33,945 nt of DNA from Candidatus Zhuqueibacterota bacterium (GTDB taxonomy: Bacteria; Zhuqueibacterota; Zhuqueibacteria; Zhuqueibacterales; Geothermadaptataceae). A program made the translations under genes and the position numbers. Location of the stretch: contig JAUZRQ010000023.1 of assembly GCA_030950365.1 (NCBI GenBank), positions 67,235 to 101,179 on the forward strand, given 5' to 3'. The notes under the pieces are model-generated. The model saw only the letters and a program-made list of their open reading frames with translations, was not told where the DNA came from and did no database searches. How positions within the stretch are numbered: position 1 is the first letter of the stretch; each line of letters begins with the position of its first letter. Shown piece after piece: positions 1 to 33,945 of this stretch.

Positions 1-1554
1 GATCAGACCAATGTTCGGCCCTTCCGGCGTCTCGATCGGACAGAGCCGGCCGTAGTGCGTGTAATGCACGTCGCGTACCTCGAAACCGGCGCGTTCACGC
101 GTTAGACCGCCGGGGCCCAGCGCCGAGAGACGACGCTTGTGAGTCAGTTCTGCCAATGGGTTGGTCTGATCCATGAACTGTGATAGCTGGCTGGTGCCAA
201 AAAACGTGTTGATCACCGACAGGATCGTGCGCGCATTCACCAGATCTTGCGGTGTCAGCTTTTCGCTATCGCGCAGATTCATGCGCTCCTTAATGGTTCG
301 CGCCATGCGAGCCAGGCCTACGCTCATCTGCTGTGAGAGCTGCTCGCCCACGGTGCGTACGCGGCGATTGCCCAGATGGTCGATATCGTCGCCAGAGCGC
401 TTGCCATTGCGCATATCGATGATGTATTTGATGATCTCAAGAATATCCTCACGGGTCAGGACCGCATTCTCCACATCCATCTCGCGGCCCAGCTTTTTGT
501 TCAGGCGGTATCGACCAACCACACCGAGATCATAGCGTTTTGGATTAAAAAACATCCGCTCCAGGAAATTGCGCGCCGTTTCGAGGTCCGGAGTTTCACC
601 GGAACGAAGGCTACGATAAATTAGCTCCAGCGCTTCCTTTTCGGAACGCGTCGGGTCCTTGCGCAATGTATTACTGATGAGTTCCGGCCCCAGAGAGCCT
701 TCATGTTTCAGCAGATTGACTTTTTTGATGTTCGATTCGGACAGCTTATCCAGCAATTCCGGGGTCAGCTCTTGATTCGCCTCCACGATCAATTCACCCG
801 TTTCCAGATCCACTGCATCGGAAAGAATAATGCGCCCGACGTGCTTGTTCACTTTCAATTTCGAAACCGACACTTCTTCGATCAGATCGAACAGCTCCAG
901 AATTTCCCGGTTGCTGGAATAGCCGAGAGCACGCAAAAGGGTGGTTACTGGAAATTTCTTGCGGCGGTCAATAAATACGTACAGGACATCATTGATATCG
1001 GTCGTGAACTCGAGCCATGACCCACGCAATGGAATGATCCGCGCGGAAAACATCTTGGTGCCATTGGGATGGCTCGTCTCTTCGAAAAACACACCTGGAC
1101 TACGATGCAACTGACTCACAATGATGCGCTCAGCGCCATTGATCACAAAAGTACCGCGCTCGGTCATAAAAGGAATGTTGCCAAGATACACCACCTGCTC
1201 AGTGGTTTCGGCGTAGTCCTCATCGGCCTCGTCCTTTATCGACAACCGCAACCTGGCCTTTAGAGGAGCCGCATAGGTAATGCCGCGTTCCTGACATTCC
1301 TTCACACTGGCCTTAGGCTTTTCAATGTAGTATTCGACAAATTCCAAAACGAAGTTTTCCCGACTATCCATAATCGGGAAAACGCTTTTGAACACGGCCT
1401 GCAGTCCTTTATTCTCCCGCTGGGAAGGGGGTACCTTGGCCTGCAAAAATTCCTCAAAGGACCGTAACTGGATGTCCAACAAATCAGGTAAATCGATGGC
1501 AGCTTTCAGCCGCGCAAAGGAGTGACGCTCTGCCACTCTGCCATTCGTGGACAT
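1..1554 (-). CDS. rpoB: RNA polymerase subunit beta, N-terminal 518 residues (partial)
   Basis: Beta subunit of bacterial RNA polymerase, truncated by the window start. The ATG ([13 protein letters not shown]) lies 28 bp after rplL and has an AAGGGTGG ribosome binding site. The visible part covers the protrusion and lobe domains and runs through the fork and rifampicin pocket. It contains [20 protein letters not shown], then [18 protein letters not shown], and stops at [14 protein letters not shown]. The residues equivalent to E. coli D516, H526 and S531 are the wild-type, rifampicin-sensitive ones. It is the last visible gene of the secE-nusG-rplKAJL-rpoB operon, and rpoC should follow outside the window. 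Identity is certain; only the C-terminal part is missing. Confidence 0.98.
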
Positions 1555-1582
1555 AAATCAACCACCCTTCGTTTAATGAACG

Positions 1583-1981
1583 TTATTTAATTTCAACCGT
1601 CGCGCCAACGGCTTCAAGCTTGGCCTTGATTTCTTCGGCTTCCTGCTTGGAAACGCCTTCTTTGACGGGCTTCGGGGCCGAATCCACCAATTCCTTCGCT
1701 TCTTTCAGTCCCAGATTGGTGATCGCACGCACTTCCTTGATCACCTGGATCTTTTGCGCACCTGCAGAGGCCAGCACCACATCGAATTCGGTCTTCTCTT
1801 CGGCGGCCTCAGCACCAGCACCACCCGCAGCACCCGCGGCGGCAACCGCCATCACCGGAGCGGATGCGCTAACTCCGAACTTTTCTTCGAGTGCCTTAAC
1901 CAACTCGTTCAACTCCTTCACCGACATATTTTCAATCGTTTCGATGAAGCTGTCTATCGTCCCATTGGTTTGCTTAGCCAC
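1583..1981 (-). CDS. rplL: 50S ribosomal protein L7/L12
   Basis: Stalk protein of the large ribosomal subunit, which binds L10 and recruits translation GTPases. It is 132 residues long. An N-terminal dimerisation helix (about 8-35) is followed by an Ala/Gly-rich hinge (about 40-60). The C-terminal domain has the typical motifs [20 protein letters not shown] and [17 protein letters not shown]. The start is a GTG preceded by a strong AGAAGGAGG ribosome binding site, which suits a protein made in several copies per ribosome. It sits 90 bp downstream of rplJ and 28 bp upstream of rpoB. The family and start are clear. Confidence 0.98.
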
Positions 1982-2071
1982 GACTCTTACCTCCTTCTAC
2001 GCATATACTGATTTGTTGCTTATGTTAATGGAAATCTGTATAAGTTACTAATTATTTTATCAATTAGAGAA

Positions 2072-2629
2072 TTACGCCTGACCTTCCTTCTTCTCTTTGA
2101 TTGCATTGAGCACATACACCAGCCGTCGGGACACATCGGCCAAGGCATTGACCAGCCCATAAATTGGCGCATTGAGCTGCCCGACCAGTCTGGCGATCAA
2201 CTCTTCACGGGTGGGCCATTTGGCAATCTCTTCAGCCTCCTCCCCCGGAAGCACATCTCCCTCAATGAGGCAGGCTTTAACTTTAGGATTTGGTTTTGAA
2301 TGGCTCTTCACAAATTCAGCAATCACTCGTGCAGGAGCGGCCGGATCATCATAGCTAAATGCAATGGCTATAGGTCCCTCCAGGTACGGTAAAATATCTT
2401 CAACACCGGCCTCTTTAGCACTCAACCGGGCCAGAGTGTTTTTGACCACCAGATACTCGCTGTTTCGCTCTCGTAGCTTGCGTCGCAATTCTGTAATTTC
2501 CTCGACCGACAAACCGGTAAAATCGGTCAAAAAGGCGCTCTTTGCCGCGGAAAATTTTTCCTTTAACATGGTCACCTGAGCGACCTTTTCCGGCCGAGGC
2601 TCGCGAATATGTGTCTGCGCTTGCTCCAT
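2072..2629 (-). CDS. rplJ: 50S ribosomal protein L10
   Basis: L10 anchors the L7/L12 dimers to 23S rRNA. It is 185 residues, slightly longer than average because of an N-terminal tail (MEQAQTHIREPRPEKVAQ). The core motif SAFLTDFTGLSVEEITELRR is intact, as are LVVKNTLARLSAKEAG and the C-terminal helix that binds L7/L12. The gap to rplA is only 24 bp, so there is no room for the long L10 leader that mediates autoregulation in E. coli. Any L10 feedback here would have to act elsewhere. It is cotranscribed with rplA and rplL. Confidence 0.97.
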   Translation of the reverse strand: MEQAQTHIREPRPEKVAQVTMLKEKFSAAKSAFLTDFTGLSVEEITELRRKLRERNSEYLVVKNTLARLSAKEAGVEDILPYLEGPIAIAFSYDDPAAPARVIAEFVKSHSKPNPKVKACLIEGDVLPGEEAEEIAKWPTREELIARLVGQLNAPIYGLVNALADVSRRLVYVLNAIKEKKEGQA

Positions 2630-2653
2630 CGTACTATCCCTTATCCCTGCTTA

Positions 2654-3346
2654 TTATGAAATCACCGAATTGCGGTCAACCCGAATTCCCGGTCCCATGG
2701 TATTGGCCACCGTGATGGACCGCAGGTACTGCCCTTTAGCCGCCGGCGGTTTCAACCGAATCACGGTTTCAACAAATGCCTTAATATTCTCAATCAGCTT
2801 TTCTTCCTCAAACGAGGCCTTGCCCACTGCCACATGCAAAATACCGTAACGATCGACCCGGAACTCAATTTTACCAGCCTTCACTTCCTGGACGGCCTTA
2901 GCCACATCCATGGTCACCGTGCCGGCCTTGGGATTCGGCATTAAACCGCGCGGGCCCAGAATGCGGCCCAGCTTTCCCACCTCGCTCATCACATCCGGCG
3001 TGGCGATCACCACATCGAAGTCCAGCCAGCCCTGCTGAATTTTCTCGATCATGTCTTTGAACCCGACAAAGTCCGCGCCGGCCTCTTCGGCCTCGGTGGC
3101 CTTGGCGCCCTTAGCAATCACCAGTACACGCACATCCTTGCCGGTGCCATGCGGCAGGGTCACCGTGCCGCGCACCACCTGATCGGCATGCCGTGGATCC
3201 ACTCCCAGACGCACAGCAACTTCCACCGTTTCATCAAACTTGGCGCTGGCCGTCTCTTTCAACAGTTTGACGGCCTCTTCCAGCGTGTAATCCCTACCTT
3301 TGTCGAATTTCTGCAACAGCTCGCGATATCGTTTGCTACGCTTCAT
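2654..3346 (-). CDS. rplA: 50S ribosomal protein L1
   Basis: L1 forms the mobile L1 stalk of the 50S subunit and moves deacylated tRNA out of the E site. The 230-residue length is typical. Recognisable segments are the N-terminal [40 protein letters not shown], the domain II signature ([19 protein letters not shown]) and the C-terminal end with [14 protein letters not shown]. In many bacteria L1 represses its own operon by binding mRNA near the rplK start. No specific target was verified here. The start ATG is supported by GGGAAAGG just upstream, and rplK ends 23 bp before it. Confidence 0.98.
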
Positions 3347-3369
3347 AGCCTTTCCCTAAACCGTATGAA

Positions 3370-3795
3370 TTATCCTTCCACCACGATGCCCATGCTTCTC
3401 GCCGTACCCTCGATGATTCGCATGGCTGCTTCGATGTCGTTTGCATTGAGATCAGGCATCTTGGTTTCGGCAATCTCCCGCACCTGATCTTTCGTTACCT
3501 TGCCCACCTTGTTGCGGTTTGGCTCACCGGAGCCTTTCTCCAGGCCGGCGGCTTTCAGCAATAACACCGCTGCAGGTGGCGTCTTGGTTATAAAGGAAAA
3601 TGATCGATCTGAATAGACCGTTATGACAACCGGAATAATCAGACCGGCTTTATCCTGCGTTTGTGCATTGAACGCCTTGCAGAATTCCATGATGTTCACG
3701 CCGTGCTGCCCCAGCGCCGGGCCCACGGGCGGACTCGGGTTGGCCTGACCGGCCGGAATCTGCAACTTGATTTGTCCGATTACTTTCTTAGCCAT
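3370..3795 (-). CDS. rplK: 50S ribosomal protein L11
   Basis: L11 forms the GTPase-associated centre with 23S rRNA helices 43/44 and is the thiostrepton-binding protein. It has 141 residues, the standard length. The N-terminal domain shows [20 protein letters not shown] and [15 protein letters not shown]. The C-terminal rRNA-binding domain ends in [17 protein letters not shown]. The start ATG has a GGAG ribosome binding site five bases upstream. It lies 21 bp downstream of nusG in the conserved nusG-rplK-rplA order. Confidence 0.98.
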
Positions 3796-3816
3796 GAATA
3801 CTCCAAAACCCTGCGT

Positions 3817-4452
3817 TTACTTTTCCAGTTCGACCTGCAAAAAATCCAACTCCACCGGCGTTGACCGCCCGAAGATACTCACACGAACTTTCACTTTTTT
3901 CTTTTCTTCGTTGATCTCTTCCACAAACCCCGTGAAATCGGTGAACGGGCCATCGATGACGCGCACCGGATCGCCGACGCGGAACGGAACATCGATGAGC
4001 TCCACAGCCGCACCGGCCTGCACGCGACCGAGGATGCGATCCACCTCATCCTGGCGCAGCGGCTGCGGCTGATTTTTCGGACCCACGAAGTTGGTCACGC
4101 CCGGGGTGTTCAGCACGAGCTGCCGCGTATCACGGTCAAGCACCATTTGTACGATCATATAGCCCGGGAAAAACACTTTATTGCGGACGCGCTTTTTGCC
4201 CTCACGCATCTCCGTGACTTGCTCCGAAGGAATCAGAATCTGACCGATCTTTTCCTTAAGCCCAGCGACTTCGGCCTCGTTTTCGAGATATGCCTTGACT
4301 TTGCGTTCATGCCCGGAAAGCACATGCACGGCATACCATTTCATCGCCTCGGTTGAAGCCGGTGCTTCCTGTCCTTGTTCCTGCCGCTCCTGCTTTTCTT
4401 TTTCTTCTTCAGCCAATGCGCTTACCACGAGGTTGTTCAATTCTTCCTTCAA
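3817..4452 (-). CDS. nusG: Transcription elongation/antitermination factor NusG
   Basis: NusG binds RNA polymerase and links it to Rho or ribosomal S10. The NGN domain starts at MKWYAVHVLSGHERKVKAYL (residue 37) and contains VFFPGYMIVQM. The KOW domain near the end has FRVGDPVRVIDGPFTDFTG. The open frame begins with a TTG at 4452, six bases after secE, which adds a 36-residue Glu/Gln/Lys-rich tail. No good ribosome binding site precedes this TTG. The internal ATG at 4344 would give a standard 175-residue NusG but has only a closely spaced GAGG. The upstream frame stays open back to the secE stop codon, so both starts remain possible. Family identity is certain, the start is not. Confidence 0.93.
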   Translation of the reverse strand: MKEELNNLVVSALAEEEKEKQERQEQGQEAPASTEAMKWYAVHVLSGHERKVKAYLENEAEVAGLKEKIGQILIPSEQVTEMREGKKRVRNKVFFPGYMIVQMVLDRDTRQLVLNTPGVTNFVGPKNQPQPLRQDEVDRILGRVQAGAAVELIDVPFRVGDPVRVIDGPFTDFTGFVEEINEEKKKVKVRVSIFGRSTPVELDFLQVELEK

Positions 4453-4458
4453 TGCGAA

Positions 4459-4647
4459 TTAATAGATCAACTTCAACAATTGCGTCAGTCCCTGATCGAC
4501 CAGAAAGATGTAGGCTGAGATGGCCAACGAGAACACAATCACCACCCAGGTGCTACTCTTAAGCTCATCCATCGTCGGCCAGGTCACCTTGGACATCTCG
4601 ACCTTCACATCGCTCATAAACTTTCCAACTTTGCGAAATAGGCCCAT
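4459..4647 (-). CDS. secE: Preprotein translocase subunit SecE
   Basis: Single-span SecE, which clamps the two halves of SecY in the Sec translocon of the inner membrane. It is 62 residues, typical of the short bacterial form. The amphipathic N-terminal part contains the conserved VKVEMSKVTWPTMDEL, and the transmembrane segment is about residues 34-54 (VVIVFSLAISAYIFLVD). It lies between tRNA-Trp and nusG, the usual place in bacterial secE-nusG operons. Confidence 0.97.
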   Translation of the reverse strand: MGLFRKVGKFMSDVKVEMSKVTWPTMDELKSSTWVVIVFSLAISAYIFLVDQGLTQLLKLIY

Positions 4648-4699
4648 TCCAGTTCCCGTAGGTTAATCGATCCAATACATCCAAAGACAAAAAAAATAG

Positions 4700-4773
4700 C
4701 AGGCCAGGAGGGACTCGAACCCCCAACCACCGGTTTTGGAGACCGGCGCTCTACCAATTCGAGCTACTGGCCT
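4700..4773 (-). tRNA. tRNA-Trp (anticodon CCA)
   Basis: Read on the minus strand, the acceptor stem AGGCCAG pairs with CTGGCCT, with discriminator G. The anticodon stem-loop CCGGT-CTCCAAA-ACCGG gives anticodon CCA, and the T arm is intact (GGGGGTTCGAGTCCCTC). The 3' CCA is not encoded; the genome has GCTA there. It starts only 12 bp after the rpmG stop codon, so it must be cut out of the same transcript that carries rpmG and secE. Confidence 0.96.
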
Positions 4774-4785
4774 GTCTATGGGAAA

Positions 4786-4935
4786 TCAGCGGGTCTCTTT
4801 GTGCAGGGTCCGTTTGTTGCAATACGGACAATATTTTTTATACTCTACACGCCCGCTGTGTTTTCTCTTGTTTTTCGTGGTCGTATAGTTCCGACGTTTG
4901 CACTCAGTGCATTCCAGTGTAATGATCTCGCGCAT
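4786..4935 (-). CDS. rpmG: 50S ribosomal protein L33
   Basis: A 49-residue L33 that begins [19 protein letters not shown] and ends [15 protein letters not shown]. Four cysteines in two CxxC pairs (residues 9, 12, 36 and 39) make it the zinc-binding C+ form, not the zinc-free paralogue used under zinc starvation. The ATG is preceded by GAAGG. The gene sits between tRNA-Thr(GGT) and tRNA-Trp, its usual place upstream of secE. The tuf gene that commonly precedes it is absent. Confidence 0.95.
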
Positions 4936-5043
4936 CGCAACCTTCTTTCGATTCTTACGGTTCCTATCGGTTCAATTCATCCCGGCCCTGCCTTGACCTG
5001 CGGCAAACCGATCCCTGCGGCAGCCGGTCATGGTAAAAAATAG

Positions 5044-5116
<73 letters not shown>

Positions 5117-5152
5117 TTGTGGGGAAATCGATTCAAACCGAACGCATCGAAG

Positions 5153-5225
5153 AGCGGGAGACGGGACTCGAACCCGCGACCAACAGCTTGGAAGGCTGTG
5201 ACTCTACCAACTGAGTTACTCCCGC
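5153..5225 (-). tRNA. tRNA-Gly (anticodon TCC)
   Basis: On the minus strand the acceptor stem GCGGGAG pairs with CTCCCGC, with discriminator T. The anticodon loop CTTCCAA is closed by ACAGC/GCTGT and gives anticodon TCC. The 3' CCA is not encoded. It matches E. coli glyT in position and anticodon. Confidence 0.96.
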
Positions 5226-5248
5226 CTATCTTTTTTAGTCAGGCTATT

Positions 5249-5315
5249 CTAACCTCCTTATATGCGTTCCGTTCTGGCAAGCATTTAGGATGTGGGCAAT
5301 AGTGCAGGAGGTTAG
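5249..5315. repeat. Inverted repeat between tRNA-Gly and tRNA-Tyr
   Basis: CTAACCTCCT at 5249-5258 and its exact complement AGGAGGTTAG at 5306-5315 enclose 47 bases inside the 135-bp spacer of the tRNA operon. In the minus-strand transcript the arms resemble an anti-Shine-Dalgarno and a Shine-Dalgarno sequence, but no open frame follows. It could shape the spacer for RNase processing. The function is unknown. Confidence 0.55.
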
Positions 5316-5360
5316 ACCCTGTTTACCGCTCTAACACCGCTCGTTCAACCAGAAAAGAGA

Positions 5361-5443
5361 TGGGGAGGGGAGGATTCGAACCTCCGAAGGCATACGCCAA
5401 CAGATTTACAGTCTGTCCCGTTTGGCCGCTTCGGTACCTCCCC
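5361..5443 (-). tRNA. tRNA-Tyr (anticodon GTA)
   Basis: A class II tRNA of 83 bases with a long variable arm. On the minus strand the acceptor stem GGGGAGG pairs with CCTCCCC, with discriminator A. The anticodon loop CTGTAAA is closed by ACAGA/TCTGT and gives anticodon GTA. The 3' CCA is not encoded. It matches E. coli tyrU in position. Confidence 0.96.
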
Positions 5444-5454
5444 GCAATCCGAGG

Positions 5455-5527
5455 AGCCACCAGCAGGATTCGAACCCGCGACATCCTCATTACAAGTGAG
5501 GCGCTCTACCAACTGAGCTATGGTGGC
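5455..5527 (-). tRNA. tRNA-Thr (anticodon TGT)
   Basis: On the minus strand the acceptor stem GCCACCA pairs with TGGTGGC, with discriminator T. The anticodon loop CTTGTAA is closed by CCTCA/TGAGG and gives anticodon TGT. The 3' CCA is not encoded. It is the first gene of the operon, about 65-70 bases downstream of the promoter at 5600-5629, and matches E. coli thrU. Confidence 0.96.
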
Positions 5528-5599
5528 ACCAATTTTGACCAAAATTTAACATTAGTTGCCGAATGCATTCAGCCGCCTTCAGCCTATAAGCACAGCCTA

Positions 5600-5629
5600 A
5601 TAATATAGAAAAATTATTCGCCTTGTCAA
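5600..5629 (-). promoter_or_regulatory. Sigma-70-type promoter of the tRNA-rpmG-secE-nusG-rpl operon
   Basis: On the minus strand a perfect -35 box TTGACA (5624-5629) is followed after 18 bases by TATTAT (5600-5605). An alternative -10, TATATT, lies at 16-base spacing (5602-5607). It begins directly after the cysS stop codon and is the only strong promoter seen upstream of the tRNA genes. The expected leader of about 65 bases contains three spaced copies of a GGCTG unit. Confidence 0.8.
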
Positions 5630-5637
5630 GAAAATTT

Positions 5638-7089
5638 TTAATTTTTCCATCGCCAAACCGGCCCTTTCGGCGTATCTTCCACCACCACGCCGGCCTCGCC
5701 CAGTTTGGCCCGGATCTCATCCGCCAGCGCATAATTCTTTTCCTGGCGGAACCGTTGCCGCATCTGCAGCAGGATCTGCACGATCTGATCGATCTTTTCT
5801 TCATCCACTGAAGAAACCGCTCCCCGGTCGATAATGCCGAAAAAGCTATCGAACTCATCCAGAATGGTTCGGGCGGTGACCACCAGCCGGCGATCTTCTT
5901 CATCCTGTATTCCACGCTCGATAAACCGGTTGGTTTCCCGGATCAAATCGAAAATTTTGCCGATGGCCGCTGGGGTATTGAAATCATCGTCCATCGCCTC
6001 AAGTGCTCCCCGGCGTAGGCTTTCGAGAGTTTTCCAGAATCCGGTGGCGGCGTCGCTGGAGAACTGTGGCTCCGGTTCCAGGATTGGCGCCGCATCGCCG
6101 GCGGCTTCCATAAAGCGCTGGTAGGACGTGGCCAGCCGCACCGCCGAGGTGGAGGCCGCATCCATGGCCGCTTCGGTGAAATCGATCGGGCTGCGGTAGT
6201 GCTTTTGCAAAAAGAAGAGCCGGATGGCCCCGGTGCGATAGCGCTCTGCCAGTTGCCGGGCGGTGATGAAGTTGCCCAGCGACTTGGCCATTTTCTCGCC
6301 GTGAATATCCAGAAAGCCGTTGTGCAGCCAGTAATGCGCAAACTCGCCGCCGGTGGCCGCCTGGCTCTGCGCGATCTCGTTTTCATGATGTGGGAAGATC
6401 AGATCCATGCCGCCGGCGTGAAAATCGAACGTATTGCCCAGGTACTTCATGGACATCACCGAGCACTCGATGTGCCAGCCCGGCCGGCCCGGTCCCCAGG
6501 GGCTCTCCCATTTCGGCTCGCCCGGCTTCGAGGCCTTCCACAATACGAAATCCAACGGATTGCGTTTGCGATCATCCACAGCGATGCGCGCGCCGCTCAT
6601 CAACTCATCGATTTTCTTGCCGGACAGCCGCGCATAGTTGGGAAATTTGGACACATCGAAAAACACATCGCCGCCGCTCTCGTAGGCAAACCCGCGGTCG
6701 AACAGCTTCTGAATCAGATCGATGATGTCCTGCACGTGCTGGGTTGCCCGCGGGTACACATCCGCCGGCCGCACGCCCAGCTTTTGAATATCCTCAAAAA
6801 ACGCATTGATGTACCGCTGCGAGATCACATCCGTGGACACGCCTTCCTCATTCGCCCGGCGGATGATCTTGTCGTCGATGTCGGTCAGATTCATGACGTA
6901 CCGAACGTTGTAGCCACGAAAAATCAGGTAGCGCCGGATGACATCAAACACGATAAACGGTCGGGCATTGCCGATATGAAAATAATCGTACACCGTGGGG
7001 CCGCAAACGTAAAAGCCCGACATATCGCTACGCACCGGTTCGTACGGTTCCTTTTTGCGGGTCAACGTGTTGAAAACCTGAATCGCCAT
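5638..7089 (-). CDS. cysS: Cysteinyl-tRNA synthetase
   Basis: Class I aminoacyl-tRNA synthetase that charges tRNA-Cys in the cytoplasm. It is 483 residues. The HIGH motif is FHIGNARPF (about 37-45) and the KMSKS motif is KMAKS (266-270). The zinc site that selects cysteine is visible: C29 in VCGPTVYDYF, C209 in HIECSVMSM, and the histidines and glutamate of FPHHENEIAQ. The ATG at 7089 follows GAGGTGAGGG. A GTG 12 bases upstream (7101) is in frame but overlaps the ribosome binding site and the btpA stop. It is the last gene of gltX-btpA-cysS, and the operon promoter for the tRNA genes starts right after it. Confidence 0.97.
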   Translation of the reverse strand: MAIQVFNTLTRKKEPYEPVRSDMSGFYVCGPTVYDYFHIGNARPFIVFDVIRRYLIFRGYNVRYVMNLTDIDDKIIRRANEEGVSTDVISQRYINAFFEDIQKLGVRPADVYPRATQHVQDIIDLIQKLFDRGFAYESGGDVFFDVSKFPNYARLSGKKIDELMSGARIAVDDRKRNPLDFVLWKASKPGEPKWESPWGPGRPGWHIECSVMSMKYLGNTFDFHAGGMDLIFPHHENEIAQSQAATGGEFAHYWLHNGFLDIHGEKMAKSLGNFITARQLAERYRTGAIRLFFLQKHYRSPIDFTEAAMDAASTSAVRLATSYQRFMEAAGDAAPILEPEPQFSSDAATGFWKTLESLRRGALEAMDDDFNTPAAIGKIFDLIRETNRFIERGIQDEEDRRLVVTARTILDEFDSFFGIIDRGAVSSVDEEKIDQIVQILLQMRQRFRQEKNYALADEIRAKLGEAGVVVEDTPKGPVWRWKN

Positions 7090-7097
7090 GGGTTCCC

Positions 7098-7901
7098 TCA
7101 CCTCTCGATCGTATCGATGAGTTGTCTCACACGCGTGGCATCGACGCGGTTGCGCGCGCGTCTGTCTTTTTTGAAATAGGAGCCAACAATCAGCCCATCA
7201 GCATGTTTTAAAAGAGTGTTGACATTCTCCGGCGTCGCGCCGCTGCCGGCCAGAATGGCCACCTCCGGCAGCCTGTTGCGCACCGTGGCCAGATCATCCA
7301 GCGCGATTTCGCCGCCGGTTATATCGCCGGAAACGATCACCGCATCGGCCAGCGATCGGTGCGCCAGGTCGTACGCCGCCTGCGCCAGCGCCAGCCGACC
7401 CGGCGGCACGGCATGCTTGACAAACAGGTCGGCGAACACGCGCACCTCAAAGCCCAGCCAGCGGCGAAGCCGCATGATTTCATGCGCGCGGCTCTCCAGT
7501 ACGCCCTGGTCGGTCACATAGGCATAACCGAACACATTCACGCGGATGAACTGCGCGCCCACGGCCCCGGCAATCGCCAACGCGGCGCGGGCGTCGTTGC
7601 GCAGCACATTGATGCCGATGGGCACATCGGTTTGCCGGCGGATATCCTGCGCAATGGCGGTCATGACAGCGACCGTTTCTGCCGGCACGTGATCAGGATA
7701 AAACGGCAAGTCGCCGAAGTTCTCAATTATCAGGCCGGACACGCCGCCCTCCACAAGCGCCTGCGCGTCTTGCAGCGCCGCCTCGTGCACGGCCTGCAGA
7801 TCGCCGCCAAACTGCGGACTTCCGGGCAGCGGCAGCAAATGCACCATGCCAATCACCGGGGGCTTGTGGCCGAACAGGGCCTGCAGCTCGCGGCGAGTCA
7901 T
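7098..7901 (-). CDS. BtpA/SgcQ family TIM-barrel protein
   Basis: A 267-residue protein of the BtpA family (PF03437). The name comes from a cyanobacterial factor needed for photosystem I accumulation, but relatives are widespread in non-photosynthetic bacteria with unknown substrates. Family signatures are PPVIGMVHLLPLPGSP near the N-terminus, GVSGLIIENFGDLPF, and VAILAGSGATPENVN followed by DGLIVGSYFK. The last two form a phosphate-binding pattern typical of TIM barrels. The ATG follows AGGAGG at good spacing. It is between gltX (87 bp upstream) and cysS (8 bp downstream) and is probably cotranscribed with them. Its reaction cannot be deduced. Confidence 0.9.
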   Translation of the reverse strand: MTRRELQALFGHKPPVIGMVHLLPLPGSPQFGGDLQAVHEAALQDAQALVEGGVSGLIIENFGDLPFYPDHVPAETVAVMTAIAQDIRRQTDVPIGINVLRNDARAALAIAGAVGAQFIRVNVFGYAYVTDQGVLESRAHEIMRLRRWLGFEVRVFADLFVKHAVPPGRLALAQAAYDLAHRSLADAVIVSGDITGGEIALDDLATVRNRLPEVAILAGSGATPENVNTLLKHADGLIVGSYFKKDRRARNRVDATRVRQLIDTIER

Positions 7902-7987
7902 GCCATCCTCCTCGTCTCACGCGCATTTATTGCAATAATAGCGGCCGCTATAAAGCGTTCCCTGCTTAACCATTCTGTGTGCATGGT

Positions 7988-9421
7988 CTATTCCAGCACC
8001 CAGCGCTTGATGAGCCGCCGGCACTTTTCCTTGCCTAGGATTTCCGCCACCAGCGGCAGGTCCGGACCGTGCATTTTGCCGGTCAGCGCGATGCGCACTG
8101 GCATCCACAAATCCTTGCCCATGACTCCGGTCTCCTCACTCACCACTTTCATGATTTTGCGAAACTGTTCCACGGTCATCTGTCCGATGGTATCCAGTTG
8201 CCGCAGAAAACTCCAGAACACCTTCTGGGTGGATTCACGGTTGAGCATGACCACGGCCTGCTCGTTTTCGGGTTCGGATTCATCAATAAAAAACATTTCG
8301 CTTTTGGCGATCACGTCCTCGAGCTTCTCCAGACTTGGCTGTACCACCCGGATTATTTTCTCCAGCACCAGTCGGTCCGGCAGTTTATAACCCGCCTTTT
8401 TCAGATATGGCACGCACAGATCGGTGAGATGCGGCACATCCATCTGGCGGATGTACACACCGTTCATCCAATTGAGCTTTACGACATCGAAAATCGCCGG
8501 CGATTTGGACACGCGCGAGAAGTCGAATTCATCGATTAACCGCTGCACCGAAAGAATCTCCTCGCCGCTTTCGGATGACCAGCTCAACAGGCTGAGATAA
8601 TTGATCAGCGCCTGCGGCAGGTAGCCGTGCTTGGCGAACTCCTCCACCGAGGTCGCGCCGTGGCGTTTGGACAGCCGCGTGCGGTCCGGGCCGAGAATCA
8701 TCGGGATGTGCGCGAAGTGCGGCGTCTCCCAGCCGAATGCCTGGTACAGCGCAATCTGTTTCGGCGTGTTCGACAGATGGTCATCCCCGCGGATGACATG
8801 CGTGATTTGCATCAGGCCATCGTCCACCACGCAAGCGAAATTGTACGTGGGCATGCCATCGGCACGCAGGATGATGAAATCGCCAATCTGCCCGGCCGGG
8901 AACGTGACCTCGCCGCGAACGATATCGTCGAAGCTTAAATCGACTTCGGGCACATGAAAGCGGATCACCGGCTTGCGGCCCTCGGCCTCGAACGCCTGAC
9001 GCTCGGCCTCGGTCAGGTTCCGGCAACGGCCGTCGTAATTGGCCGACCGGCCTTCGGCAATCGCCTTTTGTTTGCGCTCTTCCAGCTCATCCGGCGTGCA
9101 GTAGCAATAAAACGCCTTGCCTTCCTGCAACAGGCGCTCGGCATGCTCGCGGTAAATGACCAGCCGCTCGGACTGCCGGTACGGCCCGTGCGGCCCGCCC
9201 ACGTCCGGCCCCTCATCCCAGTTCAGGCCGAGCCAATGCAGGTCCTGCAAAATGCCGCGCTCACTTTCCTCGCTGGAGCGTTCGACGTCGGTATCTTCAA
9301 TGCGCAGGATGAATGTACCGTTTTCATGCCGCGCGAAAACCCAGTTCATAATCGCCGTACGGGCGTTGCCAATGTGCAATTTTCCTGTGGGACTCGGTGC
9401 AAATCGAACACGCACGCTCAT
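7988..9421 (-). CDS. gltX: Glutamyl-tRNA synthetase
   Basis: Class I synthetase for Glu (or Glu/Gln). It is 477 residues. HIGN sits at 16-19 in FAPSPTGKLHIGNARTA, and the KMSKS equivalent is LSKRHG (250-255). A zinc-binding insertion is present, with C106 and C108 (CYC) and Y129 and C133 (YDGRC), as in the E. coli type. The C-terminal anticodon-binding domain is complete. The ATG is preceded by GAGGG. It is the first gene of a likely gltX-btpA-cysS operon. In related genomes gltX is often adjacent to ispDF; here the DUF3800 insertion separates them. Confidence 0.97.
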   Translation of the reverse strand: MSVRVRFAPSPTGKLHIGNARTAIMNWVFARHENGTFILRIEDTDVERSSEESERGILQDLHWLGLNWDEGPDVGGPHGPYRQSERLVIYREHAERLLQEGKAFYCYCTPDELEERKQKAIAEGRSANYDGRCRNLTEAERQAFEAEGRKPVIRFHVPEVDLSFDDIVRGEVTFPAGQIGDFIILRADGMPTYNFACVVDDGLMQITHVIRGDDHLSNTPKQIALYQAFGWETPHFAHIPMILGPDRTRLSKRHGATSVEEFAKHGYLPQALINYLSLLSWSSESGEEILSVQRLIDEFDFSRVSKSPAIFDVVKLNWMNGVYIRQMDVPHLTDLCVPYLKKAGYKLPDRLVLEKIIRVVQPSLEKLEDVIAKSEMFFIDESEPENEQAVVMLNRESTQKVFWSFLRQLDTIGQMTVEQFRKIMKVVSEETGVMGKDLWMPVRIALTGKMHGPDLPLVAEILGKEKCRRLIKRWVLE

Positions 9422-9556
9422 TCCGTTACCCTCATTTGCGTATCAATGGACCTTCGTTCATGCCGGGCAAGAAGGCAAAGCGAAGAATGGTAAGTCAGTT
9501 GATCACAAATAATGAATAGCAAAATATCTAAAACGAACCATTTCCGCTGAATGAAA

Positions 9557-9585
9557 TTGACTTTTCAAAAAAAATATTTTATATT
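9557..9585 (+). promoter_or_regulatory. Sigma-70 promoter driving a putative small RNA
   Basis: Plus-strand TTGACT (9557-9562), an ideal 17-base spacer, then TATATT (9580-9585), in an AT-rich stretch. No plus-strand coding gene follows; the transcript would run into the terminator at 9626-9648. Both flanking genes are on the minus strand, so this promoter has no protein-coding client. Confidence 0.75.
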
Positions 9586-9590
9586 AAAAT

Positions 9591-9648
9591 AATCCGTGAT
9601 TGCGGAGGTGGATGGCATAGCCATCGGGGCCTGTAAAGGCCCTTTTTT
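9591..9648 (+). ncRNA. Putative small RNA, about 57 nt, two hairpins
   Basis: Starting about six bases after the -10 box, the transcript would hold an unpaired GGAGGTGG segment, a perfect hairpin GATGGC-ATA-GCCATC (9611-9625) and a perfect terminator hairpin GGGCCT-GTAA-AGGCCC with six T (9627-9648). Promoter, hairpins and terminator fit an autonomous small RNA gene and nothing else in the interval. Its 3' end abuts the stop codon of the convergent DUF3800 gene. No known RNA family was recognised. The region also holds the three-codon frame ATG-GCA-TAG directly after the purine-rich segment. Confidence 0.55.
9626..9648 (+). terminator. Rho-independent terminator of the putative small RNA
   Basis: A perfect 6-bp GC-rich stem (9627-9632 with 9637-9642), GTAA loop, possible extra G-U pair, then six T at 9643-9648. 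On the minus strand no T tract follows the hairpin, so it works in the plus direction only. The last Ts overlap the DUF3800 stop codon. Confidence 0.8.
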
Positions 9649-10417
9649 ATAGCATTTTCTTGCCATAAATTTTATTTCCGCGTTGATAATATTTGTGAGT
9701 AAGTATTTGAATGATTTTTTCCCCAAAGCGTGCAGGTGGATGAGCCTTGAATTTATTCTCATAAAGTATCTCATTCCTACTTGGATGGGCAATTAAGTCT
9801 GCTATTTGTAATCCTGAAATATTATTTTGTTTTTGCTTTACCTTAAGTTCCCTAGAGGTTAAAACTCTCTGAAATCTTTCTGGAGCTATAAAGTCTGTAC
9901 CTGACTCCCATAACCTCCGAAAGGCTCTTTTTAAACGAGTATCTTCCTTCCCACCACGAGACTCTGCCATCACATCCCCTTTAGCCATGGATTGCTCTAA
10001 AAAGAAAACATATCGCTCCAAAAGAATGGCTAAACAATAATGGTAAGGATCATAACGCCATACGGTGTAAGTTTCTTTATGCCTTTTCTTATCCAGACAA
10101 ACAGAAATAACCACATATGTCCACTGTTCAAGTAAATTGAGCAATTCTTTATCAAATTGATGTCGAATATTAGCATCCTTAAGACATTCAAAAGGAGGGC
10201 GTGCGTTTAACAACTCTTTTCTATGTAAAATAACAGGATCGTCTGGATGCGAATTGAAATATTTTGTTTTTAATGCCTCCAATTGTGGGTGAACGATATT
10301 TTTAACATAGGACAATTCAAAAACAACGCCGCTAAGGCTAAGAAACCTATGATTCGGATTGTCTGAACTTTCCAAATCTGGATTGCCAACTTCATCGATA
10401 TATATTCGATATTTCAA
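9647..10417 (-). CDS. DUF3800 family protein (predicted RNase H-like fold)
   Basis: A 256-residue protein of the DUF3800 family (PF12686), often found on mobile or variable loci and thought to adopt an RNase H-like fold; activity is unproven. The N-terminus KYRIYIDEVGNPD carries the acidic DE.GN motif, with a Val where most members have Ser. The C-terminal part has the typical GLQIADLIAHPSRNE with a second acidic residue. The TTG at 10417 is chosen because it puts the core at residue 2 and has GGGAG upstream. The frame is open further, but that part lies antisense-free inside ispF in another frame and is not expected to be coding. Codon use is much AT-richer than its neighbours. It separates ispF from gltX and probably arrived by transfer. 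Confidence 0.8.
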   Translation of the reverse strand: MKYRIYIDEVGNPDLESSDNPNHRFLSLSGVVFELSYVKNIVHPQLEALKTKYFNSHPDDPVILHRKELLNARPPFECLKDANIRHQFDKELLNLLEQWTYVVISVCLDKKRHKETYTVWRYDPYHYCLAILLERYVFFLEQSMAKGDVMAESRGGKEDTRLKRAFRRLWESGTDFIAPERFQRVLTSRELKVKQKQNNISGLQIADLIAHPSRNEILYENKFKAHPPARFGEKIIQILTHKYYQRGNKIYGKKML

Positions 10418-10526
10418 AACCGACTTACTCCCAAAAGGCCTTATCAGGCTTAAAATCTGATTTATTTGGATGCAGCTATAAAAAATGGCATTCAAAACAT
10501 GGCCTATTTGAATGGGGCCAGTCGAA

Positions 10527-11003
10527 TTATGGAAACTGCTCAATAAGCGCCACTGCGAAGGCGGCCATGCCTTCCTCTCGCCCGATAAACCCCATTTTTT
10601 CCGAGGTCGTGGCTTTGACCGATACCGCCCCGACATCCAGTTGCAGCCCTTCGGCAATGTTTTTGCGCATTTGCTCCACATAGGGCGCGATCTTCGGCCG
10701 TTCTAACACCAGGGTGGCGTCGATGTTGACCGGCCGGTATCTGTGCCGCTGCAGCAGGGCAGCGACCTCCTTCAAAAACAGCAAGCTGGAAAAATTGGCG
10801 TACATGGGGCTGCTATCCGGGAAATGTTGGCCGATATCGCCGAGAGCCGCCGCGCCCAAAAGCGCATCGATGACCGCATGCAAAAGCGCATCGGCGTCGG
10901 AATGGCCGGCCAGCCCCTTTTCATGGGGGATGCGCACGCCGCCGAGAATCAGCGGCCGGCCTTCAGCCCATGGATGCACGTCGTATCCGAATCCAACTCT
11001 CAA
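10527..11003 (-). CDS. ispF: 2-C-methyl-D-erythritol 2,4-cyclodiphosphate synthase
   Basis: MEP-pathway enzyme that cyclises CDP-ME 2-phosphate to MEcPP, a step of isoprenoid synthesis. It is 158 residues, standard for the trimeric enzyme. The zinc ligands D8 and H10 (GYDVHPW) and H42 are present, and [13 protein letters not shown] is intact. The C-terminal [19 protein letters not shown] is the nucleotide-contact signature. Its start overlaps the ispD stop by four bases, indicating translational coupling. Confidence 0.97.
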
Positions 11004-11701
11004 AAGCCCTTCTCCTCCAGCACCTTTTCCAGTATTTTCAAGTCGATTTGCCGCGTGATTTTGATATTGAACGGTTCACCTTCCACGACACGAACCTTTC
11101 CACCGAAAAACTCCACCATGGCCGCTTCATCGGTAAACGTGCGGTTGGCGTTTTCCGTTTGTTCGAAATAAGCCAGCAGCGCGTGGCGCTGAAACGCCTG
11201 CGGGGTCTGGATCAGCCGCAGGGTGTCCCGGTTCGGCGTTTCCACCACCCAATCCGCGTCGATGCGTTTCACCGTGTCCGCCACCGGGATGCCGGGCACG
11301 CAGGCGTCAGCTCCGGCCATTCCGGCCAGCACACGATCGATCAGCGCCAGGGTGATGAACGGCCGCGCTGCGTCGTGCACCAGCACCGGTCGATCGGCCT
11401 CCAGCGCGCGGATGCCCGCCAGCACCGAATCCTGCCGGCGCTCGCCGCCGCTGACGATCTTTTTGACTTTGGAGACGCCAAAAGTATCAATGATCTCATT
11501 CGCGATGTACGACAGCCAGTCGTCCTGTCCGACGACGACGATGTGCTCCACACTCGGATGATTCTGAAACACCTCGAGCGACCACAGCAGCACCGGCTTG
11601 CCGCCAAGATGCAAAAACTGCTTCGGCAGGCCGCCGCCCATGCGCCGGCCGCTTCCGGCCGCCACGATCACCACATCGGCTTTGATCTGTTCGACTCGCA
11701 T
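11000..11701 (-). CDS. ispD: 2-C-methyl-D-erythritol 4-phosphate cytidylyltransferase
   Basis: Third enzyme of the MEP pathway; transfers CMP to MEP. From the ATG at 11701 it has 233 residues, the usual length. The CTP-binding loop is [20 protein letters not shown], followed by [11 protein letters not shown] and the C-terminal [19 protein letters not shown]. An upstream in-frame ATG at 11755 adds 18 residues but lies immediately after the T tract of a terminator (11757-11792), so it is unlikely. No clear ribosome binding site precedes 11701. It overlaps ispF by four bases. How the pair is transcribed past the terminator is not evident. Confidence 0.94.
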
Positions 11702-11756
11702 TCCGAAACCGTTTTTGTCGTTATCGTTCCCGTGAGCGATTCGTCGGTATCGCATG

Positions 11757-11792
11757 AAAAAACATGCGACGCCCGGTTCAGGTGCGTCGCAT
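11757..11792 (-). terminator. Rho-independent terminator after queA
   Basis: On the minus strand a perfect 9-bp stem, ATGCGACGC (11784-11792) with GCGTCGCAT (11764-11772), is followed by G and six T (11762-11757). It ends the yebC-ruv-queA transcript 126 bp after the queA stop and just before ispD. Confidence 0.85.
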
Positions 11793-11837
11793 AAGATAGA
11801 AGGATAAATCTGATTTTCTATTCATGGATGCCCGCAA

Positions 11838-11876
11838 ATGACAAGGAGATTGCTTCGTCGTTTGGCTCCTTGCCAT
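11838..11876. repeat. REP-like palindromic element
   Basis: ATGACAAGGAG and CTCCTTGCCAT form an 11-bp stem with one G-T pair around GATTGCTTCGTCG-type sequence. The arrangement ATTGCTTCGTCG...CTCC..GC.ATGACA is one I recognise as a widespread dispersed intergenic palindrome. It lies between queA and its terminator. Confidence 0.5.
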
Positions 11877-11917
11877 GACAGGCAACGGCCAGTAAATTTA
11901 CAATTTCAAATCCTTAA

Positions 11918-12946
11918 CTATAAAATCAACATCGCATCGCCGTAGCTGTAAAAGCGGTACTTTTCTTTAATTGCCCGGCGGTAGGCCTTGAAGATAAAAT
12001 CCCGATCGGCAAAGGCGCATACCAGCATCAGCAGAGTAGATCCGGGCAGGTGGAAATTTGTGATCAGTCTATCGACAATCTTGAATTCGTACGGTGGAAA
12101 AATGAATTTATCCGTCCAGCCTTTTTCCGGCTTCACCAGCCCTTCGGAGGTTACCTGCGTTTCCAGCGCCCGCACCACACTGGTCCCCACGGCCACCACT
12201 TTGCCGCCCTCACGAATGGTCTGATTGATGGCCTCGGCGGCTTCTTCGGAAATTTCGTAATATTCGCTATCCATCTTATGCCGGCTCAAGTCCTCCACCA
12301 TCACCGGCCGGAAGCTTCCCAGGCCAAGATGCAGCACAATTGGCACGATCTTCACGCCCTTATCGCGCAGTTTCCGTAAAATCTCTTCGGTGAAATGCAA
12401 ACCGGCCGTCGGTGCGGCCACGGCACCGCGCACCCGAGCATAGACCGTCTGATACCGGGTTTTGTCGATGGGCTCCGGATCACGCTTCACGTACGGCGGC
12501 AGCGGCGATTGCCCCAGCCGCTCGACGATCTCGAAAAAATCGCCCTCATAACGAAAACGCACCACACGGCCACCGGAGACCGTATTGTCAATCACATCGC
12601 ACACCAGCTCATCGCCGATGCTCAGGCGGTTGCCCACACGCACTTTGCGCGCCGGTTTTACCAGCACTTCCCAGAGGCCGTTCTCCAGCTCGCGCAGCAA
12701 AAACACTTCGACCTTGGCCTCGGTCTTATCCTTTGTGCCCATCAAACGCGCCGGGAACACCTTGGTTTCGTTAATCACCAGGCAATCGCCCGGGGCGATA
12801 TAATCCACCACATCGGCAAATATTTTTTCCTCAATCTTTTGTGTATCACGATGCAGCACCATCAATCGGGAATGGTCTCGTTTCTCGGCTGGATATTGCG
12901 CGATTAATTTATCCGGCAAATTATACTTAAAATCGGAAAGCTTCAT
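11918..12946 (-). CDS. queA: tRNA preQ1(34) S-adenosylmethionine ribosyltransferase-isomerase
   Basis: QueA moves the ribosyl part of SAM onto preQ1 at tRNA position 34 to give epoxyqueuosine. It is 342 residues, the family norm. Signatures include MKLSDFKYNLPDKLIAQYPA, CLVINETKVFPARLMG, the active-site AAPTAGLHFTEEIL, and LITNFHLPGSTLLMLV near the C-terminus. The ATG follows GAGGCG. It is the last gene of the conserved yebC-ruvC-ruvA-ruvB-queA order and is followed by a strong terminator. The gap to ruvB is 163 bp with no clear promoter. Confidence 0.97.
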   Translation of the reverse strand: MKLSDFKYNLPDKLIAQYPAEKRDHSRLMVLHRDTQKIEEKIFADVVDYIAPGDCLVINETKVFPARLMGTKDKTEAKVEVFLLRELENGLWEVLVKPARKVRVGNRLSIGDELVCDVIDNTVSGGRVVRFRYEGDFFEIVERLGQSPLPPYVKRDPEPIDKTRYQTVYARVRGAVAAPTAGLHFTEEILRKLRDKGVKIVPIVLHLGLGSFRPVMVEDLSRHKMDSEYYEISEEAAEAINQTIREGGKVVAVGTSVVRALETQVTSEGLVKPEKGWTDKFIFPPYEFKIVDRLITNFHLPGSTLLMLVCAFADRDFIFKAYRRAIKEKYRFYSYGDAMLIL

Positions 12947-13109
12947 GTTCAGCGCCTCAATAAGTTAACTTGACCAATTTACAAACCCATAGCATCCTGA
13001 TCTATATCTTCAGTGTAGGATGACCGCCAAAGCCGTTTTGTTCCGGGGCCGGCATAATCCTCGAAAAGACGAGGCTCTCGTGTACGTCTTGAACGTTTGT
13101 AATGCTCGC

Positions 13110-14138
13110 TCAAAACAAACTTTCCTGGATTTGCGATCGTGGCCGCAAGCCCAGATGCTGATACGTGAGCGCCGTGGCCATGCGTCCCCTCGACGTGCGT
13201 TTCAGCAACCCCTCCTGGATCAAAAAGGGTTCGTAAATCTCTTCCAGGGTCTCGCCCTGTTCGCCAATGGCGACCGCCAGGGTATTCAGTCCCACCGGCC
13301 CGCCGTTGAACTTCTCTATCAACGTTTGCAAAATGCGCTTATCCATGTCATCCAGTCCGCGCGAATCGACATCCAGCCGTTCCAGACTTTCCACGGCCAG
13401 CGGATGATCGATGCGTTGTTTGCCGGCAATCTGGGCAAAATCGCGCACGCGCCGCAACAGCCGGTTGGCCACCCGCGGCGTGCCCCGCGACCGCCGGGCG
13501 ATTTCCTCGGCAGCGTCCTCGTCCAACTCGATATCCAGCAACCGTGCGGAGCGTTGCAATATTTTTTGCAAATCTTCTACGTTATAATAATCCAGCCGCA
13601 CCACCACGCCAAACCGGGCGCGCAGCGGCGAAGTCAACAGACCCGCGCGCGTGGTCGCGCCCACGAGCGTGAAACTAGGCAGCCGCAACTGAATCGTGCG
13701 CGCGTTGGCACCTTTATCGATCACAATATCCAACTTGAAATCTTCCATCGCCGGATACAGATATTCCTCGATCACCTTGCTCAGGCGATGAATCTCATCG
13801 ATAAATAGCACATCTTTATCGTGCAAATTGGTCAGAATGCCTGCCAGATCGCCCGGTTTTTCCAGCGCCGGACCGGACGTCATCCGGATGCCCACGCCCA
13901 TTTCCGCCGCGATGATGTGCGCCAGGGTGGTTTTGCCCAGCCCCGGCGGGCCATAGAGCAGCACGTGATCGAGATGCTCGTTGCGCGAACGCGCCGCCTG
14001 GATGAATACTTTCAAATTGTCGCAGATCCTGTCCTGCCCAATAAAATCATCGAACGACTGCGGTCGCAAGCTACGATCGAAATCCTGCTCATCGCTCATG
14101 GGTTCCGGGTTGGTCACCCGATCGGGCGCGTCTTTCAT
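13110..14138 (-). CDS. ruvB: Holliday junction branch-migration ATPase RuvB
   Basis: AAA+ motor that drives branch migration with RuvA. It is 342 residues. Walker A is GPPGLGKT (63-70), Walker B with DEIH is at 114-117, sensor 1 is in [20 protein letters not shown], and the C-terminal winged helix holds [20 protein letters not shown]. The ATG has GAGG five bases upstream. ruvA ends 90 bp upstream. Identity and start are clear. Confidence 0.98.
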
Positions 14139-14228
14139 AAAACCTCGCTCGTCGTTTCACAATCCACCATTCTCGGCCAGCCACGGATTCAATGCTTTTT
14201 GCATGGCCGGCCAGCAGGAAGAGCATCG

Positions 14229-14816
14229 CTACATCTTTTGCAATGCCAGCCGAATGAGCTCCTCAACGCTTCGCTCGGCACCTTCGCGCAGCAATTGCTG
14301 GATGATCTTCTCGGCCTGGCCTTTCGAATAACCCAGCGACACCAGCGCCAGCAACGCCTCTTCCACGGTGCGATCCGGCCGGTCCTCGCCGACGGCGGGC
14401 GCCGCACCAGCCACCGCATCCACTTTGTCCTTCAACTCCAGCACAATGCGCTCGGCCGTCTTTTTGCCGATACCCGGCAGCGTTTTCAACCGGGCGATGT
14501 CGCCCTCGCGCACGCTGCGCTTGAACTCATCCACCGAGCAACCGCTCAACACGCCAATGGCCACCTTCGGCCCGACGCCGTTCACCTGGATCAGCTTCAA
14601 GAACAGCGCCTTTTCCTCCGCGGTATGAAAACCAAAGAGCTGCATGGCGTCCTCGCGCACATGCAGGTAGGTCATCAGCGTGATATCGCCATCCTCGTTT
14701 TGAATTTTCTCATACGTGGACACCGGAATGATGACCTCATATCCCACACCCTGTACATCCATAAGCACCTGCGTCGGCTGACGCTCGACAATCTTGCCGC
14801 GAAGGAAACCAATCAT
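14229..14816 (-). CDS. ruvA: Holliday junction DNA-binding protein RuvA
   Basis: RuvA tetramers hold the open Holliday junction and load RuvB. It is 195 residues. Domain I is an OB fold starting MIGFLRGKIVERQPTQVLMD. Domain II has two helix-hairpin-helix motifs, IQVNGVGPKVAI (76-87) and LPGIGKKTAERI (113-124). Domain III, at 152-195, contacts RuvB. A likely own promoter lies at 14885-14914, in the 199-bp gap after ruvC, so ruvAB may be transcribed separately from yebC-ruvC as well as with it. Confidence 0.97.
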   Translation of the reverse strand: MIGFLRGKIVERQPTQVLMDVQGVGYEVIIPVSTYEKIQNEDGDITLMTYLHVREDAMQLFGFHTAEEKALFLKLIQVNGVGPKVAIGVLSGCSVDEFKRSVREGDIARLKTLPGIGKKTAERIVLELKDKVDAVAGAAPAVGEDRPDRTVEEALLALVSLGYSKGQAEKIIQQLLREGAERSVEELIRLALQKM

Positions 14817-14884
14817 ATTCAGGCATTGATTTGGAATAGACTCTGTTTCCGATTCTACATTCAGGCGAATCGAAAACCACTAGC

Positions 14885-14914
14885 TATATACTAAAGCTAA
14901 ATATTCACGCTCAA
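14885..14914 (-). promoter_or_regulatory. Candidate promoter for ruvAB
   Basis: On the minus strand TTGAGC (14909-14914), 18 bases, then TATATA (14885-14890), about 70 bp upstream of the ruvA ATG in an AT-rich stretch. Fair match with slightly long spacing. No LexA-type box was identified. Confidence 0.4.
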
Positions 14915-14994
14915 AGAGACTGAAAACGTTTATCTTATTAATACATATTTTAGAAAATGCTCCAACACCTCCAGCCCCGAAAACCGATAAAATA

Positions 14995-15018
14995 AAAATC
15001 CGTGTTCATCCGTGGCTA
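14995..15018. repeat. ATCYGTGG-family repeat near the ruvC 3' end
   Basis: AAAATCCGTG-TTC-ATCCGTGG-CTA, two units about 10-11 bases apart, abutting the ruvC stop codon. Same family as at 20003, 20195, 20446, 26091, 26621 and 33541. Confidence 0.65.
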
Positions 15019-15501
15019 TAACTTATTTCGGTATCTATGAAAATGGCAGAGTGCGACGGCAATCGCATCTGCCACATCGTGAGGACTGGGCATCTCTGGC
15101 AATCCTAAAAGCGATTTCACCATCCGCTGCATCTGCAATTTCGAAGCGCTGCCGTTGCCGGTCAACGATTCTTTGATCGTCCTGGGCGCATAACTGGCCA
15201 CTGGAAGGTCATTTTGCGCTGCCAACAGCAACACCACACCGCGGGCCTGTCCGAGCTTCAGTGCTATCCGTGCATTTTCCACGAATATCACATCTTCGAT
15301 GGCCAGCACCTCGGGCGCGAGTCGGCTCACGATATCCTGCAGGCCGGCGTAAATTTTCATCAGCCGCCTGGGGAACGTCTCTTTCGAGGTCGTGGAAATG
15401 ACTCCGCGATCGATCAATCGGATGCCCGCGTGGCCGGCCTCCAATAGTCCCCAGCCCGTCCGGCTTAGCCCCGGATCCACGCCCAGTATGCGCAAATTCA
15501 C
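15016..15501 (-). CDS. ruvC: Holliday junction endonuclease RuvC
   Basis: Resolvase that cuts Holliday junctions at symmetric sites, with an RNase H fold. It is 161 residues. The four acidic residues are visible: D9 in LGVDPG, E69 in LAIEDV, D142 and D145 in SPHDVADAIAVALCH. The called start is GTG at 15501, four bases after the yebC stop. A TTG two codons later has a better spaced GAGG and would put the first catalytic Asp at position 7, as in E. coli, so the start is not settled. It is tightly coupled to yebC. Confidence 0.95.
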   Translation of the reverse strand: MNLRILGVDPGLSRTGWGLLEAGHAGIRLIDRGVISTTSKETFPRRLMKIYAGLQDIVSRLAPEVLAIEDVIFVENARIALKLGQARGVVLLLAAQNDLPVASYAPRTIKESLTGNGSASKLQMQRMVKSLLGLPEMPSPHDVADAIAVALCHFHRYRNKL

Positions 15502-15504
15502 CTC

Positions 15505-16257
15505 TTACGATTGCTGGTATTCTTCCAGCACCGATGCGTCCATATCGAAATTCGAGTACACGTTTTGCACATCGTCGTGCTCTTCCAGATGCTCCATGAG
15601 CTTCAGCAACTGCACGGCCTGCTTGCCTTCCACCTTCACCGTATTCTGCGGCACCATATTGATCTCGGCGCTTTCATACGGAATGTTGTTGGCCTCCAAC
15701 GCCTGTTTGATCCGGTCCAGCTCTTCCGGTGCGCAGGTGACGGTCGCGATGCCCTCTTCGACCTTCATATCGTCAGCGCCGGCTTCCAGCGCCACCATGA
15801 GCACATCGTCTTCGGTCAGGCCATCCAATTTGACCGTAATCTCGCCCTTGCGTTCAAACATCCAGGCCACCGAGCCGGTTTCGCTCAAATTGCCGCCGTA
15901 TTTGGAAAACAGATGCCGCATATCGGCAACGGTGCGGTTTTTGTTGTCGGTGAGGCACTCCACCATAATAGCCGTGCCGCCCGGACCGTAGCCCTCATAC
16001 ACCGCTTCTTCGTACACCACGCCCGGCAACTCACCGGTGCCCTTTTTAATGGCCCGCTCGATGTTGCTGTACGGCATGTTGGCTGCTTTGGCCGCGGCAA
16101 TGGCGCTGCGCAAACGCGGATTGCTGCTTTCGTCGCCACCGCCCATGCGCGCCGCCACCGTGATTTCCTTGATCAATTTGGTGAAAATTTTGCCGCGCTG
16201 GGCATCCATGCGGGCTTTTTTATGCTTGATCTGCTTCCATTTCGAATGTCCGGCCAT
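15505..16257 (-). CDS. YebC/PmpR family (TACO1-like) protein
   Basis: A 250-residue member of the YebC/PmpR/TACO1 family. Members have been described as transcriptional regulators and, more recently, as factors relieving ribosome stalling at proline stretches. The N-terminus MAGHSKWKQIKHKKARMDAQ and the following RGKIFTKLIKEI are diagnostic, and GYGPGGTAIMVECLTDNKNR marks the central domain. The ATG at 16257 has GGAGGG upstream; the open frame continues 18 codons further without function. It heads the yebC-ruvC-ruvA-ruvB-queA cluster, with a promoter at 16283-16311. Confidence 0.96.
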   Translation of the reverse strand: MAGHSKWKQIKHKKARMDAQRGKIFTKLIKEITVAARMGGGDESSNPRLRSAIAAAKAANMPYSNIERAIKKGTGELPGVVYEEAVYEGYGPGGTAIMVECLTDNKNRTVADMRHLFSKYGGNLSETGSVAWMFERKGEITVKLDGLTEDDVLMVALEAGADDMKVEEGIATVTCAPEELDRIKQALEANNIPYESAEINMVPQNTVKVEGKQAVQLLKLMEHLEEHDDVQNVYSNFDMDASVLEEYQQS

Positions 16258-16282
16258 ACAAATCCCTCCATACAATCTATCA

Positions 16283-16311
16283 AATTTAACAAAAAAAGCC
16301 CCGTTTTCCAA
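16283..16311 (-). promoter_or_regulatory. Candidate promoter for yebC-ruvC
   Basis: On the minus strand TTGGAA (16306-16311), 17 bases, then TAAATT (16283-16288), about 25 bases before the yebC ATG. The -35 box and spacer lie inside the terminator hairpin of the upstream FkbM gene, so terminator and promoter share sequence. Confidence 0.5.
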
Positions 16312-16328
16312 ATGAAATTTTGGAAGGG
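16291..16328 (-). terminator. Rho-independent terminator of the FkbM gene
   Basis: Minus strand: CCC (16326-16328), TTCCAAA (16319-16325), a six-base loop, TTTGGAA (16306-16312), a short bulge, GGGG, then seven T (16297-16291). The 7-bp perfect stem is extended by the CCC/GGG pairs. It isolates the FkbM gene from yebC. Confidence 0.75.
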
Positions 16329-16421
16329 AAATTTATGCAACTCTAATGAAATAATAAAATTGCGAAGGGTTTATACTAAATCTATTAGAAACCTACGGCA
16401 AGAAAATCGTGGGGCAAAATT

Positions 16422-17135
16422 CTACGACCGTTTTTTACCTCGAAAGAATGGAGCTGTGATATTCCGTTTTACCTGTTTACGGAGCCTCCTCAGGGCAATG
16501 GCCCTGTTTTGCAAAAACAGCCGCATTTTATCCAATATGTTCAAATCGATGATGGAATTTTTAATAAAAATCGTATCAGAATTCGTTTTGTACCATACGC
16601 TATAATTATTTTCGCGCATCCATTTCTGAATCGATGGCAGGAATGGATTGACATAAAGGCCGCCATGGGTCTCAATGGAAATAACCTTGGGACGGCTAAT
16701 CATATGCTTTAATACGAACCATTCCGCTCCCTCGATATCTACGCTCAGTATGTCGATGTCTCCGGTATCGATCTCATCAAAAGTAATCGCAGGCACCTCG
16801 ATGTACTCTACGTCCTCCATACTTACGCCGTCATTAATCACGGCTGGCACATTTTGTAAGTCAGAAACAAAGCTCGACGATCCTTTCCTAACGAATTTGA
16901 TGGTTGTTTTCTTATCATAAATTGCTACATTATAAATTCTTACATTAGAATATGTTGCAAATTCATGTTTCAGCAGTTTAGCGATATCCGGGTCTGCTTC
17001 AACTAACGTTGTTTGAATACCATGCAAAATAAATTCATAAACATTGGACGTCTGTGGATGATAAACACCAATTTCCGTAACATGCTTTGCAACAATGGAT
17101 CGATTGACCAGTTTATGATAAAATGAACTTGCCAT
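16422..17135 (-). CDS. FkbM family SAM-dependent methyltransferase
   Basis: A 237-residue protein of the FkbM methyltransferase family (PF05050), which O-methylates sugars or other natural products. SAM-binding motifs are EIGVYHPQTSN (motif I position, variant of the usual VGAN), TLVEADPD, and ILSVDIEGAEWFVLKHM, the last being the family hallmark. The ending is basic (RLRKQVKRN). The gene is strongly AT-rich compared with its neighbours and has its own promoter and terminator. No sugar-biosynthesis gene is adjacent. It was probably acquired horizontally; the substrate is unknown. Confidence 0.85.
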   Translation of the reverse strand: MASSFYHKLVNRSIVAKHVTEIGVYHPQTSNVYEFILHGIQTTLVEADPDIAKLLKHEFATYSNVRIYNVAIYDKKTTIKFVRKGSSSFVSDLQNVPAVINDGVSMEDVEYIEVPAITFDEIDTGDIDILSVDIEGAEWFVLKHMISRPKVISIETHGGLYVNPFLPSIQKWMRENNYSVWYKTNSDTIFIKNSIIDLNILDKMRLFLQNRAIALRRLRKQVKRNITAPFFRGKKRS

Positions 17136-17169
17136 ATTCCAAAACCTTAAACCTAATCCTCAAAAAAGA

Positions 17170-17198
17170 ATTGTAAACTTATTAATCGGCATAAACAA
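17170..17198 (-). promoter_or_regulatory. Promoter of the FkbM methyltransferase gene
   Basis: On the minus strand TTGTTT (17193-17198), exactly 17 bases, then TACAAT (17170-17175), about 35 bases upstream of the ATG. Confidence 0.6.
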
Positions 17199-17428
17199 TA
17201 AATATTGCTTGTGGCTTCTCAATTCAAATTTCAACGTGTTGTTTGGGGAAACATAATTCCTCCATAGCGTAAAAGGGTTTTAGTCTATTCATAGCTATTT
17301 TAAAAGGCATGCCCATAAAAGACAAAACAAGACTCTACTCTTGAATTGGTCAGCAACACAAAATGCGGCGGGAATTTTATAGTATAGTCCCCATCTTCGT
17401 TCATGGATTCGATATCAGCCCCTAATAA

Positions 17429-17929
17429 TCATTGTTTCTGTTCCGGTGGATTAATTTTCGTCCGCACAATCCACGCGGCCGAATAACCACGCCGGATGAC
17501 TTTCTCCAGAAATTGCTCGGCCTCATAGCGCGTGCGAAAATCGCCGACGCGCAGCTTGTAATAGGGATTGTCGTAAATCAAATACACTTCGGCGTCCAGG
17601 TCCAAAATGGCCTCTTTCTGAACTTTGCGGGCTTCTTCGGCATCCTCGGTTTGTAGAATTTGTACGCGGTAACCCAATAGCTGCTGTTCGGTGGTATCGG
17701 CCTGTTCCGTGCGTCGCGTTTGCGACAGCAATGGCGAGCTGGCCTTCTGGCTCTTCGGCTTGATCGGATACTCAGGATCGTTCAGAGTGGCGGGATCAAA
17801 CGATTCATCCAGGTGCTCCATACCGCCGACGCGGCTCTCAGTCGCTGGCGCCTCGCCTTTGTCGCTGCGACTCCCGGCACAGCCAGCAAGCAATGCCATT
17901 CCCAAAAGCCAAACCAGTTTCGTGCGCAT
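17429..17929 (-). CDS. SPOR-domain lipoprotein
   Basis: A 166-residue predicted lipoprotein. The signal peptide ends in a lipobox (LLAGC, Cys 16), so it should be lipid-anchored in the envelope. A low-complexity linker follows (about 17-85), and then a SPOR domain (about 86-158: YRVQILQTEDAEEARKVQ ... YYKLRVGDFRTRYEAEQFLE). SPOR domains bind denuded peptidoglycan glycans at division sites. The role is therefore probably in septal cell-wall remodelling, as for RlpA or DamX; the exact orthologue is not clear. The ATG follows AGGA. It has a candidate promoter at 17981-18009 and is divergent from the PHP gene. Confidence 0.85.
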   Translation of the reverse strand: MRTKLVWLLGMALLAGCAGSRSDKGEAPATESRVGGMEHLDESFDPATLNDPEYPIKPKSQKASSPLLSQTRRTEQADTTEQQLLGYRVQILQTEDAEEARKVQKEAILDLDAEVYLIYDNPYYKLRVGDFRTRYEAEQFLEKVIRRGYSAAWIVRTKINPPEQKQ

Positions 17930-17980
17930 GATGGTTCCTGTGTTTGGTGACTTGGACTTCCCTGTTTTCTAATAAATTCC

Positions 17981-18009
17981 AATTTAGCATGATTCCGGGC
18001 GCAGCGCAA
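17981..18009 (-). promoter_or_regulatory. Candidate promoter of the SPOR lipoprotein gene
   Basis: On the minus strand TTGCGC (18004-18009), 17 bases, then TAAATT (17981-17986), about 50 bases before the ATG. Confidence 0.4.
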
Positions 18010-18115
18010 GCATTTCAGAGGATTTTTTTTGGCAAATTGCGATATTTTTTGTTTATTCGTTCTGATCTTTGAGGAACCGGTTTTTCATCCTTTTGCGTGA
18101 GCGAAAGCATCTCCA

Positions 18116-18142
18116 TTGCCGGGATCGCTTTCCACGTATAAT
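18116..18142 (+). promoter_or_regulatory. Candidate promoter of the PHP gene
   Basis: A perfect TATAAT -10 box at 18137-18142. The best -35 is TTGCCG at 18116-18121, with a short 15-base spacer. About 90 bp upstream of the PHP ATG. Confidence 0.45.
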
Positions 18143-18229
18143 ACGAGGTCAGTGGATTCTGGCCCGGATAAAACCGTCTCGCGATCATGGATGCTTTTCT
18201 GAATCAGGTCAGACCATAGGAATTCCTTT

Positions 18230-19864
18230 ATGATGCTTGTTGCCAACGATTCCGTGTCCCTTTTCGCGATAGCTGTGATTTTTTGGGCTTATGCCGAAAT
18301 TCACTACCGCTTCCGGTTCGTCCCCAGCCGCTATTATCTGCCCCTGCCGGAGGTCGTTGCCGATGTGCCGTGGCGCATCGAGCCGGGACAGGCTGTGCCG
18401 GTGCTGCTGCTCATCAAAGATGCGCACCGGTTTCCCATTCACCTGCAGCGGGTGGATGTGCATCTCCGCGGTGGCGCAGGGCCGGAACGGCATGAAACAT
18501 TCGCATTCAACCAGGCCATTGAAACGCATTGGTGGCATCGCGTGTTGTGGCTGCGCCGCCACGCCGATGATGCGGGATTGCGTGAGATCACGGTGCACAT
18601 CCATCTGCGCCGCGGCCAGACCGATTACCATTTCATCAATGACAACTACCGCATTTTGCCGCCTCGCCCGTTCGAGGTGTATTTTGCCACTGAGCCGCTG
18701 CCGCGCCTGCCCGATTTTTACACCGGTGATTTGCACACACATTCCAGCTATACCGAAGATCAAGTGGAGTTTGGCGCGCCGCCACGAGCCATGGTGCCAC
18801 TGGCACGGGCCGCCGGCTTCCACTTTTTCGCCATCACTGATCATTCCTATGATCTGGACGACGAGCCGGCCAACTACCTTAAAAACGATCCTGACTTGCG
18901 TAAGTGGCGGGCGTTTCAAACTGAAGTGGCCGGACTCAATGAGGCATCCTCGTTCGTGGTGTTAGCCGGCGAAGAGGTTTCCTGCGGCAACGTCCGCCAG
19001 CGCAATGTGCATTTTCTGGTGCTGAATCATCGCCGGTTCGTGCCGGGGGCGGGAGATAGCGCCGAAAAGTGGCTACGCACCACACCGGACCTCTCCATTG
19101 AACAAATCCTGCAACGCACCGAGCCGCAGGCTTTGTATTTTGCCGCCCATCCCGGGGCGGTGCCGCCGCTGCTGGAAAAACGCTTACTGGGTCGCGGCGT
19201 GTGGGAGCCGGCTGATGTGCAGCATGCTGGCCTGCACGGCCTGCAAATCTGGAACGGTGATCCGCAAGATTTCGAGCGCGCCGAACGGTTGTGGATCGAG
19301 AGCTTGCTGCGCGGCCAGCGACTGCGCGTCATTGCCGGCAGCGATGCCCACGGCAATTTCGGCTGCTATCGGCAAATTCAAATGCCCCACCTGAAGATGC
19401 GGCAGGAATCGCGGTTTCATGTGTTCGGCGCGCACCGGACGCTGGTCTGGCTACCGCACGGTCTCTCCAGGGAATCACTGCTGCGGGCCCTGGCAGTCGG
19501 CCAGGCGAGCCTGTCGGAAGGGCCGGTATGTGCGCTGTTTGCGCATGCGCCGGGCACGGCAGGCGTGGCCATGGGCGGTGAGCTGGCCACAGACCGCGGC
19601 TATTTGCAAGTCACCGCGGTAAGCTCGGAGGAATTCGGTGGACTGGCGCGGGTGCGGGTGTTCCGCGGCCGTATCGGTAACGAGCGCGAGGAGGTGTTTC
19701 TGGATGTTGGACTGCAGGGGGAATCGGCTTATGACCTGATGGTACCCATTGAAACGCGGCAGGCGGTGTACTACCGCGCCGAGGTGATCAGCCGGTTCAG
19801 CGATGGCCGCCGCTTGCGCGGTCTGAGCAACCCCATCTGGCACCGGCCACGGGGATCATCATGA
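18230..19864 (+). CDS. PHP-domain metal-dependent phosphoesterase-like protein
   Basis: A 544-residue protein with a PHP (polymerase and histidinol phosphatase) domain. Metal ligands are visible in GDLHTHSSYTED (D167, H169, H171), FFAITDHSYDLDD (D204, H205), a later glutamate (LAGEEVSCG), YFAAHPGA, and GSDAHGNFG near residue 385. About 160 residues precede the PHP domain and look like a beta-rich, possibly immunoglobulin-like, domain. About 100 residues follow it, also beta-rich. No signal peptide is evident. Related large PHP/DUF3604-type proteins have no settled substrate. It faces the TPR gene convergently across a repeat-filled gap. Confidence 0.8.
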   Translation: MMLVANDSVSLFAIAVIFWAYAEIHYRFRFVPSRYYLPLPEVVADVPWRIEPGQAVPVLLLIKDAHRFPIHLQRVDVHLRGGAGPERHETFAFNQAIETHWWHRVLWLRRHADDAGLREITVHIHLRRGQTDYHFINDNYRILPPRPFEVYFATEPLPRLPDFYTGDLHTHSSYTEDQVEFGAPPRAMVPLARAAGFHFFAITDHSYDLDDEPANYLKNDPDLRKWRAFQTEVAGLNEASSFVVLAGEEVSCGNVRQRNVHFLVLNHRRFVPGAGDSAEKWLRTTPDLSIEQILQRTEPQALYFAAHPGAVPPLLEKRLLGRGVWEPADVQHAGLHGLQIWNGDPQDFERAERLWIESLLRGQRLRVIAGSDAHGNFGCYRQIQMPHLKMRQESRFHVFGAHRTLVWLPHGLSRESLLRALAVGQASLSEGPVCALFAHAPGTAGVAMGGELATDRGYLQVTAVSSEEFGGLARVRVFRGRIGNEREEVFLDVGLQGESAYDLMVPIETRQAVYYRAEVISRFSDGRRLRGLSNPIWHRPRGSS

Positions 19865-20002
19865 GTTTTTTACCACTACCGGGCATGAAAAAAAACCGCC
19901 TCTCGTGTGGGCGCAAGGTATCTGCAAATGTCCCCGATAAATGTATCAAAAGCGAACCCGGATTATGCAAAGCCTTCGCTCGAATAATAAATAACGGGCT
20001 AT

Positions 20003-20036
20003 AAATCCGCGAAAATCCGTGCTAATCCACGGCTCA
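20003..20036. repeat. ATCYGTGG-family repeat
   Basis: Three units, AAATCCGCG, AAAATCCGTG and CTAATCCACGG, at about 10-11 base periodicity. Confidence 0.6.
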
Positions 20037-20194
20037 ATTTTCCACGAATCGTTTCAATTCGGCCATCGCGAACGGCCTCTAACCGGTAAACGAAGAATGT
20101 TTTATCGGATAGACGCGGCTCCTGCCCGCTTTGATTTTGGCATTTCCGATTTCATCACGAAATGCAAACAAAAGTTCCAAAATCAGGATTATTC

Positions 20195-20227
20195 TCTCTG
20201 TGATCATCAGTAAAATTTGTGGTTCGG
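20195..20227. repeat. ATCYGTGG-family repeat (diverged)
   Basis: TCTGTGATCATCAGT followed by AAAATTTGTGGTT; aligns with the copy at 20446. Confidence 0.55.
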
Positions 20228-20267
20228 ATGCCGCATACCAACGCCATCACCTCCCCTGCCCCGATCC

Positions 20268-20288
20268 AACACCGTTTCCAACGGTGTT
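20268..20288. repeat. ACACCGT palindrome
   Basis: AACACCGTT-TCC-AACGGTGTT, a perfect 9-bp stem with a 3-base loop. A second member lies at 26517-26537. Confidence 0.65.
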
Positions 20289-20316
20289 TATTGCGACATC
20301 AAAACGAGTGAAGGTA

Positions 20317-20335
20317 GCCCGCGTCCCTTGCGGGC
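20317..20335. repeat. GCCCGC palindrome
   Basis: GCCCGC-GTCCCTT-GCGGGC, a 6-bp stem and 7-base loop. It resembles the GCGCCCC element at 26062 in position inside a repeat cluster, but the sequence differs. Confidence 0.45.
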
Positions 20336-20395
20336 GCACACTGTTTGCACCGTGAAGTGACCAACAACACAATACCTTCTCGGTTATAGGCGGTA

Positions 20396-20420
20396 ACCAC
20401 GAAGGGAGCGAAGAAAAGCA
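20396..20420. repeat. ACCACGAAG repeat
   Basis: ACCACGAAG-GGAGCGAAG-AAAAGCA. Aligns almost base for base with 26571-26597 (ACCACGAAA-CGCACGAAG-AAAAAGCC). Confidence 0.6.
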
Positions 20421-20445
20421 ATTAAAATCAAAAATCGTAAACAAT

Positions 20446-20478
20446 CCATCTGTGAAAATCAGTGAAATCTGTGGTTCA
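20446..20478. repeat. ATCYGTGG-family repeat (three units)
   Basis: CATCTGTGAAA, ATCAGTGAA and ATCTGTGGTTC in tandem with 10-11 base spacing. Very similar to 26621-26654. Confidence 0.7.
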
Positions 20479-20590
20479 TATCCCACTTACAAACGGCAGC
20501 CAGGCAAACAAAAATGCCCCTGGTCCAATACTTGGTCAATATTTGACTTAACTACGAAGAATGCGAATAACAGGATGGCAAGCGACTTCA

Positions 20591-20634
20591 ATAAAAGCAA
20601 AACACTCTGGCAGGGCCCGGAGCCCTGCCAGAGT
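20591..20634 (-). terminator. GGCAGGG palindrome acting as terminator of the TPR gene
   Basis: A perfect 13-bp stem (20604-20616 with 20622-20634) with a 5-base loop, ten bases after the TPR stop codon. On the minus strand it is followed by GTTTTGCTTTT, giving a Rho-independent terminator. The stem sequence belongs to a dispersed family (also near 26454 and 26698). Confidence 0.65.
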
Positions 20635-20643
20635 CGCCATTCG

Positions 20644-21618
20644 TTACGCACGTTCGAGCAATGATAAATAATGTTTCACCTTTTTGAGAATGGGCGCTTT
20701 TTTGAACAGCATCGCCAGCAGCGACAGCTCCGTTCGCGCCTGTTCTTTGTGACCGGTCTTCATCATCGCCACACCCGCCATGAGCTGCGCATCCGCCAGT
20801 TTGTTCGCCTTCGGATACACATTCACCTTTTCAAATTCCACGATCGCCTGATAATAATTGCCCATGGCATAATAGCATTCGCCGATCCAGTACTGGCAGT
20901 TATCGGCCAGATTGCCGGCATCGCCGCGCACGAGGAGCCGGCGGAATTTGCGGATGGCCTGCTGATAGCGCCGCGCATAGTAATAATCCAGCGCATCGCG
21001 GTAGAGCATATCGAACGTAATCGGTTCCGGCTCCGTAACAAACCGGTCCACCGGCTCTACCCCCGATTCCAAGCGATCCACCGGGACGGATTCCGTGGCC
21101 ACCCCATCGCGCTGCGGCACGGTCGGTGACGGAACCACCGTCGGCGGCGCGGCATCCGTGCTCACCGGCATGTTCACGATGTCGGACGTTTTGCTGGCCT
21201 GCGGTTCTTCTTCGGCCGATTCCAGTTGCGCCAGCAACGACTCGATGCGCTGTTCATCGCCGGCTTCGGCTGACTCGGACGTCGGCGTGTCCTGCATTTC
21301 CAAAGACACAATTTCCCGCAACCGGTTGATGGAATCCAGCGGAAACACTTCGTTGTCGGTATCCTGCACCGGATTGGGGCTATCGGCGCTTTGCAATTGG
21401 CTTAGCAATTCGGCTACCGAGGCGTCATCCCCATTGTCGCTATCGTCGATCGGCTCGATCCATTCGGAGCTGGAATCCGCGCTTTCCATGCCAAAAGGAA
21501 TAAAATCGTCTTCGGAGCTGACGCGTTGCATTTGAATACCACAGCGGGAAAAGAAGACCAGGCTGATGAGGATGAGACTGAACAAAGACCCCCCGACGAG
21601 TTTTTGCATCCGGGTCAT
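20644..21618 (-). CDS. TPR-repeat envelope protein, CpoB/YbgF-like
   Basis: A 324-residue protein. An N-terminal hydrophobic segment (about 8-25) precedes Cys 26; the context VFFSRCG is a poor lipobox, so a membrane anchor or a non-canonical lipoprotein are both possible. Residues 35-205 are acidic and low in complexity (Asp/Glu/Ser/Pro). The C-terminal 120 residues hold TPR-like units: FDMLYRDALDYYYARRYQQA, YWIGECYYAMGNYYQAIVEF, and AQLMAGVAMMKTGHKEQA. This is the pattern of CpoB/YbgF-type proteins that work with Tol-Pal or peptidoglycan synthases. No tol or pal gene is nearby, so that assignment is inference. The ATG has GGGAG upstream. Confidence 0.7.
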   Translation of the reverse strand: MTRMQKLVGGSLFSLILISLVFFSRCGIQMQRVSSEDDFIPFGMESADSSSEWIEPIDDSDNGDDASVAELLSQLQSADSPNPVQDTDNEVFPLDSINRLREIVSLEMQDTPTSESAEAGDEQRIESLLAQLESAEEEPQASKTSDIVNMPVSTDAAPPTVVPSPTVPQRDGVATESVPVDRLESGVEPVDRFVTEPEPITFDMLYRDALDYYYARRYQQAIRKFRRLLVRGDAGNLADNCQYWIGECYYAMGNYYQAIVEFEKVNVYPKANKLADAQLMAGVAMMKTGHKEQARTELSLLAMLFKKAPILKKVKHYLSLLERA

Positions 21619-21680
21619 GGCTGCACTCCCTTGCGTTGTTGGTCCAATGATGTTTGCGTGCGTAACCCTGGAAAACTCGG

Positions 21681-21700
21681 TTTTTTACAAAACCGTTTCA
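21681..21700 (-). other. Hairpin at the start of the TPR-gene leader
   Basis: On the minus strand CGGTTTT and AAAACCG form a 7-bp stem a few bases after the predicted transcription start. It may stabilise the 5' end of the mRNA; no ligand or regulator is suggested. Confidence 0.4.
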
Positions 21701-21701
21701 A

Positions 21702-21730
21702 AGTATAGCGAAAGCCGGGGTCAACGGCAA
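21702..21730 (-). promoter_or_regulatory. Promoter of the TPR gene
   Basis: On the minus strand TTGCCG (21725-21730), exactly 17 bases, then TATACT (21702-21707). It suggests that the TPR gene is transcribed apart from the SDR gene 186 bp upstream. Confidence 0.6.
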
Positions 21731-21804
21731 ATTAAAATTTTGTAGCATTTCTTGACAGGCTCAACAAAAGCGGCAAGGCGGTCTCCCCTGTTCCGTCTCT
21801 GGCC

Positions 21805-22620
21805 TCACGATTTCTCCACGGTGAGGGTGTCGCGCTTCACTTCATACCAGCTACGGGAATGTTTCACCATGCGCAGCAGCCGGCGCGCCAGTCCGGGCAT
21901 CACCGCCGGAAACATGCCCACGCTCAGCCGCATGGCGCGCGGCACAAACACCTCCCCCCGGTTCTGCTCGATGGCCCGCCGCACGGCGCGCGCCACATCT
22001 TCCGGCTGCACCAGCGGCGTCAGAAACGTACGTTTGATGTCCTCCACCATTCGGGTTTGCACAAAGCTGGGGCACACCCAGCTCACTCCGATGCCGTGCT
22101 CGCTCAATTCTTCGCGCAGGGCGCTACTGAAGCCGACAATTCCGTGCTTGGCCGCGGCATAAACGGCCAGACCCTCGGGTGCAAATTTGCCGGCCAGACT
22201 GGCCAGATTCACAATATGCGCCTGCTTCCGCTTCCGCAAATAATCCAGGCTGTAGCGCGTCAGTAAAATGGCGGCCAGCAGGTTGATTTCGATCAGTTTA
22301 TGGATGCTCCATGGATCGTGCTCGGCAAATGGGCCGGTGAGAATCACGCCGGCGTTGTTCACCAACACGTCAAATCCGCCATGCAGCATGAACAGCTCAT
22401 CGATGAATCGGCGCATGGCTTCAATGTCCGCCACGTCGCCCTCAAACGCTTTGATGTGTCCGCCGACCTCCTCCACGCTGGCCATGGTTGACTCGAGATC
22501 CTCCAGATGCAAATCCAGCGCGAAAATGTGAGCGCCGGCGCGCGCCAGTTCCACGGCCATGGCCTGCCCAATCCCCCGCGCCGCCCCCGTGATCAGGACT
22601 GTTTTACCCTTTAAATTCAT
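21805..22620 (-). CDS. Short-chain dehydrogenase/reductase (classical SDR)
   Basis: A 271-residue NAD(P)-dependent oxidoreductase of the SDR superfamily. The cofactor loop is TGAARGIGQA (about 11-20), NNAG is in DVLVNNAGVILTGPF, the catalytic Ser is in VNLASLAGK, and the YxxxK pair is YAAAKHG. The ALDLHLEDLE segment, with an acidic residue after beta-2, hints at NAD rather than NADP. Its start overlaps the end of the EVE gene by 17 bases, so translation is probably coupled. The substrate is unknown. Confidence 0.88.
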   Translation of the reverse strand: MNLKGKTVLITGAARGIGQAMAVELARAGAHIFALDLHLEDLESTMASVEEVGGHIKAFEGDVADIEAMRRFIDELFMLHGGFDVLVNNAGVILTGPFAEHDPWSIHKLIEINLLAAILLTRYSLDYLRKRKQAHIVNLASLAGKFAPEGLAVYAAAKHGIVGFSSALREELSEHGIGVSWVCPSFVQTRMVEDIKRTFLTPLVQPEDVARAVRRAIEQNRGEVFVPRAMRLSVGMFPAVMPGLARRLLRMVKHSRSWYEVKRDTLTVEKS

Positions 22621-23089
22621 CGGGATTCATACCTCGCAAGGCTAAAATGATCTTCCATTCGTTTTCGGTCACCGGCTGAATCGACAGCCGCATACCGCGC
22701 TTGAGCAGCAGCATGGTTTCCAGCCCCGGGGTGCTGCGCAGCTCGTCCAGGGTGATCGGCGGTTCGAAATCGCGCTCATAGCGGATGTCCACCATCACCC
22801 AGCGGGGATTGTCCGGCGATGCCTTCGGATCAAAGTACGGACTCTCCGGATCCCAGGCGGTGTGATCGGGGTAGGCCTCTCGCACCACCCGTGCGATGCC
22901 CATGATCGACTGCGGCTTGACCACGCTGTGGTAAAACAGCACCCGGTCGCCGATTTTGATCTCGTCGCGCATGAAATTGCGCGCCTGATAGTTCCGCACC
23001 CCGTCCCAGCAGGCCGTCTTATCGGGCTCGGACTTGAGATCGTCCCAGGAATACGTGTTCGGTTCGGTTTTGAATAGCCAGTAGCGCAT
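22604..23089 (-). CDS. EVE-domain protein
   Basis: A 161-residue single-domain EVE protein (PF01878, PUA-like fold, related to human THYN1). EVE domains bind modified bases in DNA or RNA, and some are fused to restriction enzymes. Visible motifs are MRYWLFKTEPNTYSWDDL, WDGVRNYQARNFMRD, IGDRVLFYHS, and GIARVVREAYPD. It is complete and stands alone, as in most Gram-negative bacteria, so a link to a restriction system is not indicated here. The ATG follows AAAGGAG. The 3' end overlaps the next SDR gene. Confidence 0.92.
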   Translation of the reverse strand: MRYWLFKTEPNTYSWDDLKSEPDKTACWDGVRNYQARNFMRDEIKIGDRVLFYHSVVKPQSIMGIARVVREAYPDHTAWDPESPYFDPKASPDNPRWVMVDIRYERDFEPPITLDELRSTPGLETMLLLKRGMRLSIQPVTENEWKIILALRGMNPDEFKG

Positions 23090-23120
23090 ATGGACTCCTT
23101 TGGGTTCGACTTAAGCACCG

Positions 23121-23137
23121 GGCACCTTCGAGGTGCC
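23121..23137. repeat. GGCACCT palindrome
   Basis: GGCACCT-TCG-AGGTGCC, a perfect 7-bp stem with flanking GCACC and TTGTGTTTTT, which gives it a weak terminator look on the plus strand. A degenerate relative lies at 30790-30825. Confidence 0.55.
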
Positions 23138-23160
23138 TTGTGTTTTTCGCATAATTCGAC

Positions 23161-23189
23161 CTCCTTCCCAAGTTTAACTTGAGAAGGAG
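23161..23189. repeat. CTCCTTCCC palindrome
   Basis: CTCCTTC...GAAGGAG with an inner AAGTT-T-AACTT, forming a nearly continuous 14-bp hairpin. The same design, degenerate, is at 33660-33690. It lies between the second SDR gene and the EVE gene. Confidence 0.55.
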
Positions 23190-23215
23190 AGATAAGGAGA
23201 TAAAATGGCCGTCCT

Positions 23216-24025
23216 TTATTGATCTTTTTTCTTCTTCCCAGCGCCACGCAACGCCAGTCGTCCCATTTTTCGCATCACTGGCACATAAATCCAGGCAGGC
23301 ACGGCGTGCACCAGCCGGTACAGGAGCATCATTTGCCAGGGATAGGTGTACACATGCTTCTTCTTCGCCACCGCGCGGATCATCTTCTGCGCGGCTTCCG
23401 GCGGCTGCAAAAGCCAGAACCGGTTGGGATTGCCTGCATTGATGGGCGTATCCACATAACCTGGATGAATGGTGGTGAATTGAATAGACGGCAGCTCCAC
23501 CGCCATGCTCTCCATAAAATACGCCAGCCCGATTTTGGTCACGCTGTAGATGCCATGCAACGGCAATCCACGCATGGACGCCGCCGAGCAAATACCCACC
23601 ACCGTGCCCGAGCGCTGCGGCACCATGACATCCAGCGCCGCCTTAATGGTATAAATCGCCCCCTTCAAATTGGTGTCGAGCATGGCTTCGATTTCATCCC
23701 ACTCCCAGTGCCGCATGGACGATTCGTAGCCCACGCCACTGTTGGCCCAGACTACGTCCAGGCCACTGGCCTCCGCGGCAAAATCCTGCACCGCCCGAAT
23801 CACCGCCTCCCGCTGCCGCACGTCGCAAGCACGAATCCAGAACCGGCTGCCGGTGTCGCGCAAAGTTTCGGCCAGTTCTTGCAGTTTTTGCTCCCGCCGG
23901 CTCATCAGCCCCAGATGCACGCCAAACGGCGCCAGCGCTTCAGCCAGAGCCCAGCCCAGTCCCGACGATGCGCCGGTAATCAGAATGCGTTTTCCCTGCC
24001 AGTATTTCCTCAGCATGTTTTCCAT
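23216..24025 (-). CDS. Short-chain dehydrogenase/reductase, membrane-associated type
   Basis: A 269-residue SDR. The cofactor loop is TGASSGLGWA; ANSGVG replaces the usual NNAG; the catalytic Ser lies in GICSAASMRG and YxxxK is YSVTKIG. An Arg in the LMSRREQK segment after beta-2 suggests NADP preference. The C-terminus is hydrophobic and basic (LLYRLVHAVPAWIYVPVMRK), as in SDRs that act on lipid-like substrates near the membrane. The ATG follows GAGGTGA, four bases after the CocE-type hydrolase stop, so the two genes form a transcription unit. Confidence 0.88.
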   Translation of the reverse strand: MENMLRKYWQGKRILITGASSGLGWALAEALAPFGVHLGLMSRREQKLQELAETLRDTGSRFWIRACDVRQREAVIRAVQDFAAEASGLDVVWANSGVGYESSMRHWEWDEIEAMLDTNLKGAIYTIKAALDVMVPQRSGTVVGICSAASMRGLPLHGIYSVTKIGLAYFMESMAVELPSIQFTTIHPGYVDTPINAGNPNRFWLLQPPEAAQKMIRAVAKKKHVYTYPWQMMLLYRLVHAVPAWIYVPVMRKMGRLALRGAGKKKKDQ

Positions 24026-24029
24026 TCAT

Positions 24030-25910
24030 TCACCTCATGATTCCGATTTCCAGATGCGATGGCAGCGCCGGAGTGTGATACACGCGCTGCGTAGCCTTCT
24101 GAAAATCCTCCGGTTTTGCCTGGTAGATATTCACGAACGTTTGCGGATTGATGTCGATCATCGGGAACCAGGTGCTCTGCACCTGTACCATGATGCGATG
24201 CCTTTTTTTGAAACGGTGGAACACGTCTTGCAGCGTGAATTCGATTTTCGTGACCTGATTGGGCACAAACGGCTCCGGGTTGGCCAGGCTGTTGCGGAAT
24301 TTGCCGCGCAGCACATCGCCGCGCACCAGCATCTCGAAGCCGCCGTATTCGACCTTGCGCCCGCGGAACTCGCGCGTCTGCATGGTGTCCGGGAACACGT
24401 CGATCAGTTTCACAATCCAGTCCGAATCGGTGCCGGAGGTGGACACGTAGAAGCTCACCTTCACCGGCCCGGCCACGCTGAGGTCCTCGCCCAGCGGCTC
24501 GGTCTGAAACACCAGCACATCCGGCCGGCGGTCGGCAAACCGCTGATCTTCGATCATAAACGCCGGATTGTACCAGTGCGTGATCTCCGCGGTGTAGGGC
24601 ACGGGATGCGCCGGATCGCTGATATACTCATCGTATTCGGCTTCGCTCTTTACCGGCGGCGTAAACGACAGCCTGCCCCGATCGCGCAGATACAGCTTGC
24701 GCATGTCGCGGTTGTCCGGTGGCCAGCGATCCAGAAAATGCCACTCGTTTGCTCCGGTTTCAAACATGACCGCTTCGGCCATGTCCAGCCGTCCTTGTCC
24801 TTTGAGGTAATAATTGAAAAATGGCACCTCGACGTGCTCGGTATAAAATTCCGACGTCCGCGAACCGAAATTGATGTCGCCCAGTGACCGGCCATCGCCG
24901 CGCGACCACTGTCCGTGATACCACGGCCCCATCACCAGATGATTCACCGTCTTCGGATTGTTTTTTTCGATAGTTGCATAAGTGTGCAGGGCGCCATACA
25001 AATTTTCCGTATCGAACCAGCCGCCCACCACCAGCATCGCCGGTTTGATGTTGCGCAGGTGCGGCAACACGCTGCGACTGGCCCAGAAATCGTCCCAGGT
25101 GCCATGACGCATCAGCGTGTCCCAGAAGGCCACCTGATGGTGCATGTATTGGCGATTGGCGTTGGGCAACGGGCCGAGGTTAAGGTAAAATTTATAGCCA
25201 TCCGGCGTGCCGTAATCGAACGACGGATCGGGCTCGCTTTTCGGTTTCGGCCGCGGCCAGCCGAAACGGATCAAAAAGCCAAAGGCGTGTGATATTAGAA
25301 ACGCGCCGTTGTGGAACCAGTCGTCGCCGGCCATCCATTTGGTAACCGGGGCCTGCGGCGACACCGCCTTCACCGCCGGATGCGCATGAATGGCGCCCAT
25401 GGTGGAATAAAATCCCGGGTAGGAAATCCCGCTGATGCCGACGCGGCCATTGTTGTTGGGGATATGTTTAACCAGCCAGTCCACCGTATCGTAGGTATCG
25501 GTGGTTTCGTCGATCTGTTTTTTGGAACGCGGACGCTCAATGACCGGCCTCATATGCACGAAGTCGCCCTCGGACATGTACCGTCCGCGCACATCCTGAA
25601 AAGCGACGATGTACCCTTCCTGAAAGTAGCGTCTGCGCTGATTGCCTACGCGCTCGATGTATTTATCCGGCCCGTACGGCCGCACGCTGTACGGGGTGCG
25701 CTTCAGGATGATGGGATATGTTTTGGATTTGTCTTTCGGCACATACACGATCGTGTACAGTTTCACCCCGTCGCGCATGGGGATTTTGTATTCGTATTTG
25801 GTATAATGCTCGCGGACATATTCGGAAAACTGCGCGCTCGCCTGCCGATTCGACTGCAGAAAAACCGCGAGCGCAATGACCGACAGCATCCAAAAACGCA
25901 TTCGTCGCAT
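24030..25910 (-). CDS. CocE/NonD family hydrolase (X-Pro dipeptidyl-peptidase-like, secreted)
   Basis: A 626-residue alpha/beta hydrolase of the CocE/alpha-amino-acid ester hydrolase group. A signal peptide ends near QASAQ (about 26). The core begins YEYKIPMRDGVKLYTIVYVP. The nucleophile elbow is GISGISYPG, the acid lies in VVGGWFDTENLYG, and the catalytic His is in VMGPWYHGQWS. The C-terminal jelly roll (about 440-626) is the X-Pro-DPP C-terminal domain. It should act in the periplasm or outside the cell on peptides, acylated amino acids or esters; the substrate is not predictable. The ATG follows AGGAG. It is cotranscribed with the SDR at 23216-24025. Confidence 0.9.
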   Translation of the reverse strand: MRRMRFWMLSVIALAVFLQSNRQASAQFSEYVREHYTKYEYKIPMRDGVKLYTIVYVPKDKSKTYPIILKRTPYSVRPYGPDKYIERVGNQRRRYFQEGYIVAFQDVRGRYMSEGDFVHMRPVIERPRSKKQIDETTDTYDTVDWLVKHIPNNNGRVGISGISYPGFYSTMGAIHAHPAVKAVSPQAPVTKWMAGDDWFHNGAFLISHAFGFLIRFGWPRPKPKSEPDPSFDYGTPDGYKFYLNLGPLPNANRQYMHHQVAFWDTLMRHGTWDDFWASRSVLPHLRNIKPAMLVVGGWFDTENLYGALHTYATIEKNNPKTVNHLVMGPWYHGQWSRGDGRSLGDINFGSRTSEFYTEHVEVPFFNYYLKGQGRLDMAEAVMFETGANEWHFLDRWPPDNRDMRKLYLRDRGRLSFTPPVKSEAEYDEYISDPAHPVPYTAEITHWYNPAFMIEDQRFADRRPDVLVFQTEPLGEDLSVAGPVKVSFYVSTSGTDSDWIVKLIDVFPDTMQTREFRGRKVEYGGFEMLVRGDVLRGKFRNSLANPEPFVPNQVTKIEFTLQDVFHRFKKRHRIMVQVQSTWFPMIDINPQTFVNIYQAKPEDFQKATQRVYHTPALPSHLEIGIMR

Positions 25911-26061
25911 GATGGTTCTCCTTATTCGTCACATTGAGTTCATCCCGCGGCTGATTTTCCTCTCGTAAAGGCGCAGAACTCGACGAGAAATATCCCGCCA
26001 TAGTCCCTGTAGCCACTGTCACTTGTGGGCGGAAGTTAATGGCAGGGATCACGCCAGGACA

Positions 26062-26080
26062 GCGCCCCACAAGGGGGCGC
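26062..26080. repeat. GCGCCCC palindrome
   Basis: GCGCCCC-ACAAG-GGGGCGC, a perfect 7-bp stem, followed by AGCTAC. Confidence 0.5.
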
Positions 26081-26090
26081 AGCTACATAG

Positions 26091-26124
26091 CATCATCATC
26101 CGCGTTCAATCCGCGTCTATCCGT
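26091..26124. repeat. ATCYGTGG-family repeat
   Basis: ATCCGCGTTC, AATCCGCGTC and TATCCGTGGC in tandem at 10-11 base spacing. Confidence 0.65.
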
Positions 26125-26157
26125 GGCTTTTAACAACCAGCGCCTCAGCGGAACCAT

Positions 26158-26316
26158 TCAACCCTTTTTGCAATGATGCGGATATTCACCCCACCAGGAC
26201 GGCCGCGACAGCCTTTTCTGCTCCGGCCAGAGTTGATCCAGCGTACTGGCATCGAATACTCCCGGGAAACCATCCATCTTCCTGGCGCGCAGCGGACCAC
26301 CGCGCCGGGATGACAT
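26158..26316 (-). pseudogene. Possible gene remnant or small ORF, 52 codons
   Basis: Minus-strand frame from ATG 26316 to TGA 26158. The translation has a protein-like look, with conserved-type residues in MDGFPGVFDASTLDQLWPEQ and SRPSWWGEYPHHCKKG. It has no ribosome binding site, and a stop codon lies seven codons upstream. Codon use is like that of the host genes. It may be the C-terminal tail of a decayed gene or a real small protein. The family was not recognised. Confidence 0.25.
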
Positions 26317-26402
26317 TTGCAGCAAAATATAGCGCTATTTCCCGGAACGCAAGCCAGACGAAACGAACGGCGATTTTGGTTTTTGAGGCCAGAAGTAGAT
26401 TT

Positions 26403-26430
26403 CACCACAAAGGCACCAAGAGCACAAAGG
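26403..26430. repeat. ACCACAAAG repeat
   Basis: CACCACAAAG, GCACCAAGA and GCACAAAGG: three units at 9-10 base spacing. Distant relative of the ACCACGAAG repeats. Confidence 0.55.
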
Positions 26431-26516
26431 GGGGGTAAGTTTTGGGGATGACCACGCTGGCAGGGTCGCAATCCCTGGGCATCGTTAAACTCCTCATAAT
26501 GCAGCTCACACGGTCC

Positions 26517-26537
26517 CACACCGTCTCTGACGGTGTG
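26517..26537. repeat. ACACCGT palindrome
   Basis: CACACCGTC-TCT-GACGGTGTG, a perfect 9-bp stem. Same family as 20268-20288. Confidence 0.65.
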
Positions 26538-26570
26538 TTTGGGATTGACAATGATTGTGGGAATTTTTTC

Positions 26571-26597
26571 AACCACGAAACGCACGAAGAAAAAGCC
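26571..26597. repeat. ACCACGAAG repeat
   Basis: ACCACGAAA-CGCACGAAG-AAAAAGCC, almost identical in layout to 20396-20420. Confidence 0.6.
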
Positions 26598-26620
26598 ATT
26601 TTAGGGAAAGGTTTCCATAG

Positions 26621-26654
26621 CAATCAGTGCAAATCTGTGAAATCTGTGGTTTGC
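26621..26654. repeat. ATCYGTGG-family repeat (three units)
   Basis: CAATCAGTGCA, AATCTGTGA and AATCTGTGGTT in tandem; closest relative of 20446-20478. Confidence 0.7.
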
Positions 26655-26697
26655 AAGAGGCCGTGTCGCGGGCTGTGGATTTGGGATCTGCTAACTC

Positions 26698-26723
26698 TGG
26701 CAGGGACTGAAGCCCTGGCAGGG
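26698..26723. repeat. GGCAGGG element (degenerate palindrome)
   Basis: TGGCAGGG-ACTGAAGC-CCTGGCAGGG. CAGGG and CCCTG give a 5-bp stem and TGGCAGGG is also directly repeated. It sits just after the SGNH gene, as the 20604 copy does after the TPR gene, but no T tract follows. Confidence 0.5.
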
Positions 26724-26728
26724 TGGGG

Positions 26729-27733
26729 CTAATACGATGCGCTGCTTTTGCCGTTGGTCGGGGTGGGTAAGAGATGGTGCTTTTGCAGAGTGTCGATGAG
26801 GGCGGTGTTATACAGCCGCACGCCCGCCGGGTTGAGATGATCCGCATCGGAAAAGTGCACATGGGTTTGCACTGGCAGCTTGAAATTGAAATCGAAATAC
26901 CGAACGCCTTTTTCTTCGGCGAGCGCGGCAAATGTCGCTGCGATCTCATCGTAATTCACCACCGCACGCAAAATTTCCAGCGGCTCCGGCTGGCTCACCA
27001 GCACGATCCGGCTGCCGCGCGCGTACACGTAATCGATGATCCGTCGAAGATAATCCAGTTGAAATTCCTGCAATTCGATGCGCCTGGGCTTCGGATTGGG
27101 CGATTTCGTGTACACCTTGTGCGTTTCCACATAACCGCCAGGCACGTACACCTCGTCTTCAAATGGCTGCTGTTGGGCGCGCTCGAGGCGGCCGGTTTGG
27201 GTGAGGAAAAAGTTATCCAGCGCTGCATTCAGTGCGTGCGGCGTTCGTAGCGCCAGCGCCATGGCCACCATTTCCCAGGAAAACGGTGCGTTTTTGGATA
27301 GATCGTAAAACGATTCCAGCCCGTCCCGATCGTACAGATTGCGGTAAATATCCAGAATCACCAGCCGCGGCCGTAGTTTGGGGAAATAGCGTTTCAGAAC
27401 GTAGTACGAATTGATCGGCGTCTGGCCGGTGGTGCCGAGATTGAACGACCGGTAGCCGTATTCCGCAAAAATGCGCGGATCGAACGACCGGTAGGTGTGT
27501 GACGAGCCCAGAAAAAGGATATCCACCTCGCCCCAGGTCTCCGCCTCGCGGATGCGCGGCAGGGTGAAGCCGAATCCGCCGGTCTCCACTGGATTGCGCG
27601 TGGCAAGGTCCAGAACAGACTGATCGCCGACGCGGATATGGAAGAACATCCATCCGACCAGTCCATAAAGCACCACAACAAGAAGGCCATAAACTGCTGT
27701 CTGTCTTGCCAGCTTGATCATGTATGCCCGCAT
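26729..27733 (-). CDS. SGNH-type membrane protein, partner of MBOAT O-acyltransferase
   Basis: A 334-residue protein with one N-terminal transmembrane helix (about 11-31: TAVYGLLVVVLYGLVGWMFF) and a periplasmic domain of SGNH/AlgJ-DltD type. The nucleophile motif is ILFLGSSHTYRSFDP and the Asp-His pair is FSDADHLNPAG near the C-terminus. Such proteins take an acyl group passed across the membrane by an MBOAT protein and place it on a polysaccharide or teichoic-type polymer. The MBOAT gene ends 28 bp upstream. The start is uncertain, because ATG codons at 27733 and 27721 both lack a clear ribosome binding site. Confidence 0.8.
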   Translation of the reverse strand: MRAYMIKLARQTAVYGLLVVVLYGLVGWMFFHIRVGDQSVLDLATRNPVETGGFGFTLPRIREAETWGEVDILFLGSSHTYRSFDPRIFAEYGYRSFNLGTTGQTPINSYYVLKRYFPKLRPRLVILDIYRNLYDRDGLESFYDLSKNAPFSWEMVAMALALRTPHALNAALDNFFLTQTGRLERAQQQPFEDEVYVPGGYVETHKVYTKSPNPKPRRIELQEFQLDYLRRIIDYVYARGSRIVLVSQPEPLEILRAVVNYDEIAATFAALAEEKGVRYFDFNFKLPVQTHVHFSDADHLNPAGVRLYNTALIDTLQKHHLLPTPTNGKSSASY

Positions 27734-27761
27734 CGATTAATGAAAATCAATTAATCCTCGT

Positions 27762-29213
27762 CTAAAACTGAAAATAGATAAATTCCGTGTGATTGTAAAC
27801 GCCGAAAAATACGATGCAAAGCAGCAGTCCGTAAAACACCGCCAGCCGGAGCGGTTGCGAGGTGCGTACGCTGAAAGATACCCATTTGCCGGATGATTGC
27901 AACAGGTGTACCAGCTCCATCACAACGATGAACAGCATCACCAGCATCAGCTCGCCCCAGCCCAGTTCGATATTGATATCCATGAGGCCCCGCCATGAAA
28001 AATCGATCTGGCTCATGTTGTGAAGAATCAGCATCGCATCGGACAGGCTGTTGGCGCGGAAAAACACCCACGCCACCAGCACCAGATGGAAGGTGACCAC
28101 CGTCTGCCAGAGTCCCTGCAGCCGCGGCCGGCGCGCCAGCCCGATCCAAGCGCGGATTTTCGCGCGCGCGGTTTGCGTCCAGATGGAGAAGATCAGATAA
28201 AACCCGTGCAACGCGCCCCATACCACAAAGGTCCAGTTGGCGCCGTGCCACAGGCCGCTGACCAGAAACACCACCATCAGGTTGTAATACCAGCGCCATT
28301 TAACCACCCGGTTACCGCCCAGCGGGATATACAGATAATCGCGGAACCAGGTGGATAGCGAGATGTGCCAGCGTTTCCAGAATTCGGAAATCGATTTGGC
28401 GAAGTAGGGCTGCCGGAAATTTTCCATCAGGTCGAAGCCGAGGATGCGCGCGCTGCCGATGGCGATATCGGAATAACCGGAAAAATCGCAATAAATTTGA
28501 AACGCAAAAAAGTAGGTGGCCAGAATCAGCGGCCAGCCCTGGTAATCGCCGGGATGGTTGTACGCCTCATTCACGTAAATGGCCAGCCGGTCGGCGATGA
28601 CCACTTTTTTGAACAGGCCCCACAGGATCAGCATCAGGCCGGATCGCAAGCGCTGCTCAGAAAACGACACCTTGCGGTAAAACTGCTTCAGCAGCCGGGT
28701 GGAGCGCTCAATGGGACCAGCCACCAGTTGCGGGAAAAACGCCACGTACAGCGCAAAACGCAGCGGATTTTTTTCGGGTTGGGTCTCGCCGCGGTACACA
28801 TCGATGGTGTAGCTCAACGTCTGGAAAGTGTAAAACGAGATGCCCACTGGCAACAGCACGTCCAGCGCCGGCATGTGCACATCCACGCGCACGGCGGCAA
28901 ACAGGTGGCTGAGTGAATCGGCAAAGAAGTTGAAATATTTGAACGTGAATAATAGGCCGAGATTGGCGAACAGGCTCATCAACAGAAATTTGCGTCGCTT
29001 TTTTCGCTCATCAGTGCGGCTCATGCCCAGTCCGGCAAAGTAATCCACCAGAGTGGATGCCAGAATAAGCACGATGTATTCCGGCCGCCAACACATGTAA
29101 AAATAGTAGCTGGCCAGCAATAGAAAAATCAGCCGAAAACGGTGCGGCAGCGCAAAATAGACTAGAGTAACGATCGGAAAGAAAACAAGAAATTCGAACG
29201 AATTGAATAGCAT
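27762..29213 (-). CDS. MBOAT family O-acyltransferase (AlgI-like)
   Basis: A 483-residue polytopic membrane protein of the MBOAT family (PF03062), AlgI branch. Characteristic segments are LPVGISFYTFQTLSYTIDVY, ALYVAFFPQLVAGPIER, IYCDFSGYSDIAIGSARILG, FWKRWHISLSTWFRDYLYIP and the catalytic-His loop FLVSGLWHGANWTF. The first half has several transmembrane helices starting at residue 6. It should carry acetyl groups across the inner membrane for the SGNH partner downstream. No polymer-synthesis genes are present in the window, so the acceptor is unknown. A GAGG ribosome binding site precedes the ATG. Confidence 0.93.
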   Translation of the reverse strand: MLFNSFEFLVFFPIVTLVYFALPHRFRLIFLLLASYYFYMCWRPEYIVLILASTLVDYFAGLGMSRTDERKKRRKFLLMSLFANLGLLFTFKYFNFFADSLSHLFAAVRVDVHMPALDVLLPVGISFYTFQTLSYTIDVYRGETQPEKNPLRFALYVAFFPQLVAGPIERSTRLLKQFYRKVSFSEQRLRSGLMLILWGLFKKVVIADRLAIYVNEAYNHPGDYQGWPLILATYFFAFQIYCDFSGYSDIAIGSARILGFDLMENFRQPYFAKSISEFWKRWHISLSTWFRDYLYIPLGGNRVVKWRWYYNLMVVFLVSGLWHGANWTFVVWGALHGFYLIFSIWTQTARAKIRAWIGLARRPRLQGLWQTVVTFHLVLVAWVFFRANSLSDAMLILHNMSQIDFSWRGLMDINIELGWGELMLVMLFIVVMELVHLLQSSGKWVSFSVRTSQPLRLAVFYGLLLCIVFFGVYNHTEFIYFQF

Positions 29214-29249
29214 GGCCTCGGCGACCTGTTGACTTCATATTCATGCAGC

Positions 29250-29283
29250 AAAGCCGAAGCGTCCGGCGGGTCGCTTCGGCTTT
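29250..29283. other. Perfect 12-bp hairpin in a divergent intergenic region
   Basis: AAAGCCGAAGCG and CGCTTCGGCTTT enclose 10 bases, 36 bases upstream of the MBOAT ATG. It has terminator-like A/T ends both ways, but no gene enters it from either side. In the MBOAT mRNA it would form a stable leader hairpin. Confidence 0.6.
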
Positions 29284-29501
29284 GGTTCTCAGACTTTCAA
29301 TCACAGATATTTAGGTGAGTCTGACATCCCATTTATACCAACAACGCTGCACCAGCGCTGAAAGGCAGGCGGCGCTTTCACCGATTTTTCGCACCGGGTC
29401 TATTTTTCTTTGGCTCCGTACCACCTCTTTTTATTTTTTAGCCAAGTCGCAAAAGCATCCATGGCGGGAACCGGATTTGTCACTCTATCAAAGGAGCTGC
29501 C

Positions 29502-30662
29502 ATGAAAATCGTTCTTAAAATCGTGCTTGCGCTTTTGGTGTTGGCCATTCTGGGATTCTTTTTCGTGTTTCCCGGATACATGATGCGCAGCGTGAATGTC
29601 GTTCTGGATCGCGAACCGTATGTGCCTTCGCAGCGGGCCGTGGAACTACACAAAACCCTGTTCATCGCCGATTTGCACTGCGATGCCCTGCTGTGGAACC
29701 GTGACCTGCTGAAGCGCAGCAATGTCGGGCATGTGGATATTCCACGGCTCAGCGAGGGCAATGTGGCGCTGCAGGCGTTCACCATCGTGTCCAAGGTGCC
29801 GCCGGGCCTGAACATCGAGCGCAATGAGGCCAAACACGATCTCATCACCCTGCTGGTTATTGCTCAGCGCTGGCCGTTTTCCACCTGGGGCTCACTGAAA
29901 GCGCGCGCGGTGTATCAATCGCAAAAACTGCAGCGTTTCGCCGAGAAGTCGGAAAACACGTTTTTCGTCATTCGCTCGCGTAAGGATTTGCAGGACTACT
30001 TCGAGCGCCGCAAGACCGATCCGAAGATCACGGCCGGATTTCTCGGTGCCGAAGGAGCACAGGTGCTGGAAGGTGATATTGCCAATCTGGATGATCTGTT
30101 CAACGCCGGCATTCGCATGATGGCCCCGACGCACTTTTTCGACAACGAGGTTGCGGGATCGGCGCACGGCGTCAAAAAAGGCGGCCTCACCGATCTCGGC
30201 CGGGCCATGATCCGCGAAATGGAAAAGCGGCGCATGATCATCGATCTCGCGCACGCCTCCGCCAAAACCATCGACGATGTGCTGGCCATGGTCACCCGGC
30301 CGGTGGTGGTGTCGCATACGGGGGTCCGCGGCACCTGCGACAATACGCGCAATTTAAGCGACCAGCAAATTCGCGGGATCGCGGCCACCGGTGGGGTCAT
30401 TGGTATTGGCTACTGGGAAACCGCGGTTTGCGGCAAAGATGCCAAAGCCATCGTCGCGGCCATGAAATACGTGGCCAATCTGGTGGGCGTGGAACACATC
30501 GCGCTTGGTTCGGATTTCGATGGAGGTGTCACCGAACCATTTGACACCACCGGTTTGATCGAGATCACCGATGAGCTGCTCAAGGCTGGTTTTTCGGAAC
30601 AAGACATCCGGCTGATTATGGGGGAAAATGTGCTGCGGCTGTTGCTGGACACTCTGCCGTGA
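29502..30662 (+). CDS. Membrane dipeptidase, peptidase family M19
   Basis: A 386-residue zinc dipeptidase of the renal dipeptidase family. An N-terminal transmembrane helix (about 4-23) anchors it, so it should act in the periplasm on dipeptides, possibly including D-amino acid dipeptides from peptidoglycan. Metal ligands are visible: H59 and D61 (IADLHCDALL), the bridging Glu in GFLGAEGAQ, and the histidines in IIDLAHAS and VVVSHTGVRG. The acidic GSDFDGG completes the site. The ATG has AAAGGAG upstream. It is divergent from the MBOAT gene. A weak hairpin follows the stop. Confidence 0.94.
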   Translation: MKIVLKIVLALLVLAILGFFFVFPGYMMRSVNVVLDREPYVPSQRAVELHKTLFIADLHCDALLWNRDLLKRSNVGHVDIPRLSEGNVALQAFTIVSKVPPGLNIERNEAKHDLITLLVIAQRWPFSTWGSLKARAVYQSQKLQRFAEKSENTFFVIRSRKDLQDYFERRKTDPKITAGFLGAEGAQVLEGDIANLDDLFNAGIRMMAPTHFFDNEVAGSAHGVKKGGLTDLGRAMIREMEKRRMIIDLAHASAKTIDDVLAMVTRPVVVSHTGVRGTCDNTRNLSDQQIRGIAATGGVIGIGYWETAVCGKDAKAIVAAMKYVANLVGVEHIALGSDFDGGVTEPFDTTGLIEITDELLKAGFSEQDIRLIMGENVLRLLLDTLP

Positions 30663-30685
30663 TTATATATCCTCATCCAGCCGTG

Positions 30686-30709
30686 AGGCGCAGGATGCGT
30701 ACGCCTTTT
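30686..30709 (+). terminator. Weak terminator candidate after the dipeptidase
   Basis: AGGCG (30686-30690) and CGCCT (30702-30706) with an 11-base loop, then TTT. The stem is only 5 bp. Confidence 0.3.
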
Positions 30710-30851
30710 CCGGTACAATAAAAACCAGCAGGATATGGCTTCGTTTGTTTGAAGTCACCGAAAAACGAGGTTTGTTCTGTTGCGAGAAACGCCTGGCACC
30801 TGGGAGATGTCTGGTATTTTTGTCTGAATCACAGAACAATATTAAAGCTGT

Positions 30852-30877
30852 TAAACATTTTTTCCGTCTGCCGATAT
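30852..30877 (+). promoter_or_regulatory. Sigma-28 (FliA)-like promoter
   Basis: TAAA at 30852-30855, 14 bases, then GCCGATAT at 30870-30877. The enterobacterial FliA consensus is TAAA-N15-GCCGATAA, so this is one base short in spacing and one base off in the -10 box. It points toward the small gene at 31023. Confidence 0.45.
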
Positions 30878-31022
30878 TAAAACCAGGTCTGCGCCGGTGT
30901 GATTGCACCGTTGCGATCCTATCCGGTCAAGCCGGGATCCTTCGGATTGTGAGACATCAGGGGCAGAATGGAATCGCATGCAAAGGCCGTACTGTTCACC
31001 CAAAGCAAAAGGAGACGGGAAT

Positions 31023-31208
31023 ATGCATGTTTCAGGAGCCAATGCCAGTGCCGCCCAGATCACCCGGTTATTGCAAAACCAACCGACCACGGATGAATTG
31101 AAAGCACAATCCAGGCAGCCGGCTGCCCGGGAACCAGAAAACGAGCTTCAGGCCCAAAGCCTGCCCAAAGAGGAAGGCAAAGGCATGAAGATCGACTTGC
31201 TGGCTTAG
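31023..31208 (+). CDS. Small protein, 61 residues, possibly motility-linked
   Basis: The ATG follows AAGGAGACGGGA, a strong ribosome binding site. The protein starts MHVSGANASAAQITRLLQNQ, is Gln/Glu/Lys-rich and hydrophilic in the middle, and ends KGMKIDLLA. It has no signal peptide or transmembrane segment. The length and the G..IDL.A type ending recall the small putative motility protein family YjfB (PF14070), but the match is by eye and weak. A sigma-28-like promoter upstream and a strong terminator downstream (31277-31309) support a real monocistronic gene. If sigma-28 controls it, a flagellar or late-class role is likely. Confidence 0.6.
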   Translation: MHVSGANASAAQITRLLQNQPTTDELKAQSRQPAAREPENELQAQSLPKEEGKGMKIDLLA

Positions 31209-31276
31209 CGGTAGCCTATTGAGCGTTCTCAGCGCAGGCAAAGTGACAGGCATAACCAAAGATGGCCAGCCCCCAC

Positions 31277-31309
31277 AAAAAAGGCCGGTTTTTTCAACCG
31301 GCCTTTTTT
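31277..31309. terminator. Bidirectional Rho-independent terminator
   Basis: A6 plus GGCCGGTT, loop TTTTC, then AACCGGCC plus T6: a perfect 14-bp stem with A and T tracts on both sides. It ends the small gene at 31023 (plus) and fabF (minus, stop at 31401), which converge here. Confidence 0.9.
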
Positions 31310-31400
31310 ATTTCTGTTGAATCTCGAGTAAACGGCATTACCAAAGAGTCCACGGATTTCACAATGGTCCTCTCCCCCTGGAATGACAAAACGTTTCTAT

Positions 31401-32657
31401 TTACGAACGCGCGAACAGCAGCGAGGCGTTGGTACCGCCGAAGCCAAAGGCGTTGCTGATGGCAAAATCCACGTTTGCCTTGCGCGGCTCGTTTGCCACA
31501 TGGTTCAGCTCGCATTCAGGATCCACATCCTCGAGATTGATGGTCGGAGGCAGGGTTTGATGATACAGCGCCAGAACGGTGTAGGCCGCCTCCACCGATC
31601 CGGCCGCACCGAGAAGATGGCCGGTCATCGACTTGGTGGAGCTGACCGCTACCTGCTCCACGGCATCGCCAAACACGCGCCGGATGGCCGTGACCTCGGC
31701 CTTATCGCCCAGCTCGGTGGCCGTGGCGTGCGCATTGATGTAGCCCACGTCGGCGGGATTCACGCCCGCATGATCGATGGCCCGTTGCATGGCCAGCGCC
31801 GCACCAGCGCCATCGGGACAGGGCGCGGTGGGATGGTACGCATCCGACGAATAGCCCACGCCTTCGAGATAGCCATAAATGCGGACCTTGCGCGCACGGG
31901 CGGAGCTCTCACGTTCCAGAATCAGCACGCCGGCCCCCTCGCCCATCACAAAGCCGTCCCGGTCGCGGTCAAAGGGACGGCTGGCCTTTTTCGGCTCATC
32001 ATTTCGGCGCGACAGCGCCCGTGCCGCCACGAATCCGGCCACACCCAGCGGCGTAATCGCCGACTCCGTGCCGCCAACGATCATCACATCGCACTCGCCG
32101 CGCTGCAAAGAATGGAATCCTTCACCGATGCTGTGCGCTCCCGTGGCGCAGGCCGAAACGATGGCATAATTGGGACCCATGGTTTTGTAGCGGATGGCCA
32201 GATAGCCCGAGGCCATGTTGGCCAGCAGCGCCGGCACAAAAAACGGCGAAATCTTGCGGTGCCCATGCACGTGCATGTTGATGGCGTTCTCTAAAAACGT
32301 TTCGATGCCGCCCATGCCGGAGCCGACCAGCACGCCGGTCCGGTCGTGCGGCAAATCATCCGGGCGTAATCCCGCATCGGCCAGGGCCATGTCGGCCGCA
32401 GCCACAGCAAACTGCAAAAACAAATCATACCGCCGAATTTCCTTGCGTTCCATGTACTGAGCGGGATCGAAATGTTTCACTTCAGCCGCAATTTGTGTTG
32501 GCAAGTCGTATTCCTCCGGCGAAAACCGCCGAATCCGGTCGATCCCCGCTTTCCCCTGCATCAAATTCTGCCAGTTTTCCTCCACCGATATCCCCAGAGG
32601 TGTTACCAGACCAATTCCTGTCACCGCGATACGTTCTTTTTTGGCGTTATGCGGCAT
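31401..32657 (-). CDS. fabF: 3-oxoacyl-[acyl-carrier-protein] synthase II
   Basis: KAS II elongates acyl-ACP with malonyl-ACP in type II fatty acid synthesis. It is 418 residues. The Cys-His-His triad is intact: C170 in IVSACATGAH, H310 in YINAHATATELGDKAE and H347 in SSTKSMTGHLLGAAG. NAHATATELGD replaces the usual NAHGTST.LGD. The C-terminal NAFGFGGTNASLLF is typical. The ATG has GGAGG about ten bases upstream. No acpP, fabG or fabD lies next to it; the upstream 1.3 kb is gene-free. A paralogue inside a secondary-metabolite cluster is unlikely from the sequence. Confidence 0.95.
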   Translation of the reverse strand: MPHNAKKERIAVTGIGLVTPLGISVEENWQNLMQGKAGIDRIRRFSPEEYDLPTQIAAEVKHFDPAQYMERKEIRRYDLFLQFAVAAADMALADAGLRPDDLPHDRTGVLVGSGMGGIETFLENAINMHVHGHRKISPFFVPALLANMASGYLAIRYKTMGPNYAIVSACATGAHSIGEGFHSLQRGECDVMIVGGTESAITPLGVAGFVAARALSRRNDEPKKASRPFDRDRDGFVMGEGAGVLILERESSARARKVRIYGYLEGVGYSSDAYHPTAPCPDGAGAALAMQRAIDHAGVNPADVGYINAHATATELGDKAEVTAIRRVFGDAVEQVAVSSTKSMTGHLLGAAGSVEAAYTVLALYHQTLPPTINLEDVDPECELNHVANEPRKANVDFAISNAFGFGGTNASLLFARS

Positions 32658-32680
32658 AATTTGTCTTCCTCCACAAATTT

Positions 32681-32703
32681 ATGAGCCTGTAGTTATGAGC
32701 CTG
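32681..32703. repeat. Direct repeat ATGAGCCTG upstream of fabF
   Basis: ATGAGCCTG at 32681-32689 and 32695-32703, with a third CAGCCTG near 32719. A similar series of GGCTG units (minus strand) follows the promoter near 5570-5598. Confidence 0.5.
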
Positions 32704-33540
32704 CTTACGTAGCTTTTCAGCCTGCCCTGCCATCTGGTATTTCGGACGGATCCGCAGAGAGCGATTCCGATATCTTCCACCATTCCACATGTCGCAGAAG
32801 GGCAAAAAGCCTGAATGGCGAGGCAAATACCGAATTGGTTGGCATGACCGAACAGCTACCCTTTTTGAATTCGGTTTGAAATAAAGGTTCCCACCTGATG
32901 CATGGGTACGTCATGAAGGTTTAAATATATAAAAAAATTTAAAATAATGAAACCAAATAAGGAAAGACGGCGTTTGCAACATCGTCGGTGAAGTGCTGAG
33001 GCGGTAAAATCCAATAACAGCCTTTGAGTGACAATCATCCATCCAGCGGAAAGGCCGCTTGTTTTATCTACTGCCAACTCGCGTGAAGAGTTTCCTTCTC
33101 ATTTTCATGTGCACAACGTCAGAAAAAACGCCCGTTCCTCTATCGATTCGACATCGAGACCTCCCCCTCGAGAATAATTCTGGCCGCAAGATTGGACGAT
33201 GAGTCACCGCTGAAAGCGGTTATAACAAATTGCAATACAGATTGAATCGCGACATCCCGTTGCTTCTCGCTTCTATGGTGGGGTTCGCTCCTCCTGACCG
33301 ACTGACGAAAAACCGGCAAGCATGGCGATCCGTTTGATTTCATGATTTTATAAACGCAGGCGGAGATATAAAATTCCGAAATACATGAAATTTCCATCGC
33401 GCAAGCAGTTCTGCACAAAAGCAGATTTCCTCACGGCTCATCCACCACAGCGGCAGATAGTAACTATTCAATACAGATCGGAAGCCGTCAATTGAATCAG
33501 CGATGCAATGCCAATGAATATGCTGTTGATTGGAAAAGAC

Positions 33541-33559
33541 CACGGATTTCACAGATTGG
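33541..33559. repeat. ATCYGTGG-family repeat, reverse orientation
   Basis: On the minus strand CCAATCTGTGA followed by AATCCGTGG. A shorter relative lies at 31351-31365. Confidence 0.6.
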
Positions 33560-33660
33560 CAATGATTTTCGGAATCTACAAATGGTCGCATATCCGTGGC
33601 AGATTTGAAGCTGGCTGGTTGTTTTGGAGCATGGTTCGATCGGTTCGATACCCCTTAGAC

Positions 33661-33720
33661 CTTCTCCCCGGTTTAATTGGGAAAGGAGGGAATGTCATTC
33701 CGACCGAAGCGAGGAAACTA
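33661..33720. repeat. CTTCTCCCC palindrome next to a REP-like element
   Basis: CTTCTCCCCGGTT-T-AATTGGGAAAGGAGG (33661-33689), a degenerate version of the hairpin at 23161, directly followed by TGTCATTCCGACCGAAGCG and AGGAAAC, a recognisable dispersed repeat type. Confidence 0.5.
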
Positions 33721-33945
33721 TCGACGAACCGATCGTAATTTTTTATACAAAAACGTTGTGAGTCCGCCGTATCGTTTCCGAACAACCTTTTTGATTCGCT
33801 CGAAGCAACACGCCACGATACGAAATCGGGACTTTTTCGGTTGGCTCTTCATGGTTGCACATCCATTCTGGTATATTGCATAAAGTCGTGCCGGTTACTT
33901 TAGCAATGGGCGCTTTTGCAGGATGTTTCTGTACTTTTCATTGAA

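Follow-up and report, generated by a model that had tools for sequence, protein, structure and literature searches.

A conserved small RNA encoded tail to tail with a DUF3800 gene: a probable two-gene RNA-protein module in more than 12 bacterial phyla

Within the window analyzed here, a stretch of 33,945 nucleotides from a Candidatus Zhuqueibacterota bacterium, a short intergenic segment facing the end of a DUF3800 gene carries what look like all the parts of a small-RNA gene. Is this segment a real gene, and what would such an RNA have to do with the protein whose gene it faces? The first-pass annotation of this DNA described a promoter (TTGACT, 17 bases, TATATT), a 6-bp hairpin, and a terminator, with the 3′ end of the RNA meeting the stop codon of the convergent gene. 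Each of these is present as it was read: the −35 box TTGACT (9557-9562), the 17-base spacer, and the −10 box TATATT (9580-9585) score 10/12 against the consensus, the hairpin reads GATGGC-ATA-GCCATC, the terminator has the form GGGGCCT-GTAA-AGGCCCT with GTAA as its loop, and the T-run that follows overlaps the TAA stop codon of the DUF3800 gene at 9647-9649. The inventory of hairpins was correct for the two that were named but overlooked a third at the 5′ end, at 9593-9606. The features of the locus are collected in Table 1.

Table 1. Features of the RNA gene, the DUF3800 gene, and their flanks, in positions of the window
Feature	Position	Strand	Basis
Sigma-70-type promoter of the RNA, TTGACT-17-TATATT	9557..9585	+	Consensus match; conserved spacing in relatives
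Putative structured small RNA, ~58 nt, from AAUCC start to terminator T-run	9591..9648	+	Sequence, fold, alignment, covariation
Hairpin 1, UCCGU-GAUU-GCGGA, 5 pairs	9593..9606	+	Fold; 3/5 pairs covary in relatives
Unpaired linker GGUG, within invariant AGGUGG	9607..9610	+	Invariant columns of alignment A1
Hairpin 2, GAUGGC-AUA-GCCAUC, 6 pairs (9611-9616/9620-9625)	9611..9625	+	Fold; covariation
Intrinsic terminator, stem GGGGCCU/AGGCCCU (7 pairs) plus T-run	9626..9648	+	Consensus match; fold
DUF3800 protein, 256 aa, TTG start	9647..10417	-	Pfam PF12686; start by homology
gltX-type glutamyl-tRNA synthetase, housekeeping flank, outside module	7988..9421	-	Synteny; Pfam tRNA-synt_1c
ispF, housekeeping flank, outside module	10527..11003	-	YgbB match of syntenic relative; empty site

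Promoter-like consensus matches in a 3-kb region numbered 3 against 3.0 expected, and terminator-like matches 3 against 3.8 expected. Both are at chance level, and the case for an RNA gene thus rests on conservation. The 60-nt segment folds into three hairpins with an energy of −27.6 kcal/mol, compared with −17.0 ± 3.0 for shuffled sequences (z −3.5). We placed the 5′ end of the RNA by reference to its relatives, in which the −10 box ends mostly 5 to 7 nt upstream of AAUYC, and a start of transcription at this motif is very likely. The best sigma-70 match in the upstream regions of relatives (n = 57) averages 9.4/12 and reaches at least 9/12 in 43 of them, and 52 of the 57 regions hold either such a match or the Bacteroidota-type TAnnTTTG; the promoter appears to be conserved in each host's own type.

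The structural evidence comes from an alignment of 55 RNAs (alignment A1), from which RNAalifold, unprompted, returned hairpin 1 (UCC..GGA), an unpaired GGUG, hairpin 2 (GAUGGC/GCCAUC), and the terminator. In helices 1 and 2, 97.7% of the cells are paired, as opposed to 85.4% in shuffles and 30 to 57% when the helices are slid. Two-sided changes fill 81 cells against 25.0 in shuffles. Covariation scores 0.431, compared with 0.199 for shuffles and no more than 0.08 for the slid controls; kinship among the RNAs inflates such counts, and the slid controls retain that kinship. Two of the five covariation measures (pairs with a two-sided change and further pair types) did not rise above shuffles. 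Compensatory changes occur at five pairs of the two helices: the second pair of hairpin 1 changes from C-G to U-A in relatives, and the third pair of hairpin 2 (columns 28-43) is found as U-A, A-U, G-C, and C-G. Only the short hairpin loops vary, with no variable segment or tail in the alignment, and the invariant bases are mostly structural or part of the linker. The terminator stem is replaced in relatives by another G+C stem.

Several simpler identities for the element were considered and set aside. GGAGGUG complements the anti-Shine-Dalgarno (anti-SD) sequence of 16S rRNA and could mimic a Shine-Dalgarno sequence, but relatives exchange GGAGG for GAAGG together with UCC for UUC; because this paired swap preserves the stem while abolishing complementarity to the anti-SD, the constraint on hairpin 1 lies in its pairing. 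A leader peptide (GGAGGTGG-ATG-GCA-TAG) loses its ATG in many relatives (GGTGGAAGG). No known Rfam RNA matched; weak resemblances to Atu_C8, Spy1786666, and BjrC fell below threshold and lay mainly in the terminator.

How tightly is the RNA bound to the DUF3800 gene? Using the DUF3800 protein alone as the query against the genomes of 84,980 species, one per species, we recovered 56 loci with relatives of the protein, and in 52 of them the same RNA is convergent at the stop codon: on the opposite strand lies AAUYC...GRAGGUGG, followed by a hairpin and a terminator. Three of the remaining four loci (L063, L066, and L069) sit on contigs that end in or just past the gene, and the fourth (L074) is a scattered fragment; among evaluable loci, we found no full-length DUF3800 gene of the same type without the RNA. 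Judged by their record titles, carriers belong to more than 12 phyla, including KSB1, Desulfobacterota, Planctomycetota, Acidobacteriota, Bacteroidota, Chloroflexota, Nitrospirota, Chlorobiota, Latescibacterota, Cloacimonadota, and Armatimonadota. Two of the carriers are named isolates, Desulfoferrobacter suflitae DRH4 and Runella zeae DSM 19591. The RNA that had been called an orphan thus has a constant partner. The first-pass annotation had also proposed an RNA-protein module and held that conserved co-occurrence with compensatory changes would support it; both are clearly seen, and on this comparative evidence we take the RNA and the DUF3800 gene to be a real two-gene RNA-protein module.

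A census that started from the RNA, with covariance model R1, complements this picture. Across 82 genomes of the window's own phylum, R1 gave 10 matches of at least 64 bits in 9 genomes, and all others fell below 28 bits; at E ≤ 1e-7 it matched 16 of 395 genomes in the phylum of L022's genome and 6 of 395 in that of Runella zeae. The 29 RNA loci of at least 42 bits drawn from three phyla include 20 with a full-length DUF3800 frame opposite the RNA (two of them frameshifted) and nine in which the RNA faces a DUF3800 fragment or nothing. Strong copies of the RNA number one per genome in 21 of the 22 protein-positive genomes and two in the other (G084).

Individual loci show further variations on this layout. 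At L086 (~820-1335), the RNA is intact and only a C-terminal remnant of the DUF3800 gene is left, with a ParE/RelE-like pair, named by eye, in its place; downstream of the RNA at L180, a HicAB-like pair, also named by eye, stands where the DUF3800 gene was, and again only a C-terminal remnant is left. L183 holds the RNA without any trace of DUF3800, and the convergent gene there resembles DUF4276 by eye only, possibly another partner or a product of chance. In G034 the RNA was matched twice, each time at a contig end, and the two matches probably represent a single copy. RNA cousins at L095:1501 and L186:1570 share hairpin 1 and AGGUGG and have a different hairpin 2 and terminator, and the DUF3800 proteins beside them are 38 to 43% identical; given these cousins, the RNA family must be wider than model R1.

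The two genes also appear to travel together. Distances among the RNAs correlate with distances among the proteins (Mantel r = 0.64; 0 of 9,999 permutations). In the window's genome and in a congener (G001), the pair sits between ispF and gltX, and in four members of the same family (G002 to G005) ispF is followed directly by gltX, with both module genes absent. Comparison thus strongly supports the inheritance, gain, or loss of the RNA and the DUF3800 gene as one unit. The distribution of the module is patchy, and the protein tree, in which Desulfobacterota and Planctomycetota each fall in more than one supported clade, suggests horizontal transfer. Joint gain or transfer of both genes is supported by all three lines of evidence; the earlier idea of a mobile element is not, because single strong copies are the rule and neither a transposase nor any third partner recurs among 134 flanking proteins. 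The commonest families among these are DNA methylases (5), HNH (3), and HTH (3), counts without a background control that hint at defense neighborhoods.

Other homes for the module were likewise rejected. There is no multi-copy element and no recurrent partner to make it a transposon, and the 138-168 matches in four genomes are apparently only promoter-like A+T stretches. A phage or plasmid home for this RNA type was likewise set aside: phages and plasmids yielded only distant DUF3800 proteins, less than 35% identical among the matches listed, and viral contigs yielded none. The window also holds, at 4699-5527 on the - strand, five clustered tRNA genes (Trp, Thr, Gly, Tyr, and Thr).

What, then, does the convergent gene encode? 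The listed open reading frame begins at 10681, which is too early, as homology begins at the TTG start in nearly all loci. DUF3800 (PF12686) is the sole family returned by the Pfam scan (E 2e-12; 48.5 bits against a cut-off of 21), so that no family-level sequence match links the protein to RNase HII (PF01351). Invariant residues include D8, E9, G11, H65, R66, D109, K110, WRYDPYHY, E152, R154, G155, D159, and D207. An AF2 model (pLDDT 93.7; pTM 0.90) was compared with the PDB by Foldseek, and the only matches at E ≤ 0.001 were to RNase HII 1eke, in both of its chains (E 1.8e-4; probability 1.00; TM-score [query] 0.42). A profile comparison of DUF3800 with RNase HII aligned only IDEVG, a 10-residue motif of the first strand. 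The model thus predicts an RNase HII-like fold, in keeping with the RNase H-type fold that the first-pass annotation had predicted and with the RNase H fold reported for DUF3800 (PMC10910872), and by analogy D8, E9, D109, and a late acidic residue may form the active site. A sequence-based profile search of the PDB yielded nothing useful, nor did PADLOC, NCBIfam, or PHROGs, and we found no function for DUF3800 in the literature searched.

DUF3800 RNA motifs were reportedly first described by Weinberg et al. in 2017. An association of DUF3800 with RNA motifs is cited in PMC10910872. The Rfam 15 DUF3800 models gave no match at E ≤ 10 in the window at 9400-9800 and none at E ≤ 5 in 12 related loci. 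Like DUF3800-V (RF02964), DUF3800-I (RF02969), and DUF3800-IX (RF02968), the present RNA would be a structured RNA gene beside a DUF3800 gene, and at L131 and L150 (model matches of 1.4e-5 and 8.9e-15) DUF3800-V is likewise convergent and ends a few bases from the stop codon. The present RNA, however, is ~58 nt long with three short hairpins and AGGUGG, whereas DUF3800-V is a nested structure of 96 positions. Adjacency in most members, covarying structure, and convergent layout, by which DUF3800-associated RNA motifs are recognized, are all found here, and we assign the RNA to this known kind as a type absent from Rfam 15.

Comparison also strongly supports a tendency of DUF3800 clades toward their own RNA class, and further convergent RNA types recur at DUF3800 genes in other genomes of the KSB1 phylum. 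The second DUF3800 gene of the window's genome (G000:C48; L083:2240-2340, - strand) faces a structured RNA placed convergently as here but of another type, GGAAUCC..AGGU..ACCU..GGAUUCC plus a terminator (z −3.5); L124 holds a near copy, and no Rfam family matched above threshold. Plasmids and a phage (L117, L118, L120, L121, and L122) carry a separate convergent type just past the DUF3800 stop, a GAYUGGG-NNNN-CCCGGUC hairpin followed by GGCG and a terminator; still another, at the DUF3800 stops of L123, L125, and L141, reads GAGACCUUGCUG..GGGCCUC with a CCCCGG terminator, and neither is in Rfam. L150 has two DUF3800-V RNAs (1182-1278 and 1324-1421) one after the other beside a single DUF3800 gene, and the outer of these is the weaker. 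Such RNAs are not universal to the domain, since distant DUF3800 genes in Lactobacillales phages and in some clades of the KSB1 phylum show none.

The most likely reading of the module, to which we give slightly less than even confidence and in which we infer the transcription, the binding, and the sign of the effect, is an RNase HII-like nuclease restrained by its RNA. A short RNA composed of hairpin 1, the invariant AGGUGG, hairpin 2, and the terminator would be made from its own promoter, and the convergent gene would encode an RNase HII-like nuclease. The RNA would bind its own DUF3800 protein and hold the nuclease inactive, as an RNA antitoxin does, until phage infection or some other stress upset the balance and freed the nuclease. 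Because it has no variable segment, the RNA is more likely to be a structural ligand than a guide. In nine of the 29 RNA-first loci the RNA outlasts an eroded or absent DUF3800 gene, and the reverse was not seen, an antitoxin-like asymmetry that is weak evidence for an inhibitor because a gene ~13 times longer (~770 versus 60 bp) would decay first anyway. We also count toward an inhibitor role the ParE/RelE-like or HicAB-like genes at former DUF3800 sites, the patchy distribution, the lack of a third gene, and the CI-like repressor or integrase genes that lie close to distant phage DUF3800 genes. Assigning the module to defense, to toxin-antitoxin systems, or to something else is a matter of conjecture.

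The linkage would be explained just as well by a cofactor role. It is a serious, if on balance unlikely, alternative that the DUF3800 nuclease needs the RNA as an obligate cofactor or scaffold to become active against an invader or transcript, as other nucleases need omega-RNA or crRNA; strict linkage, a separate strong promoter, an invariant unpaired AGGUGG, and co-inheritance all speak for such an effector, as do the DUF3800 proteins that occur with Cas12a2 (PMC10910872) and in V-A2 and VI-F loci (PMC12669027). The RNA, however, ends in a terminator and offers no variable segment to serve as a guide, and RNAs persist beside deleted DUF3800 genes. The RNase HII-like fold, the conserved acidic residues, and a stand-alone gene with its own promoter would also suit a dedicated RNase that matures or degrades a small RNA acting in trans on mRNAs. 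We consider this improbable: most of the invariant bases belong to the structure or the linker, unrelated phyla with unrelated transcriptomes share these hairpins, and different DUF3800 clades have different RNAs. Still less probable is antisense control of a type I-like kind, by base-pairing of the RNA to the DUF3800 mRNA at its 3′ end. The genes do converge, and with the T-run over the stop codon an mRNA extended by read-through would be antisense to the RNA along its full length, yet pairing in cis requires no conserved sequence, and the hairpins and AGGUGG have been kept, with covariation, from phylum to phylum; a 256-aa nuclease-like protein, moreover, is no small membrane toxin. We regard as already refuted the idea that the segment is just a terminator working in both directions, or a set of chance signals where two genes converge. 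Judged by consensus alone, the promoter and terminator matches do not exceed chance, but 55 homologues share a conserved promoter, an invariant linker, and two further hairpins that covary, and the opposite strand has no T-run directly after the strong hairpins.

DUF3800 is a common domain whose RNA partners had been listed and left functionally unexplained. For one RNA type there are now covariation, conserved promoters, near-complete linkage over more than 12 phyla, and a confident structural model that points to RNase HII. A catalog of motifs has thereby become something that experiments can address, a single protein with a single 58-nt RNA whose known stems can be exchanged. Should the RNA prove to hold the nuclease in check, the pair would represent a new and widespread kind of toxin or defense system under RNA control. 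It is possible, if well short of probable, that DUF3800 proteins at large are RNase HII-like nucleases, each under a dedicated clade-specific small RNA encoded tail to tail, and that they constitute a broad, unrecognized class of RNA-regulated toxin or phage-defense module, of which the present RNA would be a new multi-phylum type.

Among known systems, RNase HII (1eke) shares with the DUF3800 protein the IDEVG motif and the predicted fold, but the DUF3800 protein is linked to an RNA and is not a housekeeping enzyme; the window's genome has a separate RNase HII. TnpB and IscB join a small RNA, the omega-RNA, to an RNase H-fold nuclease, whereas the present RNA is terminated, lies on the opposite strand, and is without a guide segment; we saw no transposon ends or CRISPR array around the module, of which there is one copy per genome as a rule. 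In contrast to type I toxin-antitoxin systems, the protein has 256 aa and is not a small hydrophobic toxin peptide. Type III toxin-antitoxin systems (ToxIN, CptIN, and TenpIN) differ in that the present RNA is a single unit with its own promoter on the opposite strand, not a set of tandem repeats, and in that the protein is predicted to be RNase HII-like and not of the ToxN fold, but they too pair an RNA partner with a nuclease-like protein in a minimal two-gene module.
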